The notes beneath the pieces were generated by a model. That model saw nothing but the letters and a program-made list of their open reading frames with translations, searched no databases and was not told the origin of the DNA. Of a stretch of 64,000 nucleotides of DNA, positions 1 through 64,000 are shown one piece after another. This stretch comes from Hymenobacter edaphi. GTDB taxonomy: Bacteria; Bacteroidota; Bacteroidia; Cytophagales; Hymenobacteraceae. A program made the position numbers and the translations under genes. The stretch is from assembly GCF_003258365.1 (NCBI RefSeq), contig NZ_QHKM01000003.1, forward strand, positions 496,001-560,000, given 5' to 3'. Every line of letters starts with the position of its first letter. The first letter of the stretch is position 1.

Positions 1-167
1 GCAAAGTAAATGAGCATGTGCACCGCCCCGGGCTGCTGCAGCCAGTGGCTGTTGGTGTGTAGCACCCAGGTCAGCACGCTGTCGCCGACGAGCGGGAGGC
101 CTGCCAGCAGCAAGAGCGAAAAGAAAGTGGACGCGTTTTGGCGGAATAATTCGCGGAGGAAGTGCAT
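1..167 (-). CDS. Membrane protein, N-terminal part only (cut by window edge)
   Basis: The leftward reading frame starts at an ATG at 167 and runs off the left edge, so only about 55 residues are visible. It begins MHFLRELFRQ and has one clear hydrophobic stretch at about residues 14-33, followed by a polar segment, as expected for a polytopic inner-membrane protein. A perfect Bacteroidota -7 box on the same strand at 225-232 supports this start. The opening resembles TVP38/TMEM64 (VTT/DedA-type) proteins, but the fragment is too short to decide, so the family is a guess. It diverges from the PLP enzyme gene. Confidence 0.5.
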   Translation of the reverse strand, partial: MHFLRELFRQNASTFFSLLLLAGLPLVGDSVLTWVLHTNSHWLQQPGAVHMLIYF

Positions 168-224
168 GGCGGGCGGCAGAAGGGGAGCGAGCCGGCCCCG
201 GACGACCGGGCGGCTCGTCCGACT

Positions 225-232
225 CAAACGTA
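225..232 (-). promoter_or_regulatory. -7 promoter element for the leftward edge gene
   Basis: Reads TACGTTTG on the minus strand, a full match to the Bacteroidota -7 consensus TAnnTTTG, 58 bases before the ATG of the edge gene. No good -33 TTG is seen. Confidence 0.45.
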
Positions 233-332
233 GAATCGGGGGGCGAAGCTACGCCGGCGGCCCAGGAGTGAGGCGACCGGCGTGGCGCCCGGGCAGGTCG
301 CCGGGCCGGGCAGCGGAAGAAAATCGGGCTGC

Positions 333-340
333 TACCTTTG
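333..340 (+). promoter_or_regulatory. -7 promoter element for the PLP enzyme gene
   Basis: TACCTTTG, a full match to TAnnTTTG, 53 bases upstream of the chosen ATG at 394. It argues against extending the reading frame to codons further upstream. A -33 TTG at the usual distance is not visible. Confidence 0.5.
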
Positions 341-393
341 GGGCCTTTATCTTTCCCGGGCTCAACCTTGCCCTCGTTCCCCAGACTCCCGCT

Positions 394-1533
394 ATGAAAT
401 TCGGCACCAAAGCCATCCATGCCGGCGTGCACCCGGACCCCGCCACCGGGGCCATCATGACGCCCATTTACCAGACCTCGACCTACGTGCAACGCTCCCC
501 GGGCGACCATAAAGGCTACGAGTACTCGCGCACCCACAACCCCACCCGCACCCAGCTGCAGGACGCGCTGGCCGCCCTCGAAAACGGCAAGCACGGCCTG
601 TGCTTCGCTTCGGGCATGGCCGCCATCGACTGCGTAGTGAAGCTGCTGGAGCCCGGCGACGAAGTGGTGGCCACCAACGACCTGTACGGCGGCTCCTACC
701 GCATCTTCACCAAGGTCTTCGCCAAGTACGGCATCAAGTTCAGCTTCGTGCCCATGCACGACGTGGAGGCCGTGCGCGCGGCCATGACCGAGCGCACCAA
801 GCTGGTGTGGGCCGAAACGCCCACCAACCCGCTGCTGCACATCATCGACATCAAGGCCGTGGCCGAGGTGGCCCACGCCGGCGGCGCCCTGCTGGTGGTC
901 GACAACACCTTCGCCACGCCCTACCTGCAAAGCCCGCTCGACCTCGGCGCCGACGTGGTGATGCACTCCCTCACGAAGTACATGGCCGGCCACTCCGACA
1001 CGGTGATGGGCGCCCTCATCGTGCAGGACGACGAGCTGCAGCAGCGTCTGGCCTTTATCCAGAACGCCTGCGGCGGCACGCCCGGGCCCCAGGACTGCTT
1101 CCTGGTGCTGCGCGGCATCAAGACGCTGCACATCCGCATGCAGCGCCACTGCGAAAACGGCCGCGCCGTGGCCGAGTACCTGCGCCAGCACCCGCGCGTG
1201 GACAAGGTGTACTGGCCCGGCCTGGAAACCCACCCCAACCACCAGGTGGCCCGCCAGCAGATGCGCGACTTCGGCGGCATGCTCTCCTTCGTGCTGAAGG
1301 GCGACAAGGTGGAGGACGCGGTGGCCGTGCTGGAGAAATTTCAGCTGTTCACCCTGGCCGAAAGCCTCGGGGGCGTGGAAAGCCTCTCGGGCCACCCCGC
1401 CACCATGACGCACGCCAGCATTCCGGCCGAGGAGCGCCGCAAAGCCGGCCTGTCGGACTCGCTGATCCGCCTGTCGGTGGGCATCGAGGACGCCGAGGAC
1501 CTCATCGAGGACCTGGCCCAGGCCCTGGGCTAA
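394..1533 (+). CDS. metB: Cystathionine gamma-synthase / gamma-lyase family PLP enzyme
   Basis: A 379-residue fold-type I PLP enzyme of the Cys/Met metabolism family, acting in the cytoplasm in trans-sulfuration. It either joins an O-acylated homoserine to cysteine or cleaves cystathionine; sequence alone does not separate synthase from lyase. Visible marks are MTPIYQTSTYV near the N-terminus, YSRTHNPTR, the PLP phosphate region ASGMAAI, the ETPTNP and VVDNTFATP strands, and SLTKYMAGHSD, where Lys195 should form the Schiff base. Length fits the family. ATG 394 is chosen because homology starts there (MKFGTKAIHAG) and a -7 box lies at 333; the open frame upstream is GC-rich leader. A strong hairpin terminator follows. 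Confidence 0.9.
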   Translation: MKFGTKAIHAGVHPDPATGAIMTPIYQTSTYVQRSPGDHKGYEYSRTHNPTRTQLQDALAALENGKHGLCFASGMAAIDCVVKLLEPGDEVVATNDLYGGSYRIFTKVFAKYGIKFSFVPMHDVEAVRAAMTERTKLVWAETPTNPLLHIIDIKAVAEVAHAGGALLVVDNTFATPYLQSPLDLGADVVMHSLTKYMAGHSDTVMGALIVQDDELQQRLAFIQNACGGTPGPQDCFLVLRGIKTLHIRMQRHCENGRAVAEYLRQHPRVDKVYWPGLETHPNHQVARQQMRDFGGMLSFVLKGDKVEDAVAVLEKFQLFTLAESLGGVESLSGHPATMTHASIPAEERRKAGLSDSLIRLSVGIEDAEDLIEDLAQALG

Positions 1534-1549
1534 GCCCGGCGGTGCACGA

Positions 1550-1591
1550 AAAAGCCGTCATTCCGCGTTCCGCCGCGGAATGACGGCTTTT
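1550..1591 (+). terminator. Rho-independent terminator after the PLP enzyme
   Basis: Perfect 18-bp stem (1550-1567 with 1574-1591) around a 6-base loop. The arms begin with A4 and end with T4, so it can act on both strands. The stem core GTCATTCCGCG resembles the tips of the dispersed inverted repeats found elsewhere in the window. Confidence 0.85.
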
Positions 1592-1611
1592 CTGTATCAA
1601 CTTACCGCCTA

Positions 1612-2346
1612 ATGACCACGCGTATGTTCTCCTGCTTCCGCCTGCTGCTATTGGCTGCGCCGCTGAGCGCCGCTTGCGTTACTGTTTCGGCCCAGACCGC
1701 GCCGGGCGCGCCGCCCCGACCCCACACCTTGGCGGTGCGCGGCACGGCGTTTCAGGAGGTGGAGCCCGAGTGGGTGGAGCTGCTGGTGACCTACCGCGTG
1801 TCGGACAACGTGAAGGATTCCGACAAGGCCAAAGAGCAGGAAAAAGCGCTGCGGAACGTGTTGCCGAGCTTCAACATCTCCCCCGAGAAGCTGGTGCTCG
1901 ATAACCTGACGGCCTACGGTTACGGCGGCTTCTCCAAAATGGGCAACTCCACCGTGGCGCTGACGCGGGTGTACCGCCTCCGGCTCGACAAGCCGGCCGT
2001 GCTCAACGAGCTGATTCCGCGGCTGGTGCAAACCGGCGCCGACAACGTGCAGGTGGCCCGGCTGGAAAACGCCCAGCTCGAAGCCCGGCGGCAGGAGGTG
2101 CTCGGCAAAGCCCTCGACAACGCCCGCCAGAAAGCCGCCCTGCTGGCCCGGCAGCTCGGGCAGCAGCTCGGTGCTCCGCTGGCCGTGACGGAGGTAACGC
2201 CCTTTGCCGGCTACCGCCTGGAGGAAGCCGGCTACAAGCGCAAGGAAGGCTACCAGCGCGAAATTGACGCGGCCGACGCGCCCGTCCCGAACCTGCGTAC
2301 CATCCGCGTGACGAGCACCGTCGACGCCGAATTTGAGCTGAAATAG
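1612..2346 (+). CDS. SIMPL-domain (DUF541) secreted protein
   Basis: A 244-residue protein with an N-terminal signal peptide (hydrophobic LLLLAAPLSAA, likely cut after VSAQ near residue 28), so periplasmic or outer-membrane associated. The rest matches the SIMPL/DUF541 pattern: an opening strand LAVRGTAFQEVEPEWVELLV, a mixed alpha/beta body and a long helix ending KALDNARQKAALLARQLG, the typical SIMPL helix. Family function is poorly defined; members are linked to oxidative stress and signalling. The next gene starts six bases after this stop, so they are probably co-transcribed. ATG at 1624 is a possible alternative start. Confidence 0.75.
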   Translation: MTTRMFSCFRLLLLAAPLSAACVTVSAQTAPGAPPRPHTLAVRGTAFQEVEPEWVELLVTYRVSDNVKDSDKAKEQEKALRNVLPSFNISPEKLVLDNLTAYGYGGFSKMGNSTVALTRVYRLRLDKPAVLNELIPRLVQTGADNVQVARLENAQLEARRQEVLGKALDNARQKAALLARQLGQQLGAPLAVTEVTPFAGYRLEEAGYKRKEGYQREIDAADAPVPNLRTIRVTSTVDAEFELK

Positions 2347-2352
2347 CCCCGC

Positions 2353-3627
2353 GTGAGCAAGCCGCCCCTCCGAACCGCCCAGTGGTGGCAGCGCTGGCCG
2401 CTGGGGCCGTACGCGGGGCTCTACCTGCTGCTGCTGAGTCTGCTGGTGACGCTGCTGCCCGCCGTGGGCTTCAAAAACGACTTCTGGCTGTGGGTGCGCT
2501 GGGCCGAGTACAGCCGGGCGCACGGCCTGGCCAACGTGTACGCGGTGCCCGGCAACAACTACAACCCGCTGTATCACTACGTGCTGTGGCTGTTCGGGCG
2601 GCTGGCGGGCAGCGCGGCGGCCATCGAGGCGCAGCGCTACTCCCTGAAGCTGCTCACCCTGCCCTTCGACTTCGGCGGGGCGCTGCTGGCGGCCTCGCTG
2701 CTGCGGGGGGCGCGGCGGCGCTTCGTGGGCTCGTTGTGGCTGCTGCTGAACGCGGGCTACCTCTACAACACGCTGATCTGGGGGCAGGTCGACGCCATTT
2801 ATTCCGGCCTGAGCTTCGGGGCGGTGCTGCTGGCGCTGCGGGGCCGCGGCACCTGGAGCGCGGGGTGCTTTGCGCTGGCGCTGGCGGCCAAGCTGCAGGC
2901 GCTGATTTTTCTGCCGGGCCTGCTGCTGCTCTGGGCGCCGCAGTGGTGGCAGCGCCCGCGGCGGCTGCCTGCCGCCGGGCTGGCCGGGCTGGGCACGCTG
3001 GCGCTGGTGCTGCTGCCCTTCGCGGTGGGCGGCGAGCGGAGCTACCTGGCCGACATCTGGCGCATCAACCGGCAGGCCGTGGGCTACTACCCGTTCCTCT
3101 CGATGAACGCCTTCAACTGGTGGCACCTCACGGCTGCGGGCCAGCCGCTCACCCGCCTCGACACGGCCCTCTGGCACGGGCTGACCTACCGGCACTGGGG
3201 CATGCTGCTGTTTGGGGCGGCGGCCACGGTGGTGCTGCTGCCGCTGCTGGGCCACGCCCTGGCCCGGCTGCGCCGCCCCCAGCCACCCGATGCGCCGCTG
3301 GTTTTGCTCAGCCTGGCGCTGGTGCCGCTGATATTCTGCTTTTTCAACACCCAGATGCACGAGCGGTACTGGCACAGCGCCCTGCTGTTTGCGGCCGCCT
3401 ACGCCTTCACCACCAACTGCTACGCGCTTTTCGGGCTCGTTTCGGTGGCCTACCTGCTGAACCTGGAAGCCGTGATGGGCTACCTGGGGCTGCCGGCCGC
3501 GCTGCTGGGCCCCGCCCCGATTGCCGGGCTGTTTGCGCTGAGCATCGCACTGGGCGTCGGGCTGCTGTACCGACGGGCGGCGGGGCTTGAACGAGCGGCC
3601 GGGGGCGCGGCGGGGCCGGTATCGTAG
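2353..3627 (+). CDS. GT-C / Gpi18-like mannosyltransferase family membrane protein (copy 1)
   Basis: A 424-residue polytopic membrane protein with about 10 hydrophobic segments, starting at GTG 2353, six bases after the SIMPL stop. Motifs typical of polyprenol-sugar-dependent GT-C enzymes of the Gpi18/PIG type are visible: NYNPLYHYVLW near residue 70, NTLIWGQVDAIY, AAKLQALIFLPG and, near the C-terminal third, FFNTQMHERYWHSALLF. By family knowledge these use lipid-linked sugars at the outer face of the inner membrane; the acceptor is unknown. It is followed ten bases later by a paralogue sharing a 117-bp block of identical DNA (2665-2781). Confidence 0.7.
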   Translation: MSKPPLRTAQWWQRWPLGPYAGLYLLLLSLLVTLLPAVGFKNDFWLWVRWAEYSRAHGLANVYAVPGNNYNPLYHYVLWLFGRLAGSAAAIEAQRYSLKLLTLPFDFGGALLAASLLRGARRRFVGSLWLLLNAGYLYNTLIWGQVDAIYSGLSFGAVLLALRGRGTWSAGCFALALAAKLQALIFLPGLLLLWAPQWWQRPRRLPAAGLAGLGTLALVLLPFAVGGERSYLADIWRINRQAVGYYPFLSMNAFNWWHLTAAGQPLTRLDTALWHGLTYRHWGMLLFGAAATVVLLPLLGHALARLRRPQPPDAPLVLLSLALVPLIFCFFNTQMHERYWHSALLFAAAYAFTTNCYALFGLVSVAYLLNLEAVMGYLGLPAALLGPAPIAGLFALSIALGVGLLYRRAAGLERAAGGAAGPVS

Positions 3628-3636
3628 CTTTAGGGC

Positions 3637-4914
3637 ATGAATCGGACCGCTCCCGCCCGCGCCGCCGCGCCGCGCCGCCGCCGCTGGCTGCCGTACGCCG
3701 GGCTGCACGCGCTGCTGTTCGTATTGCTGCTGCTGCTGGCCGGCAGCACCGCCCACGAGGGCGACCGGGAAGCCTGGCGCACCTGGGCCACGCACCTGCT
3801 GCGCCACGGCCTGGGCGAGGCCTACGCGCTGCCTTCGCTCGATTACAACCCGCTGTACCTGTACGTGCTGTGGCTGTTTGGGCGGCTGGCGGGCAGCGCG
3901 GCGGCCATTCAGCAGTACTCGCACGGCCTGAAGGTGGCCACGCTGCTGTTCGACTTCGGCGGGGCGCTGCTGGCGGCCTCGCTGCTGCGGGGGGCGCGGC
4001 GGCGCTTCGTGGGCTCGTTGTGGCTGCTGCTGAACGCGGGCTACCTCTACAACACGCTGATCTGGCAGCAGGTCGACGCCATCTACACCAGCCTGGTGTT
4101 GGCGGCGGTGCTGCTGGCCCTCTGGCAGCGGCCCGGCCCGAGCCTGGCGCTGTACGTGCTGGCGCTGAACGCCAAGCTGCAGGCCATTGTGTTTCTGCCG
4201 CTGCTCGGGCTGCTGTGGCTGCCGCTGCTGCGCCGCCGGCCGCGGCAGCTGCTGGCGGGCCTCGCGCTGGCCGCCGCAGTGCAGCTGCTGCTCGTGGCGC
4301 CCTTCGTCTGGGGCGGGCCGCGCAGCTACCTGGACCGCATCCTGCAGATCAACTTCACGGCCGTCAGCGTGTACCCCTACGTTACCGTCAATGCGTTCAA
4401 TATCTGGGTGCTGCTGATGCCCGATGCCCTGCGGTGGACCTCCGATACGCTGCCGAAGCTGGGCCTGATCTACCGGCACTGGGGGCTGCTGGCTTTCGGC
4501 GGGGCCTCGGCGCTGGCGCTGGCGCCGCTGCTGCGGGCCAGCTGGCAGCGGCTGCGGACCGGGGCCGCTTTCACCCCGCTGCAGGCGCCGCTGGTGCTCC
4601 TCGTCGGCGGCCTGATTCCGCTGGTGTTCTGCTACTTCAACACCGAAATGCACGAGCGGTACTGGCACCCGGCCGTGCTGTTTCTGGGGGCCTACGCCCT
4701 GGTCAGCCGCCGCTGGCTGCCCTACGCCCTGGTGTCGCTGGGCTACTACCTGAACCTGCACACCATGTTTCGCAACTACCACAACCGGCCGATCTGGCTG
4801 GTGCAGCACCCGCAGCTGGTGGCGCTGCTGTTCACCGGGGCGCTGCTGGCGGGCTTCTACTGCCTGTGGCTGGAATACCGCCGGCCCGCGGCCGCGCCGG
4901 CGGGCCGCGCCTGA
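3637..4914 (+). CDS. GT-C / Gpi18-like mannosyltransferase family membrane protein (copy 2)
   Basis: A 425-residue paralogue of the preceding gene with the same order of motifs: DYNPLYLYVLW, NTLIWQQVDAIY, NAKLQAIVFLP and FNTEMHERYWHPAVLF. It starts with ATG 3637 and is preceded by an Arg-rich cytoplasmic tip (RAAAPRRRRW), which agrees with the positive-inside rule. The block 3949-4065 is identical at the DNA level to 2665-2781 while flanks have diverged, which suggests gene conversion after tandem duplication. The three genes from the SIMPL protein onward form a likely operon ending at the hairpin at 4921-4961. The sugar and acceptor are unknown. Confidence 0.7.
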   Translation: MNRTAPARAAAPRRRRWLPYAGLHALLFVLLLLLAGSTAHEGDREAWRTWATHLLRHGLGEAYALPSLDYNPLYLYVLWLFGRLAGSAAAIQQYSHGLKVATLLFDFGGALLAASLLRGARRRFVGSLWLLLNAGYLYNTLIWQQVDAIYTSLVLAAVLLALWQRPGPSLALYVLALNAKLQAIVFLPLLGLLWLPLLRRRPRQLLAGLALAAAVQLLLVAPFVWGGPRSYLDRILQINFTAVSVYPYVTVNAFNIWVLLMPDALRWTSDTLPKLGLIYRHWGLLAFGGASALALAPLLRASWQRLRTGAAFTPLQAPLVLLVGGLIPLVFCYFNTEMHERYWHPAVLFLGAYALVSRRWLPYALVSLGYYLNLHTMFRNYHNRPIWLVQHPQLVALLFTGALLAGFYCLWLEYRRPAAAPAGRA

Positions 4915-4920
4915 ACGCAG

Positions 4921-4961
4921 GCCGCCCCCGCGGCTTCCCGGAGGAAAGCAACGGGGGCGGC
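4921..4961. terminator. Hairpin between convergent genes
   Basis: Ten-bp perfect GC stem (4921-4930 with 4952-4961). It lies between the stops of the rightward GT-C operon and the leftward OmpA gene. There is no T tract, so its strength is uncertain. Confidence 0.5.
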
Positions 4962-4986
4962 CCGAATGGCTCCGCGGAGCCGGGGC

Positions 4987-5997
4987 TTATTTGCCGGCCT
5001 CCGAGTTCGTGCCCAGGATCTGAAACAACTCGTCGAGCTTGGGCGTGAGGATGATTTCGGTGCGGCGGTTCAGGGCCTTGTTCGGGGCCGAGTCGTTCTG
5101 GGCCACCGGCACGTACTGCGAGCGGCCCGAGGCCGTCACGCGCTCGGGCTGCACCCCGCCGGTGGTGAGCAGGCGGGCAATTTCGGTGGCGCGCAGGGCC
5201 GACAGGTCCCAGTTGTCCTGCATGCCGGCCGTGCCGCGCAGAATGGGCACGTTGTCGGTGTGGCCTTCCACCACCACGTTCACGTCGGGCTGTTCCTTGA
5301 GCACGAGGGCCAGCTTGGTCAGCGCCTCCTGGCCCTTGGGGTCCACTTTGGTCGAGCCCGACTTGAACAGCAGCTGCTCCGACAGGGATACGTACACCTT
5401 GCCGTCCTTCACCTTTACCTGCAGCTCGTTGGACTTAAAGGCCAGCAGCGCGTTGCTGACTTTGGAGCGCAGCGCATTCACGGCCGCATCCTTCTCGGCC
5501 AGGGCCTTTTCCAGCTCGGCCAGGCGCTGCTCCCGCGTCTTCACGTCGGCCGAGAGCTTGTCGATTTCCGATCGGCTCTTGTTCAGGTTGGCCGACAGCT
5601 CGCCCAGCTCGGCCTCGCGGCGGGCCAGGTCCTGGGCCACTTTCTGGTAGTCGGCCGATTTGTTGGCCAGCACCTTCTCGTTGTTCTTGATGAGCTTCTC
5701 GTAGGTGTCGCTCAGCTCGCGGTACAGCGTCTGGGTGCGGCGCAGCACGTTGCCGGTCTGGGCCGAGTCGCTCACGAGGCGGCGGTTTTCCAGGCGCAGC
5801 TCGCCGAGCTGGCTGGTGGCTTTCTGCAGCTCGGCCACGGCTTCGCGGGCCTGCCGCTCGGCGGTGGTTTTGGCCTGCTCGGTAGCGGCCTGGCGGGCCC
5901 GCAGGTCTTCGTGCTTTTTGGCCGTGACGCAGCCCGGCAGGCTAAAGCTGCCGGCGGCCACGGCGGCCAGCAGGAGGGAGGAGGTGTACTTCTTCAC
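4987..5997 (-). CDS. OmpA-family coiled-coil lipoprotein
   Basis: A 336-residue outer-membrane lipoprotein. The lipobox LPGC places the acylated Cys at residue 23. Residues about 30-195 are charged and heptad-like (long Lys/Glu/Ala/Leu runs), predicting a coiled coil across the periplasm. About residues 205-325 form an OmpA-C peptidoglycan-binding domain with VVEGHTDNVPI and LSALRATEIARLL, and a C-terminal NRRTEIIL. GTG 5997 is chosen because it gives a short signal peptide; the open frame further upstream has no export signal. It is convergent with the GT-C operon and diverges from fbaB. Likely role: tethering the outer membrane to the cell wall. Confidence 0.8.
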   Translation of the reverse strand: MKKYTSSLLLAAVAAGSFSLPGCVTAKKHEDLRARQAATEQAKTTAERQAREAVAELQKATSQLGELRLENRRLVSDSAQTGNVLRRTQTLYRELSDTYEKLIKNNEKVLANKSADYQKVAQDLARREAELGELSANLNKSRSEIDKLSADVKTREQRLAELEKALAEKDAAVNALRSKVSNALLAFKSNELQVKVKDGKVYVSLSEQLLFKSGSTKVDPKGQEALTKLALVLKEQPDVNVVVEGHTDNVPILRGTAGMQDNWDLSALRATEIARLLTTGGVQPERVTASGRSQYVPVAQNDSAPNKALNRRTEIILTPKLDELFQILGTNSEAGK

Positions 5998-6147
5998 AGG
6001 CAAACGAAAAGGTCGGGCGCCCGGCCCGGCGCGCGGGCGTACGACCCTGGCAAGGTAGCCCCGCCGGGCCACACTTTCCAACCGCGCCCGCACGCCGGGC
6101 CGGCCCCGACGGCGCAGAGCCCGGCCCGGCAGGCCGCACGCAAGGGG

Positions 6148-6177
6148 TTGCGCCCGCCGAGGGGAGGAGTATATTTG
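6148..6177 (+). promoter_or_regulatory. Bacteroidota promoter for fbaB
   Basis: TTG at 6148-6150, 19-base spacer, TATATTTG at 6170-6177. Both boxes and the spacing fit the -33/-7 consensus for the primary sigma factor of Bacteroidota. The ATG lies 43 bases downstream. Confidence 0.7.
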
Positions 6178-6220
6178 CCCGCCTCTTTTCCTCATTCTCA
6201 CCTCCTTAGCCCAGCCCCAC

Positions 6221-7270
6221 ATGGCCACGTCCCTCCAGCTCACCGCCGAGCACGAAGCGCTGCTACAGCACGAGTGCAAAACCATCCCGAAGGAGCAGCT
6301 GCACCAGCCCGGCGCCGACTTTCTGGACCGCTCGTTCGTGCCCAGTTCCCGCTCGGCGCAGGTGATTCGCAGCCTCGGGCAGCTCTACAACCACGGCCGC
6401 CTCGGCGGCACCGGGTACCTGAGCATCCTGCCCGTCGACCAGGGCATTGAGCACACGGCCGGCGCCTCCTTCGGCCCGAACCCGCTGTACTTCGACCCCG
6501 AAAACATCATCAAGCTGGCCGTGGAGGGCGGCTGCAACGCTGTGGCCACCACGTTCGGCACCTTCGGCACGGTGGCCCGCCGCTACGCCCACCGGATTCC
6601 GTTCCTGGTCAAAATCAACCACAACGAGCTGCTGACGTACCCCAATAAGTTCGACCAGATCATGTTTGGCTCGGTGGAGGAGGCCTGGAACCTGGGCGCG
6701 GCCGCCGTGGGCGCCACCATTTACTTCGGCTCCGAGGAATCGGGGCGGCAGATTCAGGAAGTGTCGGCGGCCTTCGAGCGGGCCCACGAGCTGGGCTTGG
6801 CCACGGTGCTCTGGTGCTACACCCGCAACAACGCCTTCAAGACCGCCGACAAGGACTACCACGTGTCGGCCGACCTCACGGGCCAGGCCAACCACCTGGG
6901 CGTCACCATCGGGGCCGACATCATCAAGCAGAAGCTGCCCGAAAACAACGGCGGCTTCGCGGCCCTCAAGTTCGGCAAAACCCACCCGGCCATGTACGAA
7001 ACCCTCGCGTCCGACCACCCCATCGACCTGACGCGCTACCAGGTGGCCAACTGCTACATGGGCCGCATCGGGCTCATCAACTCCGGCGGCGAGAGCAAAG
7101 GCGCCACCGACCGCGACGAGGCCATTCGCACGGCCATCGTCAACAAGCGCGCCGGCGGGCAGGGCCTGATTTCGGGCCGCAAAGCCTTCCAGCGCCCCTT
7201 CGCCGAGGGCGTCGACCTGCTGCACGCCATTCAGGACGTGTACCTCGACGAGAAAATCACGCTTGCGTAG
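6221..7270 (+). CDS. fbaB: Class I fructose-bisphosphate aldolase (DhnA/FbaB type)
   Basis: A 349-residue cytoplasmic enzyme that interconverts fructose-1,6-bisphosphate with glyceraldehyde-3-phosphate and dihydroxyacetone phosphate. It is very close to E. coli FbaB in length and in long motifs: [76 protein letters not shown] and [17 protein letters not shown]. The Schiff-base lysine should lie in the ADIIKQKL segment by family comparison. It is a single-gene unit with a good promoter at 6148-6177; the long imperfect inverted repeat at 7280-7412 lies just downstream and may serve as its transcript end. Confidence 0.95.
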
Positions 7271-7279
7271 GGCAGTCAC

Positions 7280-7412
7280 TGTCGAGCGCAGTCGGGACAT
7301 CTCGCGTGCTGATGGCCGGTAGTGACCTTCCCGTTCGACGAGCAGAATACTATCGAGCGGGATGTCTCGCGGTCCTTGCTTGACGCGCAGCGTGCTCGAC
7401 AGGACGTTCTGA
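7280..7412. repeat. Long imperfect inverted repeat, copy A of a dispersed family
   Basis: Left part reads TGTCGAGCGCAGTCGGGACA, then ATCTCGCGTGCTGATG and GGTAGTGA; the right part is the imperfect complement (GAGCGGGATGTCTCGCG ... CGACAGGACGTTCT). The segment GAGCGCAGTCG, ATCTC(A/G)CGTGCTGA, GGTAGT recurs in the copy at 61969-62092 and in part at 16197-16336. Fully intergenic, between fbaB and accD. Confidence 0.65.
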
Positions 7413-7478
7413 TTCAATCTTTCCGCCGCCGCTCCAGCTTTGCCGCCGCCACATGCTGTAAGTAGCCCCCGGCTACTT

Positions 7479-7486
7479 TACTTTTG
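7479..7486 (+). promoter_or_regulatory. -7 promoter element for accD
   Basis: TACTTTTG, full match to TAnnTTTG, about 95 bases before the accD ATG. No clear -33 box. Confidence 0.4.
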
Positions 7487-7581
7487 CAGCGCCAACCGGT
7501 GCCCCACCCAACTGCGGCTGCGTACCTTGTCTGCGGCGGCTCCGGCGGCTCTCCCATCATCTGACTCAGTTCCCGAACATA

Positions 7582-8457
7582 ATGGCTTGGTTTAAACGGC
7601 AGGAAAAAGGCATCATCACCCCCACGGAGGAGAAAAAAGAAACCCCCGACGGGCTGTGGTACAAGTGTCCCGAGTGCGGCACCGTAGCCGATATGGGGGA
7701 GCACCGGCGCATGCTCTTTACCTGCGCCAAGTGCAACTACCACGACCGCATCGACTCGGCCGAGTACTTTGAAATCCTCTTCGACCACAACCAGTTCGCG
7801 GAGCTGGACGCCGACCTGAGCTCCGGCGACCCGCTGCACTTCGTCGATACCAAGGCGTACCCGCAGCGCATTGCCTCCACCCAGCGCAACACCGGCCTCA
7901 AGGACGCGGTGCGCACCGCCCACGGCCCCATGAACGGGCAGGAGCTGGTGGTAGCCTGCATGGACTTCCGCTTTATCGGCGGCTCCATGGGCTCGGTGGT
8001 GGGCGAGAAGATTGCCCGCGCCATCGACTACGCCCGCCAGCACCGGGTGCCCTTCCTGATGATCAGCAAATCGGGCGGCGCGCGCATGATGGAGGCCGGC
8101 TACTCGCTGATGCAGATGGCCAAGACCTCGGCCAAGCTGGCCCTGCTGGCCGAAGCCGGCATCCCGTACATTTCGCTGCTCACCGACCCCACCACCGGCG
8201 GGGTGACGGCCTCTTACGCCATGCTCGGCGACTTCAACATCTCCGAACCGGGCGCCCTCATCGGCTTTGCCGGCCCGCGCGTTATCAAGGAAACCATCGG
8301 CAAGGACCTGCCCAAGGGCTTCCAGAGCGCCGAGTTCGTGCTGGAGCACGGCTTCCTCGACTTCATCGTCGACCGTAAGCAGCTCAAGCAGCAGCTCACC
8401 GACCTGCTGCACATGCTGCGCCCGGCTACCGTGCCGGCCGAGCCGGCGGGCCGTTAG
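7582..8457 (+). CDS. accD: Acetyl-CoA carboxylase carboxyltransferase subunit beta
   Basis: A 291-residue cytoplasmic subunit that, with AccA, moves the carboxyl group from carboxybiotin to acetyl-CoA to form malonyl-CoA, the first step of fatty-acid synthesis. The zinc ribbon is intact: Cys29, Cys32, Cys48 and Cys51 (CPEC and CAKC). Crotonase-fold motifs follow: [50 protein letters not shown] and [15 protein letters not shown]-like sequence. Length fits the family. It stands alone with its own -7 element at 7479; accA is not in the window. Confidence 0.96.
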
Positions 8458-8576
8458 GGCCGTTCGGCACGCTTGTTGGCTAGCCCCGCTTGGCTGCTCA
8501 TCTGGCAGCCGGGCGGGGTTCGTCGTTTCGGGCCCGCACCCCGGCGAAAAAAGCTGGTTGAGTATTAGCTCCTTTC

Positions 8577-8584
8577 TATGTTTG
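8577..8584 (+). promoter_or_regulatory. -7 promoter element for the first glycine-zipper OmpA gene
   Basis: TATGTTTG, full match to TAnnTTTG, with TTG at 8558-8560 (16-base spacer, somewhat short). The ATG at 8578 belongs to this box, so it is not the gene start; translation begins at 8659. Confidence 0.55.
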
Positions 8585-8658
8585 CTCAACCTTTTCGGCC
8601 CAAACCGGGTAAAGCGCAACTGAATTCTCTCTCCAACCTCCCACTTTTCACTGACACC

Positions 8659-9399
8659 ATGAAATCATTCAATTCGTTGCTAGCCTTTCTCCTGTTGTTT
8701 ACGCTGGCCTTCAGCTCCTGCAAATCGTCGCAGACGGCGGGCAGCAGCACCCTGCCCGGCGCCAACGGCACGGGTGAGCGGAAAGACGGCATGAGCCGCA
8801 CGGCCAAGGGCGGCGTCATCGGGGCCGGGGCCGGGGCGGCCGCGGGTGCCGTACTGGGCCGCGTTATCGGCGGCAAATCGGGCACGGCCATCGGGGCCAT
8901 TACGGGCGCGGCCGTGGGCGGCGCCACCGGAGCCGTCATTGGCCGCAAGATGGACAAAGAGGCCGAAGAGCTGCAGCGTGACATGAAAAATGCCCGCGTG
9001 GAGCGCGTAGGCGAGGGTATCAAAATCACCTTCGACTCGGGCATCCTGTTCGACACCAACAAATCGGACCTGCGCGCGGCTTCCATGTCGGACATCCAGA
9101 ACATGGCCGCCGTACTCAAGAAGTACCCCGACACCAACGTGCTGGTGGAAGGCCACACCGACAACACCGGCTCGGACGCCATCAACCAGCCGCTGTCGGA
9201 GCGCCGGGCCCAGGCCGTGGCCAATTACACCATTCAGCAGGGCGTGGAGTCGTCGCGCGTGACCACGCAGGGCTACGGTTCGTCGCAGCCGGTGGCCGAC
9301 AACGCCACGGCGGAGGGCAAGCAGGCCAACCGCCGCGTGGAAATTGCCATCTACGCCAACGAGAAAATGAAGAAGGCCGCTGAAAAGGGCCAGCTGTAA
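8659..9399 (+). CDS. Glycine-zipper OmpA-family lipoprotein
   Basis: A 246-residue lipoprotein: the signal peptide ends in AFSSC, with acylated Cys21. Residues about 48-95 are a Gly/Ala-rich glycine zipper (GAGAGAAAGAVLGRVIGG and a second similar run), which probably inserts in or packs against the membrane. Residues about 120-235 are an OmpA-C domain with VLVEGHTDNTGSDAINQPLS, the peptidoglycan-binding loop, and NRRVEIAIYANEKMKK at the end. ATG 8659 is chosen because the signal peptide starts there and the upstream ATG overlaps a -7 box. It is paralogous to the gene at 10276, from which it differs mainly in having a lipobox. Confidence 0.85.
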   Translation: MKSFNSLLAFLLLFTLAFSSCKSSQTAGSSTLPGANGTGERKDGMSRTAKGGVIGAGAGAAAGAVLGRVIGGKSGTAIGAITGAAVGGATGAVIGRKMDKEAEELQRDMKNARVERVGEGIKITFDSGILFDTNKSDLRAASMSDIQNMAAVLKKYPDTNVLVEGHTDNTGSDAINQPLSERRAQAVANYTIQQGVESSRVTTQGYGSSQPVADNATAEGKQANRRVEIAIYANEKMKKAAEKGQL

Positions 9400-9425
9400 G
9401 TCGGCCGCCTGGCCGTCTGGTTTGC

Positions 9426-9456
9426 AAAAGAGCCGCCCCGGTGGGGCGGCTCTTTT
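9426..9456. terminator. Rho-independent terminator
   Basis: Perfect 14-bp stem (9426-9439 with 9443-9456) with a 3-base loop, A4 at the start and T4 at the end, 26 bases after the OmpA lipoprotein stop. Confidence 0.9.
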
Positions 9457-9587
9457 GTTGTGGCGTTGGGCAAGGAAAGTCAAAATAGCCAGCCGGGTGT
9501 AACCCTGCCCCCGGTGCTTTGCGTTTTAAATCCTAACTGCCCGCTATTTCCCCATTTTGCGGCGGGCTCTCTAACACTCGAAACGCC

Positions 9588-9872
9588 ATGAACTTACATA
9601 AAGGAATCATTGCTGCCGTGCTGTCGGTAGCCCTGCTGGGCGGCGCCTCGTCGGCCCAGGCCCAATCGAAAGTCACCAAGCCCCGCACCTGGAGCGGTAA
9701 GGCCAAAGGGGCCGCCATCGGCGCCGGCGCCGGCGCGGCCACCGGGGCCGTGGTGGGCGGCGGCAAAGGCGCCCTGATCGGGGCCGCAGCCGGTACCGTT
9801 GGCGGGGCCGTCATCGGCCGCAAGCGCGACAAGAAAAAAGACCCGGTACGCTACCAGGCGTACAAAAAATAA
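9588..9872 (+). CDS. Small secreted glycine-zipper protein
   Basis: A 94-residue protein with a signal peptide (AAVLSVALLGGASSAQAQ, cut after about residue 26). The mature part is almost only a glycine zipper: GAAIGAGAGAATGAVVGGGK and GALIGAAAGTVGGAVIGRK, followed by a basic tail (KRDKKKDPVRYQAYKK). The zipper closely matches those in the two flanking OmpA proteins, so the three genes look like one duplicated set of which this member has lost, or never had, the OmpA domain. Function is unknown; a membrane-inserted or oligomerising role is inferred from the zipper. Terminator follows at 9948. Confidence 0.75.
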   Translation: MNLHKGIIAAVLSVALLGGASSAQAQSKVTKPRTWSGKAKGAAIGAGAGAATGAVVGGGKGALIGAAAGTVGGAVIGRKRDKKKDPVRYQAYKK

Positions 9873-9947
9873 CCTGCCGGCAGCCTTCGACGGCCTAAAC
9901 CGGCGCTGAATGCCCAGCAATAGGATGCATTTCAGTTAGTTACTTGA

Positions 9948-9981
9948 AAAAAGGCCGTTCTGCCACCAGAACGGCCTTTTT
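9948..9981. terminator. Rho-independent terminator
   Basis: Perfect 15-bp stem (9948-9962 with 9967-9981) with a 4-base loop and A/T flanks, following the small glycine-zipper gene. Confidence 0.9.
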
Positions 9982-10067
9982 ACTTTTATCAAAATGGTAT
10001 AACATTTAGTACTTACTCGCGTTGAAGGGCACGCCCGGCCGCCCGACCACGGAGTCCCATCCGTTGT

Positions 10068-10075
10068 TATATTTG
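10068..10075 (+). promoter_or_regulatory. -7 promoter element upstream of the second OmpA gene
   Basis: TATATTTG, full consensus match, 200 bases before the ATG at 10276. It would give a long 5' leader (about 195 nt); a nearer promoter was not recognised. Confidence 0.4.
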
Positions 10076-10275
10076 GCCGGCTAAGCTTGGGTGAAACGCA
10101 CCTGGGCTACCAAAAACAGAAAATTATCGGCCAGATAATCAGCATGATGTATGCTTTCTGGCGCGGTGTGGGGCGCTTTGGCAAGGTGGTTGCAAAATCC
10201 CGGTCAGAGAGAGACGCTCCACACTCCATCTTCCACTTGCTCCTCTCAACTCACCAACCAGAAAACCACAGTACA

Positions 10276-10992
10276 ATGAACAAGCTTCGTTCCTCCCTCG
10301 CCTTCCTGCTGGCCCTCGTGCTGCTGCTGACCTCGGCCGCCTCGCAGGCCCAGACGACCACCACGACCACCCAGAAGAAGGGCATGAGCAAAACCGCCAA
10401 GGGCGGTATCATCGGGGGCCTGGGTGGCGCCGCCGGCGGCGCCGTGCTGGGCCGCGTAATCGGGGGCAAGAAAGGCACGGCCGTGGGTGCCGTTATCGGG
10501 GCTGCCGTGGGCGGTGGCGCCGGGGCCCTCATCGGCCGCCGCATGGATAAGCAGGCCGAAGAGCTGCGCCGCGACATGGCCGGTGCCAAAGTAGAGCGCG
10601 TGGGCGAAGGCATCAAAATCACCTTTGCCTCGGGCATCCTGTTCGCCAAGAACTCCTCGGAGCTGACCGGCGCGGCCCAGGAAAACATCGGCGTGCTGGC
10701 CACTACCCTCAAAAAGTACGGCGACACCAATGTGCTGATCGAAGGCCACACCGACAACACTGGCAACGACAAAATCAACGACCCGCTGTCGCAGCGTCGG
10801 GCCCAGGCCGTGGCCAACTACGCCATGAACCAGGGCGTGGAATCGTCGCGCTTCGAAGTGAAAGGGTACGGCTCGCGTGAGCCCGTGGCCGACAACGCAA
10901 CCGAGGCTGGCCGCACCGCCAACCGCCGCGTGGAAGTGGCCATCTACGCCAACGAAAAGCTGAAGAAAGCAGCCGAGAAAGGCACGATCTAA
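10276..10992 (+). CDS. Glycine-zipper OmpA-family secreted protein
   Basis: A 238-residue paralogue of the lipoprotein at 8659. The N-terminus is an ordinary signal peptide (ALVLLLTSAASQAQ) with no lipobox, so the mature protein is held by the glycine zipper (about residues 45-90, GGAAGGAVLGRVIGGKKG and a repeat) and by the OmpA-C domain (about residues 110-228, LIEGHTDNTGNDKIND and NRRVEVAIYANEKLKK). ATG 10276 is chosen as the start of the signal peptide; the frame is open for 189 bases further upstream but those codons carry no export signal. Strong terminator at 11027. Confidence 0.85.
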   Translation: MNKLRSSLAFLLALVLLLTSAASQAQTTTTTTQKKGMSKTAKGGIIGGLGGAAGGAVLGRVIGGKKGTAVGAVIGAAVGGGAGALIGRRMDKQAEELRRDMAGAKVERVGEGIKITFASGILFAKNSSELTGAAQENIGVLATTLKKYGDTNVLIEGHTDNTGNDKINDPLSQRRAQAVANYAMNQGVESSRFEVKGYGSREPVADNATEAGRTANRRVEVAIYANEKLKKAAEKGTI

Positions 10993-11026
10993 GCCGGGCC
11001 GGCCAACGCCGCTGTCCCGTCGCTCA

Positions 11027-11067
11027 TCCGGCGGCTCCCCAACTGGTGGAGCCGCCGGATTTTTTTT
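11027..11067 (+). terminator. Rho-independent terminator
   Basis: Perfect 12-bp GC stem (11027-11038 with 11048-11059), 9-base loop, then T8 (11060-11067). Confidence 0.92.
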
Positions 11068-11133
11068 GGGCCCCGGGCCGGGCGCCGCCCCGCCCGGCGC
11101 AACCCCGCCACCGCTGCCGCGGTACACCGGCGT

Positions 11134-11898
11134 ATGCCTGTTTCCGCCCTCACCGCCGCCTACGACCTCCCGCCCGCAACCAAAACCCTCGAAGACCACC
11201 GCATTCTGCACGCGTTCTACGGGCCGGTGCCCGCCGGGCAACGCCGCACGCCCATGCGCGAGCTGATCAGCACCGTCCTCTCGCACCGCACCACCCACCG
11301 CGACGAGGAGCTGGCCTACGAGCGGATGCTGGAAACTTTCGGCGACTGGCAGGGCGTGGTGGACGCGCCCACCGCCGAGCTAGCCCACGCCATCCGCACC
11401 ACGCGCTGGCCCGATACGCAGGCGCCGCGCATCCAGGAAATCCTGCGGCGGATCAAGGCCGAGTTCGGCGAGTATTCCCTCGACGCGCTGGCCCAGTGGC
11501 CGGTGGAGCGCGGCCTGGCCTGGCTGACCGACATGCCCGGTATCGGGCTGAAAACGGCGTCGCTGGTGCTGCTCTTTAACTTTCAGAAGCCGGTGCTGCC
11601 CGTCGATACGCACGTGCACCGCGTGGCCCAGCGCGTGGGCCTGATCGGGCCGAAGGTGTCGGTGGAAAAGGCGCACCAGGTGCTGCTGGCCCAGCTGCCG
11701 CCCGAGGCCGACGTGCTGCTGAACTTTCACAAGCACAACTACTGGCTCGGGCAGCACATCTGCTTCTTCAGCAAGCCCAACTGCCCGGCCTGCCCGCTCA
11801 AGGGTCTCTGCAACTATTACCTGGAGCACTACGGCCCTGCCAGCGCCGCCGACCTGGCCGCCGTGGCCCCCGAGTGGACGGGGGAGAAGCTGCATTAG
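11134..11898 (+). CDS. nth: Endonuclease III family DNA glycosylase/AP lyase
   Basis: A 254-residue cytoplasmic base-excision repair enzyme. The helix-hairpin-helix is MPGIGLKTA, with Lys140 as the catalytic lysine, and LPVDTHVHR carries the catalytic Asp158. The 4Fe-4S cluster ligands are complete with the classical spacing C-x6-C-x2-C-x5-C (Cys210, Cys217, Cys220, Cys226). It is slightly longer than E. coli Nth because of an N-terminal extension before ELISTVLSHRTTHRDE, where the usual LSAQ of Nth reads LSHR, so substrate preference may differ. Single gene; no clear promoter box was recognised upstream. Confidence 0.88.
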   Translation: MPVSALTAAYDLPPATKTLEDHRILHAFYGPVPAGQRRTPMRELISTVLSHRTTHRDEELAYERMLETFGDWQGVVDAPTAELAHAIRTTRWPDTQAPRIQEILRRIKAEFGEYSLDALAQWPVERGLAWLTDMPGIGLKTASLVLLFNFQKPVLPVDTHVHRVAQRVGLIGPKVSVEKAHQVLLAQLPPEADVLLNFHKHNYWLGQHICFFSKPNCPACPLKGLCNYYLEHYGPASAADLAAVAPEWTGEKLH

Positions 11899-11907
11899 GT
11901 TTCGCTA

Positions 11908-12073
11908 TTCGTTTTTGTGGTTCGTTTTTCGTCGCGGGACGACGCGCCGGAAACTTGCGGCAGAGTCTGCGGTTAGCTCTTGCGGGTCGTTGGGCCGGAC
12001 GAAGGCCGTAACTTCGTTACCGAAGGAGCGGGTCAGGTCGCCGAACAACGAACAACCAACAACGAAAAACGAA
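11908..12073. repeat. Low-complexity inverted repeat around the radical SAM leader
   Basis: TTCGTTTTTCG at 11921-11931 is matched exactly as an inverted copy at 12063-12073, just before the radical SAM ATG; related TTCGTTTTTG and CGAACAACGAACAAC runs extend both arms imperfectly. The composition is unlike the surrounding GC-rich coding DNA. Confidence 0.4.
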
Positions 12074-12076
12074 CCC

Positions 12077-13060
12077 ATGCGCCTCGTTCACCATCCGGTC
12101 TTGTGCAACTACTACGTTACCTACCGGTGCAATGCGAAGTGCTCGTTTTGCGACATCTGGGAGAAACCCTCGCCCTACATTCAGCTGGCCGACGTGGAGC
12201 AGAACCTGCGCGACCTGAAGAAGCTGGGCGTGTCGGTCATTGACTTTACGGGGGGCGAGCCGCTGCTGCACCGGCAGTTGCCCGAGTTTCTGGCCCTGGC
12301 CCGCGAGCTGGGCTTTATCACCACCGTCACCACCAACGGGCTGCTCTACCCCAAGTTCGCCGAGCGGCTGCGGGGCAAAGTCGACATGCTGCACTTCTCG
12401 CTCGATTCCTCCGAGCGGGAGCAGCACGACCGGGGCCGGGGCGTGGCCTGCTACGACTTCGTGCTCGAAAGCATCCGGGTGGCCAAGGAACTGGGCGAGC
12501 GGCCGGACATCCTCTTCACCGTCTTCCGCCAGAACCTCGACCAGCTGGAAGCCGTGTACCGCGACATCACCCGGCCCAACGGGCTGATGCTCATTCTCAA
12601 CCCCGCCTTCGAGTACAACGGCGTGGACACCGGCGAGCAGCTGACCGAGGCCGAGCTGGACGCCCTCTCGGCCTTCGGCAAGCGGCCGGGCGTGTACCTG
12701 AACGAGGCCTTCATCGAGCTGCGCCGCGACGGGGGTAACCACGTGGCCGCGCCCGTGTGCCGGGCCGCCAGCACCACGCTGGTCATTTCGCCCCACAACG
12801 AGCTGGTGCTGCCCTGCTACCACCTCGGCACCAAGAGCTTCCCCATCGAGGGCCGCTTGCACGAGCTGTACCGCTCGGAGCCGGTGCAGCAGCTGGCCGC
12901 GCTGGAAGGCCGCCTGCCCCAGTGCGAGGGCTGCACTATCAACTGCTACATGCAGCCCAGCTTCGCCGTCGAAACCAGCAAGTACTTCTGGCAGGCCCTG
13001 CCCAGCACCCTCAAGTACAACTGGTACAAGGGCACCTGGAAGCGGATGCTGACGCGGTAA
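12077..13060 (+). CDS. Radical SAM protein with C-terminal cysteine cluster
   Basis: A 327-residue radical S-adenosylmethionine enzyme. The 4Fe-4S cluster motif is CNAKCSFC (Cys18, Cys22, Cys25); DFTGGEPLLH is the GGEP SAM-binding motif and TTVTTNGLL the following strand. Six further cysteines in the C-terminal half (228, 247, 283, 286, 290 and neighbours; CEGCTINC) suggest a SPASM/Twitch-like auxiliary cluster domain, though I cannot confirm the cluster count. Such enzymes modify peptides, lipids or cofactors; no precursor peptide or partner gene is adjacent, so the substrate is unknown. ATG 12077 is chosen since the radical SAM domain starts directly (MRLVHHPVLCNYYVTYRC). Confidence 0.85.
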   Translation: MRLVHHPVLCNYYVTYRCNAKCSFCDIWEKPSPYIQLADVEQNLRDLKKLGVSVIDFTGGEPLLHRQLPEFLALARELGFITTVTTNGLLYPKFAERLRGKVDMLHFSLDSSEREQHDRGRGVACYDFVLESIRVAKELGERPDILFTVFRQNLDQLEAVYRDITRPNGLMLILNPAFEYNGVDTGEQLTEAELDALSAFGKRPGVYLNEAFIELRRDGGNHVAAPVCRAASTTLVISPHNELVLPCYHLGTKSFPIEGRLHELYRSEPVQQLAALEGRLPQCEGCTINCYMQPSFAVETSKYFWQALPSTLKYNWYKGTWKRMLTR

Positions 13061-13136
13061 AGCCGCGCCGGAGGCAGTCGGTGGGGGAGGGCGGGGCGCG
13101 GCCAGGCAGCCGCCCCGGCCCGGGGCGGTTAGGGCA

Positions 13137-13449
13137 CTTGGTGGTCGGTTGACCTGCTTGACGCGCGGTTGCGGGGCCCGGGCCGACGGTACTACCCCTT
13201 GAGGCGGCGCCCAAGGCGCTTGATGCGCCGGGCGGCGCGCTTGGTGCAACGCGCAGGGTGCTTGGCACGATGGGCGGGGGGCTTGAGGCGGCACGCAGGC
13301 TACGTGACGCCGGCCGCAGGGCCCTCAAGGCGCGGCGCCCCAGCCTGGATGCTACGGCCACCTGCCCTGATGCGGTGGTGGCGGCGCTTGGCCACGCGCG
13401 CCCGGGGCTTGGCGCCGGCTGCGGGGCCCTTGATGCCCTTTTGTTGAGT
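13137..13449. repeat. Degenerate 21-bp tandem repeat array (about 15 units)
   Basis: CTTG recurs at 13198, 13219, 13240, 13261, 13282, 13387, 13408 and 13429, all exactly in phase with a 21-bp period; the four intervening phases (13303, 13324, 13345, 13366) hold decayed versions (CGTG, CTCA, CTGG, CCTG). Two more CTTG at 13137 and 13157 fit with single-base slips. The approximate unit is CTTGATGCSGSGCGCAGGG. In the leftward frame each unit reads as seven residues ending in Lys (for example RAARRIK, GPAAGAK, HPARCTK), but a TAG lies in the unit at 13282 and no ATG starts the frame. It fills most of the 446-base gap after the radical SAM gene. Confidence 0.75.
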
Positions 13450-13470
13450 TACGGCAAATTTTTACCTTGC
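13441..13470 (+). promoter_or_regulatory. Promoter of the 13507 operon
   Basis: TTG at 13441-13443, 19-base spacer, TACCTTGC at 13463-13470 (TAnnTTG form of the -7 box). It directly abuts the 21-bp repeat array and leaves a leader of about 30 nt before the TTG start at 13507. Confidence 0.5.
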
Positions 13471-13506
13471 CCGCATCCGTTCGACCCATTGTTTCCCGCT
13501 CATCCC

Positions 13507-14199
13507 TTGAAAAACGATTTGATTGAGGCGCGGCTGCGCCGTGACGCCACCGCTGCTGCTTTTCTGGCCCAGGCCAAAGCCGAGTACGCCGACATCGAGG
13601 ACGACGTAGCGCCGCTCCGGGCCCAGCTCGCGGCCGGGCTGGAGCGCGCCGCTGCCCTGGCCCAGCAGGTGCTCAGCGCCGATGCCGACGGCAACGCCAA
13701 GCGCAAGAAAGGAGTGCGCAACCAGCTCACGGCCCTGCTGCGGCGCCTCGTGCTGGCGGCCCGCGCCGAGGCCCTCAGTCGCAAGGATGCTCCCTTGCGG
13801 GCGGCCTTGGGCAGCCCGGGCGAGCTGCCGAACCTCAACGAAAGCACCTTCCGCGAGGAAGCTACCCGCCTGCTGGCCCTGGTGCCCGGCCGCGAACTGG
13901 GTCTCGCGAAGCGCCGCTTCGCGGCCGGGCACTACCAGGAAGCCCGCCGGCTGCTCGCCGAGTTCGACGCCGCCACCGCCGAGGGCCGCCTCAACGACGC
14001 CAGCGGCAGCACCGGCCGCCAGGCCCTCGAACGGCTCATCAAGGAATCGGCCCGGCTGCTGGAGGAGCTGAAGGTGTACTTCGACCTCTACCGGGCCGAC
14101 GACCCCGACCTGTGGGGGCGCTTTCAGGCCGCCGCGAAGGTGGTGCGCCGGGGTGGGAGCGAGGAACAAAGCGCCGATAAAACCGCCCGAAAGCCATGA
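13507..14199 (+). CDS. Protein of unknown function, helical
   Basis: A 230-residue soluble protein with no signal peptide that I do not recognise. It is rich in Ala, Leu, Arg and Glu and looks all-helical, with charged helices such as ELGLAKRRFAAGHYQEARRLL (related in style to TPR helices) and ALERLIKESARLLEELKVYFDLY near the end. TTG 13507 (LKNDLIEARLRR) is chosen because it follows the promoter at 13441-13470; no ATG occurs in frame in a sensible place, and the frame upstream is the repeat array. Its stop overlaps the ATG of the next gene by four bases (ATGA), so the two are translationally coupled. Confidence 0.6.
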   Translation: MKNDLIEARLRRDATAAAFLAQAKAEYADIEDDVAPLRAQLAAGLERAAALAQQVLSADADGNAKRKKGVRNQLTALLRRLVLAARAEALSRKDAPLRAALGSPGELPNLNESTFREEATRLLALVPGRELGLAKRRFAAGHYQEARRLLAEFDAATAEGRLNDASGSTGRQALERLIKESARLLEELKVYFDLYRADDPDLWGRFQAAAKVVRRGGSEEQSADKTARKP

Positions 14200-14903
14200 A
14201 CAGAGCCCGGCACTGGAAGCGCCGGCTGGCGCTGGCCGGCCTGTGGGCCCTTGCCACCACGGGCCTGGCGCAGACGCGCGGCCCGGGCGTGCTCATCAAC
14301 GAGCTGCCCCGCTACGGCGGGGGGCGCAAAACCAAAGCCCTGCTGAAGCTGGACCAGGCCTTTCTGGCCGATTGTGACCAGCGCTACCCCAGCCGCGACA
14401 GCGCCGCCCGCGCCATGCTGGCGTTTGGCTGGCGGTACCTGCACCAGCAGGACTACGCCACCGCCATGAAGCGCTTCAACCAGGCCTGGCTGCTCGACAG
14501 CACGAATGCCAACGTGTACCGGGGCTTCGGGGTGTTGTGCGGCGTGCAGCAGCGCTACGATGCGTCGGTCTACTTTCTGGAGCGCAGCCGCCAGGGTGGG
14601 GTGCAGGACGCCGCCCTGCTCGGCGACCTGGGCAACACCCTGCTGCGCCGCTACGACCAGCTGCACATTCCCGCCGATCTAAGGCGCAGCATTGGCTACC
14701 TGGAGGAAGCCGCCGCGGCGGCCGGCCCTCAGTCGCCGCAGGCAGCGGCGGCCTATACCAACCTGACTTTGGCCTATTACCGCCGGCAGGAGTATGCCCG
14801 CGCCTGGGAATATGCCGAGAAGGCAGAAGCCATCGACGCGCGCACGCTGCCGCCGGGTTTGCTCTCGGCGCTGCAGCAGGCCATGCCCCGCCCGATCAGA
14901 TAA
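14196..14903 (+). CDS. Secreted TPR-repeat protein
   Basis: A 235-residue protein with an N-terminal signal peptide (LALAGLWALATTGLAQ, cut near residue 28). The mature part holds about three to four tetratricopeptide-like helix pairs: YLHQQDYATAMKRFNQAWLL, GVQQRYDASVYFLERSRQGG and NLTLAYYRRQEYARAWEYAE are typical TPR halves. TPRs mediate protein-protein contacts; here in the periplasm or at the outer membrane. It overlaps the preceding unknown gene by ATGA and is 38 bases from the carbonic-anhydrase-like gene, so all three may be one transcript. The partner is unknown. Confidence 0.7.
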   Translation: MNRARHWKRRLALAGLWALATTGLAQTRGPGVLINELPRYGGGRKTKALLKLDQAFLADCDQRYPSRDSAARAMLAFGWRYLHQQDYATAMKRFNQAWLLDSTNANVYRGFGVLCGVQQRYDASVYFLERSRQGGVQDAALLGDLGNTLLRRYDQLHIPADLRRSIGYLEEAAAAAGPQSPQAAAAYTNLTLAYYRRQEYARAWEYAEKAEAIDARTLPPGLLSALQQAMPRPIR

Positions 14904-14941
14904 GCAGAGTCGCCTTTCGTTTCCCATTCCCCTTACCCGCC

Positions 14942-15466
14942 ATGCCACCGCTCACCCTGCCCGTCCGGGGCAAAACGCCGGACATCGACCCCACCTGCTA
15001 CCTGGCCGACAACGCCACCATCATCGGCGACGTGGTGCTGGGCCCGGGCTGCACCGTGTGGTTTACGGCCGTGGTGCGCGGCGACGTGAACAGCGTCCGG
15101 ATCGGGGAGAAGACCAACATCCAGGACGGGGCCGTGATTCACTGCACCTACGAGCGGGCCGCCACCCGCATCGGGGCGCGGGTGAGCATTGGGCACCGGG
15201 CCATCGTGCACGGCTGCACGGTGGCCGACGACGTGCTTATCGGCATGGGCGCCATCGTGATGGACCACGCCGTGGTGGGCAGCGGCTGCATCATCGCGGC
15301 CGGGGCTATCGTGCTCGAAAACACCGTCTGCGAGCCGGGCTACCTCTACGCCGGCGTACCCGCCCGCAAGATCAAGCCCGTGACCGAAGCCCAGCGCCAG
15401 ACCATCGGCCGCACCGCCGACAACTACCTGATGTACGCCGGCTGGCTGCGCGAAAACCCGGCGTAG
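14942..15466 (+). CDS. Gamma-carbonic anhydrase family protein (YrdA/CaiE-like hexapeptide repeat)
   Basis: A 174-residue left-handed beta-helix protein. Hexapeptide repeats run from about residue 22 to 135 (NATIIGDVVLGPGCTVWF, IGEKTNIQDGAVIHC, IGHRAIVHGCTVADDVLIGM). The three metal-binding histidines of the gamma class are present at His67, His85 and His90 with the diagnostic 5-residue spacing of the last pair. By family knowledge it is a trimeric zinc or iron protein that may hydrate CO2, though many short YrdA-type members lack proven activity. ATG 14942 is chosen at the start of homology (PVRGKTPDID). No signal peptide, so cytoplasmic. Confidence 0.88.
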   Translation: MPPLTLPVRGKTPDIDPTCYLADNATIIGDVVLGPGCTVWFTAVVRGDVNSVRIGEKTNIQDGAVIHCTYERAATRIGARVSIGHRAIVHGCTVADDVLIGMGAIVMDHAVVGSGCIIAAGAIVLENTVCEPGYLYAGVPARKIKPVTEAQRQTIGRTADNYLMYAGWLRENPA

Positions 15467-15534
15467 GCGCGGCTGCCCCGCCGGAGCTGCCCGCAGCCAA
15501 CCAACCTTTTGGCGGCCCGGCTGCTCCTGTTGAC

Positions 15535-16179
15535 ATGAACTACTTCTTCGCCCGTACGGCCGCGGCGCTCCTGACCGCAGCCGCCCTCGCCTCGTGCAGC
15601 CGTTCGCAGTACGCCTTTACGCCCGCGGCATCGGCCTACCACGCCGTGACAACCACCCCCGTGCCCGCCGCGGAAGCCGATGCTGCCGCCACGCCCGCGA
15701 CCCCGGCTGCGGACCTGACGGCCTCGACGGCGCCCGCCGTGCCTGCCGCGCCGCGGCGCGCCGCCCCGGCCCCGGTGAGCCAGCCGGTGGGCCCGGTAGC
15801 CGCCGCTCCGGCCGCTGCCAAGGCCATAACGCCCGCCGCTCGCAAGGCCTTGCGCCGCGACGTGCGGCAGGCCGTGAAGCAGGCGCAGCGCCACACGGCC
15901 GCGCCGGCCGCCGAGGGCAAAAGCCAGCTCACGGCCCTGCTGCTGGAGCTGTTTCTGGGCTTTCTGGGCGTGCACCGCTTCTACCTGGGCTACACCGGCC
16001 GCGGCATCCTCTACATCGCCCTGCTGCTGACCAGCTGGCTGATCATTCCCTTCTTCGTGCTGGCCGTGCTGACGACCATCGACCTGGTGCTGATTATCAC
16101 CGGCGACCTGAAGCCCAAGAACGGCGAGTACGCCAAGACCTTCGAGGATATGGGCAAAAACAAGAAGGACAAGGAGTAA
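15535..16179 (+). CDS. TM2-domain lipoprotein with Ala/Pro-rich linker
   Basis: A 214-residue protein. The signal sequence ends AALASC, giving an acylated Cys at about residue 21. Residues 25-110 are a low-complexity Ala/Pro/Thr linker (AAPAPVSQPVGPVAAAPAAA). After a short basic helix, residues about 135-195 are a TM2 domain: two membrane helices around GFLGVHRFYLGYTGRGILYI, including the conserved G(V/A)HRFYLG motif, ending TIDLVLIITGD. A charged tail follows. TM2 proteins are widespread but of unclear function. The combination of lipobox, long linker and C-terminal TM2 is seen in Cytophagales; the topology (lipid anchor plus two helices) is unusual. Confidence 0.8.
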   Translation: MNYFFARTAAALLTAAALASCSRSQYAFTPAASAYHAVTTTPVPAAEADAAATPATPAADLTASTAPAVPAAPRRAAPAPVSQPVGPVAAAPAAAKAITPAARKALRRDVRQAVKQAQRHTAAPAAEGKSQLTALLLELFLGFLGVHRFYLGYTGRGILYIALLLTSWLIIPFFVLAVLTTIDLVLIITGDLKPKNGEYAKTFEDMGKNKKDKE

Positions 16180-16196
16180 AGCCTACCTGCTAGGTT

Positions 16197-16336
16197 GGGT
16201 GGACAGCGTGGGCAAGCTGTTAGCCCGTGGAACGGTCATGCAGCGCCCAGCAGCATCTCGCGGGCGGTCATTGGCAGACGTTAGCACGCGAGCTGCTGCG
16301 CTCGGCATGACGTTCTTGCTGCTTGCTGTCCACACC
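16197..16336. repeat. Long imperfect inverted repeat, copy B of a dispersed family
   Basis: Outer arms GGTGGACAGC...GCAAGC and GCTTGCTGTCCACACC pair imperfectly; inner arms from 16230 (GAACGGTCATGCAGCGC) pair with the right side ending GCGCTCGGCATGACGTTC at 16315. The arm core GAACGTCATnCCGAGCGCAG is shared with the copy at 61969. It lies between the TM2 gene and a conventional terminator. Confidence 0.6.
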
Positions 16337-16344
16337 GCCTAAGC

Positions 16345-16382
16345 AAAACGGCGCCTTCATCCGCAGATGAAGGCGCCGTTTT
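16345..16382. terminator. Bidirectional terminator between convergent genes
   Basis: Perfect 17-bp stem (16345-16361 with 16366-16382), 4-base loop, A4 and T4 at the ends, between the TM2 gene and the leftward CNNM gene. Confidence 0.9.
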
Positions 16383-16400
16383 CGTTTCTGGGCGGGCCGG

Positions 16401-17735
16401 TTATTCCTCCAGGTCGGGCAGTTCGCCGGCGGCTTCGCGCTCGGCCGGCTCCAGCACCCGCAGCTGCACCAGCTCCACGGCGCGGCGGGAGCGGTTCAGG
16501 ATGCGGAACTCGTAGTTCTCGAACACGGCCACGTCGCCGATTTCGGGGATGGAGCCGTAGATGACGTTGACCAGCCCGCCCACGGTTTCGTAGTCGTCGC
16601 CCTCGGGCAAGGAGAAGGGGAGGAACTCGTTGGCGTCGTTGATGGCGGTGGAGGCGGCCACGCGGTATTCCAGCTCCGACACTTTTTCCACCACCGGCAC
16701 CTCGTTGTCGTACTCGTCCTGGATTTCGCCCACCAGCTCCTCCATGATGTCCTCGATGGTGACGATGCCCGACACGCCGCCGAACTCGTCCGACACGATG
16801 GCCATGTGCAGGTGCTTGCGCTGAAACTGGCGCAGCAGGCGGTTGATTTTCTTGGTTTCGGGCACGAAGAAGGCCGGGCGCATGATCTGGGCCAGGTTGA
16901 TGTCCTCGCCGCGCCGGATCAGGGCAAACATGTCCTTCACGTAGAGGATGCCCACGATGTTGTCGATGTTGTCCTCGTAGACCGGGATGCGCGAGAAGCC
17001 CTCGTTGAAGGCCGCTTCCACGATTTCCTCTTCCGTGCTGCTCACGTCGATGGCCGAAATCCGGGTGCGGGGCACCATGATCTGCTTCACCATCCGGTCG
17101 TTGAACTGAAACACGTTCTCAATCAGCTCGTGCTGTGACTCCTGAATCTCGCCGCTTTGCTTGCTCTGGTCGATGAGCAGGCGCAGTTCCTCGGCCGTGT
17201 GCACCTCGTGCTCGTGCACCGAGCCCACGCCGAACACGCGCAGCACCAGGTTGGAGAGCTTATCGAGCAGCCAGATGAAGGGAAAGGTGATGAAGGCAAA
17301 GGCCCGCAGCGGAATGGCAATGGCAATGCTCACGTTTTCGGGCTTGCGAATGGCCAGCACTTTGGGCGCCTGTTCGCCGAGCACGATGTGGAGCACGGTG
17401 ATAAGCGAGAAGGACGTGGCCAGCGCAATCTGGTGCACGGCTACGTCCGAGAGCTTGATGTCGAAGCTGTCGATGATGGCCAGTACCACGTCGGCCACTA
17501 CGCTCTCGCCGATCCAGCCCAGCGCCAGCGACGCCAGGGTAATGCCCAGCTGCGTGGCCGACAGGTAGTAATTCAGGTCGAGCAGCATGCTCTGCACCAG
17601 CTTGGCCAGCCGGTTGCCGCTCTGTGCTTTTATCTCAATCTGCGACAGGCGCACCTTGACGAAGGCAAACTCCGCCGCCACAAAAAACCCGTTTGCCAGC
17701 ACTAACAAAAGGGTGAGGAATATTTTTAAGCCCAT
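16401..17735 (-). CDS. CNNM/CorC (HlyC) family transporter-associated protein
   Basis: A 444-residue inner-membrane protein of the hemolysin/CNNM family. The DUF21 (CNNM) transmembrane domain covers about residues 1-190 with ANGFFVAAEFAFVKVRLSQIE and GIGESVVAD-like segments; a CBS-domain pair follows (about 205-325, MVPRTRISAIDVSSTEEEI and HMAIVSDEFGGVSGIVTIED), then a C-terminal CorC_HlyC domain to residue 430 (YRVAASTAINDANEFL). Family members influence Mg2+/Co2+ efflux; the name hemolysin is historical. ATG 17735 is preferred over 17756 because the first helix starts there. A perfect -7 box lies upstream at 17781-17788. Divergent from dsbD. Confidence 0.88.
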   Translation of the reverse strand: MGLKIFLTLLLVLANGFFVAAEFAFVKVRLSQIEIKAQSGNRLAKLVQSMLLDLNYYLSATQLGITLASLALGWIGESVVADVVLAIIDSFDIKLSDVAVHQIALATSFSLITVLHIVLGEQAPKVLAIRKPENVSIAIAIPLRAFAFITFPFIWLLDKLSNLVLRVFGVGSVHEHEVHTAEELRLLIDQSKQSGEIQESQHELIENVFQFNDRMVKQIMVPRTRISAIDVSSTEEEIVEAAFNEGFSRIPVYEDNIDNIVGILYVKDMFALIRRGEDINLAQIMRPAFFVPETKKINRLLRQFQRKHLHMAIVSDEFGGVSGIVTIEDIMEELVGEIQDEYDNEVPVVEKVSELEYRVAASTAINDANEFLPFSLPEGDDYETVGGLVNVIYGSIPEIGDVAVFENYEFRILNRSRRAVELVQLRVLEPAEREAAGELPDLEE

Positions 17736-17780
17736 AAGGTCAGCGGCGGCCGGCACCCGCGGGTCCGTCGCTGTATGTCA

Positions 17781-17788
17781 CAAAAGTA
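17781..17788 (-). promoter_or_regulatory. -7 promoter element for the CNNM gene
   Basis: TACTTTTG on the minus strand, full match to TAnnTTTG, 45 bases before ATG 17735. Confidence 0.5.
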
Positions 17789-17846
17789 CGAGAATCCATC
17801 TAAGCGGTTCGGTCGGTCGGCCCGGGCGCGTGCAACTAGGTTCGCG

Positions 17847-17854
17847 TACCTTTG
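17847..17854 (+). promoter_or_regulatory. -7 promoter element for dsbD
   Basis: TACCTTTG, full consensus match, 28 bases before the dsbD ATG; together with 17781-17788 it defines a compact divergent promoter region. Confidence 0.55.
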
Positions 17855-17882
17855 TTTCTTCTGCGGAAACACCCAATTCCCT

Positions 17883-20102
17883 ATGCTTTTGCGAATCATT
17901 CTGTGGCTGACTCTGGCCCTGCCGCTGCTGGTAGCCGGTCCGGCCGCCGCCCAGGTGCTCACGCCCACCAAGCTCAGCACCGCCGTCAGCCCCGCCACCG
18001 CCAAGGTCGGCGACGAGGTGGAGCTCATCGTCAATGCCCGCATCGATCCGACCTGGCACCTCTACGCCACCGACTTCGACCCCGACCTGGGCCCCACGGT
18101 CTTTGCCTTCAGCTGGGCCAAGAGCCCGGCCTACGAGCTGGTGGGCAAGCCCAAGTCAGTAGGCACGAAGAAAAAGTACGACGACGTCTTCAAGGGCGAC
18201 GTGACCTACTTCGAAACCACCGGGCAGATCCGCCAGCGCATCAAGGTGCTGCAGCCCGGCGCGCTGACCATCAAGGCCAACGTGGAGTACCAGACCTGCA
18301 CCGACGTCGACGGCCGCTGCATCCCCGGTGAAGACGCGCTGAGCTTCGGCCCGATAACGGTAAGCGGCGCGGCTGCAGCCCCCTTCACCAAGCCAACGAC
18401 TGCGCCGGTAGCTGGTCCGGCCTCCGCGCCGACCGCTGCCACGACGGCTCCCACGTCCGCCGCCGCGCCGACGGTTCTGCAGCCCGAAACCACGGCCGTA
18501 GCGCTGGCCACGCCTCCCGCTGCCGTCGTCACTACCGATTCGGCGGCCGTAGCCGAGGCCACGCCCGCCGTCGTAGCGGCCCCGCCGACCACGCCTTCGG
18601 CCGCCGCCGCCGTGCCGGCCAGCGGGGGCAGCCTGTTGGGTTTCGCGCTGCTGGCCTTTCTGTCGGGCTTGGGGGCGCTGCTCACGCCCTGCGTGTTCCC
18701 GCTGATTCCGATGACGGTGTCCATTTTCACCAAGGGCTCGGCCAGCCGGCAGCAGGGCATTATGAAGGCGCTGTTCTACGGCTTCTCCATCATCTTCATC
18801 TACGTGGTAGTGGGCCTGCTCACCACCGTGCTGCTCGGCGCCGACGGGCTGAACCTGATCAGCACGCACTGGCTGCCCAACCTGATTTTTTTCGTGGTGT
18901 TCGTGGTGTTCGGGCTGTCCTTCCTGGGGTTGTTTGAAATAACGCTGCCCAGCGGCATGGTCAACAAAATCGATGCGCAGGCCGACCGCGGCGGCTGGGG
19001 CGGCGTGTTCTTCATGGCCCTCACGCTGGTGGTGGTATCGTTCAGCTGCACCGGGCCCATCGTGGCGTCCATTCTCACGATGGCGGCGCAGGGGGAGCGG
19101 GTTCAGCCGGTCGTCGGCATGCTGGGCTTCTCCCTGGCCTTCGCGCTGCCCTTCATGCTGTTTGCGCTGTTTCCCACCTGGCTAAAGGGGCTGCCCAGCT
19201 CGGGCGGCTGGCTGAACACGGTGAAAGTGGTGCTGGGCTTCGTGGAGCTGATGCTGGCCCTGAAGTTTCTGAGCATGGCCGACCTGGCCTATCACTGGCA
19301 CCTGCTCCCCCGCGACCTGTACCTGGTGCTCTGGATTGCCCTGTCGGGCCTGCTGGGGCTGTACCTGCTGGGCGTGTTCAAGCTCTCCCACGACTCCGAC
19401 CTCTCGCACCTGAGCGTGGGGCGCCTGCTGATGGCCGTGCTGGCGTTTGGCTTTATGACCTACCTGGTGCCTGGCCTGTTCGGGGCCCCGCTGCCGCTGC
19501 TGGCCGGCTACCTGCCCCCGCAGACGCGCCAGGACTTCACCCTGGCCGCGCCCGCCGCGCCGGTAATGACCACGGCCGCTCAGCCCACCGCCTGCGAGCC
19601 GGCCCGCTACGCCGACTTCCTGGAGCTGCCCCACGGCCTGCCCGGCTACTTCGATTTGGCCCAGGCCCAGCGCTGCGCCCAGGCCCAGAACAAACCCCTG
19701 TTCATCGATTTCACCGGCCACGCCTGCGTGAACTGCCGCAAGATGGAAGCCAGCGTGTGGAGCGACCCGCAGGTCATCCAGCGCCTGCGCGACGACTTCG
19801 TGGTGGTGGCCCTCTACGTCGACGACAAGGCCGAGCTGCCCCGCAACGAGTGGTACACCTCCAAGTATGACAACAAGGAAAAAACCACGCTGGGCAAGAA
19901 AAACGCCGACCTGCAGCTGACTGGCTTCAACGTCAACGCCCAGCCCTACTACGTGCTGCTCGACCCCAGTGCCCCCGCCGATCTGGCCCACGCCCTGACC
20001 CCGCCCGTGGCCTACGAGCCCGACGTGAACAGCTTTGTGAAGTTCCTCGACGCCGGCCTGGCCAACTACCGGCGGCAGCACCAGCCGGTGGCCAAGCGCT
20101 AA
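17883..20102 (+). CDS. dsbD: Thiol:disulfide interchange protein DsbD
   Basis: A 739-residue inner-membrane protein that passes electrons from cytoplasmic thioredoxin to periplasmic substrates. Signal peptide to about residue 24; an N-terminal DsbD-alpha domain (about 25-155) with the cysteine pair in QTCTDVDGRC; an unusually long Ala/Pro/Thr-rich linker (about 160-240); a DsbD transmembrane domain (about 245-530) with redox cysteines in LLTPCVFPLIPMT and VSFSCTGPIV; and a C-terminal thioredoxin-like domain with CVNC near residue 615 followed by KMEASVWSD. All six expected cysteines are present. trxA, its likely electron donor, is at 26.7 kb in this window but not linked. Confidence 0.9.
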   Translation: MLLRIILWLTLALPLLVAGPAAAQVLTPTKLSTAVSPATAKVGDEVELIVNARIDPTWHLYATDFDPDLGPTVFAFSWAKSPAYELVGKPKSVGTKKKYDDVFKGDVTYFETTGQIRQRIKVLQPGALTIKANVEYQTCTDVDGRCIPGEDALSFGPITVSGAAAAPFTKPTTAPVAGPASAPTAATTAPTSAAAPTVLQPETTAVALATPPAAVVTTDSAAVAEATPAVVAAPPTTPSAAAAVPASGGSLLGFALLAFLSGLGALLTPCVFPLIPMTVSIFTKGSASRQQGIMKALFYGFSIIFIYVVVGLLTTVLLGADGLNLISTHWLPNLIFFVVFVVFGLSFLGLFEITLPSGMVNKIDAQADRGGWGGVFFMALTLVVVSFSCTGPIVASILTMAAQGERVQPVVGMLGFSLAFALPFMLFALFPTWLKGLPSSGGWLNTVKVVLGFVELMLALKFLSMADLAYHWHLLPRDLYLVLWIALSGLLGLYLLGVFKLSHDSDLSHLSVGRLLMAVLAFGFMTYLVPGLFGAPLPLLAGYLPPQTRQDFTLAAPAAPVMTTAAQPTACEPARYADFLELPHGLPGYFDLAQAQRCAQAQNKPLFIDFTGHACVNCRKMEASVWSDPQVIQRLRDDFVVVALYVDDKAELPRNEWYTSKYDNKEKTTLGKKNADLQLTGFNVNAQPYYVLLDPSAPADLAHALTPPVAYEPDVNSFVKFLDAGLANYRRQHQPVAKR

Positions 20103-20158
20103 AACCCGTTGGGCTACCGCGCGTTTCCGCTCTCTGCTGCTTACCTGTTATCTTTTGC

Positions 20159-20193
20159 CCGCCCCGCCCCGGGTCATCCGGCCGGCGGGGCGG
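20159..20193 (+). terminator. Terminator after dsbD
   Basis: Ten-bp GC-only stem (20159-20168 with 20184-20193) followed by ATCTTTTTT. It sits 18 bases before the next ATG. Confidence 0.7.
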
Positions 20194-20210
20194 ATCTTTT
20201 TTATTTCGCC

Positions 20211-21314
20211 ATGCTCAATAAGCTACTGCTGCTGGGCGCTGCCCTGCTCGTTACTGCTTGGTCGCCCGTTGCCGCTCAAACGGCCCAAGTGCCCGACCCG
20301 ACGCGCATCACCCTGGTGATTCACGGCGGCGCGGGCACCATCACGCGCCAAAACATGACGCCCGAAAAGGAAAAAGCCTACACCGAGGCCCTAAACCAGG
20401 CGTTGCAAACCGGCTACGCCGTGCTCAAGCGCGGCGGCACCTCGCTCGATGCCGTGGAGGCCACCGTGCGCTTCATGGAGGATTCGCCGCTGTTCAACGC
20501 AGGCAAGGGCGCCGTCTTCACCCACGACGGCCGCAACGAGCTGGACGCCGCCGTCATGGACGGCCAGACGCTGAAGGCCGGCGCAGTAGCCGGCGTGACG
20601 GTGGTGCGCAACCCCATCAGCGCGGCCCGGGCAGTAATGGAAAAGTCGGAGCACGTGATGCTGATGGGCCCCGGGGCCGAGCAGTTTGCTCGCGACAAAG
20701 GCCTGGCCATCGTTGAGCCCAGCTACTTCTACACGGAGGCCCGCTACCAGCAGCTGCAAAAGGTGCTGGCCACCGAGAAAGGCGCCGTGCCCGATCAGCT
20801 GAACACGCCTACCAAGGAAGCGGTGCCGGCCAAAAGCAAGGTGAAGCTGAAGCCCGGCAAGCCCGGCAGCTACGCCGAGCCGCCCATTTTCACCGAAGGC
20901 CGCAAATACGGCACCGTGGGCGCCGTGGCCCTCGACCAGTACGGCAACCTGGCGGCCGCCACCAGCACCGGCGGCATGACCAACAAGCGCTACGGCCGCG
21001 TGGGCGACGCCCCCATCATCGGGGCGGGCACCTATGCCGACAACCAGAGCTGCGCCGTGTCGTGCACCGGCTGGGGCGAGTACTTCCTCCGTAGCACCGT
21101 GGCCCGCGACATTGCCGCCCGCATGGAATACGGGCACCTACCCTTGGCCGCCGCCGCCCAGGCCAGCCTCGACAAGGTAGCCCGGCTCGGCGGCGACGGC
21201 GGCCTGATCGGCTTGGACCGGCAGGGCAACCTCACCATGCCCTTCAACAGCGAAGGCATGTACCGCGGCTACATCAAAGCCGACGGCCAGACGCAGGTGC
21301 TGATCTATAAATAA
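20211..21314 (+). CDS. iaaA: Periplasmic isoaspartyl peptidase / L-asparaginase (Ntn hydrolase)
   Basis: A 367-residue type 2 asparaginase. A signal peptide (LLLGAALLVTAWSPVAAQ) directs it to the periplasm. The alpha part opens with LVIHGGAGTI and includes NAGKGAVFTHDG and ELDAAVMDG. Autocleavage is expected before the nucleophile Thr235 in KYGTVGAVALD, followed by AAATSTGGMTNKRYGRVGDAPIIGAGTYAD-type motifs in the beta part. It should cleave beta-aspartyl dipeptides and asparagine. The long Lys-rich loop just before the cleavage point (KAVPAKSKVKLKPGKPG-like) is typical of a removed linker. Single gene with a strong terminator at 21342. Confidence 0.9.
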   Translation: MLNKLLLLGAALLVTAWSPVAAQTAQVPDPTRITLVIHGGAGTITRQNMTPEKEKAYTEALNQALQTGYAVLKRGGTSLDAVEATVRFMEDSPLFNAGKGAVFTHDGRNELDAAVMDGQTLKAGAVAGVTVVRNPISAARAVMEKSEHVMLMGPGAEQFARDKGLAIVEPSYFYTEARYQQLQKVLATEKGAVPDQLNTPTKEAVPAKSKVKLKPGKPGSYAEPPIFTEGRKYGTVGAVALDQYGNLAAATSTGGMTNKRYGRVGDAPIIGAGTYADNQSCAVSCTGWGEYFLRSTVARDIAARMEYGHLPLAAAAQASLDKVARLGGDGGLIGLDRQGNLTMPFNSEGMYRGYIKADGQTQVLIYK

Positions 21315-21341
21315 GGGCGCTTGGGCAGGGGCGTAAAAGCT

Positions 21342-21372
21342 AATTGAGCATCCGGATACCGGATGCTCAATT
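21342..21372. terminator. Rho-independent terminator after iaaA
   Basis: Perfect 14-bp stem (21342-21355 with 21359-21372), 3-base loop, followed by a run of seven T. Confidence 0.92.
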
Positions 21373-21555
21373 TTTTTATTGGCGTCAGCAGGAGGGAGTT
21401 ACTGTCAAATTTATACCCGTATCGGTATTCTGATATCAAACTATGCAACACCGGGCTTGCTTTGCCGTCATTGACGCAATGACGCTGCTGGTGCCCGATT
21501 ATCATTTTTGGTTGCAGGCGTCCTTAAAATTGCCAACTTGCTGGCAAAAGGACAC

Positions 21556-21788
21556 AAAAAAGGCGGCACCCACCCAGATGCCGCCTCTATTGAAGGACGC
21601 ACCCACCCAGATACGTCCCGGTTTTTCCCTCCTCACACGATCCACCCAAGTTGTAGATGAAGGAGTTGAACCTTCCCAACCGCTGGCTTCCGGAAAATCT
21701 TTCCGGAGGCTGGCTGGTTGCCGAACCCGAACCGTCAGCAAAGCTTTGGGGTGCTCTTCTACAAGATTCGCAACGCCGACTGCGTTGC
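21556..21788 (-). ncRNA. Candidate structured small RNA of about 235 nt
   Basis: This gene-free stretch between iaaA and the Lrp gene is highly structured when read leftward. A full-match -7 box (21796-21803) precedes it and a G/C stem followed by T6 ends it (stem 21562-21585, T tract opposite 21556-21561). In order: a perfect 7-bp hairpin (21770-21788); arms TTGTAGA/TCTACAA (21758-21764 with 21651-21657) enclosing about 100 nt; a long imperfect hairpin (21677-21720) of about 20 bp; a 5-bp hairpin with loop TTCAACT that looks exactly like a tRNA/tmRNA T-arm (21659-21675); and two hairpins (21595-21618 and 21562-21585) with different stems but an identical loop ATCTGGGTGGGT. It is not an ordinary tRNA: no D-arm or anticodon arm fits. 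Short frames over it look like translated structural RNA. Confidence 0.55.
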
Positions 21789-21795
21789 ATTGAGA

Positions 21796-21803
21796 CAAAT
21801 GTA
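21796..21803 (-). promoter_or_regulatory. -7 promoter element for the candidate small RNA
   Basis: TACATTTG on the minus strand, a full TAnnTTTG match, 8 bases before the first hairpin. The bases upstream are strongly AT-rich; no canonical TTG was found at the -33 position. Confidence 0.5.
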
Positions 21804-21912
21804 ATAGCTTTATTTAAACGATAAAATATTTTCAGTGAAAATATGAGCTAATTACATTCTTTCTTTAAATAGACACTCCCTTTTGCAACTTTTCCAAGCA
21901 ACGACTTCTAAA

Positions 21913-22377
21913 ATGTCCCGGAATTACGAACTTGACGACACCGACCGGAAAATTCTGGCATTGCTGCTCGACGACGCCAAGATGCCCTACACCGAAATAG
22001 CCCGACGAGTACACGTATCGGGTGGTACGGTGCACGTGCGGATGGCGCGGCTGGAGGAATTGGGCATCGTCAAAGGCGCGACCCTGAAGATTGACTACGC
22101 CAAGCTCGGCTACGGGGTCAATGCCTTTCTGGGCATCTACCTGCTCAAAAGCTCGGTGTACGGCAGCGTGGCCGAGCAGCTGCGCGACATTCCGGAGGTG
22201 GTCAGCATCCACTTCACCACTGGGGCCTACGGCGTCTTCGCCCGCCTCGTGTGCCGCGACACCCAGCACCTGCGCGACGTGCTGCACGACCGGATTCAGC
22301 TGATTGAAGGCATTGAGCGCACCGAAACGCTCATTTCGCTGGAAGAAACGCTTAACCGCCCGATCCAGCTGATGTAA
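21913..22377 (+). CDS. Lrp/AsnC family transcriptional regulator
   Basis: A 154-residue DNA-binding protein. The N-terminal winged helix-turn-helix covers residues about 6-62 (LDDTDRKILALLLDDAKMPY, TEIARRVHVSGGTVHVRMARL), followed by the RAM/AsnC ligand-binding domain (about 70-150) with GVNAFLGIYL, VVSIHFTTGAYGVFARLVC and GIERTETLISLEETL. Members form octamers and respond to amino acids. The long AT-rich intergenic region upstream is shared with the divergent small-RNA candidate, so it could regulate that transcript or itself; this is inference. Strong terminator follows at 22405. Confidence 0.92.
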   Translation: MSRNYELDDTDRKILALLLDDAKMPYTEIARRVHVSGGTVHVRMARLEELGIVKGATLKIDYAKLGYGVNAFLGIYLLKSSVYGSVAEQLRDIPEVVSIHFTTGAYGVFARLVCRDTQHLRDVLHDRIQLIEGIERTETLISLEETLNRPIQLM

Positions 22378-22404
22378 GTGCAGTGGTTTGCGCTACCTGC
22401 GTGC

Positions 22405-22431
22405 AACGCTCTACCCCCTGGGTAGAGCGTT
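22405..22431. terminator. Rho-independent terminator after the Lrp gene
   Basis: Perfect 12-bp stem (22405-22416 with 22420-22431), 3-base loop, then TTTT. The rest of the gap to 22627 is AT-rich (unlike the genome average) and presumably holds the promoter of the next gene, but no full -7 match was seen. Confidence 0.92.
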
Positions 22432-22626
22432 TTTTGTGTTTAGCCCATATCGTTGCATATATTAAAATTATATGATAGAATTTTACTTTATTTATTTGAA
22501 GACTTAATTAATGGTATTATAATTACATGAAATTGTTCTTTTGGGCAGCGCCAAGGCCCGCAGTTTCTACCGACGCCACATCCGACCTAGTGGCCGCCGG
22601 CTATCCACCACCATTTTCCCAAGGTC

Positions 22627-25587
22627 ATGAACTCATCACTTACTCTCCTCAGCCACCGGCTGCTAAGCTGGTGCGTGTGGACCTGCCTGCTTGCGGCGGG
22701 CCTATTGAGTCACCGCGGGCAGGCCCAGGCCATCGGCGACTACCGGTCGGCGGCATCGGGACCGGCTAATTTCAACAACCGCGGCAGCTGGGAACGATGG
22801 ACCGGCACCAATTGGGTGGCCAATTCCGCACCCCTGGATTTTACGAAAACCTTCACCGTGCTGCACAGTAAGAATATTCCTATTGCGGGCGTCCCGGCTA
22901 CCGTGGGGCGCATCGTGCTGGCGGCCAACAACGCGGCGGGTTCGGTGGGGGTATTGAACATCAACGGCCCGTTGGTGTGCAACAGCCTGGATGTAAGCGG
23001 AGTGGGGGCGGAGGCGGTGGTAAAAGCCGACAACGTGCTGATTCACAACACCACTATTCGCAACAAAGGCTTGGTGACGCTGCTCAGCGACGCTAGCCTG
23101 CGCACCGTGGCCGTCGACAGCAGCGCCGCGCTGGAGCTGGTAACCGGCGTGAGTGCCGCCACGGTAGTGGGGCCGGTAACCGTCGGCAACGGCAGCGTGG
23201 TGAGCGTGACCGGCAACGGCGCGACCCTTAAGGAGCTAACCATCAAAGCAAACGGACAGGCCCTGATCAACGCGGTAACCAAACTCACCAAATGCCGCGT
23301 GGAACCGGGCGGCACGCTGGTGCAGCAGGCCAGCGGTGAGATTCAAGTGGTGCACGACGCGGCGGCCAGCGGGCCGGACCTGCTCATGCTCGGGCAGCTG
23401 CGCAACGAAAGCAACAGCGTGGGCGTGACCATGACCGGCGGCGCGCAGATGCACGTGCAGGCCGGGGCCCTCTACACCCATACCGCCAACGGCGGCGTGC
23501 TGCCGGCCTGCCTCTGGGACGCGGCTTCGACCCTGGAAATCAAAGGCGTGGTGGATGCATCGGGCTTCACCAACGACGGCCAGACCTTTGGCAACGTGGT
23601 GTGGGACACGCCCGACTACGGTACCTCCGGCACCGGCAGCAGCGTGTTCTACCTCAACGGCAGCGGCAACATGCAGATAGCCGGCAAGCTCACGGTGCGC
23701 AACACCGGCCTGGGACGGCTGCAGCTGACGCCCAACAGCAGCGGCAGCGGCACCGTGGTCACCCAGCTGGGCGCCTACGAGCAGCAGGGCGGGCAGGTCT
23801 GCGTGGCCCGTTTCGGCTCGGCCCTGACGCGCATGCTGAACGTGACCGGCGACTTTACCCTGGGCAGCGGCCGGTTTGAGCTGAGCAACTCGTCCTCGTC
23901 GGGGCCGGGGGTACTCAAAGTCAACGGCGCGCTGCGGCTCAACGGCGGTACCCTGCTACTAAGCGGGGGCGCGGCCAGCGGCACGGCCAACCTGAGCGGC
24001 GACCTGGTGATGGGCACCGGCAGCGACCTGCGGCGCGAAGTCACCGGCGGCATCGGAACGGTCAACTTCGTCGGGACGCAGCCCCAGTACTTCAGCCGGG
24101 CCAGCGGCACCACCATTACCGGCCTGGTGGATTTTCAGGTGCTGAGCGGCGCCACGCTCGACGTCGGCAGTTCCGTTGTCGACGGGGAAGGGGACTTCAC
24201 GCTGAACGCCGGCGCAACCCTGCGCATTGGCCACAGCCAGGGCCTGGCGGCAAAAACGCCGGCCGCAACGGCCTACACCGGCAACGTGCAGGTTAGCGGC
24301 ACCCGCGCCTACAACACCGGGGCTACCTACATCTACAATGGTACCACCACCCAGGTAACCGGCTCGGGCCTGCCCGCTGCGCTGGCCGCCAGCGGCGCAC
24401 TGGTCATCGATAACAGCGCCAACCTGGTCACGCTCAGCCGCGCCACCTCCATCGCCGGCACGCTGCGCCTGCGGCGCGGCCGTCTGCTCACCTCGTCCTT
24501 TCTGCTCACGATGCTGCCCGCGGCCACCTGGGCCGAGGCCAGCGACGCGAGCTACGTCGACGGGCCGCTGGCCCGGCAGACCAACAGCGCGGCTCAGGTG
24601 TATACCTTCCCGGTGGGGGCCAACGGGCGCCTGAAAGTAGGGGGCGTGCGGCCCACGGCTGGCAGCAGCGCCACGTACCGCATGCTGGCTTACACCAACA
24701 TTGCTCCCAATGCCACCACGCTGGCGCCCGGCTCGGAACTCTTCACCGTGAGCCGCCGCGAATATTGGGAAGTGAGCCGAACGGCCGGCACGGCCGATGC
24801 CACCGTGCGCCTGTACTACACCGTGCCCTACAGCGACATTCAGGAAACCACCGCCGGCCAGCAGGCCCTGCGCATTGCCGCGCTGGTAGGCGGGCAGTGG
24901 GAAAATTACGGACAGGCCGCCCTGCCCAACACCACGGCCCGCTACCTCGACGCCGGGCAGGCCCTGGCGCTGGTCAACGGCAGCGGCACGTATGTGACCT
25001 TCGGCACCACTTCGCCCATCAACCCGCTGCCGGTGTCACTGGTCGACTTCCGCGCCCGGCTGGTCGGAAAAGACGTGCAGGTAACTTGGCGTACGGCGCA
25101 GGAGCTGAACAACGCGGGCTTTGAGGTGCAGGCCTCCAATAACGGGCTGGACTATCGAGTATTGGATTATTACAATGGACAGGGCACGGTGTCCGTTCCC
25201 TCCAGCTACGCCCACCTCGATGCCAACGCTTTTCAGACCGGTACTGCCGTGCGCTACTACCGCCTGCGGCAGATTGACTTCGACGGCAAATTTACCCTCT
25301 CGCCGGTGGTAGCCGTAGCCGCCCCGACGACCAAAGCCGAGCCGCTGCTGATATGGCCCGTGCCCACTACCGACTGGCTAAATATCAAGCTGACTGCCAA
25401 TCAGCAAAGCGACGTGACCGTGCGGGTGCTTGACGCCCGGGGCCGGTTGTGCCGAACGCAGCAGTATAGTGCCACGGAAGTGCCGGACGTCGTCCGATTA
25501 CCCGTGGACCAATTGCACCGCGGCCTCTACTTCGTGCAGGTGGAGACGAAGCAGAGCCGCGTGCAGGTGCGCTTCCTAAAAGAGTGA
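22627..25587 (+). CDS. T9SS-secreted repeat protein with C-terminal sorting domain
   Basis: A 986-residue secreted protein. Signal peptide to about residue 34 (CVWTCLLAAGLLSHRGQAQ). Residues about 40-650 are Gly/Ser/Thr/Asn-rich strands with a steady pattern (NGPLVCNSLDVSG, GKLTVRNTGLGRLQLTPNSS, LRLNGGTLLLSGG), as in right-handed beta-helix or beta-solenoid surface proteins. A fibronectin-like segment near 800-880 (PVSLVDFRARLVGKDVQVTW) is the typical spacer before the T9SS type A sorting domain (about 905-986: PLLIWPVPTTDWLNIKL ... GLYFVQVETKQSRVQVRFLKE). It should be exported through the outer membrane by T9SS; ligand or substrate unknown. No catalytic motif was recognised. Confidence 0.85.
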   Translation: MNSSLTLLSHRLLSWCVWTCLLAAGLLSHRGQAQAIGDYRSAASGPANFNNRGSWERWTGTNWVANSAPLDFTKTFTVLHSKNIPIAGVPATVGRIVLAANNAAGSVGVLNINGPLVCNSLDVSGVGAEAVVKADNVLIHNTTIRNKGLVTLLSDASLRTVAVDSSAALELVTGVSAATVVGPVTVGNGSVVSVTGNGATLKELTIKANGQALINAVTKLTKCRVEPGGTLVQQASGEIQVVHDAAASGPDLLMLGQLRNESNSVGVTMTGGAQMHVQAGALYTHTANGGVLPACLWDAASTLEIKGVVDASGFTNDGQTFGNVVWDTPDYGTSGTGSSVFYLNGSGNMQIAGKLTVRNTGLGRLQLTPNSSGSGTVVTQLGAYEQQGGQVCVARFGSALTRMLNVTGDFTLGSGRFELSNSSSSGPGVLKVNGALRLNGGTLLLSGGAASGTANLSGDLVMGTGSDLRREVTGGIGTVNFVGTQPQYFSRASGTTITGLVDFQVLSGATLDVGSSVVDGEGDFTLNAGATLRIGHSQGLAAKTPAATAYTGNVQVSGTRAYNTGATYIYNGTTTQVTGSGLPAALAASGALVIDNSANLVTLSRATSIAGTLRLRRGRLLTSSFLLTMLPAATWAEASDASYVDGPLARQTNSAAQVYTFPVGANGRLKVGGVRPTAGSSATYRMLAYTNIAPNATTLAPGSELFTVSRREYWEVSRTAGTADATVRLYYTVPYSDIQETTAGQQALRIAALVGGQWENYGQAALPNTTARYLDAGQALALVNGSGTYVTFGTTSPINPLPVSLVDFRARLVGKDVQVTWRTAQELNNAGFEVQASNNGLDYRVLDYYNGQGTVSVPSSYAHLDANAFQTGTAVRYYRLRQIDFDGKFTLSPVVAVAAPTTKAEPLLIWPVPTTDWLNIKLTANQQSDVTVRVLDARGRLCRTQQYSATEVPDVVRLPVDQLHRGLYFVQVETKQSRVQVRFLKE

Positions 25588-25595
25588 GGCGCCCG

Positions 25596-25627
25596 ACGCC
25601 GGCCGTGGGTGGCGCCACGGCCGGCGT
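25596..25627 (+). terminator. Terminator after the T9SS protein
   Basis: Perfect 13-bp GC stem (25596-25608 with 25615-25627) followed by TAATTTTTG. Confidence 0.85.
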
Positions 25628-25714
25628 TAATTTTTGTAAAAAACCGGGGAAGTTGACTTTCCTTTTTTTCCGCAGACGCGTATATTTCGGGACGGTAGTT
25701 ACTTTCCGGGGCTC

Positions 25715-26656
25715 ATGAAGGCTTGGCTGGCGGTATTTATGGTATTCGGCGGCGCACCGGCAGCGGTGGCCCAGAGCTTGCCAGCCGTATACCTCAACGA
25801 GCAGAACCAGGCCACCGTGCCCGACAGCGCCACGCATTACCGCGTGGTGGAGCAGCACCCCGACGGCAGCCTCTACCCCATGCGCGAGTTTGCCATGAAT
25901 GGCACGCTGCTGCTGCGCGGCTTCCTGACCAGCATCGACCCGCCGCTGCGCAGCGGGACCTTTGTCGGGTTTCATCCCAACGGGGCCAAGGCCAGCCAGG
26001 TCCATTTTCAGGACGACCAGCCCGAGGGCCTCTACGTGGCGTGGTACGAAGACGGCAAAGTGCAGGAGCGCGGCGAGTACCACCACGGCGAACGAACCGG
26101 CCGCTGGCTGAGCGTGCACCGCAACGGGCAGCGCCGCTCTACCGGCAACTACACCTCCGACCACCCCACCGGCGAGTGGCGCTATTACTACAGCAGCGGG
26201 CAGCCCGCCGCCGTCGAAGTCAGCCGCGCCGGCCAGCCCACCGACCTGACAATCTACAACGAGGACGGCAGCCGCTTCGACGGGCTGCCGCTGCGCCGGC
26301 AGGCGCCGGAATTTCCGGGCGGCGAGGTGGCCCTGCTGGACTACCTGGCCCGGCATACCAACTACCCGCGCGAAGCCCGGCGCAAGGGCATCACCGGCAA
26401 GGTGTACGTGAGCTATACCGTGGGCGAAGACGGCCGGGTGGGCCAGGTGCGCGTGCTGCGCGGCCTCTCCCCCGACGCCGACAACGAGGCCAAGCGCGTG
26501 GTGGCCAGCCTGCCGCGCTTTCGGCCCGGCCGCGAGTACAACGTGCCGACGAGCTTTACCTACACCGTCCCAATTTACTTCGCGCCGCAGTTCAGCCTGT
26601 TTGGTGGCCCCAAGCCGCCGCCCTCGCCGCCGGTGGAAGCAAGGGCCAACTGGTAA
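25715..26656 (+). CDS. Energy-transducer TonB-like protein with MORN-type repeats
   Basis: A 313-residue protein with a signal peptide (AVFMVFGGAPAAVAQ). Residues about 70-190 hold YwqK/MORN-type repeats (GTFVGFHPNGAKASQVHF, GLYVAWYEDGKVQERGEY, GRWLSVHRNGQRRSTGNY, GEWRYYYSSGQPAAVEVS). Residues about 205-290 are a TonB C-terminal domain (PEFPGGEVALLDYLARHTNYP, GITGKVYVSYTVGEDGRVG). In Bacteroidota this fusion is common in TonB-like proteins that lack the N-terminal membrane anchor, so direct coupling to ExbBD is doubtful. A near -7 box (TATATTTC, 25681-25688) lies upstream. The C-terminus is a Pro-rich tail. Confidence 0.82.
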   Translation: MKAWLAVFMVFGGAPAAVAQSLPAVYLNEQNQATVPDSATHYRVVEQHPDGSLYPMREFAMNGTLLLRGFLTSIDPPLRSGTFVGFHPNGAKASQVHFQDDQPEGLYVAWYEDGKVQERGEYHHGERTGRWLSVHRNGQRRSTGNYTSDHPTGEWRYYYSSGQPAAVEVSRAGQPTDLTIYNEDGSRFDGLPLRRQAPEFPGGEVALLDYLARHTNYPREARRKGITGKVYVSYTVGEDGRVGQVRVLRGLSPDADNEAKRVVASLPRFRPGREYNVPTSFTYTVPIYFAPQFSLFGGPKPPPSPPVEARANW

Positions 26657-26657
26657 G

Positions 26658-26722
26658 CCCCTGCAAACGCAATCGGCCCCGCTGTCACACCATGACAGCG
26701 GGGCCGATTGCGTTTGCAGGGG
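26658..26722. terminator. Very long bidirectional terminator
   Basis: Perfect 30-bp inverted repeat (26658-26687 with 26693-26722) around a 5-base loop, between the convergent TonB-like gene and trxA. Much longer than the usual 10-15 bp stem. Confidence 0.85.
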
Positions 26723-26736
26723 GCAGATAGAGCGCG

Positions 26737-27066
26737 TTAGGCCGTTACCTGCGCGTCCAGCTTCTGAGCCAGCACGTGCTTGGGCACGGCGCCCACTTGC
26801 TTGTCGACTACCTGGCCGTTCTTGAACACCAGCAGCGTGGGGATGCTGCGGATGCCGAACTTCATGGAGGTCTGCGGGTTAGCGTCCACGTCGACTTTGC
26901 CGATGACAGCTTTGCCTTCGTATTCGCCGGCCAGCTCTTCTACTACCGGGCCGACCATGCGGCACGGACCGCACCATTCGGCCCAAAAGTCCACCAGCAC
27001 GGGCTTATCCGAGTTGATGATTTCGTCGAAGTTGGCGTCGGTGATTTCAATGGCTTTATGTCCCAT
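26737..27066 (-). CDS. trxA: Thioredoxin
   Basis: A 109-residue cytoplasmic thioredoxin of standard length. The active site is WAEWCGPC (Cys32, Cys35), preceded by VLVDFW, and followed by the cis-proline loop [12 protein letters not shown]. It reduces protein disulfides using thioredoxin reductase, and can feed electrons to DsbD, which is also encoded in the window. It is downstream of dnaE on the same strand, but 274 bases and a strong inverted repeat separate them, so it probably has its own promoter; minus-strand candidates are GATATTTG (27178-27185, one mismatch to TAnnTTTG) and TACCTTGC (27132-27139). Confidence 0.97.
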
Positions 27067-27230
27067 TGTCGTATTCAGTTTAGAAAAAGTGGGTGTCAGT
27101 GTTGAGTAACCTGCTTACGCGGATTGGGCGCGCAAGGTAGCAGATTGGTTGTCAAACATGCGGCCCGCCGGAAAGTTCAAATATCTGGATTGGGCTATGT
27201 GAATAGACCGGGATTGGCAATACCGCCCCT

Positions 27231-27311
27231 CATCCTGAGGGAAGCGCAGGCCCCCACCACGCTGGGATGAGTCCCTCAAACGTGATAAGCTCCTGCGCTT
27301 CCCTCAGGATG
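27231..27311. repeat. Inverted repeat between dnaE and trxA
   Basis: CATCCTGAGGGAAGCGCAGG at 27231-27250 is matched perfectly as an inverted copy at 27292-27311, with 41 bases between. The arm differs from the GAACGTCATTCCGAG family but has the same style (CGCAG core, intergenic, long arms). It could end the dnaE transcript. Confidence 0.7.
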
Positions 27312-27340
27312 ATGTACTTCCTCTTGTCGGTTTTTGCCAC

Positions 27341-30300
27341 CTAAATCAGCTGGCAGGCGTCGATTTCCATTTCGCGCATCTTGAAGATGAAGGCCTTCGG
27401 CTCGATGCGGTACTTGCGCGAGTAGGTGTCCACCGTTAGGTGCTCGTGCGGCTCGGCAAACTTGATTTCCAGCTTCTTGGAGCCCGAGCACTCCTCCACG
27501 GCGGCCATGAAACGGTCCATGAAGGGCTCGGTGATGGTGCGCAGGTCCAGCTGCACGCGCACGCCGCCGGCCAGCTTCTCGGCCACGTTGAACAGCGGCT
27601 CCATCGTCATGATTTTGAACTCGAACTGGTCGGAGTCGCGGAAACGGGGTGCGTACTTGCCGCGGATAAACATGGGCGGCACCTGCTCCTTGTCGTAGTT
27701 GCGCGGGTTGATGAGGTTGGAAAACTTGGTGTAGTCGTCGCGGAACAGGGCCAGGTTGATGCTGGAGTCGTAGTCCTCGATGTTGAAGGACACGAAGGGC
27801 TGCCCGGTCTTGGTGGTCTTGAACATCACGTTGGAAATCAGCCCGGCCACGTTGATGTCGCGGTTTTTGTACGTCTCAATCTTGTCGAGGCCGCAGGTGC
27901 AGTACGAGTCGATTTCCAGCTTGAAGTCGTCGAGCGGGTGGCCCGAGAGGTAGAAGCCCACCACGTCTTTCTCGCGGCGCAGCTGCTCGGTAGCCGGCCA
28001 GGGCTCCATGTCGGGCACCTTGGGCAGGGGCATAGCCACGGCCCCGAAAGCGCCGCCGCCGAACAGGCTCTGCTGGGCCGAGTCCTTGTCGGCCTGGTGC
28101 TGCTGGCCGAGCTTCACGGCCTTGTCGATCAGGTTCTGGTCGCCCGAGGGGGCTTCCACGAACTGCCGGCGGTGATACCGCTCAAACGAGTCGAAGGCGC
28201 CGGACAGGGCCAGGCTTTCGAAGGTTTTCTTGTTGACGGCGCGCAGGTTCACGCGCTTGGCGAAGTCGAAAATATCGGCGTAGGGGCCTTTTTTCTCTCG
28301 CTCGGCCACGATGTTCTCGATGGCTGCTTCGCCCGCGCCCTTCACGGCGGCCATGCCGAAGCGGATCTGGCCCTTCTCGTTCACGTTGAACTTCAGGACG
28401 GATTCGTTCACGTCGGGGCCGAGCACCGGCACGTTCTGGCGGCGGGCCTCCTCGATGAAGAACGTCACCTTCTTGATGTCCGACATGTTGTTGGTCAGCA
28501 CGGCAGCCATGTACTCGGCGGGGTAGTTGGCCTTCAGATAGCCCGTCTGATACGCCACCACCGAGTAGGCGGCGGAGTGGGAGCGGTTGAAGCCGTAGGC
28601 CGCAAACTTCTCCATCACGTCGAACACCTCGTTGGCCTTCTTCTGCTTGATACCGTGCAGCTTCTCGGCGCCCTCGCAGAATTTCTCCCGCTCCTGGGCC
28701 ATCTTCTTCATGTCCTTCTTACCCATGGCGCGGCGCAAGAGGTCGGCGCCGCCGAGGGAGTAGCCGGCCAGAATCTGGGCGGCCTGCATGATCTGCTCCT
28801 GGTACACCATGATGCCCTGGGAGTAGTTCAGGATGGGCTCCAGCAGGTCGTGCGGGTACTCGATTTCCTCGCGCCCGTGCTTGCGGTTGATGAAGTTCGG
28901 GATGAACTGCATCGGGCCCGGGCGGTACAGGGCGTTCATGGCAATCAGGTCCTCGATGTTGGTGGGCTTGAGGTCCTTGAGGTACATGCGCATGCCCTCG
29001 GATTCAAACTGGAACGTGCCGATGGTGTCGCCGCGCTGGTACAGCTCGTAGGTTTTGGGGTCGTCGAGCGGGATGTCGTCGATGTTGATGTCGACGCCGT
29101 GGTTTTTCTTGATGAGCGTGAGGGCGTCCACGATAATCGTGAGCGTCTTCAGCCCCAGAAAGTCCATCTTCAGCATCCCCGCCGACTCGATGACCTTGCC
29201 GTCGAACTGCGTCACCAAGAGGTCCGAGTCCTTGGAGGTCGACACCGGAATGTACTTCGTGATGTCGTCGGGCGCGATGATGACGCCGGCGGCGTGGATG
29301 CCGGTGTTGCGCACCGAGCCTTCCAGCTTGTGGGCCAGGCGCAGAATCTGCCCGCGCAGGTTGTCGGGCGCCTCGTCGCGCAGGATGTAGTCCAGCTCCG
29401 GGTTTTCGGCGAAGGCGTCGTTGAGGGTGGTGCCGGGCTTCTCGGGCACCATCTTGGTTAGCTCGTTGGTCTGCGGCAGGGGCAATTCCATGGCCCGCGC
29501 CACGTCCTTGATGCTGGACTTGGCGGCCATCGTACCAAAGGTGATGATCTGGGCCACCTGGGTCTTGCCGTACTTGTCCACCACGTAGTCGATGACGCGC
29601 TGGCGGTTCACGTCGTCGAAGTCGATGTCGATATCGGGCATCGACACGCGCTCGGGGTTCAGGAAACGCTCGAACAGCAGCGAGTACTTGATCGGGTCGA
29701 TGTTGGTGATGCCCACGCAGTAGGCCACCGCCGAGCCGGCGGCCGAGCCGCGGCCCGGGCCCACGGCCACGCCCATTTCCCGGCCCTTGTTGATGAAATC
29801 CTGGGTGATGAGGAAGTAGCCGGCGAAGCCCATCGTCTCGATGATGCGCAGCTCGTAGTTCAGGCGCTCCTCGATTTCGGGCGTGCGCTCGGAGTAGCGG
29901 GGCGGCTTGGTCATCGTCACGATGCCCTTGCCCGCGCTCGGGCCGAAAGCGCCCACGAAGGTCAGCTCCCGCAGAAACTCGTCGGCGTTGGCGAAGGGCG
30001 CGGGAATGGGGAAGTTGGGCAGCAGAATATCACGCTGTAGCTTGGGCGGCGTGATTTTGTCGACGATTTCGTTGGTGTTGTCCAGCGACTCGGGCACATC
30101 GGCGAACAGCACGCCCATTTCCGCCTGGGTCTTGAAGTAGAACTGGTCGTTGGGGAAGCCGAAGCGCGACTTGGGCTTGGGCATCTGCATCTCCTCGTCG
30201 ATGCGCATGAGCTGCCGGCGCACGGCGTCGTCTTTAGCCGCGAGAGGACGCAGCTGGTCAAGGTGATTGTAAAGCACCTTGTTTTCGCCCGACACGAGGC

Positions 30301-31057
30301 GGAAATACTTGGTCTGGAAGTCGCCGACCGGGATGCTGTGCTCCTCGCCGGTATTCACGCACAGCAGCAAATCGTGCGGGGCGAAGTCGGTCTGGTCGAC
30401 GTAGTGCGAGTCGTTGGTGGCAATGACCTTGACGTTGTACTTCTGGGCCCAGCGCAGCAGCGTCTGGTTGAGGTCTTCCTGGCTTTTGCCGGTATTATCG
30501 ATGTTTTCGATGCCGTGGCGCTGGATTTCGATGTAGTAATCCTCACCGAACACGTCCAGCCACCACTTCAGCTTTTCCTCGGCCTCGGCCTCGGTTTTCC
30601 ACAGCAAGGCCTGCGGAATTTCCGCGCCGATGCAGCAGCTGGTAGCAATCAGCCCTTCGTGGTACTTGAGCAGCAATTCCTTGTCGATGCGCGGGTACTT
30701 GGAGTAGGTGCCCTCGATAAAGCTCGTGGAGCAGAGCTTGGCCAGGTTCTGGTAACCGGCCTGGTCCTTGGCCAGCAGCAGCTGGTGGTGGCGTACGTCC
30801 CGCTCGCCCTTTTCCCGGCTGAAGGCCTTCTTGTGCCGATCCTCCACCAAATAAAACTCGCAGCCGACGATGGGCTTCACGTTGTACTTGTTGGCCTCGG
30901 CCACAAAGTTGAACGCCCCGAACATGTTGCCGTGGTCCGTCAGTGCCACGGCGGGCATGCCGTCCTTCTGGGCCTTTTTCATCAGCGCCGAAATGCTGGC
31001 CTGGCCGTCGAGCAGGGAATATTGGGTGTGGCAGTGCAGGTGCGAGAACGTGGGCAT
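27341..31057 (-). CDS. dnaE: DNA polymerase III alpha subunit
   Basis: A 1238-residue replicative polymerase of the DnaE type. The N-terminal PHP domain begins FSHLHCHTQYSLLDG (HxH metal motif kept). The polymerase palm carries the catalytic aspartates in PDIDIDFDD at about residues 472-480, preceded by GPGRGSAAGSAVAYCVGI. Finger and tandem HhH regions follow (YGFNRSHSAAYSVVAYQTGY near 810), and an OB-fold lies near 1055-1110 (NVAGLISNVMFKTTKTGQ). No intein or exonuclease insertion was seen. The minus-strand leader of about 100 nt contains a long inverted repeat (31066-31138); a near -7 box, TAACTTTA, lies at 31153-31160. Confidence 0.97.
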   Translation of the reverse strand: MPTFSHLHCHTQYSLLDGQASISALMKKAQKDGMPAVALTDHGNMFGAFNFVAEANKYNVKPIVGCEFYLVEDRHKKAFSREKGERDVRHHQLLLAKDQAGYQNLAKLCSTSFIEGTYSKYPRIDKELLLKYHEGLIATSCCIGAEIPQALLWKTEAEAEEKLKWWLDVFGEDYYIEIQRHGIENIDNTGKSQEDLNQTLLRWAQKYNVKVIATNDSHYVDQTDFAPHDLLLCVNTGEEHSIPVGDFQTKYFRLVSGENKVLYNHLDQLRPLAAKDDAVRRQLMRIDEEMQMPKPKSRFGFPNDQFYFKTQAEMGVLFADVPESLDNTNEIVDKITPPKLQRDILLPNFPIPAPFANADEFLRELTFVGAFGPSAGKGIVTMTKPPRYSERTPEIEERLNYELRIIETMGFAGYFLITQDFINKGREMGVAVGPGRGSAAGSAVAYCVGITNIDPIKYSLLFERFLNPERVSMPDIDIDFDDVNRQRVIDYVVDKYGKTQVAQIITFGTMAAKSSIKDVARAMELPLPQTNELTKMVPEKPGTTLNDAFAENPELDYILRDEAPDNLRGQILRLAHKLEGSVRNTGIHAAGVIIAPDDITKYIPVSTSKDSDLLVTQFDGKVIESAGMLKMDFLGLKTLTIIVDALTLIKKNHGVDINIDDIPLDDPKTYELYQRGDTIGTFQFESEGMRMYLKDLKPTNIEDLIAMNALYRPGPMQFIPNFINRKHGREEIEYPHDLLEPILNYSQGIMVYQEQIMQAAQILAGYSLGGADLLRRAMGKKDMKKMAQEREKFCEGAEKLHGIKQKKANEVFDVMEKFAAYGFNRSHSAAYSVVAYQTGYLKANYPAEYMAAVLTNNMSDIKKVTFFIEEARRQNVPVLGPDVNESVLKFNVNEKGQIRFGMAAVKGAGEAAIENIVAEREKKGPYADIFDFAKRVNLRAVNKKTFESLALSGAFDSFERYHRRQFVEAPSGDQNLIDKAVKLGQQHQADKDSAQQSLFGGGAFGAVAMPLPKVPDMEPWPATEQLRREKDVVGFYLSGHPLDDFKLEIDSYCTCGLDKIETYKNRDINVAGLISNVMFKTTKTGQPFVSFNIEDYDSSINLALFRDDYTKFSNLINPRNYDKEQVPPMFIRGKYAPRFRDSDQFEFKIMTMEPLFNVAEKLAGGVRVQLDLRTITEPFMDRFMAAVEECSGSKKLEIKFAEPHEHLTVDTYSRKYRIEPKAFIFKMREMEIDACQLI

Positions 31058-31065
31058 CCTTCGGG

Positions 31066-31138
31066 GAATTAGGAATTCTGAATGCTGAATTGTGAATTCT
31101 CGAACGCCTGCTAACTCAGCATTCAGTATTCCTAATTC
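31066..31138. repeat. AT-rich inverted repeat in the dnaE leader
   Basis: The 26-base arm at 31066-31091 (GAATTAGGAATTCTGAATGC...) pairs with 31113-31138 at about 24 of 26 positions, with a 21-base loop. Composition is AT-rich in a GC-rich genome. It starts nine bases upstream of the dnaE ATG, so the dnaE mRNA leader would form a strong hairpin. Confidence 0.7.
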
Positions 31139-31358
31139 AGCATTATGTAGGGTAAAGTTACCGCCGCCGGCGGGGAAAGGAAACGTTGCGGCGGCGGGAG
31201 TTTTTGCGTATCAGTAACAATAAAACCACCCGCCGATGGGTCCGGTGGGCGGCGGGTGGGGGCGCCCACTGCCGGCGGCGGCGCGCCGAAAAACGCTGCG
31301 CTGCCGCTTATATTCGCTCAAATCACAAGGTGCCATTCGTTTTTGTTTTTTATATACA

Positions 31359-32468
31359 ATGCATTTGTCGTTCAGGTGTCTGGCCTTTGGGGGCCTGGGG
31401 TGGCTGGCCGGCTGTATCGAGCCGTACGAGCCGCCGCGGGAGGCCCGCGACGCCAACCTGCTGGTGGTCGACGGCTTCATCAACAGCGCGGGCGTGACGA
31501 GCGTGCGCCTCTCGCGCACCCAAAGCCTGAGCGCAAAAGGCAGCGCGCCCGCCGAAAAACAGGCGCGCGTATTCGTGGAAGAGGAAAACGGGGCGCGCTA
31601 CCCCCTGCGCGAAGGCGTGGCGGGTACCTATACCTCGGGCGCCCTGCTGCTGCCGGCCGGGCGTCTGGTGCGCCTGCGCCTAACCACGGCCCAGGGCCGC
31701 GAGTACGCTTCGGGCTACACGCGCGTGCTGCACACCCCGCCCGTCGACTCGATTTCCAGCGTTATCGGGGCCGACAAGCGCCTGCGCCTGCTGGTCAATG
31801 CCCACGACGACGCCAACGAAATTCACCACTACCGCTGGAGCTACGAGGAAACCTGGGAGTTCAAGTCCCGCTACCGCTCGTACCGGGAGTTCCGCAACGG
31901 GCGGCTGAGCTACCGCAGCGAAGATATTCAGCACTGCTGGGGCTCGGAGAAGCCCTCGGCTATCAAGCTGGGCAGCAGCCTGCACCGGAGCCCCAATGCC
32001 GCCTCGGAGCCGCTGACGGTGCTGCTGGATACCTCGCCCAAGCTCTCCAGCAAGTACAGCCTGCTGGTGCGGCAGTACGCCCTCACGCCCGAGGAATACG
32101 CCTACTGGGTCGAGCTGCGCCGGAACACCGAGCAGCTGGGCACCGTGTTCAGCCCTATGCCCTCGCAGCTGACCGGCAACGTGCACAGCCTCAGCGACCC
32201 GGCCGAAAAAGTGCTGGGCTTCGTCGGGGCGCAGTCGGTGACGGAAAAGCGCATCTTCATCGACCGCAATGATTTGCCGCCCTCGTGGCCCCTGGTCACC
32301 GGCTACGAAAACTGCGAGCTGTACGAGAACGGGACGCTGAACCTCTTCGTCGACGGGCGCTACACCCCGGTCGACGAAGGGCCGCCCGGCGGCATTTACT
32401 ACGGCACGACCGATTGCATCGATTGCCGCACCCGGGGCACCAACGTGCGGCCCGACTTCTGGCCGTAG
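31359..32468 (+). CDS. DUF4249 lipoprotein, copy 1
   Basis: A 369-residue outer-membrane lipoprotein: lipobox GWLAGC with acylated Cys19, then IEPYEPP. DUF4249 hallmarks are LLVVDGFIN early in the mature protein, LSRTQSL, a carboxypeptidase-like N-terminal beta domain and the C-terminal block TDCIDCRTRGTNVRPDFW. DUF4249 proteins usually sit beside a TonB-dependent receptor in Bacteroidota; here there is none. A near -7 box (TATATTCG) lies at 31309-31316. ATG 31359 is chosen as the start of the signal peptide. First of three tandem paralogues that share YRWSYEETWEF and MPSQLTGNV. Confidence 0.8.
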   Translation: MHLSFRCLAFGGLGWLAGCIEPYEPPREARDANLLVVDGFINSAGVTSVRLSRTQSLSAKGSAPAEKQARVFVEEENGARYPLREGVAGTYTSGALLLPAGRLVRLRLTTAQGREYASGYTRVLHTPPVDSISSVIGADKRLRLLVNAHDDANEIHHYRWSYEETWEFKSRYRSYREFRNGRLSYRSEDIQHCWGSEKPSAIKLGSSLHRSPNAASEPLTVLLDTSPKLSSKYSLLVRQYALTPEEYAYWVELRRNTEQLGTVFSPMPSQLTGNVHSLSDPAEKVLGFVGAQSVTEKRIFIDRNDLPPSWPLVTGYENCELYENGTLNLFVDGRYTPVDEGPPGGIYYGTTDCIDCRTRGTNVRPDFWP

Positions 32469-32633
32469 GGGCCGGCGGCGCGAAAGGTGGATTCGCCCGG
32501 CCGGCATTTGCCCCGGTTATCGTTTATTTGATGGTTCGGTAGTTGCCCGCGGGGCCGGCGGCAGCTCCGGTACGCCGATTCAATACGTTACTATTCGTTG
32601 AGCTGACCGGGTCAGAGGTAAATCGTTTTCGAC

Positions 32634-33782
32634 ATGAACAAGCTGCTGAAAATCACGTGGTACGCCTGCCTGGCGCTGCTGGCCGGCTGCATCGAGCCCT
32701 ACGACCCGAAGGTGGACAACCGCGAGATAAACCTGCTGGTGGTGGATGGCTTCATCAACACCAGCGGGGTGACGACCATCAAGCTCTCCCGGGCGCAGAC
32801 CCTCACCACCAAGGGCGGACCGCCGCCCGAAACCCGGGCGGTGGTGTTCATTGAGGAAGAAGGCGGGCGGCGTTACCCGCTGACGGAGGGCGCCGCGGGC
32901 ACTTACGCCTCGGCGCCGCTGCAGCTCACCCCGGGCCGGCCCGTGCGCCTGCACCTGACCACGGCCGGGCGCCGCGAGTACGCCTCCGACTACTCCCGCG
33001 CGCTGGTTACCCCGCCCATCGACTCGATTTCGTTTCGGGCCGGGGAGGGCAAGCTGCGCCTGTACGTGAACACGCACGACGCGCTGGACCAGGCCCGCCA
33101 CTTCCGCTGGAGCTACGAGGAAACCTGGGAGTTTACCTCGCGCTTCGAGTCGCAGCTGATGTACCGCAACAACGCGCTGGTGCCGCGCACCGACAACATC
33201 TACCGCTGCTGGGGCTCGGAATTGCCCTCGACCATCGTGCTGGGCAACACCCTGCGCCTGAGCCGCAACGTGGTGGCCGAGCAGCCGCTGACGGTGCTGC
33301 TGGACACCTCGCCCAAGCTCTTCATCAAGTACAGCGTGCTGGTGCGGCAGTACGCCGTCACGCCGGAGGAGTACGCCTACTGGGAATTGCTGCGCAAGAA
33401 CACCGAGCAGCTGGGCACGCTCTTCGACCCCCTGCCCTCGCAGCTGACCGGCAACGTGCGCAGCCTCAGCGACCCGGCCGAGCAGGTGCTGGGCTGGGTG
33501 GGGGCGCAGTCGATGACGGAGCAGCGCCGCTTTATCGACCGCAACGACCTGCCCGCCGGCTGGCCCCTGGTCAGCGGCTACGAGGGCTGCCCGCTCGACA
33601 CCATTCCCAAGCCCAAGGTGTTTCCCGAGCCTACGCTGGAGGAAATCATCCGGTCCTTCTCTTTTGGCATGATGGTGCCGATCAGCTACAACCTGACGGC
33701 GGACGAGTACTACTATTCCACAGTGGACTGCCTGGACTGCCGCAAGCGGGGCAACAACGCCCGGCCGAGCTTCTGGCGCTAG
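32634..33782 (+). CDS. DUF4249 lipoprotein, copy 2
   Basis: A 382-residue paralogue with lipobox ALLAGC (Cys19) and IEPYDPK. It keeps LLVVDGFINTSGVTTIKLSR, RYPLTEGAAGTY, FRWSYEETWEF, PSQLTGNVRSLSDPAE and the closing DCLDCRKRGNNARPSFW. Compared with copy 1 it has an insert near residues 325-355 (TIPKPKVFPEPTLEEIIRSF). The 165-base gap from copy 1 contains no terminator that I can see, so the genes may be co-transcribed. Role presumed as outer-membrane surface lipoprotein; ligand unknown. Confidence 0.8.
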   Translation: MNKLLKITWYACLALLAGCIEPYDPKVDNREINLLVVDGFINTSGVTTIKLSRAQTLTTKGGPPPETRAVVFIEEEGGRRYPLTEGAAGTYASAPLQLTPGRPVRLHLTTAGRREYASDYSRALVTPPIDSISFRAGEGKLRLYVNTHDALDQARHFRWSYEETWEFTSRFESQLMYRNNALVPRTDNIYRCWGSELPSTIVLGNTLRLSRNVVAEQPLTVLLDTSPKLFIKYSVLVRQYAVTPEEYAYWELLRKNTEQLGTLFDPLPSQLTGNVRSLSDPAEQVLGWVGAQSMTEQRRFIDRNDLPAGWPLVSGYEGCPLDTIPKPKVFPEPTLEEIIRSFSFGMMVPISYNLTADEYYYSTVDCLDCRKRGNNARPSFWR

Positions 33783-33841
33783 GCCCGGCGGCTGACATGA
33801 TTATGTAAGCGGCCGTGGTGATGCGCAAGCGGCCACCGGTT

Positions 33842-33849
33842 TACCTTTG
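33842..33849 (+). promoter_or_regulatory. -7 promoter element upstream of DUF4249 copy 3
   Basis: TACCTTTG, full consensus match, 105 bases before ATG 33955; a second weak box TAACTTGC lies at 33939-33946. Confidence 0.4.
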
Positions 33850-33954
33850 GGTGCGGTTGGCCCCGACCGCCAGCCAACCTGGGGGCTATGGTCCCGCTCT
33901 TATGCCTGTGGGCCAGCCGACTGGTGGCGGGCCCCCCTTAACTTGCCGATACCA

Positions 33955-35091
33955 ATGAACTTCTGGAATAAGCTTATTATCTGCGGCGGGCTGTGGGCCG
34001 CCACCGCCGGCTGCGTCGAATCGTACAAGCCAGAGGCCATCAGCAAGCCCGTCAACTACCTGGTGGTCGACGGATTCATCAACACGAACGGCGTTACCAG
34101 CATCCGCCTCTCGCGCACCACCGCCCTCGACAGCAACAAGCCCGTGCCGGCCGAAACCCGGGCCACGGTGACCATCGAGGAGGAAGGCGGGGCGCGCTAC
34201 CCGCTTACCGAGGGCGCGGCCGGCACCTACACCTCGGCCAACCTGCGCCTGGGCGCGGGGCGCCGCGTGCGGCTCTACATCAAAACCGCCGGCCCGCGGG
34301 AGTACGCCTCCGACTACACCACCGCCAAGCAGACGCCGCCCATCGATTCGGTGACGTGGCGGGCCGATGCGCGCGGGCTGCAGCTGTACGTCAACGCCCA
34401 CGACGCCACCGACCAGACGCGCTTCTACCGCTGGGACTACGAGGAAACCTGGGAGTTCACCTCGGCCCGCCCCGCGCTCTACGAGTACCGCAACAACCGC
34501 CTGGACGTACGCACCAGCGACATTTACCGGTGCTGGCGCACCGAGAAAGCCACGGCCATGCAGCTGGGCAACACCAAGCGCCTGGCCCACGACGTGCTGC
34601 GGGAGGCCCCGCTGCTGCTGCTGGGCCCCAGCGAGGAGCGGCTGCGCTACCGCTACAGCATCTTGGTGCGTCAGTACGCGCAGACCGAGGAGGAAAGCAC
34701 TTACTGGGAGCTGCTGAACAAGAACACCGAGCAGCTGGGCACCGTGTTCGGCCCCATGCCCTCGCAGCTGACCGGCAACGTGCGGTGCCTCAGCAATGCC
34801 GAGGAGCCCGTCATCGGGTTCGTCGGGGCGCAGTCGGTGACGGAAAAGCGGATTTTTGTGGCCCGCAACCAGTTGCCGCAGGGCTGGACGGCGGTGACGC
34901 CCTACGACAACTGCACCAACTACGACACCATTCCGGACCCGCTATCGGGGCGGCCGCTACCCCTGGATCATTTTCGCGACGGTAATTTTATCCCCGTCGA
35001 TGCCCTGGGCGGTGGCTCCTGGCTGTCCTCCACGCCGGCCTGCGTGGACTGCCGCACGCGCGGCACCAACGTGCGCCCAAGCTTCTGGTAA
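33955..35091 (+). CDS. DUF4249 lipoprotein, copy 3
   Basis: A 378-residue paralogue with lipobox ATAGC (Cys20) and VESYKPE. Conserved blocks: LVVDGFINTNGVTSIRLSRT, RYPLTEGAAGTYTSANL, YRWDYEETWEF, MPSQLTGNVRCLS, FVGAQSVTEKRIF and CVDCRTRGTNVRPSFW. Parts are closer to copy 1 than to copy 2 at the DNA level (for example 34819-34850 versus 32219-32250), so the triplet has been shuffled by conversion or was duplicated in steps. ATG 33955 gives the signal peptide. Its stop lies eight bases from the stop of the convergent next gene. Confidence 0.8.
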   Translation: MNFWNKLIICGGLWAATAGCVESYKPEAISKPVNYLVVDGFINTNGVTSIRLSRTTALDSNKPVPAETRATVTIEEEGGARYPLTEGAAGTYTSANLRLGAGRRVRLYIKTAGPREYASDYTTAKQTPPIDSVTWRADARGLQLYVNAHDATDQTRFYRWDYEETWEFTSARPALYEYRNNRLDVRTSDIYRCWRTEKATAMQLGNTKRLAHDVLREAPLLLLGPSEERLRYRYSILVRQYAQTEEESTYWELLNKNTEQLGTVFGPMPSQLTGNVRCLSNAEEPVIGFVGAQSVTEKRIFVARNQLPQGWTAVTPYDNCTNYDTIPDPLSGRPLPLDHFRDGNFIPVDALGGGSWLSSTPACVDCRTRGTNVRPSFW

Positions 35092-35098
35092 GCACGGC

Positions 35099-35581
35099 TT
35101 ACCGCGGGGCCGCGGCCGCAGGCTCCAGCTCGGCCAGCCGGGCTGCGGTGAAGCGCTGAAAGGCCGTTTCCAGGGCCGGGTTACGCCGCAGCCGGTCGGC
35201 CAGCTTGGCGGCGGCCGGGCTGCTCAGAATCGTTTGTTGGGGGCGGGTCCAGTCCGGGCTTTGCAGCCGCGCGGCCAGGGCCTGCCGCTCGGCCGGGCCC
35301 AGGGTGGCGCGCAGCTGCTGCAGCTGCTGACGCAGGCCGCGGCGCCGCGCCCCGAACTCCTCGGTGGCGGTGCTCAGCAGCGTAATGGCGCGGGCGTCGC
35401 TGGGCGCGAAGTAGATGTCGCGCAGGCGCTGGTTGAAGTCGGCGTAATACTGGGTGAGGTGGGCGTCGAAGGGGCGCAGCGCCGGGCTGAGGGGCAGCTG
35501 CCGGGCAACCGGCGCCGGGGTCTGGGCGCCCAGCGGCGCGGCGGCGAGCAGCAGACTTAGCACAAACGGAAAACGGATCAT
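35099..35581 (-). CDS. Small secreted protein of unknown function
   Basis: A 160-residue protein with a signal peptide (PFVLSLLLAAAPLGAQ). The mature part is Ala/Leu/Arg/Gln-rich and helical (RRGLRQQLQQLRATLGPAERQALAARL), without recognisable domain. ATG 35581 is chosen because the signal peptide begins there; a longer in-frame start would add a Pro-rich segment with no export signal. It is convergent with DUF4249 copy 3 with only seven bases between stops and no terminator between them. Confidence 0.55.
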   Translation of the reverse strand: MIRFPFVLSLLLAAAPLGAQTPAPVARQLPLSPALRPFDAHLTQYYADFNQRLRDIYFAPSDARAITLLSTATEEFGARRRGLRQQLQQLRATLGPAERQALAARLQSPDWTRPQQTILSSPAAAKLADRLRRNPALETAFQRFTAARLAELEPAAAAPR

Positions 35582-35958
35582 AACGCAGGCAGTGGGCGGC
35601 AGGTGAACTAGCCGATACGAGTGGCGGGGGCCGGCGGACACCGGGGGCGGCGCCGGCCGGCTCGGCGGCAACGCCCGTTCGGCCGGTAATATATGGCCCG
35701 GTCCGCACGAAAAGGCGGGGGGCGGCGTTGGCCAGTCGGGCGCCGCAGCGGTGGAGCCTGCCGGCCCGGCCCGGCTTAAAACGCGTACCTTGTGCGCAAG
35801 GTGCCGACGGCTTAGCCGCCCGGCGCCGGCATCTGGCCGGGTTGTCGTCTGCTCCCGTCCGCACTTCGTCGGTCTTTTTCCGGCTGCGAATCCGATGCAT
35901 TTCCCCGTCAGCTCATATTTTTCTGATGCCGGCTCGCTGATGCGTCCGAATCCAGCCT
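35582..35958. other. 377-base intergenic region with desaturase promoter
   Basis: Very GC-rich, no convincing gene. It contains the -7 box and dyad at 35786-35802 serving the desaturase; nothing else recognisable, and no full -7 match for the leftward gene. Confidence 0.4.
35786..35802 (+). promoter_or_regulatory. -7 box overlapped by a small dyad upstream of the desaturase
   Basis: TACCTTGT (TAnnTTG form) at 35786-35793 overlaps ACCTTG-N4-CAAGGT (35787-35802), a perfect 6-bp dyad. A repressor site laid over the promoter is possible. The leader to ATG 35959 would be about 160 nt. Confidence 0.35.
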
Positions 35959-37026
35959 ATGAAATCGTTCACTGCCCTTACGGACCCGACCTACCGGGAG
36001 CCGGTCCAGCGTTCCGCCTTCAATCAACGGCTGGTGGGCCTGATCCAGGATAAGCGCGACCTGCCCTTCCTGGTTCTTACGCTGCAAATCACGGCCACGC
36101 TGCTGCCGCTGGCGGCGCTGCTGTTCGTGCCGGGCCTGCCCGGCTGGGCTTGGTGGCCGGCGGCCGTGGCCTACCTGTTTCTGAACAACATCACCTTCAA
36201 GGGGCCGTTCGGGCTGATGCTGCACTGCACCAGCCACCGCGCTTTTTTCAAGAAGGAATACGGATTTCTGAACCACTACCTGCCCTGGGTTATCGGGCCG
36301 TTTTTCGGGCAGACTCCGGAAACCTACTACGCCCACCACCTGGGCATGCACCACGCCGAGAACAACCAGGAGGAAGACAAAAGCTCCACTATGCACTACC
36401 AGCGCGACTCGCTGCGGGGCTTTTTGCACTACTTGGGCACGTTCATCACGGTGGGCATCTTTCACCTGGCGCACTACTTCATCAAGAAGCGCAAGATGAA
36501 GCTGCTGTTCCGCTCCATGCGCGGCGAAATCCTCTACGCCCTGCTGTGCGTGGGCCTGTGGCTGGTCAACTGGCAGGCGACGCTGGTGGTGTTCGTGCTG
36601 CCCTTCCTGATTTCGCGCGTCATCATGATGCTCGGCAACTGGACCCAGCATGCCTTCATCGACGGCAACGACCCCGGCAACGATTACACCAACAGCATCA
36701 CCTGCCTCAACACCAAGTACAACCACAAGTGCTGGAACGACGGCTACCACGCCAGCCACCACATCCGGCCGGCGCGCCACTGGACCGAGCACCCGGCCGC
36801 CTTCCAGAAAGACCTGCCCAAGTACATTCAGAACGACGCCATCGTCTTCGACGGCATCCACTTCCTGCACGTGTTTGCCTGGCTGATGCTGAAACGCTAT
36901 GATCTGATGGCCAAGCACTTCGTTAACCTGGGCGAACGGTACCAGTCGGAGGCGGAAGTCATTCAGCTGCTGAAGAGCCGCACCCGCCGCATCGAGAAGC
37001 GGCAGCCGGAACTGGTGGCCGCTTAA
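35959..37026 (+). CDS. Membrane fatty acid desaturase
   Basis: A 355-residue integral-membrane di-iron desaturase. The three His boxes are present: HCTSH (His89, His93), HHLGMHH (His126-132) and HASHH (His264, His267, His268). Hydrophobic hairpins lie near residues 45-85 and 190-225. It should introduce a double bond in a membrane acyl chain, with O2 and an electron donor; the position cannot be told from sequence. The final 20 residues are basic and soluble. Likely regulated by temperature or membrane state, as for other desaturases, but only the dyad at 35787-35802 hints at this here. Confidence 0.88.
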   Translation: MKSFTALTDPTYREPVQRSAFNQRLVGLIQDKRDLPFLVLTLQITATLLPLAALLFVPGLPGWAWWPAAVAYLFLNNITFKGPFGLMLHCTSHRAFFKKEYGFLNHYLPWVIGPFFGQTPETYYAHHLGMHHAENNQEEDKSSTMHYQRDSLRGFLHYLGTFITVGIFHLAHYFIKKRKMKLLFRSMRGEILYALLCVGLWLVNWQATLVVFVLPFLISRVIMMLGNWTQHAFIDGNDPGNDYTNSITCLNTKYNHKCWNDGYHASHHIRPARHWTEHPAAFQKDLPKYIQNDAIVFDGIHFLHVFAWLMLKRYDLMAKHFVNLGERYQSEAEVIQLLKSRTRRIEKRQPELVAA

Positions 37027-37071
37027 GCAAACAGCCGCCAGCTCTGCCCCCGGCTTCGGGAGCAAACCAAT

Positions 37072-37122
37072 CCCGGCACGAAAAAAGGCAGCCCCGCCGG
37101 GGCTGCCTTTTTTCGTGCCGGG
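37072..37122. terminator. Long bidirectional terminator
   Basis: Perfect 24-bp stem (37072-37095 with 37099-37122), 3-base loop, containing A6/T6 inside the arms. It lies between the desaturase and the convergent oxidoreductase gene. Confidence 0.9.
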
Positions 37123-37129
37123 GCGGGCC

Positions 37130-38347
37130 TCAGCCACCTACCCGGTCAAAGGCGAAGGTGTCGTGGTAGCGGTGGCGGCGGCCGGTGAGGGCGTCGCGGA
37201 TGATTTCGGCGGCCAGCAGGCTGTAAGTGGTGCCGTTGCCGCCGTAGCCGAGGGCAAAATAGGTGCGCGGAAAGTCGTGGTGCGGGCCGATGTAGGGCAG
37301 CCCGTCGTCGGTTTCGCCGTAGACGCCGGCCCACACAAAGTCGCGGGTGAAGGGGGTGGGCTGGTCGAAAAGGTCCTGAAACTGCTTTTCGAGCTTCTCG
37401 ACCTTATGCTCCAGCACCGTGTTTTGGAAGGTGGCGTTTTTCACCACTTCGTCGCGGCCGCCCACCATGATGCGGCCGTCGGCGGTGGTGCGGGTGTAGA
37501 GGTAGGGGCGGGCCGTTTCCCAGATCTGGGCGGTGCCGGTGGGCAGCGTAGCCATTTCGCCCGGCTGGCTGATGACCACGTAGGTGGAGTGCAGGTTCAC
37601 CAGGTCCCGCGGCACCAGGTTGTCGGCTTCGTAGCCGGTACACACCACCACGTGCCGGGCCCGCACGCGCCGCTCCCCGGCGTGCACGGTTACCGCCTGG
37701 CCGTCGGCCTCGGCGGCGCAGTGCTGCACCGGGCTGCGCTCAAATACCCGCAGACCCTGTTTGATGGCCTCGGCCAAGAGCGTGTGCGTGAGCCGGTACG
37801 GGTCGACCTGGGCGGTGTCGCCGGAGCGCAGGGCGGCTGCGGCCTGCAGGTGGTAGCGGCGCAGCAGCTCGGCGCGCTCCAGGTATTCCACGTCGATGCC
37901 GATGCCGCGGCGGGCTTCGCCTTCGTCGGCCAGGTGGGCCGCGTCCCGCTCGCGGCTGGCCAGGTAAAAGCTCCGGCAGTCTTCGAAGCGGCAGCTGTCG
38001 GGCAGCTCTTCCCGGCAAAGGCGGCCCAGCTCGTGCACGGCGTACACGTTGGCCAGGTAGGCGTCGTTGGCCCGGCTGGTGCCGAGCTTGTCGCGCAGGT
38101 CGATGAGGTCCACGTCCAACTCGTACTGGCACATGGCGGTGCTGGCCGAGGTGCTGCCGCCGCCCACGTAGCGGCCCTCGAGCACCACGGCGCGCAACCC
38201 GGCGCGGGTGAGGTAGTAGCCCAGAAACGCCCCGGTGATGCCGCCGCCGATGATGACCACGTCGCAGCTCAGGTCGTCGGTTAGCGTAGGGTAACGCACA
38301 AGGCCTTGCTCGGTAAGCCAGAACGGCTGGCCGGTAGTCAGAATCAT
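37130..38347 (-). CDS. FAD-dependent amine/amino-acid oxidoreductase (DAO family, PuuB-like)
   Basis: A 405-residue DAO-family flavoprotein, cytoplasmic. The dinucleotide-binding motif is VVIIGGGITGAFLG (Gly34, Gly36, Gly39), followed by the glutamate of the second strand (VVLEGRYVGGGSTSAS). The C-terminal block GETDDGLPYIGPHHDFPRTYF and LGYGGNGTTYSLLAAEII is typical of gamma-glutamylputrescine or glycine/D-amino-acid oxidases. It should oxidise a C-N bond of an unknown amine with FAD. No Rieske domain is attached, unlike some relatives. ATG 38347 starts the family-like N-terminus. A terminator for the upstream leftward gene separates the two. Confidence 0.8.
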   Translation of the reverse strand: MILTTGQPFWLTEQGLVRYPTLTDDLSCDVVIIGGGITGAFLGYYLTRAGLRAVVLEGRYVGGGSTSASTAMCQYELDVDLIDLRDKLGTSRANDAYLANVYAVHELGRLCREELPDSCRFEDCRSFYLASRERDAAHLADEGEARRGIGIDVEYLERAELLRRYHLQAAAALRSGDTAQVDPYRLTHTLLAEAIKQGLRVFERSPVQHCAAEADGQAVTVHAGERRVRARHVVVCTGYEADNLVPRDLVNLHSTYVVISQPGEMATLPTGTAQIWETARPYLYTRTTADGRIMVGGRDEVVKNATFQNTVLEHKVEKLEKQFQDLFDQPTPFTRDFVWAGVYGETDDGLPYIGPHHDFPRTYFALGYGGNGTTYSLLAAEIIRDALTGRRHRYHDTFAFDRVGG

Positions 38348-38450
38348 GTGGATAAGATGCGTAAACGGGCGGTTGTGGCACCGCCGCTGGCTTTTCCTAC
38401 GACGAAGCCGGCCCGGCCGTTGACCGGGGCCGGGCGGCGGCCAAACAAAA

Positions 38451-38474
38451 AAGGCCGCCCCGGAGGACGGCCTT
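38451..38474 (-). terminator. Terminator after the LysM lytic transglycosylase
   Basis: Stem AAGGCCG/CGGCCTT (38451-38457 with 38468-38474); on the minus strand it is followed by T6. Twenty bases after the stop of the 38494 gene. Confidence 0.7.
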
Positions 38475-38493
38475 GGGCATTGAAGGCCCTGGG

Positions 38494-40836
38494 TTACTTG
38501 GCGGCGGGCTGCACCGTCAGCACTTCGCCCAGGCGCACGGCCGGGTCGGTTTTGCCGTTCCACTGCATAAGCTGCTCGGGCTTCACGCCGTACTTGCGCG
38601 AGATGCTGTACATCGTTTCGCCCGCGGCCACGGTGTGCTTGACGGCGCCGGCGGCCGTGGCCGGGCTAACCGGTTTGGCCGTAGCCGGAGCCGCGGGTTT
38701 GGCCGGGGCCGGGGCTGCCGGTTTGGTTGCAGCAGCCGGGGCCGCGCCGGTGGGCGGGGGCGTCAGGCGCAGCACCTGGCCCAGCTGCAGCGAGGGGTTG
38801 GGCGGCAGCGCGTTCCACTGAATCAGGTCGGCCGGGCGCAGGTTGTAGCGGCGGGCCACGGCGTAGAGCGTTTCCTTGGGCTGCACCGTGTGCCGGCCGT
38901 CGGCCGGTACGGGCCACCCGGCGCCCGGCGTCATCGAAGGGTCGGCGGGGGCCGGGTGCGGAGCCGCCGGCTTCGGTGCAGGTGTCGTGGCGCTAGTGGT
39001 GGGTTTGGCTGCCGCAGGCGCCGGAGCCGCTGCTGCCGGCTGGGGCGCGGGCTTCACGGGCGCTTTGGCCGCGGGCTTGGGCGCTACCGGAGCCGGCTCT
39101 TCGTCCGCAGCGGTGGCGGCGGGCTCGTCGGCCAGCGGAGCCGAGGTCGGCAGCTTGGCCTGCGCGTCGGCCTGGCCGCCGTACAGCGTGCGGTCGGGCT
39201 TGGCCGTCGGGGCGGGCACCGGGGCCGCCGCTGCCGGCGTGGCGGCCGCCACTTCGTTGATGGTTTCCACGGCCACGTCGGCGGTGGTATCGGCGGGCTC
39301 GTCGGCCACGGCGTCGGCGCGGCGCTGCAGCTTGCCGAATAGGCCACCCACCCGCGAGCTGTCCTGGCCGGCCTCCGGGGCGTCGTCGATGACGCGCTGG
39401 GCGGCGGCCGTGCGGCCGGTGTACACTTCCGCGTCGGCGGGCTTACGCTTGGCGGGCGGAGCGGGCGTCGGCGTCGGGGCTGGCGTGCCGGTGGGGCGCT
39501 CCATGGCGGCGGCTACGGCCCCGGTCTTATCCTGCACGTACTCCACGGCCACGGCGCGCGGGCGGGTGTGCTGCAGCCAGAGCACGCGGCCGGGCTGCAG
39601 GGGCTCATTGCCGGCCATGCGGTTTTTGCTCCGGATGGCCCGGGCGCGCAGCCCGTACTTCTGCGACACGGTCACCACCGATTCGCCGGGCTGGGTCACG
39701 TGGTACTCCACGTCGGCCTTGTCGCGCTTTTTCTGGGTGAAGTAGGGCTGCCCGGCCACCACGTTGTCGAAGGGCATCAGGTCGTTGAACTGCATGAACT
39801 TGCGCAGCTTCACCCCGGCGCGGCGGGCCAGGTCTTCCTTGGTTTCGCCGGGCAGGGCCACCACGGCGCGCAGCCCGTTCACCGTCACGTAGGCGGCGTT
39901 GCGGGCGTCGGTCTGGGGCGCGGTGACGAGCTTGGTGGCCGTCTGCCGCTGCTGCACCGACATGGCCAGCAGTTGCAAGGAGTCCGTCACGGGCACCAAG
40001 GCAGTGTAGTTTTTGCCGGTGGCGGGCACGGCCGACCCCAGCAGCCAGCGGTTGTGCCGGGCCAGCTCGGCGGGGTTGGTCTGAATGGCCTGGGCCAGCA
40101 CCGCCAGCGGCTGCCCGGTAATGGCGGGGTACTCGCGCAGCCGCATGGCCGGGCGCGGGTTCGTGCCGATGGCCGGCTCGTAGGCCAGCTTGTGGGCCAG
40201 GAACGTGAGCACGTACGGGTGCGTCTGCTCCGTAATCTGCATTTCCGTCGCGCGGGCGTCGGTGGGCAGGGTGTAGGGCTTCACGCCGCCGGGGCCGAGG
40301 TTGTAGCTCAGCAGCGTGTGCAGCCAGTTCTGGTACATGCGCTGGCTGCGCAGCAGGTACTTGGCCGCCCCGTGGGTGGCCGCCACCAGGTGCTTCCGCT
40401 CGTCCACGTCGTCGCTGACTTCCAGGCCGAAGTCGGTGGCGGCATCGCGCTTGAACTGCCAGTAGCCGATGGCGTCGTGGATGCTCTGCGCGTCGCCCTG
40501 CAGGCCGCTTTCCTGGATGCAGAGAAAGCGGAAATCCAGCGGCACGCCTTCTTCCTGAAACACGCGCTCGATGATGGGAAAGGCCGCGTCGGCGGCGGCC
40601 ACGCGCTGCTGGTAGGAGGCCGGGTGGCGGCGCAGCGCGTCCACCTTCTGCTGCACGGCGGCGCGGCCGCCGTCGGAGAGGCGCAGGCGCAGCCCGGCAA
40701 ACTGTACTTCGGCGGGAACGGGCAAAGGGGGCAGGGAGGCCGGGGCGGCGGCAGCAGCGGGCGTCGTGGCCGCCTTGCGCTGGGCGGGGGCCACGAGCGG
40801 CAAGGCCACGAGCAAAACGGGCAGCAGTCGTTTCAT
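38494..40836 (-). CDS. LysM-domain lytic transglycosylase (MltD-like)
   Basis: A 780-residue exported murein hydrolase. Signal peptide to about residue 19. The SLT/GH23 catalytic domain covers about residues 65-250 with the catalytic Glu109 in CIQESGLQ, followed by IGYWQFKRDAATDFGL and LLSYNLGPGGV. A LysM domain lies near 373-418 (YHVTQPGESVVTVSQKYGL), then a long Ala/Pro/Thr-rich spacer (about 430-645), and two more LysM domains near 649-695 and 732-776 (HTVQPKETLYAVARRYNL, HTVAAGETMYSISRKYGV). It cleaves peptidoglycan glycan strands to 1,6-anhydro products. The spacer is longer than in E. coli MltD. Confidence 0.9.
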   Translation of the reverse strand: MKRLLPVLLVALPLVAPAQRKAATTPAAAAAPASLPPLPVPAEVQFAGLRLRLSDGGRAAVQQKVDALRRHPASYQQRVAAADAAFPIIERVFQEEGVPLDFRFLCIQESGLQGDAQSIHDAIGYWQFKRDAATDFGLEVSDDVDERKHLVAATHGAAKYLLRSQRMYQNWLHTLLSYNLGPGGVKPYTLPTDARATEMQITEQTHPYVLTFLAHKLAYEPAIGTNPRPAMRLREYPAITGQPLAVLAQAIQTNPAELARHNRWLLGSAVPATGKNYTALVPVTDSLQLLAMSVQQRQTATKLVTAPQTDARNAAYVTVNGLRAVVALPGETKEDLARRAGVKLRKFMQFNDLMPFDNVVAGQPYFTQKKRDKADVEYHVTQPGESVVTVSQKYGLRARAIRSKNRMAGNEPLQPGRVLWLQHTRPRAVAVEYVQDKTGAVAAAMERPTGTPAPTPTPAPPAKRKPADAEVYTGRTAAAQRVIDDAPEAGQDSSRVGGLFGKLQRRADAVADEPADTTADVAVETINEVAAATPAAAAPVPAPTAKPDRTLYGGQADAQAKLPTSAPLADEPAATAADEEPAPVAPKPAAKAPVKPAPQPAAAAPAPAAAKPTTSATTPAPKPAAPHPAPADPSMTPGAGWPVPADGRHTVQPKETLYAVARRYNLRPADLIQWNALPPNPSLQLGQVLRLTPPPTGAAPAAATKPAAPAPAKPAAPATAKPVSPATAAGAVKHTVAAGETMYSISRKYGVKPEQLMQWNGKTDPAVRLGEVLTVQPAAK

Positions 40837-41161
40837 AAGCAGGCAAAAACGGGCGGGGCCAGCCCGGCACTGCGCCGCCGCCGACCCCTCAGCCTACAAA
40901 GTAGGCGAAAAAAACGCGGCGCCGGGCCCTGATCGGGCTGAAAATCAAGCCGCCGGCCCGTAAAAAGACGAATCGGCGGCGCCGGGGCCCGGCCAGCGGC
41001 GCCCCGCACGGACCTTACAATGGCCGCATCCCCGGGCCGAAGACCGCGGCGGAGGTGGAGCAAGCCGACCGCTCAGCGCCAGCGCGCCCGAGAAAATCGG
41101 CGCGCCGGCGGAACAAAAAACCGGGCCGGCTGAGGAGCCGGCCCGGTTCGGAACGCAGAAG
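40837..41161. other. 325-base intergenic region
   Basis: Very GC-rich with no convincing gene. It holds the terminator at 41121-41146 of the leftward receptor gene and presumably the leftward promoter of the lytic transglycosylase; on the minus strand TACTTTG (40896-40902) is only a near match. Confidence 0.4.
41121..41146 (-). terminator. Terminator after the outer-membrane receptor
   Basis: Perfect 11-bp GC stem (41121-41131 with 41136-41146), followed on the minus strand by T6 (opposite 41115-41120). Confidence 0.85.
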
Positions 41162-44100
41162 CTAGTACGGGCCGCCGCCGGGAGGGCCGCCGGGGCCGGG
41201 GCCGCCGCCCGGAAAACCGCCCGGCCGGCCGCCGGGGAAGTTGCCCCGTTCGCGCTGCTGGGGCTGGTCCAGGTCGGGCGTGCCGCCCTTGTTGCCGGGG
41301 AAGTTGCGGATGTTGTAGGTAAACATCAGCATCACGTAGCGCGTCAGGATGTTGGTGCGCACGTCCTCCACGTAGGCGGCCGTCGAGTTGGTCTGAATGC
41401 TGTTGTTCTGCTTCAGGATGTCGAAGGCGAACAGCTTGATTTCGCCCTGCTGGCGGGCAAACAGCTTTTTGCCCACCGAGGCGTTCCACAGCACGTAGCT
41501 CTGGTTGTAGCCCGCCGAGAGGCCGGTGTAGGCCACGTGCGCCACGTCCGACTGCACCGTCAGGCCCTTCACCACAATCCAGCTGAAGCGCAGGTTGGTG
41601 TTCTGGCGGAAGTACTCCCGGTCAGCCGTGGTCTGGGCCGTGTTGCGCACAAAGGTCTGGCTGGAGTTCGACGAGAGCGTGAAGTCCAGGTTGGGGCTGA
41701 TGTTGGAGCTGAGCACCGCCCCGAAGCCGAAGCTGGGCGTGCGGCTGTAGTTGAGCTGCTGGCCCGCGTCGCGGTTGATGGAAACCAGGCCCGGCGTCTG
41801 CGCGAAGTTCGCGTTGGCGTTCAGGTTCAGGTTGGATTTTACGAAGGTCAGCGGCAAAGTGTAGTTGCCGAAGGTGCGCAGCGAGTACTGCCCGTCGAGG
41901 TTGATCGGCTCGGTCACTTGCCCGCCGGCCGGCACGATGACGCCGCGGTAGGGCGTGGGCGAGCTGAAGATGCGGGTGCTGTTGGTGATGTTGTTGCTGG
42001 TGTACGAGCCGCCAATCAAGGCGAAAAACGAAGTCGACTTCTCCACGTTGGCCGAGGAATAGCGCACGAACAGGTTGTGCGTGTTTTCCTGGCGCAGGTT
42101 GGGGTTGCCGGTCGTAATCTGCAGCGGGTTGGAGTTGTTCACCACTTCCTGCAGCTGGCTGATGCTCGGCGCCTGGGTCCGCATCTGGTAGTTCAGGCGC
42201 AGGTTCTGCTGGCGCGAGAAGTTGTAGCGGGCCTGCGCGTTGGGCAGCACCGTCAGGAAGCTGCGCCGCGTGCTCGTCGAGAGCGGAAACTCCTGGTCGT
42301 TGCGCAGCTGCGCGTGCTGCACCTGCGCGCCCACCGACCACTGCAGCTCCTTGTTGTTGAAGCGGTAGCTGATGCCGCCCGCGTTGGTCAGGTAGCGGCT
42401 GGTAAACACGTTGCTCAGCGCCGGGTTGAAGACGGTGTACTCCCCGGTCGGGCCGTTGAGGTTGTAGGTCTTCTTGTCCGAGTCGTTGGGCGTGTAGTTG
42501 GCGTTGTAGGTCAGTTGCAGCTGGCTTTTCGGGCTCAGCGGCTCGGTGTAGTTGGCGTTGGCGCTCCACTGCCAGCCCGCCTGCGTCAGGTCCGAGTACT
42601 GGTCGGTGCGCGAGGTGCTGGGCACGCCCGGAGTAGTCGAGCGGGTGTAGTCGTCGTTGACGGAGTTGAGGAAGTTTTCCGCGTCGCGGGTGTTGTAGCC
42701 CATGTTCAGCCCCAGCGAGAAGGTGCGTCCGCGCTTGTGGAAGCGGTGCCGATACAGCAGGCTCTGGCCGAAGTTGATGCCGTCGTTCTTGGATTTGTAG
42801 TCGCTCAGGTTGCTGCTGCGCAGTATCCCGATGTTTTCCGAGTTGGGCTGCCCACGGTAGGTGGCCCCGTCGAGGTGGTTGGTGCTGTTGTTGCTCTGCA
42901 TCGACAGCCGCGGCTGCCACAGCACCGAGTTCAGCGAGTCGAATTTGTGCTCCAAACGCAGGTTCACCCGGTTGTTGGTGTTGGTGCTGCGCGTGAGCGA
43001 GCCTTCCTGGTAGCGCAGGGCCTGGCCCAGCGAATCCTGCGCCGTGAAGCGGCGGTTGGTGCTGCTGTTGAGCGTATTGGTGCTGCGGTTGAAGAAGTAG
43101 CTGGCCTGCACCTCGGTTTTCTTGCCCCAGCTGTCGGAGTAGTTCAGGCCCACGGCGTTGGTATTGGAAATACCGCCGCTCTGGCCCACCAGGAAGTTGC
43201 CCGAGGCGTTGTTGCCGCCCCCGCCGCCCGGGTTGCCCCCGCCGCCGTTGCGGCCGCCGCCCCCGCCGCGCGCCGAGCTGCCCACCACGCCCAGCAGGTC
43301 GTCGGTGCCGAAGTTCTGCTCGTTCACGTTGTTGGTCTGCGCGATGATGGAGAAGCGCTGCTTGCCGCGGAAGGAGTTCAGGTTGCCCGAGGCGCGGTAG
43401 CGCGTCTGGTTGTCGCCGCCCTGGCCCACGCCGGCCAGCACCCGCCCAAACTGCCCGTTGCGGTACTGCGGGCGCGTCACGATGTTGATGGTTTTCTGCT
43501 GGTTGCCGTCGTCGAAGCCGCTGAACTGCGCCTGGTCCGAGGCCCGGTCGTACACCTGAATCTTGTCGATGGCCTCGGCCGGCAGGTTTTTGAGCACCGC
43601 GTCGGGGTCGTTGCCGAAGAACTCCTTGCCGTCGACCAGCACGCGCTGCACCTGCTCGCCCTGGGCCTGCACCTTGCCGGTGCTCGGGTCCACCGTCACG
43701 CCCGGCATCTTGGTGATGAGGTCCTGAGCGTTGGCGTCGGGGTTGGTTTTGAAGGCGCGCGCGTCGTACTGGGCCGTGTCGCCCTTCTGAATGGCCGCCG
43801 CGGCCCGCCCGGTTACTTCCACGCCCTTCAGCGTCACGCCGCCGGCCGTCAGGGCCAGGGTGCCCAGGTCCACGGGCTGCCCGCTCACGGTGACGGCCCG
43901 CTTGATGGTCTGGTAGCCCAGAAACGACACCGTGAGGCGGTAGCGCCCCGGCTCCACGGCCGGCACGTTGAAGGCGCCGGTCGGCTCCACGGCCGCGCCG
44001 GTGCGGGCCGAGTCGGCCGCCAGGCGCGTGAGCAGCACGTTGGCCCCGATCAGCGGCGCCTGGTCCTTGGCATCGAGCACCCGGCCCGAGACCGGCACCG

Positions 44101-44164
44101 TTTGCGCCAGGGCCGGAGCCGTGACTACCACCAGCGGAAAAAGTAACCCTAAAGCGTGTTTCAT
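41162..44164 (-). CDS. Outer-membrane beta-barrel receptor with carboxypeptidase-like N-domain
   Basis: A 1000-residue outer-membrane protein. Signal peptide to about residue 21; a carboxypeptidase-regulatory-like domain (about 23-110, VSGRVLDAKDQAPLIGANV, GRYRLTVSFLGYQTI); a TonB plug-like domain (about 120-225, ITKMPGVTVDPSTGKVQAQG, RVLVDGKEFFGNDPDAVLKN, IDKIQVYDRASDQAQFSG); then an outer-membrane beta-barrel of the OMP_b-brl_3 type. Two Gly/Asn/Pro-rich low-complexity segments stand out: near 298-330 (GGGGGRNGGGGNPGGGGG) and the last 30 residues (GGRPGGFPGGGP, ending in Tyr). The substrate is unknown and no SusD-like partner is nearby. No full -7 box was found upstream. Confidence 0.85.
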   Translation of the reverse strand: MKHALGLLFPLVVVTAPALAQTVPVSGRVLDAKDQAPLIGANVLLTRLAADSARTGAAVEPTGAFNVPAVEPGRYRLTVSFLGYQTIKRAVTVSGQPVDLGTLALTAGGVTLKGVEVTGRAAAAIQKGDTAQYDARAFKTNPDANAQDLITKMPGVTVDPSTGKVQAQGEQVQRVLVDGKEFFGNDPDAVLKNLPAEAIDKIQVYDRASDQAQFSGFDDGNQQKTINIVTRPQYRNGQFGRVLAGVGQGGDNQTRYRASGNLNSFRGKQRFSIIAQTNNVNEQNFGTDDLLGVVGSSARGGGGGRNGGGGNPGGGGGNNASGNFLVGQSGGISNTNAVGLNYSDSWGKKTEVQASYFFNRSTNTLNSSTNRRFTAQDSLGQALRYQEGSLTRSTNTNNRVNLRLEHKFDSLNSVLWQPRLSMQSNNSTNHLDGATYRGQPNSENIGILRSSNLSDYKSKNDGINFGQSLLYRHRFHKRGRTFSLGLNMGYNTRDAENFLNSVNDDYTRSTTPGVPSTSRTDQYSDLTQAGWQWSANANYTEPLSPKSQLQLTYNANYTPNDSDKKTYNLNGPTGEYTVFNPALSNVFTSRYLTNAGGISYRFNNKELQWSVGAQVQHAQLRNDQEFPLSTSTRRSFLTVLPNAQARYNFSRQQNLRLNYQMRTQAPSISQLQEVVNNSNPLQITTGNPNLRQENTHNLFVRYSSANVEKSTSFFALIGGSYTSNNITNSTRIFSSPTPYRGVIVPAGGQVTEPINLDGQYSLRTFGNYTLPLTFVKSNLNLNANANFAQTPGLVSINRDAGQQLNYSRTPSFGFGAVLSSNISPNLDFTLSSNSSQTFVRNTAQTTADREYFRQNTNLRFSWIVVKGLTVQSDVAHVAYTGLSAGYNQSYVLWNASVGKKLFARQQGEIKLFAFDILKQNNSIQTNSTAAYVEDVRTNILTRYVMLMFTYNIRNFPGNKGGTPDLDQPQQRERGNFPGGRPGGFPGGGPGPGGPPGGGPY

Positions 44165-44277
44165 ATCAACAAAGCGAAGCCCCCGTGGGGCCTTGGACCG
44201 GCCAACGACGCGGTTGTTTAACCGGGAGTCGTATACGCAGGGTGAATTTTTTAAGCTGGTTTTAATAGCTGGCTGAT

Positions 44278-44982
44278 CTAGTTACACTTACGCACCAGCA
44301 AGAGCCCGTCGCGCAAGGGCAAGAGCACGTTTTCCACCCGTGCGTCCTGCTGCACGAAGTCGTTGAAGGCGCGCACGGCGTGGGCGTCCTTGTCGGCCGG
44401 TTTCAGCGGGTAGTCGGGCAGGGCCTTGCCGCTCCACAGCACGTTGTCGATGAGCACGAAGCCGCCCGGGCGCAGCTGCGGCAGCACCAGCTCGTAGTAC
44501 ACCCGGTTGCGGATTTTGTCGGCATCGATGAACACCAAATCCCAGGTTTCCCCGAGCGCCGGAATGATCTGCTCCGCGTCGCCGATGTGCAGGTGCACGC
44601 GGCCCGTCAGCCCGGCCTGCTGCACGTAGCGCTCCACCCGGCTGCGCAGCTCAGGGTTTTGCTCCACGGTGTGCAGCTCGCCGCCGTCGGCCAGCCCTTC
44701 GGCCAGGCACAGGGCCGAATAGCCGGTAAAAGTGCCCAGCTCCAGCACCCGCCGGGGCCGGATCATGTGGCTGAGCATGCTCAGCAGCCGGCCCTGGAAG
44801 TGGCCCGAGAGCATGCGCGGCATCAGCGTCTGCAGGTGAGTTTCGCGCACGAGCTGGCCGAGCAGCGCGGGCTCGGGCGAGGTGTGCGCGTCGGCGTACT
44901 GCTGGACCACGGATTCCCGCGGATTGTTATCGGATTGCACGGATTGCGTGGACGATTTAGGGGTAGGAGAGGCAGGCGGCAA
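44278..44982 (-). CDS. O-methyltransferase, class I SAM-dependent
   Basis: A 234-residue cytosolic enzyme of the caffeoyl-CoA O-methyltransferase-like family. SAM-binding motif I is RVLELGTFTGYSA (about residues 78-90), HTVEQNPE is the acidic end of strand 2, and the metal-binding aspartates lie in FIDADK (Asp153, Asp155), with LIDNVLWSGK following. Bacterial members of this group methylate small hydroxylated compounds; the substrate here is unknown. The first 25 residues (Ser/Thr/Gln-rich) are poorly conserved and the true start may be a later codon. No partner gene lies next to it. Confidence 0.85.
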   Translation of the reverse strand: MPPASPTPKSSTQSVQSDNNPRESVVQQYADAHTSPEPALLGQLVRETHLQTLMPRMLSGHFQGRLLSMLSHMIRPRRVLELGTFTGYSALCLAEGLADGGELHTVEQNPELRSRVERYVQQAGLTGRVHLHIGDAEQIIPALGETWDLVFIDADKIRNRVYYELVLPQLRPGGFVLIDNVLWSGKALPDYPLKPADKDAHAVRAFNDFVQQDARVENVLLPLRDGLLLVRKCN

Positions 44983-45115
44983 CCCGGTTTGTCGTTCCTG
45001 ACGAGCGGCAGTCTAAAGATTGACGGCCGCCGCCGGCTTGCTCTCCTGTGCTGTGCTGGTTAGCGCCTGCCCGGCTGGTCTGGTTGGCCGGCGCACGGCG
45101 GTGCCGTTGGGGGTG

Positions 45116-45463
45116 TCAGCAGCCCAGTCGTTGGCCGAGTGCGCCGGCGGAGAAAACCAGCAGGGCAGAAAGCAGGAAGTACCCCCACACGTGCCAAAGG
45201 GTTGCCGCCGGCAGGTCAGTCTTGTCGAGGTAGAAAAACGAGCCGCTCCAGCGGTAGCGGTACGTCAGCAGCGCGAACGGCCCTAGGTAGAAGCTCAGAA
45301 AGACAAGGCGATGGAGGGTAAAATGCCCCCAGGCGCAGGGCAGCAGTAACACAGCAGCAAGCAGGTTCAGAAACAGCATTAGCGAAAGCACACCGATGCT
45401 GCGGTACGGATTAAGCGGCTGCCGCCGGTGCATGGCTACGAACAGCGCGTTCAAGTATTTCAT
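45116..45463 (-). CDS. Small membrane protein of unknown function
   Basis: A 115-residue protein with three hydrophobic segments at about 24-48 (GVLSLMLFLNLLAAVLLLPC), 53-74 and 92-112. It is not recognised. ATG 45463 overlaps the stop of the SRA gene by four bases (ATGA), so it is translationally coupled to it; a longer start would run into the SRA frame. The coupling suggests a joint role with the SRA protein, or simply operon packing. Basic residues around HRRQPLNPYR suggest the N-terminus is cytoplasmic. Confidence 0.6.
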   Translation of the reverse strand: MKYLNALFVAMHRRQPLNPYRSIGVLSLMLFLNLLAAVLLLPCAWGHFTLHRLVFLSFYLGPFALLTYRYRWSGSFFYLDKTDLPAATLWHVWGYFLLSALLVFSAGALGQRLGC

Positions 45464-45918
45464 GCGAGTAATTGCGCGGGAACCAAGCGAAATTTCCACA
45501 CGCCGAAGCCGGAACGGCCGGTTTCGAACGCGTGCCCGACCACGCGGTACAGTCCCTCGTAGCGAAACACCAGCTCCCCGCTTGTTTCGTCAAGGACTTT
45601 GCGCAGCACGCGCACCGGCTGGCCGGTTTCCTGGCTTTTGAGCAGGGCCAGGTTCCGGTCGTTGAGCGTCTGGTCGGTGGTCTGGCGGCCGGTTTTTGGG
45701 TCGCGCCCGCCCTGGCCGGTGTAGAGGATTTCGTCCTCCGTGAACACGTCGTCCTCGTACACCTGCGACAATACAATGCTTTCGGCCCCGGTGTGCTGCG
45801 AGCCGGCAATGCCCGCCCGCACCGGGCGGTGCATGCCGCTCAGGCGCAGCTCCAGCCGGGAGCGAAACGCGTCGCCCGGCCGGAAAGAGCCCACGTGGCC
45901 GAAAACGGGCACGGCCAC
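45460..45918 (-). CDS. Stand-alone SRA/YDG-domain protein
   Basis: A 152-residue protein that is essentially one SAD/SRA (YDG) domain, the fold that flips and reads 5-methylcytosine or related bases. It matches the family pattern along its length: FGHVGSFRPGDAFRSRLEL, GMHRPVRAGIAG, ESIVLSQVYEDDVF, ILYTGQGGRDPKTGRQ, NRNLALLKS-like and RYEGLYRVV ending SGFGVWKFRLVP. Most bacterial relatives that act in restriction carry an HNH or other nuclease domain after SRA; none is present here or next door. It starts with GTG 45918, five bases after the M16 peptidase stop, and overlaps the next gene by ATGA, so it is inside a three-gene operon. Confidence 0.85.
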   Translation of the reverse strand: MAVPVFGHVGSFRPGDAFRSRLELRLSGMHRPVRAGIAGSQHTGAESIVLSQVYEDDVFTEDEILYTGQGGRDPKTGRQTTDQTLNDRNLALLKSQETGQPVRVLRKVLDETSGELVFRYEGLYRVVGHAFETGRSGFGVWKFRLVPAQLLA

Positions 45919-45923
45919 GACAG

Positions 45924-47171
45924 CTAGCGGCGCTTACCGGTTTCGGGCACGTACTGCAGGGTGCTCAGGTTGTCCTCGGCGAAGACCTCGTTGGCCAGCT
46001 CCTGCAGCTGCGGGGCCGTCACGGCCCGGATCTGCTCGAAGATTTCGTTCAAGGACTCCACCCGGCCCAGGTCGAGGGTGCTCTTGCCCAGCAGCTGCAT
46101 CATGCCGCCGTTGCTTTCCTCGGCCATGGCCAGCTGACCCATCAGCTGCTCTTTGGCAATGTGCAGCTGGGAGGTCGTGAGGGCCTTTTCGCGCAGCAGG
46201 CGCAGTTCCTTGAGCACCAGCTGGGTGGTGCGCTCCAGGCGGGCCTTTTCGGTGGCGAAATAGATGCCGAACAGCCCCGTGTCGGTGTAGGGCGCGTAGT
46301 TGGCGTCGATGCTGTAGACGAAGCCGTACTTCTCGCGCACGGCCAGGTTCAGGCGCGAGTTCATGCCCGGGCCGCCCAGAATGTTGGTGAGCATGAAGAA
46401 GGGCAGGCGGCGCGCATCCGTCAGCGCGTAGGCCGGGCAGCCGATCAGGCTGTGAGCCTGGGTGATGGGCCGCGCCTCCGTCTGCTGCCGGGCCTGGTAG
46501 GCCCCGAACGGCTGCCGCGTGCGCGCCCCCAGCTGGGCTGGCAGCGGGGCCAGGTACTTGTCGGCCAGGCGCTTCACCTGGGCGAAGGGCAGGTTGCTCA
46601 CCGAGCTGAACACCAGTTGGTCGGTGCGCAGGTTTTCCTTCAGGAACTGAAAGAAATCGGCCTGCCCGAAGCCCGACACGCTTTCCCGGGTGCCCAGAAT
46701 GTTGTGGCCCAGGGCATGGTCCCCGAACACCACCGCGTCGAAATCATCAATAATAGCGTCCTCGGGCGCGTCGACGTACATGGCCATTTCCTCCAGAATC
46801 ACCCCGCGCTCCTTCTCGATTTCCTTGGCCGGGAAGGTGGAATGAAAGGTCAGATCGGTCAGCAATTCGAAGGCCCGCTCGAAGTGGGAGCTTAGCAGCG
46901 AGGCATAAAAGCAGATTTTCTCCTTGGTGGTGTAGGCGTTCAGCTCGCCGCCCACGGTTTCCAGCCGGTTCAGGATGTGGATGGAGCGGCGCTTTTCGGT
47001 GCCTTTGAAGGCCATATGCTCCCAGAAGTGCGCCAGCCCGTACTGCTCGGGCCGCTCGTCGCGCGAGCCGATGTCGAGCAGGAAGCCGCAATGGGCCACT
47101 TTGGTGTGGGGCACCTGCTTGTGCAGCAGCCGGATGCCGTTGGGGTATTCGTGAAAATCGTAGTCGAGCAT
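45924..47171 (-). CDS. M16-family zinc peptidase (insulinase/pitrilysin type)
   Basis: A 415-residue peptidase without signal peptide. The inverted zinc motif HFWEH (HxxEH: His48, Glu51, His52) is intact and the third ligand is Glu128 in GVILEEMAMY, at the standard 76-residue distance. The second half (RPITQAHSLIGCPAYAL, GGPGMNSRLNLAVREKYGF) is the inactive M16_C domain with the conserved R..Y region. Such proteins degrade peptides in processing or quality control. It is the first gene of an operon with the SRA and small membrane proteins, and has a perfect -7 box at 47276-47283. Confidence 0.92.
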   Translation of the reverse strand: MLDYDFHEYPNGIRLLHKQVPHTKVAHCGFLLDIGSRDERPEQYGLAHFWEHMAFKGTEKRRSIHILNRLETVGGELNAYTTKEKICFYASLLSSHFERAFELLTDLTFHSTFPAKEIEKERGVILEEMAMYVDAPEDAIIDDFDAVVFGDHALGHNILGTRESVSGFGQADFFQFLKENLRTDQLVFSSVSNLPFAQVKRLADKYLAPLPAQLGARTRQPFGAYQARQQTEARPITQAHSLIGCPAYALTDARRLPFFMLTNILGGPGMNSRLNLAVREKYGFVYSIDANYAPYTDTGLFGIYFATEKARLERTTQLVLKELRLLREKALTTSQLHIAKEQLMGQLAMAEESNGGMMQLLGKSTLDLGRVESLNEIFEQIRAVTAPQLQELANEVFAEDNLSTLQYVPETGKRR

Positions 47172-47275
47172 ACTAGGGGCAACAACGCGGGGCGCCCGGG
47201 CGGGCCGCCAACGCGTTCGAAGTCAGCAAAAGAAGGGAAACGCGGCGGCCGTCCGGGCCCGCCGCGCAAAGGGTG

Positions 47276-47283
47276 CAAAGATA
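47276..47283 (-). promoter_or_regulatory. -7 promoter element for the M16-SRA operon
   Basis: TATCTTTG on the minus strand, full match to TAnnTTTG, with CAA (TTG on the minus strand) at 47299-47301, a 15-base spacer. The leader is about 95 nt. Confidence 0.6.
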
Positions 47284-47323
47284 ACCCGCAAGCCCCATCA
47301 ACGGTTTGGCCAATCGGAAGTTG

Positions 47324-47347
47324 AGCCAGCGGTTCACCCCGCTGGCT
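47324..47347 (-). terminator. Possible terminator hairpin after the GT9 gene
   Basis: Perfect 9-bp stem (47324-47332 with 47339-47347), 6-base loop, 39 bases beyond the GT9 stop on the minus strand. There is no T tract, so it may be only a spacer hairpin. Confidence 0.35.
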
Positions 47348-47385
47348 TGTGCTGCCGACTGTCATCTGACCCGCCGGGTTCAGTG

Positions 47386-48438
47386 CTAGCGCCCGGCCGC
47401 CTGCACGGCCCACTTTTCGGCCTCGGCCAGGGCCAGCAGCAGCTGGCTGGTGCGGATGCCGTGGGCGCAGTGGAAATGGCCGAGCGGGCAGTTGCGGTAG
47501 CCGTGCAGCCCGCAGGGGCGGCACTCCAGTTCCTCGGGCAGCTCCACGATGCGGGAAAACGAGCTGAGCGGCCCGAAGCCGAAGTAGGGCACCGTGGAGC
47601 AGAACACGGCGCAGGTGGGCGCATCCACCGCCGAAGCCAGGTGCATGGGCGCCGAATCGTTGACGAAGTTCAGCACCGCCCCGCGCATCAAGGCTGCCGA
47701 GGCCAGCAGGGAGAGTTGGCCGCTGAGGTTGACCACGCCCGGCCGCCGGGCCTGCTGCAGCAGCGCCTCGCATTCGGCCGTATCGGGCGGGCCGCCGAGC
47801 AGGAATACGGTGTAGTGCGCCGGCAGGGCGTGCAGCAGCTTCACCCACTGCTCGCGCGGAAACTGCTTGGTAAACCACACCGAGGTGGGCGCGATGCAGA
47901 TGTAGGGCCCGCCCGCCGCGTCGCGCGCGGCCTGCGCGGCCGCCGCCTCGTCGGCGGGGGTGGGGTAGAGGCGGGGGCGGGTGAGCGGGCCTTCGGGCTG
48001 GGGCTCCAGCAAAGCCAGGTTGCGCCCCACCTCGTGCAGGCCCGGCGCGAAGCCGTGCGGCACCCGGCGCGTGAAAGCCCGGCTCAGCGGGTTCTTATCG
48101 AAGCCCACGCGCTCGGGGGCGGCGGAAAAGGCCGTCAGCAGGCCGGTGGAGGCGAAGCGCTGCAGGTTATACACGCGGCCGTAGCCGGTGGCGCGAATTT
48201 GCTGCAGCAGGCGCCAGAGGCCGCTGTACTTGCCCGCCTTCTTGTCCCAGATCAGCACCCGGCGCACGTGCGGGTGGCCCTGCAGCAGCCCCTCGTTGCC
48301 GCGGCGCACCAGCACGTCCACCGGCGTGGCGGGCTCGGTCTGGTGCAGGCGCTCCAGCAGGGCAGTGGCCAGGATAACGTCGCCGATGAAGGCAGTCTGG
48401 ATCAGCAGGATGGGCGCGGTAGGAAGGGACTGGGGCAT
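47386..48438 (-). CDS. Glycosyltransferase family 9 (heptosyltransferase-like)
   Basis: A 350-residue GT-B enzyme of the lipopolysaccharide core type. The N-terminal domain begins ILLIQTAFIGDVILATALLE, the family signature; the C-terminal nucleotide-sugar domain has YICIAPTSVWFTKQFPREQW and the FVNDSAPMHLASAV motif, whose Asp binds the donor. In Bacteroidota these enzymes add heptose or another sugar to LPS core at the cytoplasmic face. Four cysteines near the C-terminus (CRPCGLHGYRNC) are frequent in this subgroup. It has its own perfect -7 box at 48458-48465. Confidence 0.9.
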   Translation of the reverse strand: MPQSLPTAPILLIQTAFIGDVILATALLERLHQTEPATPVDVLVRRGNEGLLQGHPHVRRVLIWDKKAGKYSGLWRLLQQIRATGYGRVYNLQRFASTGLLTAFSAAPERVGFDKNPLSRAFTRRVPHGFAPGLHEVGRNLALLEPQPEGPLTRPRLYPTPADEAAAAQAARDAAGGPYICIAPTSVWFTKQFPREQWVKLLHALPAHYTVFLLGGPPDTAECEALLQQARRPGVVNLSGQLSLLASAALMRGAVLNFVNDSAPMHLASAVDAPTCAVFCSTVPYFGFGPLSSFSRIVELPEELECRPCGLHGYRNCPLGHFHCAHGIRTSQLLLALAEAEKWAVQAAGR

Positions 48439-48457
48439 GAACGAGCGGAGCGGGACG

Positions 48458-48465
48458 CAAAGATA
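48458..48465 (-). promoter_or_regulatory. -7 promoter element for the GT9 gene
   Basis: TATCTTTG on the minus strand, full match to TAnnTTTG, 19 bases before the ATG, giving a very short leader. Confidence 0.55.
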
Positions 48466-48574
48466 AGTTTACCGGCCCGCCATATTGATAAAGAGGCCCC
48501 CCGCGCGGTTGCCGACAGCTTTGTAACTATTTAAATATTGTTATATTATTTATAATAATACCCGGAAAAGGGTA

Positions 48575-48606
48575 TTGTAATTCCTGATCGAACACTGATA
48601 CTTGTG
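48575..48606 (+). promoter_or_regulatory. Candidate promoter of the giant T9SS gene
   Basis: TTG at 48575-48577, 21-base spacer, TACTTGTG at 48599-48606 (7 of 8 to TAnnTTTG), at the edge of an AT-rich block. It would give a leader of about 210 nt to ATG 48818. Confidence 0.45.
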
Positions 48607-48817
48607 GGTCATCTGCTGCAAGGGCCTTGCGCAGCCAGCGCAGGCGCTAAACGCTGCCCGGGCCCGCTTCGAGCGGCCTCGTCGGCGGGGGCGCCCGAGT
48701 ATTTATCCGACAACAAGCACCCTCCTGGTGCTGCCAACAGCAGCGCGGCCTCACGTGCGCGGGGCCGCGCTGCTGTTGGGCATGGCTTTCTTTTTCCGCT
48801 CATTTCAACCCAGTCCT

Positions 48818-51800
48818 ATGAGACGACCTCTGCCCTATTTGCTGCTGCTGTTGGGGTGCCTTTGCGTGTGCCGAAGCGCCCAAAGCCAGCAGCTTGATTC
48901 GATTGGCATTACCACCAACGGCACGGTGCAGGCCGTGGCCCGCGACGGCAACACGCTGTACGTGGGCGGCTCGTTCAGCCAGGCCGGCTACCAGACGGGC
49001 GCAGCGGCCTTCGTCGACCGCACCGGCGGCTTTCCGGTGGCCTCGCTGCCGCGGCTGTCGGGCACGGTGTACTGCGCCGAGCCCGACGGGGCGGGCGGCT
49101 GGTACGCGGGCGGCTCGTTTTCCATCACCAGCGGCACCCTGACGCTGCGCAACCTGGTGCACGTGCGCAGCAACCACGCGCTGGACCTGGCCTTCCGCCC
49201 GAATCCGGACGGGGCGGTGAATACGGTGGCGGTGGACGGGACGACGGTGTACGTGGGCGGGAGCTTCGCCAACGCGGGCGGGCTGGCGCGGCAAAACCTG
49301 GCGGCGGTGGCGGCGGGCACGGGCCTGGCCACGAACTGGAACCCGGGGGCCAACAGCACGGTGCAGGCCCTGCGCCTGGACGGGCCGCGGCTGCACGCCG
49401 GCGGCAGCTTCACGCAGGCCGGCGGCCAGCCCCAGCGCTACTACGCGCAGCTGGACAAAGCCAGCGGGGCGGCGGCCCACACCGTCGGGCCCAACAGCAC
49501 GGTGCAGGCCCTGGCCCTGGACGGCAACACGCTCTACCTGGGCGGCTCCTTTTCCGAAACCGGCTACTTCACCGGCGCCCTCGGCTGGCTGCCCGGCACG
49601 ACCAGCATCCCCGACAACACCGTGCCGCGGCTGTCGGGCACGGTGTACTGCGCCGAGCCCGACGGGGCGGGCGGCTGGTACGTGGGCGGCTCGTTTTCCA
49701 TCACCAGCGGCACCCTGACGCTGCGCAACCTGGTGCACCTGACGGCCAGCCGCACGCTCGACGCGGCTTTTGCGCCCAACCCGGACGGGGCGGTGAATAC
49801 GGTGGCGGTGGACGGGACGACGGTGTACGTGGGCGGGAGCTTCGCCAACGCGGGCGGGCTGGCGCGGCAAAACCTGGCGGCGGTGGCGGCGGGCACGGGC
49901 CTGGCCACGAACTGGAACCCGGGGGCCAACAGCACGGTGCAGGCCCTGCGCCTGGACGGGCCGCGGCTGCACGCCGGCGGCAGCTTCACGCAGGCCGGCG
50001 GCCAGCCCCAGCGCTACTACGCGCAGCTGGACAAAGCCAGCGGGGCGGCGGCCCACACCGTCGGGCCCAACAGCACGGTGCAGGCCCTGGCCCTGGACGG
50101 CAACACGCTCTACCTGGGCGGCTCCTTTTCCGAAACCGGCTACTTCACCGGCGCCCTCGGCTGGCTGCCCGGCTCCACCGATACGCCGGCCAACGGGCTC
50201 GGCCGCTATACCGGCACCGTGTACTGCGCCGAGCCCGACGGCGCCGACGGCTGGTACGTGGGCGGCTCCTTCACGTGGAGCAGCGGCGCCCAGCAGTGGA
50301 ATAACCTGGTCCATGTGCGCGCCGATCTGACCCTGGACCCGGCTTTCGTGGCCAACCCGAACGGGGCGGTGCAAACGCTGCTGCTGGACGGCAGCACGCT
50401 GTACGCGGGCGGCTCGTTTTCCAATATCGGCGGGCTGGCGCGGCAAAACCTGGCGGCGGTGGCCGCGGGCACCGGCCTGGCCGTGGCCACCTGGAGCCCG
50501 ACCACCAACGGCACGGTGCACGCGCTGGCGCTGACCGGCAATTCCCTTTACCTGGCGGGGAGCTTTTCGCAGCTCAACGGCCTGGCCCAGCGGGGACTGG
50601 GGGCCCTGCACAAAACCACGGGCGCCAGCGTGACGGGCGTTCCGGAGCTGAACAGCACCGGCAACACCCTGCTGCTCGACGGCACCACGCTGTACGTGGG
50701 CGGCTCGTTCAGCCAGATCGGGACGGTGACGCGGCAGTTCCTGGCCACGCTCAACACCGGCACCAACGCCGTGGGCAGCTTTAATGCGTCGGTCAACAGC
50801 ACGGTGCAGTGCCTGGCCCTCGATGGCAACACGCTGTACGTGGGCGGCTCGTTTTCCAGCATCGGCGGGCAGCAGCGCACGCGCCTGGCCGCCGTCGACA
50901 AAACGACCGCGCTGGCCACGGCCTGGAACCCGGCCCCCAACGGGGCGGTGGAAACCCTGGTTCCGGACGGCACGACCATCTACGCGGGCGGCTCGTTCAC
51001 CCAGATCGGCGGGCAGGCGCGGCGCTACGCGGCCGGGCTGGGCACCGCCGGCACGGGCACGCCCACCAGCTGGCTGCCCGAGCCCAATGGCCCCGTTTAC
51101 CTGCTTGCCCGTAACGGCAACGGCCGCCTGATCGGGGGCAGCTTCAGCCTGCTGCACAGCGTGGGGCGCAGCTACGCGGCGGCGCTGGGCGCGGCCGACG
51201 GCACGGTGACAAGCTGGAACCCGGGGCCCAACAGCACGGTGACGGCCCTGGCCACGGGCGGCACGAGCGTGTACGTGGGCGGCTCGTTTTCCAGCATCGG
51301 CGGGCAGCAGCGCACGCGCCTGGCCGCCGTCGACAAAACGACCGCGCTGGCCACGGCCTGGAACCCGGCGCCCAACGGGGCGGTGGAGACCCTGGCCCTG
51401 GACGGCACGACCATCTACGCGGGCGGCTCGTTCACCCAGATCGGCGGGCAGGCGCGGCGCTACGCGGCCGGGCTGGGCACCACCGGCACGGGCACGCCCA
51501 CCAGCTGGCTGCCCGAACCCAACGGCCCGGTGCAGGTGCTAAGCCGCTCCACTTCAGAAACGCTGATCGGGGGCAGCTTCAGCCTGCTGCACAGCGTGGG
51601 GCGCAGCTACGCGGCGGCGCTGGGCGCGGCCGACGGCACGGTGACGAGCTGGAACCCGGGGCCCAACAGCACGGTGACGGCCCTGGCCACGGGCGGCACG
51701 AGCGTGTACGTGGGCGGCTCGTTTTCCAGCATCGGCGGGCAGCAGCGCACGCGCCTGGCCGCCGTCGACAAAACGACCGCGCTGGCCACGGCCTGGAACC

Positions 51801-54800
51801 CGGCCCCCAACGGGAGCATCGAGACCCTGGCCCTGGACGGCACGACCATCTACGCGGGCGGCTCGTTTACCCAGATCGGCGGACTGGACCGCAACTACGC
51901 CGCGGCGCTGAGCACCGCCGGCACGGGCACGCCCACCAGCTGGAACCCGCGGGCCAGCAGCACGGTGCACCACCTGGCCGCGACCAGCAGTGGCGTGCTC
52001 ATGGGCGGCTCCTTCGTCTTTCTGAAGGCGGAAAACCGCAGCAACCTCTTTGCGGTGGACCTGGTTTCGGGCCTGGTAAGCGGCTGGGACCCGGCGCCCA
52101 ACGGCCGCATCAACACCCTGCTGACCACAGCTAGCGCCATTTTCGTGGGGGGCAGCTACAGCCAGATCGGCGGACAGCCGCGCAGTAACCTGGCCGCGCT
52201 CAACAAAACCAGCGGGGCCGCTTCTACCTGGAACCCCGGCCCCAACGGCGAAGTCGCGGCCCTGCTGCTGAGCGGCACCCGGGTGTACGTGGGCGGCAGC
52301 TTCACCCAGGCCGGCGGCCAGACGCGCAACAACCTGGCGGCCGTGGGCACCACCGGCACGGGCACCGCGCTGGCCTGGACGCCCAACCCCGACGGGCGGG
52401 TGCTGAAAATCAGCGAAAGCGACAACGTGGTGTACATCTGCGGCAACTTCACGAACGTGGGCGGACAGGCCCGGCGCAGCGTGGCCGCCCTGGCCAGCGC
52501 CACGGGCGCCACGCTGCCCTGGAACCCCAACCCCAACGGCACCGTGCAGGATCTGCACGTGACAGCCCGGCAGGTATACCTGGCCGGCTCCTTCACGCGT
52601 ATCGGCACCACCAACCGGCAGAACGTGGGCGTGGTCAGCAAAACGACCGGGGCGGTGATGCCCTGGAACCCGGGGGCCAACGGCACCATCAACGACATCG
52701 AGGTCAAAAACAACTTCGTCTTCATCGGCGGCAGCTTCACGGCCGCCGGCGGGCAGACGGTGCGCAACTTCGCCTCGCTCAACGCCAATACCGGCCTCAA
52801 CAACGACTGGTACCCCAGCTTCAACAGCACGGTGCAGACCATCTACATCGACAACCGCAGCGGGGTGTATATGGGCGGCTCCTTTTCCATCGTTGATGGG
52901 CAGCAAACCGGCCCCTACGTACGCTACAGCTTCCCGCGCAACTACTTCCGCCCGCGCGTCGACGGCATCACGCCGAACCAGGGGGGCAATATCGGCGACG
53001 TGGCGGTGGATGTTATCGGGTCCGGCTTTGCCGATGGTACCACCCTGCGCCTGACGCGCACCGGCCAGCCCGCGCTGGTAGTGCCCGATTCGCTGGTGGG
53101 GGTTATCGATGGCATACGGCTCCGCACCAAGGTTAATCTTACGGGTTTGGCCGTTGGCGCCTGGAACGTAGTGGTAGCGGTGCCAGGCGATACGACCATG
53201 ACACTGACAAACGCTTTTAACGTGGAGGCGGGTCGGAAGGCGGCTCCCTGGGCGGATATAATGGGCTTCAATGCCATCCGGCCGGGGCAGTGGCAAACGT
53301 ACACCGTCGCGTACGGCAACAACGGCAACGTGAATGCCGTGGGCGTGCCGTTGTGGGTAGCCGTGCCCGCCAATGTGAGCTTCGAATCGGATGTGGCGGT
53401 AGCCCGGCCGTCTTCGACGGGTATTCCGTGGGACACGGTCGGTACGTCGTTCCTGACGGACTCCATTCATGACGAGCCGACCAGTGCGCGGCTGATGCCA
53501 CTGATGATACCCGTGATTCGGCCCGGCGAGGTGGGCACGTTTACGTTTAAGATTCGGACCAGCGGCACCCCGGCAACGGTACCCTTGCAATGCCAGGTTT
53601 GGGTCGGTGAGCCGCTTTACAGCTCCTTAAGTGAGGCGGGCAGCCGGGGCGTTGCAGGGGTAAACGCGATTACGAATGATCATATCGACTGCTTCGTCGG
53701 CGTCGCAACGGGTATTGCCGGGGTAGTGTGGAGCAATACGCCGGGAGTCGGCTGTGCCATCGGAGCAATGGATTTTGCTTATCGAGGATTGGTCCGAACG
53801 GCTATTACCGGCGACCCGGGCTTGACGGTAGGCTCCATCTCGCTTGACCTGATCAATGTGGTAGCGGGCTGTTTGCCAGCCGTCAATGCCATCAGAACGG
53901 GCCGGGACGTCCTCAAAGTCATTGCCAGCGGCAACTACAAGCGCGTAGGGGCAGGGGTCGGCGGGTCGGGTTACGCCGGCACCATCAAGTCCTGCTACGA
54001 TGCTTTTAACCCGCCGACGCCCCCCGTAAAACACCAAACCCGGGTGGTGGTTTCCATGGACCCCAACGACAAGCTGGGCAGCAGCGGCCTGGGCGGCTCG
54101 CCCTACGTGAGTACCCGCGTGCCGTTCCGCTACCTGATTCGGTTTGAGAACTACGCCACGGCCAGCGCGGCGGCCCAGGAGGTGCGCGTCATCGACACGC
54201 TCGACGTGACCAAGCTGGACCCGGCCTCGCTGCAGCTGGGCTACATCAGCTTCGGCAACCGCCGCGTGGAGGTGCCGCGCGGTCTGCGCAACTTCACGGC
54301 CGACGTGGACCTGCGGCCCGGCAACGACCTGATTGTGCGCGTGGTGGCCGCGCTCAACGAAACCAGCGGCATCCTGAGCTGGACCTTCACCTCCCTCGAC
54401 CCGACCACCATGCGCCCGACCCTGGACCCGCTGGCCGGCTTTCTGCCGCCCAACGTGACGGCGCCCGAGGGCGAAGGCGGCGTGTTTTTCACCATCATGC
54501 CCCGGGCGGGCCTGACCACGCACACGGCCATCCGCAACAAGGCCTGCATCTACTTCGACAACAACGCCGTCATCTGCACGCCTACCTGGACCAACCGCGT
54601 GGACAACGTGGCGCCCGCCAGCGCCGTGCAGGCCCTGCCCGCCCAGCAGATCAGCCGCAGCTTCGCCGTGAACTGGAGCGGCAGCGACACCGGCTCGGGC
54701 GTGGCCGATTACACGGTCTACTACTCCGTAAACGGGCGCAGCTACCAGCCCTGGCTGCGCAACACGCGCCTGACCTCGGCCATTTTCACCGGGCGCGTCG

Positions 54801-55597
54801 ATTCCACGTACCGCTTCTACTCGGTGGCGCGCGACACGGCCCTGAACGAGGAAGCCGCGCCCGCCCAGCCCGACGCCACCACCCACATCGGGCAGCTGCA
54901 GGTGCTGGCCGGCCTGAACGATACCATCTGCGCCAACGCGGCCGCCTACCAGCTCACCGGCTTTGCCCCGGCCGGGGGCACGTGGTCGGGCCGGGGCGTG
55001 ACGGCCGCCGGCCTGGTGACGCCCAGCGCCCTGCTGCCCGGCGACAACGAGCTGGTGTACACCGTCACGGTGTCGGGCCAGACGCAGGTGGCGGCCAAAA
55101 CGGTGCGGGTGAAAGCCGTGCCGGCCACGCCGCAGGTGCTGCGCGTCGGGCTCGATTCGTTGCGCTCCTCGGTGGTCGGGGCCAGCTACGAGTGGCAAGT
55201 CAACAACGTGGTGCTGCCCGTGGCCACGCGCACCATCCGCATCACGCAGGCGGGCACCTACACCGTGCGCGTGCGCGGCACCAACCAGTGCTTCTCCGCC
55301 CGCTCGACGACGCTGACGGTGCTGTCGGCGGCGCGGGCGCAGCAGCAGCAAGCCGTGCGCATCTACCCGAACCCGGCGAGCCGGCACTTCGTGGTGACGG
55401 CTGAGGCCCTGAATGCCGCGCCCACCACGCTGCGCCGCATTCAGCTGCTCGACGACGTGGGCCGGCTGGTGTACGAGCAGGACGTGCGCCAGCGCGGGGC
55501 GGTGGAGCTGCCCACACCCGCACAGCCGGGCCTGTACGTGGTGCGGGTGTTCACCGATAAGGGCGTGGTGGTGCAGAAGCTGACCGTGGTACCGTAG
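48818..55597 (+). CDS. Giant T9SS-secreted protein with GGSF-type propeller repeats
   Basis: A 2259-residue secreted protein. Signal peptide to about residue 24 (PYLLLLLGCLCVCRSAQSQ). Residues about 30-1380 are some 25 repeats of 40-60 residues with the core LYVGGSFSQIGGQ-RxxLAAVD plus TSWNPxPNGxV, of the kind seen in delta-60/beta-propeller-like domains. Then an IPT/TIG-like segment (near 1385-1480, RPRVDGITPNQGGNIGDV), a conserved-repeat domain of the DUF7619 type (near 1745-1930: SMDPNDKLGSSGL, RFENYATASAAAQEVRVIDT, NKACIYFDNNAVICTPTW), an Ig/fibronectin-like part and a type A T9SS sorting domain at the end (about 2180-2259, IYPNPASRHFVVT, GLYVVRVFTDKGVVVQKLT). Likely a surface adhesin; ligand unknown. 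ATG 48818 gives the signal peptide. Confidence 0.85.
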   Translation: MRRPLPYLLLLLGCLCVCRSAQSQQLDSIGITTNGTVQAVARDGNTLYVGGSFSQAGYQTGAAAFVDRTGGFPVASLPRLSGTVYCAEPDGAGGWYAGGSFSITSGTLTLRNLVHVRSNHALDLAFRPNPDGAVNTVAVDGTTVYVGGSFANAGGLARQNLAAVAAGTGLATNWNPGANSTVQALRLDGPRLHAGGSFTQAGGQPQRYYAQLDKASGAAAHTVGPNSTVQALALDGNTLYLGGSFSETGYFTGALGWLPGTTSIPDNTVPRLSGTVYCAEPDGAGGWYVGGSFSITSGTLTLRNLVHLTASRTLDAAFAPNPDGAVNTVAVDGTTVYVGGSFANAGGLARQNLAAVAAGTGLATNWNPGANSTVQALRLDGPRLHAGGSFTQAGGQPQRYYAQLDKASGAAAHTVGPNSTVQALALDGNTLYLGGSFSETGYFTGALGWLPGSTDTPANGLGRYTGTVYCAEPDGADGWYVGGSFTWSSGAQQWNNLVHVRADLTLDPAFVANPNGAVQTLLLDGSTLYAGGSFSNIGGLARQNLAAVAAGTGLAVATWSPTTNGTVHALALTGNSLYLAGSFSQLNGLAQRGLGALHKTTGASVTGVPELNSTGNTLLLDGTTLYVGGSFSQIGTVTRQFLATLNTGTNAVGSFNASVNSTVQCLALDGNTLYVGGSFSSIGGQQRTRLAAVDKTTALATAWNPAPNGAVETLVPDGTTIYAGGSFTQIGGQARRYAAGLGTAGTGTPTSWLPEPNGPVYLLARNGNGRLIGGSFSLLHSVGRSYAAALGAADGTVTSWNPGPNSTVTALATGGTSVYVGGSFSSIGGQQRTRLAAVDKTTALATAWNPAPNGAVETLALDGTTIYAGGSFTQIGGQARRYAAGLGTTGTGTPTSWLPEPNGPVQVLSRSTSETLIGGSFSLLHSVGRSYAAALGAADGTVTSWNPGPNSTVTALATGGTSVYVGGSFSSIGGQQRTRLAAVDKTTALATAWNPAPNGSIETLALDGTTIYAGGSFTQIGGLDRNYAAALSTAGTGTPTSWNPRASSTVHHLAATSSGVLMGGSFVFLKAENRSNLFAVDLVSGLVSGWDPAPNGRINTLLTTASAIFVGGSYSQIGGQPRSNLAALNKTSGAASTWNPGPNGEVAALLLSGTRVYVGGSFTQAGGQTRNNLAAVGTTGTGTALAWTPNPDGRVLKISESDNVVYICGNFTNVGGQARRSVAALASATGATLPWNPNPNGTVQDLHVTARQVYLAGSFTRIGTTNRQNVGVVSKTTGAVMPWNPGANGTINDIEVKNNFVFIGGSFTAAGGQTVRNFASLNANTGLNNDWYPSFNSTVQTIYIDNRSGVYMGGSFSIVDGQQTGPYVRYSFPRNYFRPRVDGITPNQGGNIGDVAVDVIGSGFADGTTLRLTRTGQPALVVPDSLVGVIDGIRLRTKVNLTGLAVGAWNVVVAVPGDTTMTLTNAFNVEAGRKAAPWADIMGFNAIRPGQWQTYTVAYGNNGNVNAVGVPLWVAVPANVSFESDVAVARPSSTGIPWDTVGTSFLTDSIHDEPTSARLMPLMIPVIRPGEVGTFTFKIRTSGTPATVPLQCQVWVGEPLYSSLSEAGSRGVAGVNAITNDHIDCFVGVATGIAGVVWSNTPGVGCAIGAMDFAYRGLVRTAITGDPGLTVGSISLDLINVVAGCLPAVNAIRTGRDVLKVIASGNYKRVGAGVGGSGYAGTIKSCYDAFNPPTPPVKHQTRVVVSMDPNDKLGSSGLGGSPYVSTRVPFRYLIRFENYATASAAAQEVRVIDTLDVTKLDPASLQLGYISFGNRRVEVPRGLRNFTADVDLRPGNDLIVRVVAALNETSGILSWTFTSLDPTTMRPTLDPLAGFLPPNVTAPEGEGGVFFTIMPRAGLTTHTAIRNKACIYFDNNAVICTPTWTNRVDNVAPASAVQALPAQQISRSFAVNWSGSDTGSGVADYTVYYSVNGRSYQPWLRNTRLTSAIFTGRVDSTYRFYSVARDTALNEEAAPAQPDATTHIGQLQVLAGLNDTICANAAAYQLTGFAPAGGTWSGRGVTAAGLVTPSALLPGDNELVYTVTVSGQTQVAAKTVRVKAVPATPQVLRVGLDSLRSSVVGASYEWQVNNVVLPVATRTIRITQAGTYTVRVRGTNQCFSARSTTLTVLSAARAQQQQAVRIYPNPASRHFVVTAEALNAAPTTLRRIQLLDDVGRLVYEQDVRQRGAVELPTPAQPGLYVVRVFTDKGVVVQKLTVVP
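49205..50173 (+). repeat. Identical 393-bp direct repeat inside the giant T9SS gene
   Basis: As read line by line, 49205-49597 and 49781-50173 are identical over 393 bp, offset by exactly 576 bp (192 codons); the spacer regions are also similar. In frame, so recombination would add or remove 192 residues. Confidence 0.9.
51137..51804 (+). repeat. Near-identical direct repeat inside the giant T9SS gene
   Basis: 51137-51369 and 51572-51804 match over about 233 bp with one difference seen (GTGACAAGC versus GTGACGAGC); offset 435 bp (145 codons). A third partial copy lies at 50830-50945. Confidence 0.85.
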
Positions 55598-55636
55598 CGC
55601 GGCCCGGCCGACCAGCCCGAAACCCAGCAGACGAGC

Positions 55637-55662
55637 ACCGGGGGAGCAGCCGCTCCCCCGGT
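55637..55662 (+). terminator. Terminator after the giant T9SS gene
   Basis: Perfect 11-bp stem (55637-55647 with 55652-55662), 4-base loop; the downstream tract TGCGTTTG is only moderately T-rich. Confidence 0.65.
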
Positions 55663-55715
55663 TGCGTTTGGGGCCGGCCGGTAGCGCGGCCGATTTTCGG
55701 GTAAGCCAATCCGGC

Positions 55716-55723
55716 TAACTTGC
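55716..55723 (+). promoter_or_regulatory. -7-like element for aminopeptidase P
   Basis: TAACTTGC, the TAnnTTG variant of the -7 box also seen upstream of 13507, 50 bases before the ATG. Confidence 0.35.
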
Positions 55724-55773
55724 AGCCGGCGGCCCCGGCGGCCGTCTTTCCCGCGTTTTCCCAATCCCGAATT

Positions 55774-57066
55774 ATGCGCTACGGCTCCATCTCGCCCGAC
55801 CTCTTCACCACGAACCGCCGCAACTTCGAGCGGCAGCTGCTGCCCGGCTCCCTGGCCATCTTCCACTCCAATGACGTGCTGCCGACCAACGCCGACGGCA
55901 CCATGGCTTTCCGCCAGAACAACGACCTGTTCTACCTCTCCGGCGTCGATCAGGAGGAAAGCATCCTCGTCATCTTCCCCGACGCGAAGTTGCCTCAGTA
56001 CCGCGAAATCCTGTTTCTGAAGGAAACCAGCGAGCATATTCTCATCTGGGAGGGCTACAAGCTCACCAAGCAGCAGGCCCGCGAGCAGTCCGGCATTCAG
56101 ACCATCCTGTGGCTCGACAGCTTTAAATCGGTGCTGCCCGCGCTGATGAACGAAGCCGAGCACGTGTACCTGAACACCAACGAGCACATCCGCGCCGTGG
56201 TGGAAGTGCAAACCCGCGACGCGCGCTTTATCCGCGACATCCGGGAGCAGTACCCGCTGCACAACTACAAGCGCGCCGCCCCCATCATGCACCAGCTGCG
56301 CGCCATCAAGCACCCCGAGGAAATCCGGCTGATGCGCAAGGCCTGCGAAATCACCGGCAACGCCTTCCGCCGCCTGCTGGGCTTCGTGAAACCGGGCGTG
56401 ATGGAGTACGAAATTGAGGCCGAAATCGTGCACGAGTTCCTCAAAAGCGGCTCGCGCGGGCCGGCCTACGGCAGCATCATCGCCTCGGGCGAAAACGCCT
56501 GCATCCTGCACTACGTCTCGAACGACCGGGCGTGCCAGGACGGCGACGTGATGCTGCTCGACTTCGGGGCCGAGTACGCCAACTACGCCGCCGACCTCTC
56601 GCGCAGCATCCCGGTGAACGGCAAATTCACCAAGCGCCAGCGCGAGGTGTACGACGCGGTGCTGCGCGTGCTGCAGTACGCCAAGTCGCAGCTGGTGGCC
56701 GGCAACAACATCGAGGAGTACCACGCCGGGGTGGGCCGCTTTATGGAGCAGCAGCTCATCGGCCTGGGCCTGCTCTCCGAGGGCGACGTGAACAACCAGG
56801 ACCCCAGCGCCCCGCTCTACAAGAAGTACTTCATGCACGGCACCTCGCACTACCTGGGCCTCGACGTGCACGACGTGGGCGCCAAGTACCGCAGCTTCGA
56901 GCCGGGCATGGTCTACACCGTCGAGCCGGGCATCTACATCCGCGAGGAGGGCTTGGGCATCCGTCTGGAAAACGACGTGGTCATCACCCGTTCGCAGTGC
57001 GAGGACCTGATGGCCGACATTCCGCTGGAAGCCGACGACATCGAGCGGCTGATGGCCCGCGGCTAA
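55774..57066 (+). CDS. Aminopeptidase P family protein (Xaa-Pro aminopeptidase)
   Basis: A 430-residue cytoplasmic metallopeptidase with pita-bread fold. The creatinase-like N-domain (about 1-160) is followed by the M24 catalytic domain. Metal ligands are visible: Asp263 in LLDFGAEY, Asp274 in AADLSRS, a histidine in MHGTSHYLGLDVHD (His355/His359), Glu384 in TVEPGIYI and Glu399 in RLENDV. It should remove N-terminal residues that precede proline, with Mn2+. ATG 55774 is chosen as the start of the N-domain (MRYGSISPDLFTTNR). Single gene between two terminators. Confidence 0.93.
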   Translation: MRYGSISPDLFTTNRRNFERQLLPGSLAIFHSNDVLPTNADGTMAFRQNNDLFYLSGVDQEESILVIFPDAKLPQYREILFLKETSEHILIWEGYKLTKQQAREQSGIQTILWLDSFKSVLPALMNEAEHVYLNTNEHIRAVVEVQTRDARFIRDIREQYPLHNYKRAAPIMHQLRAIKHPEEIRLMRKACEITGNAFRRLLGFVKPGVMEYEIEAEIVHEFLKSGSRGPAYGSIIASGENACILHYVSNDRACQDGDVMLLDFGAEYANYAADLSRSIPVNGKFTKRQREVYDAVLRVLQYAKSQLVAGNNIEEYHAGVGRFMEQQLIGLGLLSEGDVNNQDPSAPLYKKYFMHGTSHYLGLDVHDVGAKYRSFEPGMVYTVEPGIYIREEGLGIRLENDVVITRSQCEDLMADIPLEADDIERLMARG

Positions 57067-57085
57067 GCTGCGGCGGGCCTCTTCG

Positions 57086-57127
57086 GCCGGGCCGCCTCCC
57101 GCACGCGGGAGGCGGCCCGGCTTTTTT
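57086..57127 (+). terminator. Rho-independent terminator
   Basis: Perfect 16-bp GC stem (57086-57101 with 57106-57121), 4-base loop, then T6. Confidence 0.93.
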
Positions 57128-57164
57128 GGTACGGCCGGCCCGGCGGTTGTTTGCCGTGTTATAT

Positions 57165-57206
57165 ATTGATATTGTGTAATTTATAATTGATATTGTGTAA
57201 TTTATA
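57165..57206 (+). repeat. Two tandem 21-bp AT-rich repeats upstream of ompA
   Basis: ATTGATATTGTGTAATTTAT(A) occurs twice without a gap (57165-57185 and 57186-57206). The block is AT-rich in a GC-rich genome and lies 137 bases before the porin ATG, so a regulator site or UP-like element is likely. No full -7 box was found between it and the gene. Confidence 0.7.
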
Positions 57207-57342
57207 GGGGTGTCGGGGCACGAAAAATGCGTTTTAATACAACTTGAAGGCTGCGGCGGGGGTATAGGCAGGCATTAATGCGTGGTGCGGGGCGGCTGGC
57301 CGCGCGCACCATTCTGCTCTGTTCAACCTAACCGTTTCGTTT

Positions 57343-58809
57343 ATGAAACACCTCGTAACTACCGCTGTCCTGGGTCTGGCGCTGTTGGCGGCCACCCCGC
57401 GCGGACACGCTCAGACCGCCGACAAGAAATGGGGCATTGGCCTGACCGGCAATGCCTTTCAGTACAAGGGCAACTTCGGCTCCAACTACTGGAAGCTCGG
57501 GGAAAGTCAGATCGGCCCCGGCATCTCCCTCAACCGCTACCTCACGCCGGGCCTCGACCTGGGCCTGCACGGCAACTACGGGGAGCTGAAAAGCAACGAC
57601 CTCGGCAACGGCACCACCCGCTTTTTCCAGACCAACGTGGTGAACGTGAACCTGGGCCTGAAGCTCAAGCTCAACAACGGCTGGGCCCTGAAGGAAGACG
57701 CCGTGGTGCAGCCCTACCTGCTGGCCGCCCCGGGCTGGACCTACACCTCGCGCGAAGGCCGCTTCAACAACGCCGTCACCGACGAAGACAAAAGCTACTT
57801 CGACCTGTTCGGGGCCGCGGGCATCAACTTCCGCCTCGGCGAGACGGTGGGCCTCTTCATCCAGACCGGGCAGCATATCCCGCTCAACGCCAACCTCGAC
57901 GGCGACCCGACCCGCGACGACAACAAGTGGGACGACAAGTTTCTGCAGCACACCGTGGGCCTGAACATCAGCCTGGGCAAAGCCAAGGACACCGACGGCG
58001 ACGGCGTGCCCGACCGCAAGGACAAGTGCCCGAACACGCCCGCGGGCGTGCAGGTGGATGCCAACGGCTGCCCGCTCGACGGCGACAAAGACGGCGTGGC
58101 CGACTACCAGGACAAGTGCCCCACCGAAGCCGGTAAGCCCGAGCTGCAGGGCTGCCCCGACCGCGACAACGACGGCGTGGCCGACGGCGAAGACGACTGC
58201 CCCGACCAGCCCGGCACCGCCGCCCTGCGCGGCTGCCCCGACGCCGACGGGGACGGCGTGGCCGACAAGTTCGACAAGTGCCCCGACACGCCGCGCGGCA
58301 CCCAGGTGGACGCCAACGGCTGCCCGCTCGACTCGGACGGCGACGGCGTGCCCGACGCCCAGGACCGCTGCCCCAACACCCCGGCCGGCGCGAAGGTCAA
58401 TGCCCTCGGCTGCCCCGAAATTCCGGCCGAAATCCGCAAGCTGGAGCAGCCCGTGCGCTTCCGCACCAACAGCACCCAGATCCTGCCCAGCTCGTACCCG
58501 GCCCTCGACAAGATGGTGCAGGCCCTGCAGCAGCACCCCGAGTACGGCCTGCGCATCGTCGGCCACGCCGACTCGCGCGGCACCGAGGAGTACAACCAGG
58601 GCCTTTCGGAGCGCCGCGCCGCCTCGGCCAAGCAGTACTTCACCGGCAAAGGCATCGACGCGGCCCGCATCCCGACGCTGGGCATGGGCGAATCGGCCCC
58701 GGCCGCGCCCAACTCCTCGTCGACCAACATGGCCAAGAACCGCCGCGTGGAGTTCCGCTTCGAGTTCTACATCCCCGGCCAGGAAGGCGGCACCACGCCG
58801 CAGCCCTAA
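57343..58809 (+). CDS. OmpA-family porin with thrombospondin type 3 repeats
   Basis: A 488-residue outer-membrane protein. Signal peptide to about residue 24 (LALLAATPRGHAQ). An N-terminal beta-barrel-like domain (about 25-210, WGIGLTGNAFQYKG ... HTVGLNISLGKAKD) is followed by four to five calcium-binding thrombospondin type 3 repeats (about 215-365: DTDGDGVPDRKDKCPNTPAG, NDGVADGEDDCPDQPG) with paired cysteines, then an OmpA-C peptidoglycan-binding domain (about 368-475, IVGHADSRGTEEYNQGLSER, KNRRVEFRFEF). It anchors the outer membrane to the wall; the TSP3 spacer is the standard OprF-like arrangement in this phylum. Confidence 0.92.
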   Translation: MKHLVTTAVLGLALLAATPRGHAQTADKKWGIGLTGNAFQYKGNFGSNYWKLGESQIGPGISLNRYLTPGLDLGLHGNYGELKSNDLGNGTTRFFQTNVVNVNLGLKLKLNNGWALKEDAVVQPYLLAAPGWTYTSREGRFNNAVTDEDKSYFDLFGAAGINFRLGETVGLFIQTGQHIPLNANLDGDPTRDDNKWDDKFLQHTVGLNISLGKAKDTDGDGVPDRKDKCPNTPAGVQVDANGCPLDGDKDGVADYQDKCPTEAGKPELQGCPDRDNDGVADGEDDCPDQPGTAALRGCPDADGDGVADKFDKCPDTPRGTQVDANGCPLDSDGDGVPDAQDRCPNTPAGAKVNALGCPEIPAEIRKLEQPVRFRTNSTQILPSSYPALDKMVQALQQHPEYGLRIVGHADSRGTEEYNQGLSERRAASAKQYFTGKGIDAARIPTLGMGESAPAAPNSSSTNMAKNRRVEFRFEFYIPGQEGGTTPQP

Positions 58810-58832
58810 CCCGGGCCCCTGCGCCTGACGTG

Positions 58833-58867
58833 AAAAGCGGCGTCCCGAGCTTCGGGGCGCCGCTTTT
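58833..58867 (+). terminator. Rho-independent terminator after the porin
   Basis: 16-bp stem with one wobble pair (58833-58848 with 58852-58867), 3-base loop, then a T tract. Confidence 0.88.
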
Positions 58868-58887
58868 TTTGATGGGCGGACGGTTTT

Positions 58888-59043
58888 TAGCCCGCTGAGG
58901 ATGCAGCCAGGGTGCGCGGAGGGCGCAGAGTCGTTCCACAACTGAGAAGAACAAGCAGTGGCGCGAGCGGGGCCATAAGACGCCGAGGGCGCAGAGTCGT
59001 TCCACAACAGCTCTGCGCCTTCCGCGCACCCTGCTGCGGGCTA
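58888..59043. repeat. MITE-like element with inverted ends and an internal direct repeat
   Basis: Terminal arms: TAGCCCGC...GCAGCCAGGGTGCGCGGA...GGCGCAGAG on the left (58888-58930) and its near-perfect complement on the right (59011-59043). Inside, GGCGCAGAGTCGTTCCACAA within a 24-bp direct repeat occurs at 58919-58942 and 58985-59008. No coding frame of note. It fills most of the 304-base gap between the porin and the DUF4252 gene. Confidence 0.7.
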
Positions 59044-59060
59044 AAGCTACCAGCATGAAA

Positions 59061-59092
59061 AAGCCCCGGCCACCACGAGGCAGCCGGGGCTT
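59061..59092 (-). terminator. Terminator after the DUF4252 lipoprotein
   Basis: Perfect 10-bp stem (59061-59070 with 59083-59092); T-rich on the minus strand beyond it. 21 bases after the leftward stop. Confidence 0.75.
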
Positions 59093-59113
59093 CAGGCACG
59101 AAAAGCCGGAATC

Positions 59114-59674
59114 CTACTTGGTGATTTCGCCCGAGAGGCCGGGCAGAATCTTCTGCAGCTGCTCCAGCTGACTCTGGGTGAAGTCGCCGCTGATGGCCAG
59201 CATGACGAACGAGTCGGGCGCGTCGGTCTGGCGGCCGGTGGCCACCACCTCCTTGATTTTGTCGCCCGAGCGGCGCACGGCGTAGCGGTAGGCGGCGTTG
59301 CCGGCGCTGGCGTCCTTGGTGGGCAGCGGCTCGTAGCGCTCATTGCGCAGCAGCCCGTCCACTTCGTTGAGCAGGCCGCGCTCCGTCAGGTCGCGCGAGG
59401 AGGCCGAGGTGGGCGCGAAGGTGAGGGCCCGGATGCTGCGCACGTTGGTCAGGGCCTGCACGGCGCTGGCATCGGTCAGGTTGCCGAGGCGGCCGAGCAG
59501 GATGCGGGTCAGGAAATCGGGCTGGAAAGTGGTGGCCCGGAAGCCGGAGCGGCTTTCGTACTTGCTGAAAAACTCGGCCACGGTGCGGGCGGGCTTTTCG
59601 GGGCCGGCGGCGCGGCAGGCGCCCAGCCAGAGCAGCACCAGTAGGGGCCAGAAACGAAACAGTCGGGAGGTCAT
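59114..59674 (-). CDS. DUF4252 lipoprotein
   Basis: A 186-residue lipoprotein: signal sequence ending LLWLGAC (acylated Cys near residue 20). The mature part fits DUF4252: an early FFSKYESRSGFRATTFQPDF, a basic middle, and the closing block SFVMLAISGDFTQSQLEQLQ. Function unknown; relatives are small periplasmic or outer-membrane proteins in Bacteroidota. It follows the unknown secreted protein (59741-61273) by 66 bases on the same strand without an obvious terminator between, so they may be co-transcribed. Confidence 0.7.
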   Translation of the reverse strand: MTSRLFRFWPLLVLLWLGACRAAGPEKPARTVAEFFSKYESRSGFRATTFQPDFLTRILLGRLGNLTDASAVQALTNVRSIRALTFAPTSASSRDLTERGLLNEVDGLLRNERYEPLPTKDASAGNAAYRYAVRRSGDKIKEVVATGRQTDAPDSFVMLAISGDFTQSQLEQLQKILPGLSGEITK

Positions 59675-59740
59675 AAGCAGGGAAGTAAGGTTGGAAACCC
59701 TGCTTACGCGCGCCCGGCGGCCGGGGATGTGGCCGGGGCC

Positions 59741-61273
59741 TTAGTCGAAGGCCACTACGTTCAGGAAAAATACCTCCCGCGGGCTGCCGTGCTCGGGCCG
59801 CACGCGCTGGTAGCCGTAGGTGAGGAAGCGGCTGCCGTACCAGGGCAGCACGCCCTGCTGCTCGGTTTCCAGCGTCTTCTCGTGCCTGCCCTCGGCGGTG
59901 GTCTGAATGGGCACCTGCAGGTCGTTGGGCGAAGCAGCTGTGCCGTCCACAATTTTGTAGCGGAACTTGTCCTTGTCGAGGTAAGCCAGCACCAGGCGCT
60001 TGCCGTCGGGTAGCGGGCGCAGGCGCACGGTTTCGGTCAGCGTGTTCTGCTCGGCGTTCTTGAGCACGAAGGTATTGTCCCAGAGCAGGGTGCCGTAGCG
60101 GTCGAAGCCGCACACCACGGCGTGGGTGGAGCGGTACCCGTCGAAATTGCGCGGGCCCAGGTAAGCGGGGCGGTAGCCGTCGAAGTAGCGCGGGCCCACG
60201 GCGCCGGGCCAGCCGTAGGCGCTGTTGCCGCTGTGGTACTGCGGATAGTACACCTCGCCCACCAGCACGTAGCCGTCCTGAAAGGGAATCATGCGGTGGG
60301 TGAGGATGCGGTAGCGCAGGTGCAGCTCGCGGCCGGCGGCGCGCAGCTCGGCGCTGCGGGCGCGCAGGCGCTCGGCCCGGCGCGGCTTCATGAAATCGAA
60401 AAAATGCTTGAGCACCGCGAAGTCGTAGAAGCGCAGCGGGGGGCGCAGCGTCGGGTCGCCGGGCAGGTTGGAGGCAAACAGGCCCTGCGAGTAGCGCGGG
60501 TCGCGTAGGGTGTAGGTGCCCGCCAGCAGGCGCTGCGTGCTGTCGCCGGGGCTAAGCTGGGCCGTGATGAGCCCGCGCCCGCTTTCGGCCTGGATAAAGC
60601 GCGAGGCCAGCAGCTGCCCCTGGGCCGAGAGCTGCTTGACCTGCAGCCGCGACAGAAAGCCGTTCGACTGGCTGACCACGTAGCCCGCCCGCTGGGTGGC
60701 CGAGTCGGGCAGAAAGGTGACTTCCGTCGGAATCGACTCGTACACGGCCGGCAGCAGCCGGAATTCCTCCTCGTCCACGTCGATGTGGAGCACCGTGAGG
60801 TGGCGCTGCACCTGCACCGTGGCGAAGAGCTTGCCGTCGAGCACCTCCAGGTCGTAGAGGTCCTCCACGGTTTTGGTATCGAAGGCGAAACCCAGCACCT
60901 CGCCCGTGCGCAGGTCCAGCCGAAACACCTGGAACCGGGCCGCCACGTACTCCGACTCGAACAGGGCAAACGCGTAGGGCGCGGCGGCCGTGGCCTGCAC
61001 CAGCCGGTACTCGCGGTCCACCTTCACCGGCACGGTGCGCAGCGGGCGCAGGTCGCGGTCGAAGTGCTGAAAGCTGTAGGCGGGGCGAAACGAGTTGCCG
61101 GCGGTGCTCTCAACGAAGACGGCCACGGACGTATCGGCCAGCGGCAGCACGCGCACGTCGCTGGAAGCGGGGTCGAGGGGCAGCTCCAGGCGGCGGGGCT
61201 GGGTGGGCGTGAGCTGGGCCCGCAACGCCAACGGACTCAGCACAAGCAGCAGGAGCGGGAAAAGGCGGGACAT
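59741..61273 (-). CDS. Secreted protein of unknown function
   Basis: A 510-residue protein with a signal peptide (PLLLLVLSPLALRAQ). Recurrent strands such as SVAVFVESTAG, RPAYSFQHFDRDLRPLRTV, FQVFRLDLRTGEVLGFAF and YVLVGEVYYPQYHSG are typical of WD40/kelch-like beta-propellers that compare measured and reported values, but I cannot assign a family. A Tyr/Gly/Phe-rich segment lies near 380-415 (GPRYFDGYRPAYLGPRNFDG, a tandem repeat of about 11 residues). ATG 61273 starts the signal peptide; a frame open far upstream has no export signal. A near -7 box (TATTTTAG) is at 61306-61313. Confidence 0.6.
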   Translation of the reverse strand: MSRLFPLLLLVLSPLALRAQLTPTQPRRLELPLDPASSDVRVLPLADTSVAVFVESTAGNSFRPAYSFQHFDRDLRPLRTVPVKVDREYRLVQATAAAPYAFALFESEYVAARFQVFRLDLRTGEVLGFAFDTKTVEDLYDLEVLDGKLFATVQVQRHLTVLHIDVDEEEFRLLPAVYESIPTEVTFLPDSATQRAGYVVSQSNGFLSRLQVKQLSAQGQLLASRFIQAESGRGLITAQLSPGDSTQRLLAGTYTLRDPRYSQGLFASNLPGDPTLRPPLRFYDFAVLKHFFDFMKPRRAERLRARSAELRAAGRELHLRYRILTHRMIPFQDGYVLVGEVYYPQYHSGNSAYGWPGAVGPRYFDGYRPAYLGPRNFDGYRSTHAVVCGFDRYGTLLWDNTFVLKNAEQNTLTETVRLRPLPDGKRLVLAYLDKDKFRYKIVDGTAASPNDLQVPIQTTAEGRHEKTLETEQQGVLPWYGSRFLTYGYQRVRPEHGSPREVFFLNVVAFD

Positions 61274-61470
61274 GGCGGTGGGAAAACGACGCGGGAGGCG
61301 GATAGCTAAAATACGGCAAAACGGGGCAAAGGCCGCACCGCCGCCGCCGGAACTGCTGATTAGATGCGCCGGGCAGCCGGACTCCACAAGCCCGCGGGCT
61401 ATTTCGCTTCGCCGCCGCCGCTCCCCGGGCCCGCCGCGGGGCGGCCGGCAGAAGGGGCGGCAAAAACAAG

Positions 61471-61500
61471 CGGCCGGCCCGCAGCGCTGCGGGCCGGCCG
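61471..61500 (-). terminator. Terminator after the EVE gene
   Basis: Perfect 15+15 bp GC palindrome (61471-61500) with T-rich DNA beyond it on the minus strand, 24 bases past the EVE stop. Confidence 0.75.
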
Positions 61501-61524
61501 TTGGCAGGGCTACAAACCGGGTAT

Positions 61525-61932
61525 TCAGTGCCCCAGCGCCAGCACCACATCGAATTCCTCCGGCGTGAGCGACATCACCGATAGCCGCGACTGGCGCAGC
61601 AGCCCGATTTGCTGCAGGCGCGCCTCGGCCTTGATGGCGGCCAGCGGCACGGGGCGGGGCAGGCGCTGGTGCGGGGCCAGGTCCACGGCCACCCAGGGCG
61701 AACCGGCCTCGGCCGTGCGGTCGGGGGCGGGGGGGGCCACCACCCGGGCCACGCCCACCACTTCCTTGTCGGTCACGCTGTGGTACACCAGCACCAGGTC
61801 GCCGGGCTGCATGCGGGCCAGGCAGGCGCGGGCCTGATGGTTGCGCACGCCGGTCCAGTCGGTGCGGCCGTCGCGCTCCAGGTCGGCAAAAGAGTAGGCA
61901 GTTGGTTCGGATTTGACGAGCCAGAAATTCAC
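61525..61932 (-). CDS. EVE-domain protein
   Basis: A 135-residue single-domain EVE protein (PUA-like fold). The signature N-terminus WLVKSEPTAYSFADL and GVRNHQARACLARMQPGDL, VLVYHSV and the C-terminal GLLRQSRLSVMSLTPEEFDVV are all present. EVE proteins bind modified nucleobases in RNA or DNA; thymocyte protein 1 is a relative. The start codon is GTG (61932). It is notable that a second modified-base reader, the SRA protein, is in the same window 16 kb away, though not linked. Single gene; a repeat of the GAACGTCATTCCGAG family lies upstream. Confidence 0.9.
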   Translation of the reverse strand: MNFWLVKSEPTAYSFADLERDGRTDWTGVRNHQARACLARMQPGDLVLVYHSVTDKEVVGVARVVAPPAPDRTAEAGSPWVAVDLAPHQRLPRPVPLAAIKAEARLQQIGLLRQSRLSVMSLTPEEFDVVLALGH

Positions 61933-61968
61933 TTCGTTGGGTGATTAGGTGAGTAAGCGAAGTGCAAA

Positions 61969-62092
61969 AGAACGTCATTCCGAGCGCAGTCGAGGAATCT
62001 CACGTGCTGACGCCTGGTAGTAAACTCAACGGGTGAAGTTACTATCGGACCAAACACGCGAGATTCCTCAGCTGCGCTCGGAATGACGTTCT
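61969..62092. repeat. Long imperfect inverted repeat, copy C (best-preserved)
   Basis: Arms of about 38 bases: AGAACGTCATTCCGAGCGCA continuing to GTCGAGGAATCTCACGTG on the left, with its near-perfect complement ending at 62092 on the right (three mismatches noticed). Inside, GGTAGTAA and TTACTAT also pair, so nearly the whole element folds. Homologous to the element at 7280-7412. Confidence 0.85.
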
Positions 62093-62109
62093 GGGGTTTC
62101 TCTTGCGTT

Positions 62110-62511
62110 CTATTTCCGGCGCACCTTCAGCAGGTTGTTGTCGAGCGAGACGATTTCCAGCAGGTAGGCCGGGTCCTGCTTGTCGTCGAGGGTGATGCGC
62201 AGCGTGTGCTCGTCCATCACCATCCACTGGCCTTTGCGGCCCTGCACGCCGTCGGTGGGGGCAATGTCGTACTGCGTGAACAGGCCGTTCTGGTCGAAGG
62301 CCATGCCGGTGCGGCCGCGCGAGGGCGGAAAGTTGTAGGTGTTGGGGCGGTACACCAGCACGTCGCCCTGGTCTTCCTCGTGGGCGTGCAGCCAGGTGCG
62401 GGTGAGCAGGTTCAGCTGCTGCTGCTGCACGCTGGTGGCAGTGTCGGGGCGGCAGGTGCTGGCGAGCAGCAGCACGCTGCACAGGGCGAAAAGCAAGGCG
62501 GGGAGTCGCAT
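62110..62511 (-). CDS. Small lipoprotein of unknown function
   Basis: A 133-residue lipoprotein; the signal sequence ends LLASTC (acylated Cys20). The mature chain begins RPDTATSVQQQQLNLLTRTW and reads as a short beta-rich domain with TYNFPPSRGRTGMAFDQNG, GQWMVMDEHTLRITLDD and EIVSLDNNLLKVRRK, resembling small lipocalin-like (stress-type) lipoproteins, but no family is assigned. ATG 62511 is preferred over 62523 because the signal peptide starts cleanly there. It diverges from polX; no good -7 box was found. Confidence 0.6.
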   Translation of the reverse strand: MRLPALLFALCSVLLLASTCRPDTATSVQQQQLNLLTRTWLHAHEEDQGDVLVYRPNTYNFPPSRGRTGMAFDQNGLFTQYDIAPTDGVQGRKGQWMVMDEHTLRITLDDKQDPAYLLEIVSLDNNLLKVRRK

Positions 62512-62622
62512 GGGCCCTAACATACGCAAGCGCCGCGGCTTCGGGCGGAAGTTGGGGCCCGTACCCGACGCCCGGGCCGCGTTTTGCGTAGTAGCTTTAC
62601 CGCCCCAAACCACCGAACTGCC

Positions 62623-64000
62623 TTGGACAACCGCGCCCTGATTCGCGCCTTCCGGCTGATGGCCCAGCTGCTGGAGCTGCACGACGAAAACCCCTTCAAA
62701 GTGCGCGCCTACGAAGGCGCCGCCGCCGCCGTCGACCGCCTCGACTTCCCCCTGGCCGACCTCGCGCCGGCCGAATTCACCACCACGGGCGGCCTCGGCA
62801 AAAGCGCCGCCCAGGCCGCGCAGGCCCTGCTCACGACCGGCACCTTTCCCGAGCTGGCCCGCCTGCAGGAGGCCACCCCGCCCGGCGTGGTCGAAATGCT
62901 CGACATCAAGGGCATCGGTCCGAAGAAAATCCGGGCGCTGTGGCGCGAGCTGGGCCTGGAGTCGGTGGACGCGCTGCGCGAAGCCGCCGAGCAAAACCGC
63001 ATCAGCGGGCTGAAGGGCTTCGGCGCCAAAACCCAGGACGCCATCCTGGCCGCGCTGGAATTTACGGCCCAGAGCCGGGGCAAAGTGCTCATCAACCAGG
63101 GCCAGGCGCTGGGCCGGCAGCTGGTGGAGCTGCTGCAAAACGGCCTGCGCACCGAGCAGGTGGCCGTGGCCGGCGAAGTGCGCCGCGGGTTGCCTGTCGT
63201 CGAAACCGTACGCGTGGTGGTGGGCACCAACCAGCCCTGGCAGGCCCACGAAATTCTCGGCGGCATCGAGGGCCTCGCGGCCGACGAGCTAACCTCGGGC
63301 CCGTTTGCCTGGCGCGGCACGGCCACGCAGTCAGGCGTCAAAATCGACGTGCAGCTGAGCAAGCCGGAGGACTTTGCCGGTTGCCTGTTTCTGCAGACCG
63401 GCTCCGAAGCGCACCTGACGGCCCCGCTGCCGGCCAAGGCCCCGGCGCCCACGCTGCGGCGGCTGGTAAAAAGCACCCGTTTCTTTACCGAGCAGGCCAT
63501 CTACGAAACCGCCGGGCTGCAGTACGTGGAGCCCGAAATGCGCGAGGGCCAGGGCGAAATCGAGGAAGCGGCGGCCGGCAAGCTGCCCACCCTGCTCACC
63601 GATGCCGACCTGCGCGGCTCCCTGCACAACCACAGCACCTACTCCGACGGGGCCCACTCGCTGCGGCAGATGGCCGAGTTTCTGCGCGACAACGGCTACC
63701 AGTACCTCGGCATCTGCGACCATTCGCGGGCCGCGCACTACGCCGGCGGCCTGAGCATCGAGCGGGTGCGCGAGCAGCACCGTGAAATCGAGCAGCTGAA
63801 TAAGGCGCTCGGCCCGTTCCGCATCTTCAAGGGCATCGAGTCCGACATTCTGGCCGACGGCTCGCTGGACTACCCCGACGAAGTGCTGGCCGAGTTCGAC
63901 TTCGTGGTGGCCTCGGTGCACTCGGGGCTGAAAATGGACCAGGAGCGCGCCACCGAGCGGCTGCTGCGCGCCATTCAGAACCCGTACTGCACCATGCTGG
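62623..64000 (+). CDS. polX: PolX-family protein with PHP domain, cut by window edge
   Basis: At least 459 residues, open to the right edge. Start TTG 62623 (LDNRALIRAFRLMAQLLELH) is chosen because family homology starts there; ATG 62659 is a possible alternative. Helix-hairpin-helix domain at about residues 8-140 (DIKGIGPKKIRALWRELG, LKGFGAKTQDAILAALEF). The nucleotidyltransferase region follows, but the expected GSxRR...DID is GEVRRGLPVVETVRVVV (residues 184-200), so both metal-binding aspartates appear lost; Asp242 in GVKIDVQL, the third, remains. A C-terminal PHP phosphoesterase begins HNHSTYSDGAHS (His335, His337). It may be a repair exonuclease rather than a polymerase. Confidence 0.85.
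   Translation, partial: MDNRALIRAFRLMAQLLELHDENPFKVRAYEGAAAAVDRLDFPLADLAPAEFTTTGGLGKSAAQAAQALLTTGTFPELARLQEATPPGVVEMLDIKGIGPKKIRALWRELGLESVDALREAAEQNRISGLKGFGAKTQDAILAALEFTAQSRGKVLINQGQALGRQLVELLQNGLRTEQVAVAGEVRRGLPVVETVRVVVGTNQPWQAHEILGGIEGLAADELTSGPFAWRGTATQSGVKIDVQLSKPEDFAGCLFLQTGSEAHLTAPLPAKAPAPTLRRLVKSTRFFTEQAIYETAGLQYVEPEMREGQGEIEEAAAGKLPTLLTDADLRGSLHNHSTYSDGAHSLRQMAEFLRDNGYQYLGICDHSRAAHYAGGLSIERVREQHREIEQLNKALGPFRIFKGIESDILADGSLDYPDEVLAEFDFVVASVHSGLKMDQERATERLLRAIQNPYCTML

Follow-up and report, generated by a model that had tools for sequence, protein, structure and literature searches.

A conserved, structured RNA descended from a tRNA-like ancestor is encoded leftward in the window, by which we mean the whole 64,000-nt stretch of Hymenobacter edaphi DNA analysed here (contig NZ_QHKM01000003.1, positions 496,001 to 560,000), and it is paired with a divergent gene for an AsnC-type regulator. 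On its other side lies a convergent asparaginase gene (PF01112). We propose, with a probability of about 0.6, that the locus is an independent, tRNA-derived small RNA gene, in which G-rich hairpin loops would do the work, a retained acceptor/T-arm helix would serve processing, and the AsnC-type protein would exert control. The product would be a small RNA of ~235 nt, transcribed leftward between the two protein genes from a promoter of its own. The computations establish the RNA's conservation, its structure, its descent and its pairing with the AsnC gene; transcription, processing, AsnC control and a partner for the loops are the parts of this proposal that we infer.

Read along the minus strand from 21803 to 21556, on which all parts of the RNA lie, the sequence presents a −7 promoter element, a leader hairpin, a 114-nt domain, a linker, two hairpins with the same loop and a T6 tract. 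The −7 element TACATTTG (21796–21803) is of the TAnnTTTG type, the promoter consensus of Bacteroidota. TAnnTTTG recurs in 26/31 AsnC-to-RNA intergenic regions of relatives, its position within the region being uncontrolled; in the window, this region common to the RNA and the AsnC gene spans 21804–21912. The 5′ leader hairpin (21770–21788) has a 7-bp stem, GCAACGC/GCGTTGC, and a 5-nt loop. A 5-nt-loop hairpin is predicted at the same position in 43 of the 44 hairpin-bearing loci, the exception (L063) having another fold, and its stem variants include GCAACGC/GCGTTGC, GCAACAC/GTGTTGC and CCAACGC/GTGTTGG.

The 114-nt domain (21651–21764) is closed by an acceptor stem, in which TTGTAGA (21758–21764) pairs with TCTACAA (21651–21657). 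It contains a T arm, GAAGG-TTCAACT-CCTTC (21659–21675), and an internal hairpin (21677–21720, alignment A2) that is weakly conserved in the genus and stands where relatives have the anticodon and variable arms. The linker between the T arm and the hairpin tail carries UGGGUGG and GAGGAGGG; its motif CTTGGGTGGAT (21640–21650), with this third UGGGUGG, is only partly kept (it is missing, for example, from L011 and L052), and a purine-rich stretch, GTGAGGAGGG, follows at 21627–21636 (alignment A1). Both G-rich hairpins carry the loop ATCTGGGTGGGT: hairpin 1 (21595–21618) at 21601–21612, and hairpin 2 (21562–21585), which doubles as the terminator stem, at 21568–21579. The T6 tract of the terminator occupies 21556–21561. 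The leftward unit of the original prediction, with its −7 box, 5′ hairpin, same-loop hairpins and terminator, is borne out by the sequence position by position. A third loop-related motif, which had been placed at 21654–21643, is present as ACTTGGGTGGAT but lies at 21651–21640. Within single RNAs of L010 and other sister-genus loci, the linker GAGGAGGG is complementary to the anticodon-arm sequence CCCUCCUC, and the two might pair as an alternative. Past the asparaginase gene, the window holds another terminator-like element (21346–21377), a palindromic GAGCATCCGGATACCGGATGCTC followed by AA and a T run.

Strong matches to the hairpin tail come from a narrow group. The 3′ part was found in 8/8 genomes of the window's genus, and a covariance model of the 3′ domain (R1) was run on 204 genomes of the bacterial family to which this genus belongs. 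Whereas 161 of them pass E 0.01, 91 do so at E ≤ 1.0e-9 (as printed; the E-values of R1 and of the models R2 and R3 used below are rough, from a short calibration), and these belong to two genera only, 8 to the window's genus and 83 to a sister genus. Weak R1 matches outside the two genera were kept out of the hairpin-tail counts, although it was through two of them (L070, L071) that the wider family was reached. Loops were counted in 44 of the loci L001–L068, 24 having been set aside beforehand as repeats (L021–L030, L033, L035, L038, L053, L060), second pieces (L017, L018) or weak unrelated matches (L012–L016, L019, L020).

These 44 loci carry 91 hairpins containing TCTGGGTGG, two or three per locus. 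The hairpins were located by this very string, so its own invariance is built in and loops lacking it are uncounted. The loop is ATCTGGGTGGGT in 84 hairpins, CTCTGGGTGGGG in six and ATCTGGGTGGAT in one, and TCTGGGTGGG is present in 90/91 of the hairpins so located. The stems differ among species with pairing kept (GGCGGC/GCCGCC, GGCTGC/GCAGCC, GGCAGC/GCTGCC). Mean column identity is 84% for the 3′ domain and 68% for the whole unit. These comparisons support the view, put forward in the original prediction, that the G-rich loop ATCTGGGTGGGT is under selection while the stems vary around it. The two window loops are identical as it had described, but their length is better given as 10 nt than as 12, because in 6/91 hairpins the outer A-T becomes C-G, which puts that pair in the stem.

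As a whole, the 240-nt RNA folds better than 200/200 shuffled sequences (z −3.28). Rfam 15 gave no match at gathering thresholds in the window or in five loci of relatives, and at E ≤ 10 only sub-gathering matches to unrelated families appeared in either; the suggestion of a structured small RNA outside the Rfam classes has held up on both counts. Closure of the 114-nt domain is a different matter, since, for the window sequence by itself, the fold of lowest energy omits it in favour of a pairing between ATCTAC and the GTGGAT of the third motif. The closing strands are complementary and comparison among relatives supports their pairing, so the domain is supported by comparison rather than by energy. 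A switch between the acceptor stem and the third motif (ATCTAC/GTGGAT) was considered and dropped when this pairing was seen by eye to be lost in L005, L010 and L011. A coding explanation was also discarded: one 98-aa open frame spans both window loops, yet the loop spacing is 33–36 nt in relatives, and therefore no reading frame is kept.

Comparison identifies the 114-nt domain as what is left of a tRNA cloverleaf whose variable arm was very long. At the same AsnC-linked site, sister-genus orthologues have a full cloverleaf in place of the window's irregular interior: an acceptor UGUAGRR/yyCUACA, a D arm with GG and A21, an anticodon arm CCCUC-CUCUCUC-GGGGG, a long branched variable arm and a T arm GGAGG-UUCGAAY-CCUUC. 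A covariance model of the cloverleaf (R2) picks exactly 21651–21764 in the window, if weakly (18.1 bits, E 0.22). A second model (R3) gives 15.2 bits (E 0.0064) on L001 and finds three of the six window-genus loci given to it, at 13.6–20.2 bits. Because the direct match is weak, the tRNA ancestry of the window copy rests on orthology, and this in turn on the AsnC neighbour, the 3′ tail, the acceptor and the T arm, all held in common. The hairpin that had been called T-arm-like is there, but its tRNA nature had been missed; it appears to be a real T arm within a tRNA-derived domain.

Eight genomes of the window's genus retain the outer six pairs of the acceptor in 48/48 cases and the T-arm pairs in 39/40, while the interior of the domain aligns poorly and the D and anticodon arms are lost. 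The window copy accordingly retains the acceptor and T arm, and has A at 73. The acceptor also appears eroded by eye in six of the 44 loci (L063–L068), none of which R3 matches, so the acceptor helix does not look indispensable. Covariation among homologues, which had been proposed as a check, is seen in the intact cloverleaf. In a structure-free MAFFT alignment of 22 sequences (A3), 97.6% of cells pair and 11/30 pairs have changes on both sides; 0/500 shuffles score as high, and slid partners pair in 49–60%. An alignment of 80 distinct sequences (A5), itself fitted to the structure, has both-side changes in 19/30 pairs (310 cells; 0/500 shuffles). A TTCRANY-type T loop and the D-loop GG occur in 80/80 of these distinct intact relatives. 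The full set of covarying acceptor, D, anticodon and T helices is found in the intact relatives only.

The divergent neighbour (21913–22377, plus strand; the ATG at 21913 was chosen by eye) encodes a protein with the AsnC_trans_reg and HTH_AsnC-type domains of Pfam, as regulators of the E. coli AsnC/Lrp family have. Its best match among solved structures is E. coli AsnC (PDB 2cg4). AsnC is also its best NCBIfam match, but the score is under the equivalog cut-off (150 vs 227 bits). The gene is the sole match to its own protein in the window's genome at E ≤ 1e-8. A divergent AsnC gene stands beside the RNA in 44/44 hairpin-bearing loci. In the wider family, 53 distinct loci (after removal of 10 repeat rows) include 30 with the gene head-to-head with the RNA, at 121–213 nt. 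Of the 80 named loci examined out of 120 stretches, 10 had too little flank; among the 70 informative ones, 42 have the gene head-to-head within 400 nt. No AsnC gene adjoins at the other 23/53 loci, where flanks are mostly ~1.5 kb, or at 28/70 named loci. In four genomes (G009, G012, G014, G017), an AsnC gene is present with the family member not nearby or with no strong member at all. No AsnC box common to the intergenic regions of relatives could be singled out by eye. Elsewhere, the AsnC gene beside the RNA adjoins SufB-like iron-sulphur cluster assembly genes (L138, L139) or feoB (L137). Both the much wider family and the divergent AsnC gene as the usual neighbour in this branch had escaped the original prediction.

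We envisage the following history and mechanism. The ancestor would be a tRNA-like RNA with a tRNA-Leu-like D region and a tRNA-Asp-like anticodon loop and discriminator. In this bacterial family, it would have acquired a 3′ tail of two or three hairpins presenting UCUGGGUGGG, and later, in the genus of the window, decay would have removed the anticodon and D arms but spared the acceptor stem and T arm. The acceptor/T-arm helix is the minimal substrate of the tRNA end-processing enzymes RNase P and RNase Z, and this may be why it is kept; processing there could define or protect the ends of a stable RNA, or free the G-rich 3′ tail. The G-rich loops would be the working part, binding an RNA-binding protein or a C-rich RNA. 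The RNA would probably be controlled by the neighbouring AsnC protein, or co-controlled with it, as part of an amino-acid response.

How the loops act could be read otherwise. The RNA may be an antisense sRNA that pairs, through its UGGGUGGG loops, with the C-rich leaders of numerous mRNAs, the tRNA-like part being a mere leftover. Stems that change around a constant loop, repeated two or three times per RNA, are what such a regulator would be expected to show, and the ten-base loop complement CCCACCCAGA has 16 sites in the window's genome (two in the RNA locus) against four for the reversed control pattern. The C-rich targets that had been predicted thus have a somewhat commoner complement than the control, but no convincing leader was found among the 14 sites outside the locus. 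Most of them lie within long open frames; two directly precede an ATG, one of these within a longer open frame and the other opposite a 724-codon frame. Antisense action seems possible but unlikely. In another reading, which we hold somewhat less probable still, the loops, with two G3 tracts each, form a three-layer G-quadruplex between two hairpins, or are a repeated docking site for a protein. GGGTGGG in 90/91 of the hairpins found, at two or three hairpins per RNA, would suit either form, but the loop GGGTGGAT of L068 disrupts the fourth G3 tract. That the locus is simply a decaying tRNA-like pseudogene, with hairpins that are just terminators, is very improbable. The missing D and anticodon arms and the poorly aligning interior in the window's genus are what decay would leave, but the 3′ domain is better conserved than the whole unit, the T-arm and acceptor pairs are kept, and the identical loop is also found in the upstream hairpin, although the terminator is formed by the last one alone.

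Intact cloverleaf relatives are far more widespread than the tail. In the R2 lists, long members score at least 83 bits and span about 109–176 nt, and ordinary tRNA-Leu-like matches of about 85 nt reach at most 62 bits; one 77-nt member (G011, 66.6 bits) is intermediate between long members and ordinary tRNAs. With a cut-off of E 1e-17, R3 detects the family in 297 of the 390 genomes that sample the order (282 of the 351 good genomes; 99 of 129 genera). Among 395 genomes that sample the phylum it detects 41 carriers, of which 15 belong to the same order as the window. Both counts take in a small number of short or intermediate members, G011 among them. Carriers among the matches listed include Hymenobacter, Dyadobacter, Cyclobacterium, Algoriphagus, Belliella, Runella, Emticicia, Flammeovirga and Saprospiraceae. 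The window's genome itself has an intact copy at C28:129320, without an adjoining AsnC gene. Tandem arrays of 3–5 copies occur in the family; in L130 (7711–8677), L131 (7287–8063) and L134 (7703–8451), four or five similar copies follow one another at ~200-nt spacing with short spacers. A plasmid search with one tandem array gave zero matches. Within the variable arm, GGGTTGACCAC is exact in 15 of 80 distinct members, and CTAAC (68/80) and GGANAAA (47/80) flank an inner stem. Loci with GGGTTGACCAC are L103–L107, L116–L118, L120, L125, L128 and L130, together with the viral contigs L145, L148, L152 and L156.

Phages carry the family as well. Fourteen IMG/VR contigs contain its core, and of four viral contigs tested, three encode some proteins that match phage replication families (in the fourth, 0/3 proteins matched). 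Through similarity to an IMG/VR contig, a 636-kb phage record (LR756504.1) was found to carry a member (L306, 4001–4144) amid nine tRNA genes that ARAGORN calls in a stretch of 8.1 kb. Its anticodon loop is the unchanged CTGTCTC, and its stem sequences are different. On another viral contig (L154), a member at 477–634 lies near tRNA-Ser and a tmRNA gene.

The family resembles bacterial tRNA-Leu in its D region, where 16/20 bases are alike with the window genome's own tRNA-Leu(GAG), and bacterial tRNA-Asp in its anticodon loop, the commonest of which, CTGTCTC (38/80), differs from the CTGTCAC of tRNA-Asp in relatives at position 37 only. Unlike these tRNAs, it has a pyrimidine at 37 and, in intact relatives, a variable region of 39–106 nt (median 67), and its long form is uncalled by ARAGORN and matches no Rfam tRNA model at gathering. 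The strong aspartate determinants in the available text of PMC9976931 are G73, G34, U35, C36 and C38; among the 80 intact relatives, they occur in 80, 66, 80, 80 and 80, respectively. Because every anticodon belongs to some amino acid, the information lies in the match at G73 and C38 alone, which chance would produce about 1 time in 16. That text also lists G10 and calls the pairs G1-C72 and G2-C71 crucial for bacterial aspartate identity; G2-C71 is present in 80/80, but G10 in 14/80 and G1-C72 in 0/80, U1-A72 taking its place in 80/80. CCA is encoded after G73 in 11/80. The pattern suggests that AspRS may bind or charge the intact RNAs, next to an asparagine-type regulator. Such a role cannot fit the window copy as it is, because the anticodon arm is lost and position 73 is A; tail-bearing sister-genus copies, too, mostly have CTCTCTC in the anticodon loop. 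In three Dyadobacter loci (L171, L202, L217, assigned by output order), ordinary tRNA-Asp genes lie ~5 kb from the tRNA-like RNA.

The intact members might instead be ordinary decoding tRNAs that annotation overlooked, which we consider improbable. They have the cloverleaf, the T loop and the D-loop GG throughout and U33 in 69/80, and some sit among phage tRNA genes. ARAGORN even calls one of them, a 77-nt member with a short variable arm (L300, 1838–1914), tRNA-Asp(atc); the AsnC-linked copy of the same genome looks degenerate. U33 and a purine at 37 are, however, near-universal in decoding tRNAs, and here position 37 is a purine in 2/80 and a pyrimidine in 78/80, and position 33 is not U in 11/80. 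Besides, the window's genome has an ordinary tRNA-Leu, and relatives have ordinary tRNA-Asp. Charging by SerRS rather than AspRS strikes us as slightly less probable again. SerRS does not read the anticodon, which is among the best-kept parts of the family. The bacterial serine identity set, as far as the available text of PMC9976931 gives it, includes G73, a large variable arm, G2-C71 and C72; the family agrees in the first three, but C72 is missing (A72 in 80/80), and C11-G24 and G30-C40 are found in 9/80 and 2/80 only.

The tRNA-like family appears unnamed. ARAGORN called no tRNA in the window, in two sets of 11 and 6 other loci, or at the RNA itself in a further 14, the short-armed L300 member being the exception; nor did it call a tmRNA in the window or in any bacterial locus submitted to it. 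The literature, surveyed by titles and abstract openings with few subscription journals covered, yielded no description, though one may exist elsewhere. We take the window copy to resemble tmRNA, in that the acceptor and T arm are retained and the rest is replaced; the two differ, as the viral contig L154 carries a tmRNA plus a separate family member. A likeness by description, with no homology claimed, is offered by tRNA-Other, a pseudo-tRNA of Bacillus cereus which, in the available part of its report, has no translation role and is suggested to be part of a larger regulatory RNA (PMC3399842). As described there, tRNA-Other belongs to a B. cereus island and is iron-responsive, whereas the present family is order-wide and beyond, has a variable arm that is giant and branched, is often accompanied by an AsnC gene and bears, in the window's branch, a G-rich hairpin tail.

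A bolder reading, tentative and to our minds rather doubtful, makes the family a new class of chimeras, tRNA-Leu-like in body and tRNA-Asp-like in anticodon loop and discriminator, which AspRS would bind and the ribosome could not use. They would form an aspartate/asparagine control module with the divergent AsnC gene and travel on phages; in Hymenobacteraceae, it is the AsnC-linked copy that would have been rebuilt into a regulatory RNA with G-rich loops. If true, chimeras with an outsized branched variable arm, perhaps charged by AspRS, would belong to a module found across the order and parts of the phylum. An unnamed tRNA-like RNA with a conserved structure is, in any case, present in about three-quarters of the sampled genomes of the order, often with a regulator gene, and has copies in phages. 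Through it, a connection of a tRNA-like RNA with an aminoacyl-tRNA synthetase and with an amino-acid-type regulator can be put directly to the test, and the window exhibits one route by which a tRNA-like RNA may turn into a regulatory RNA.
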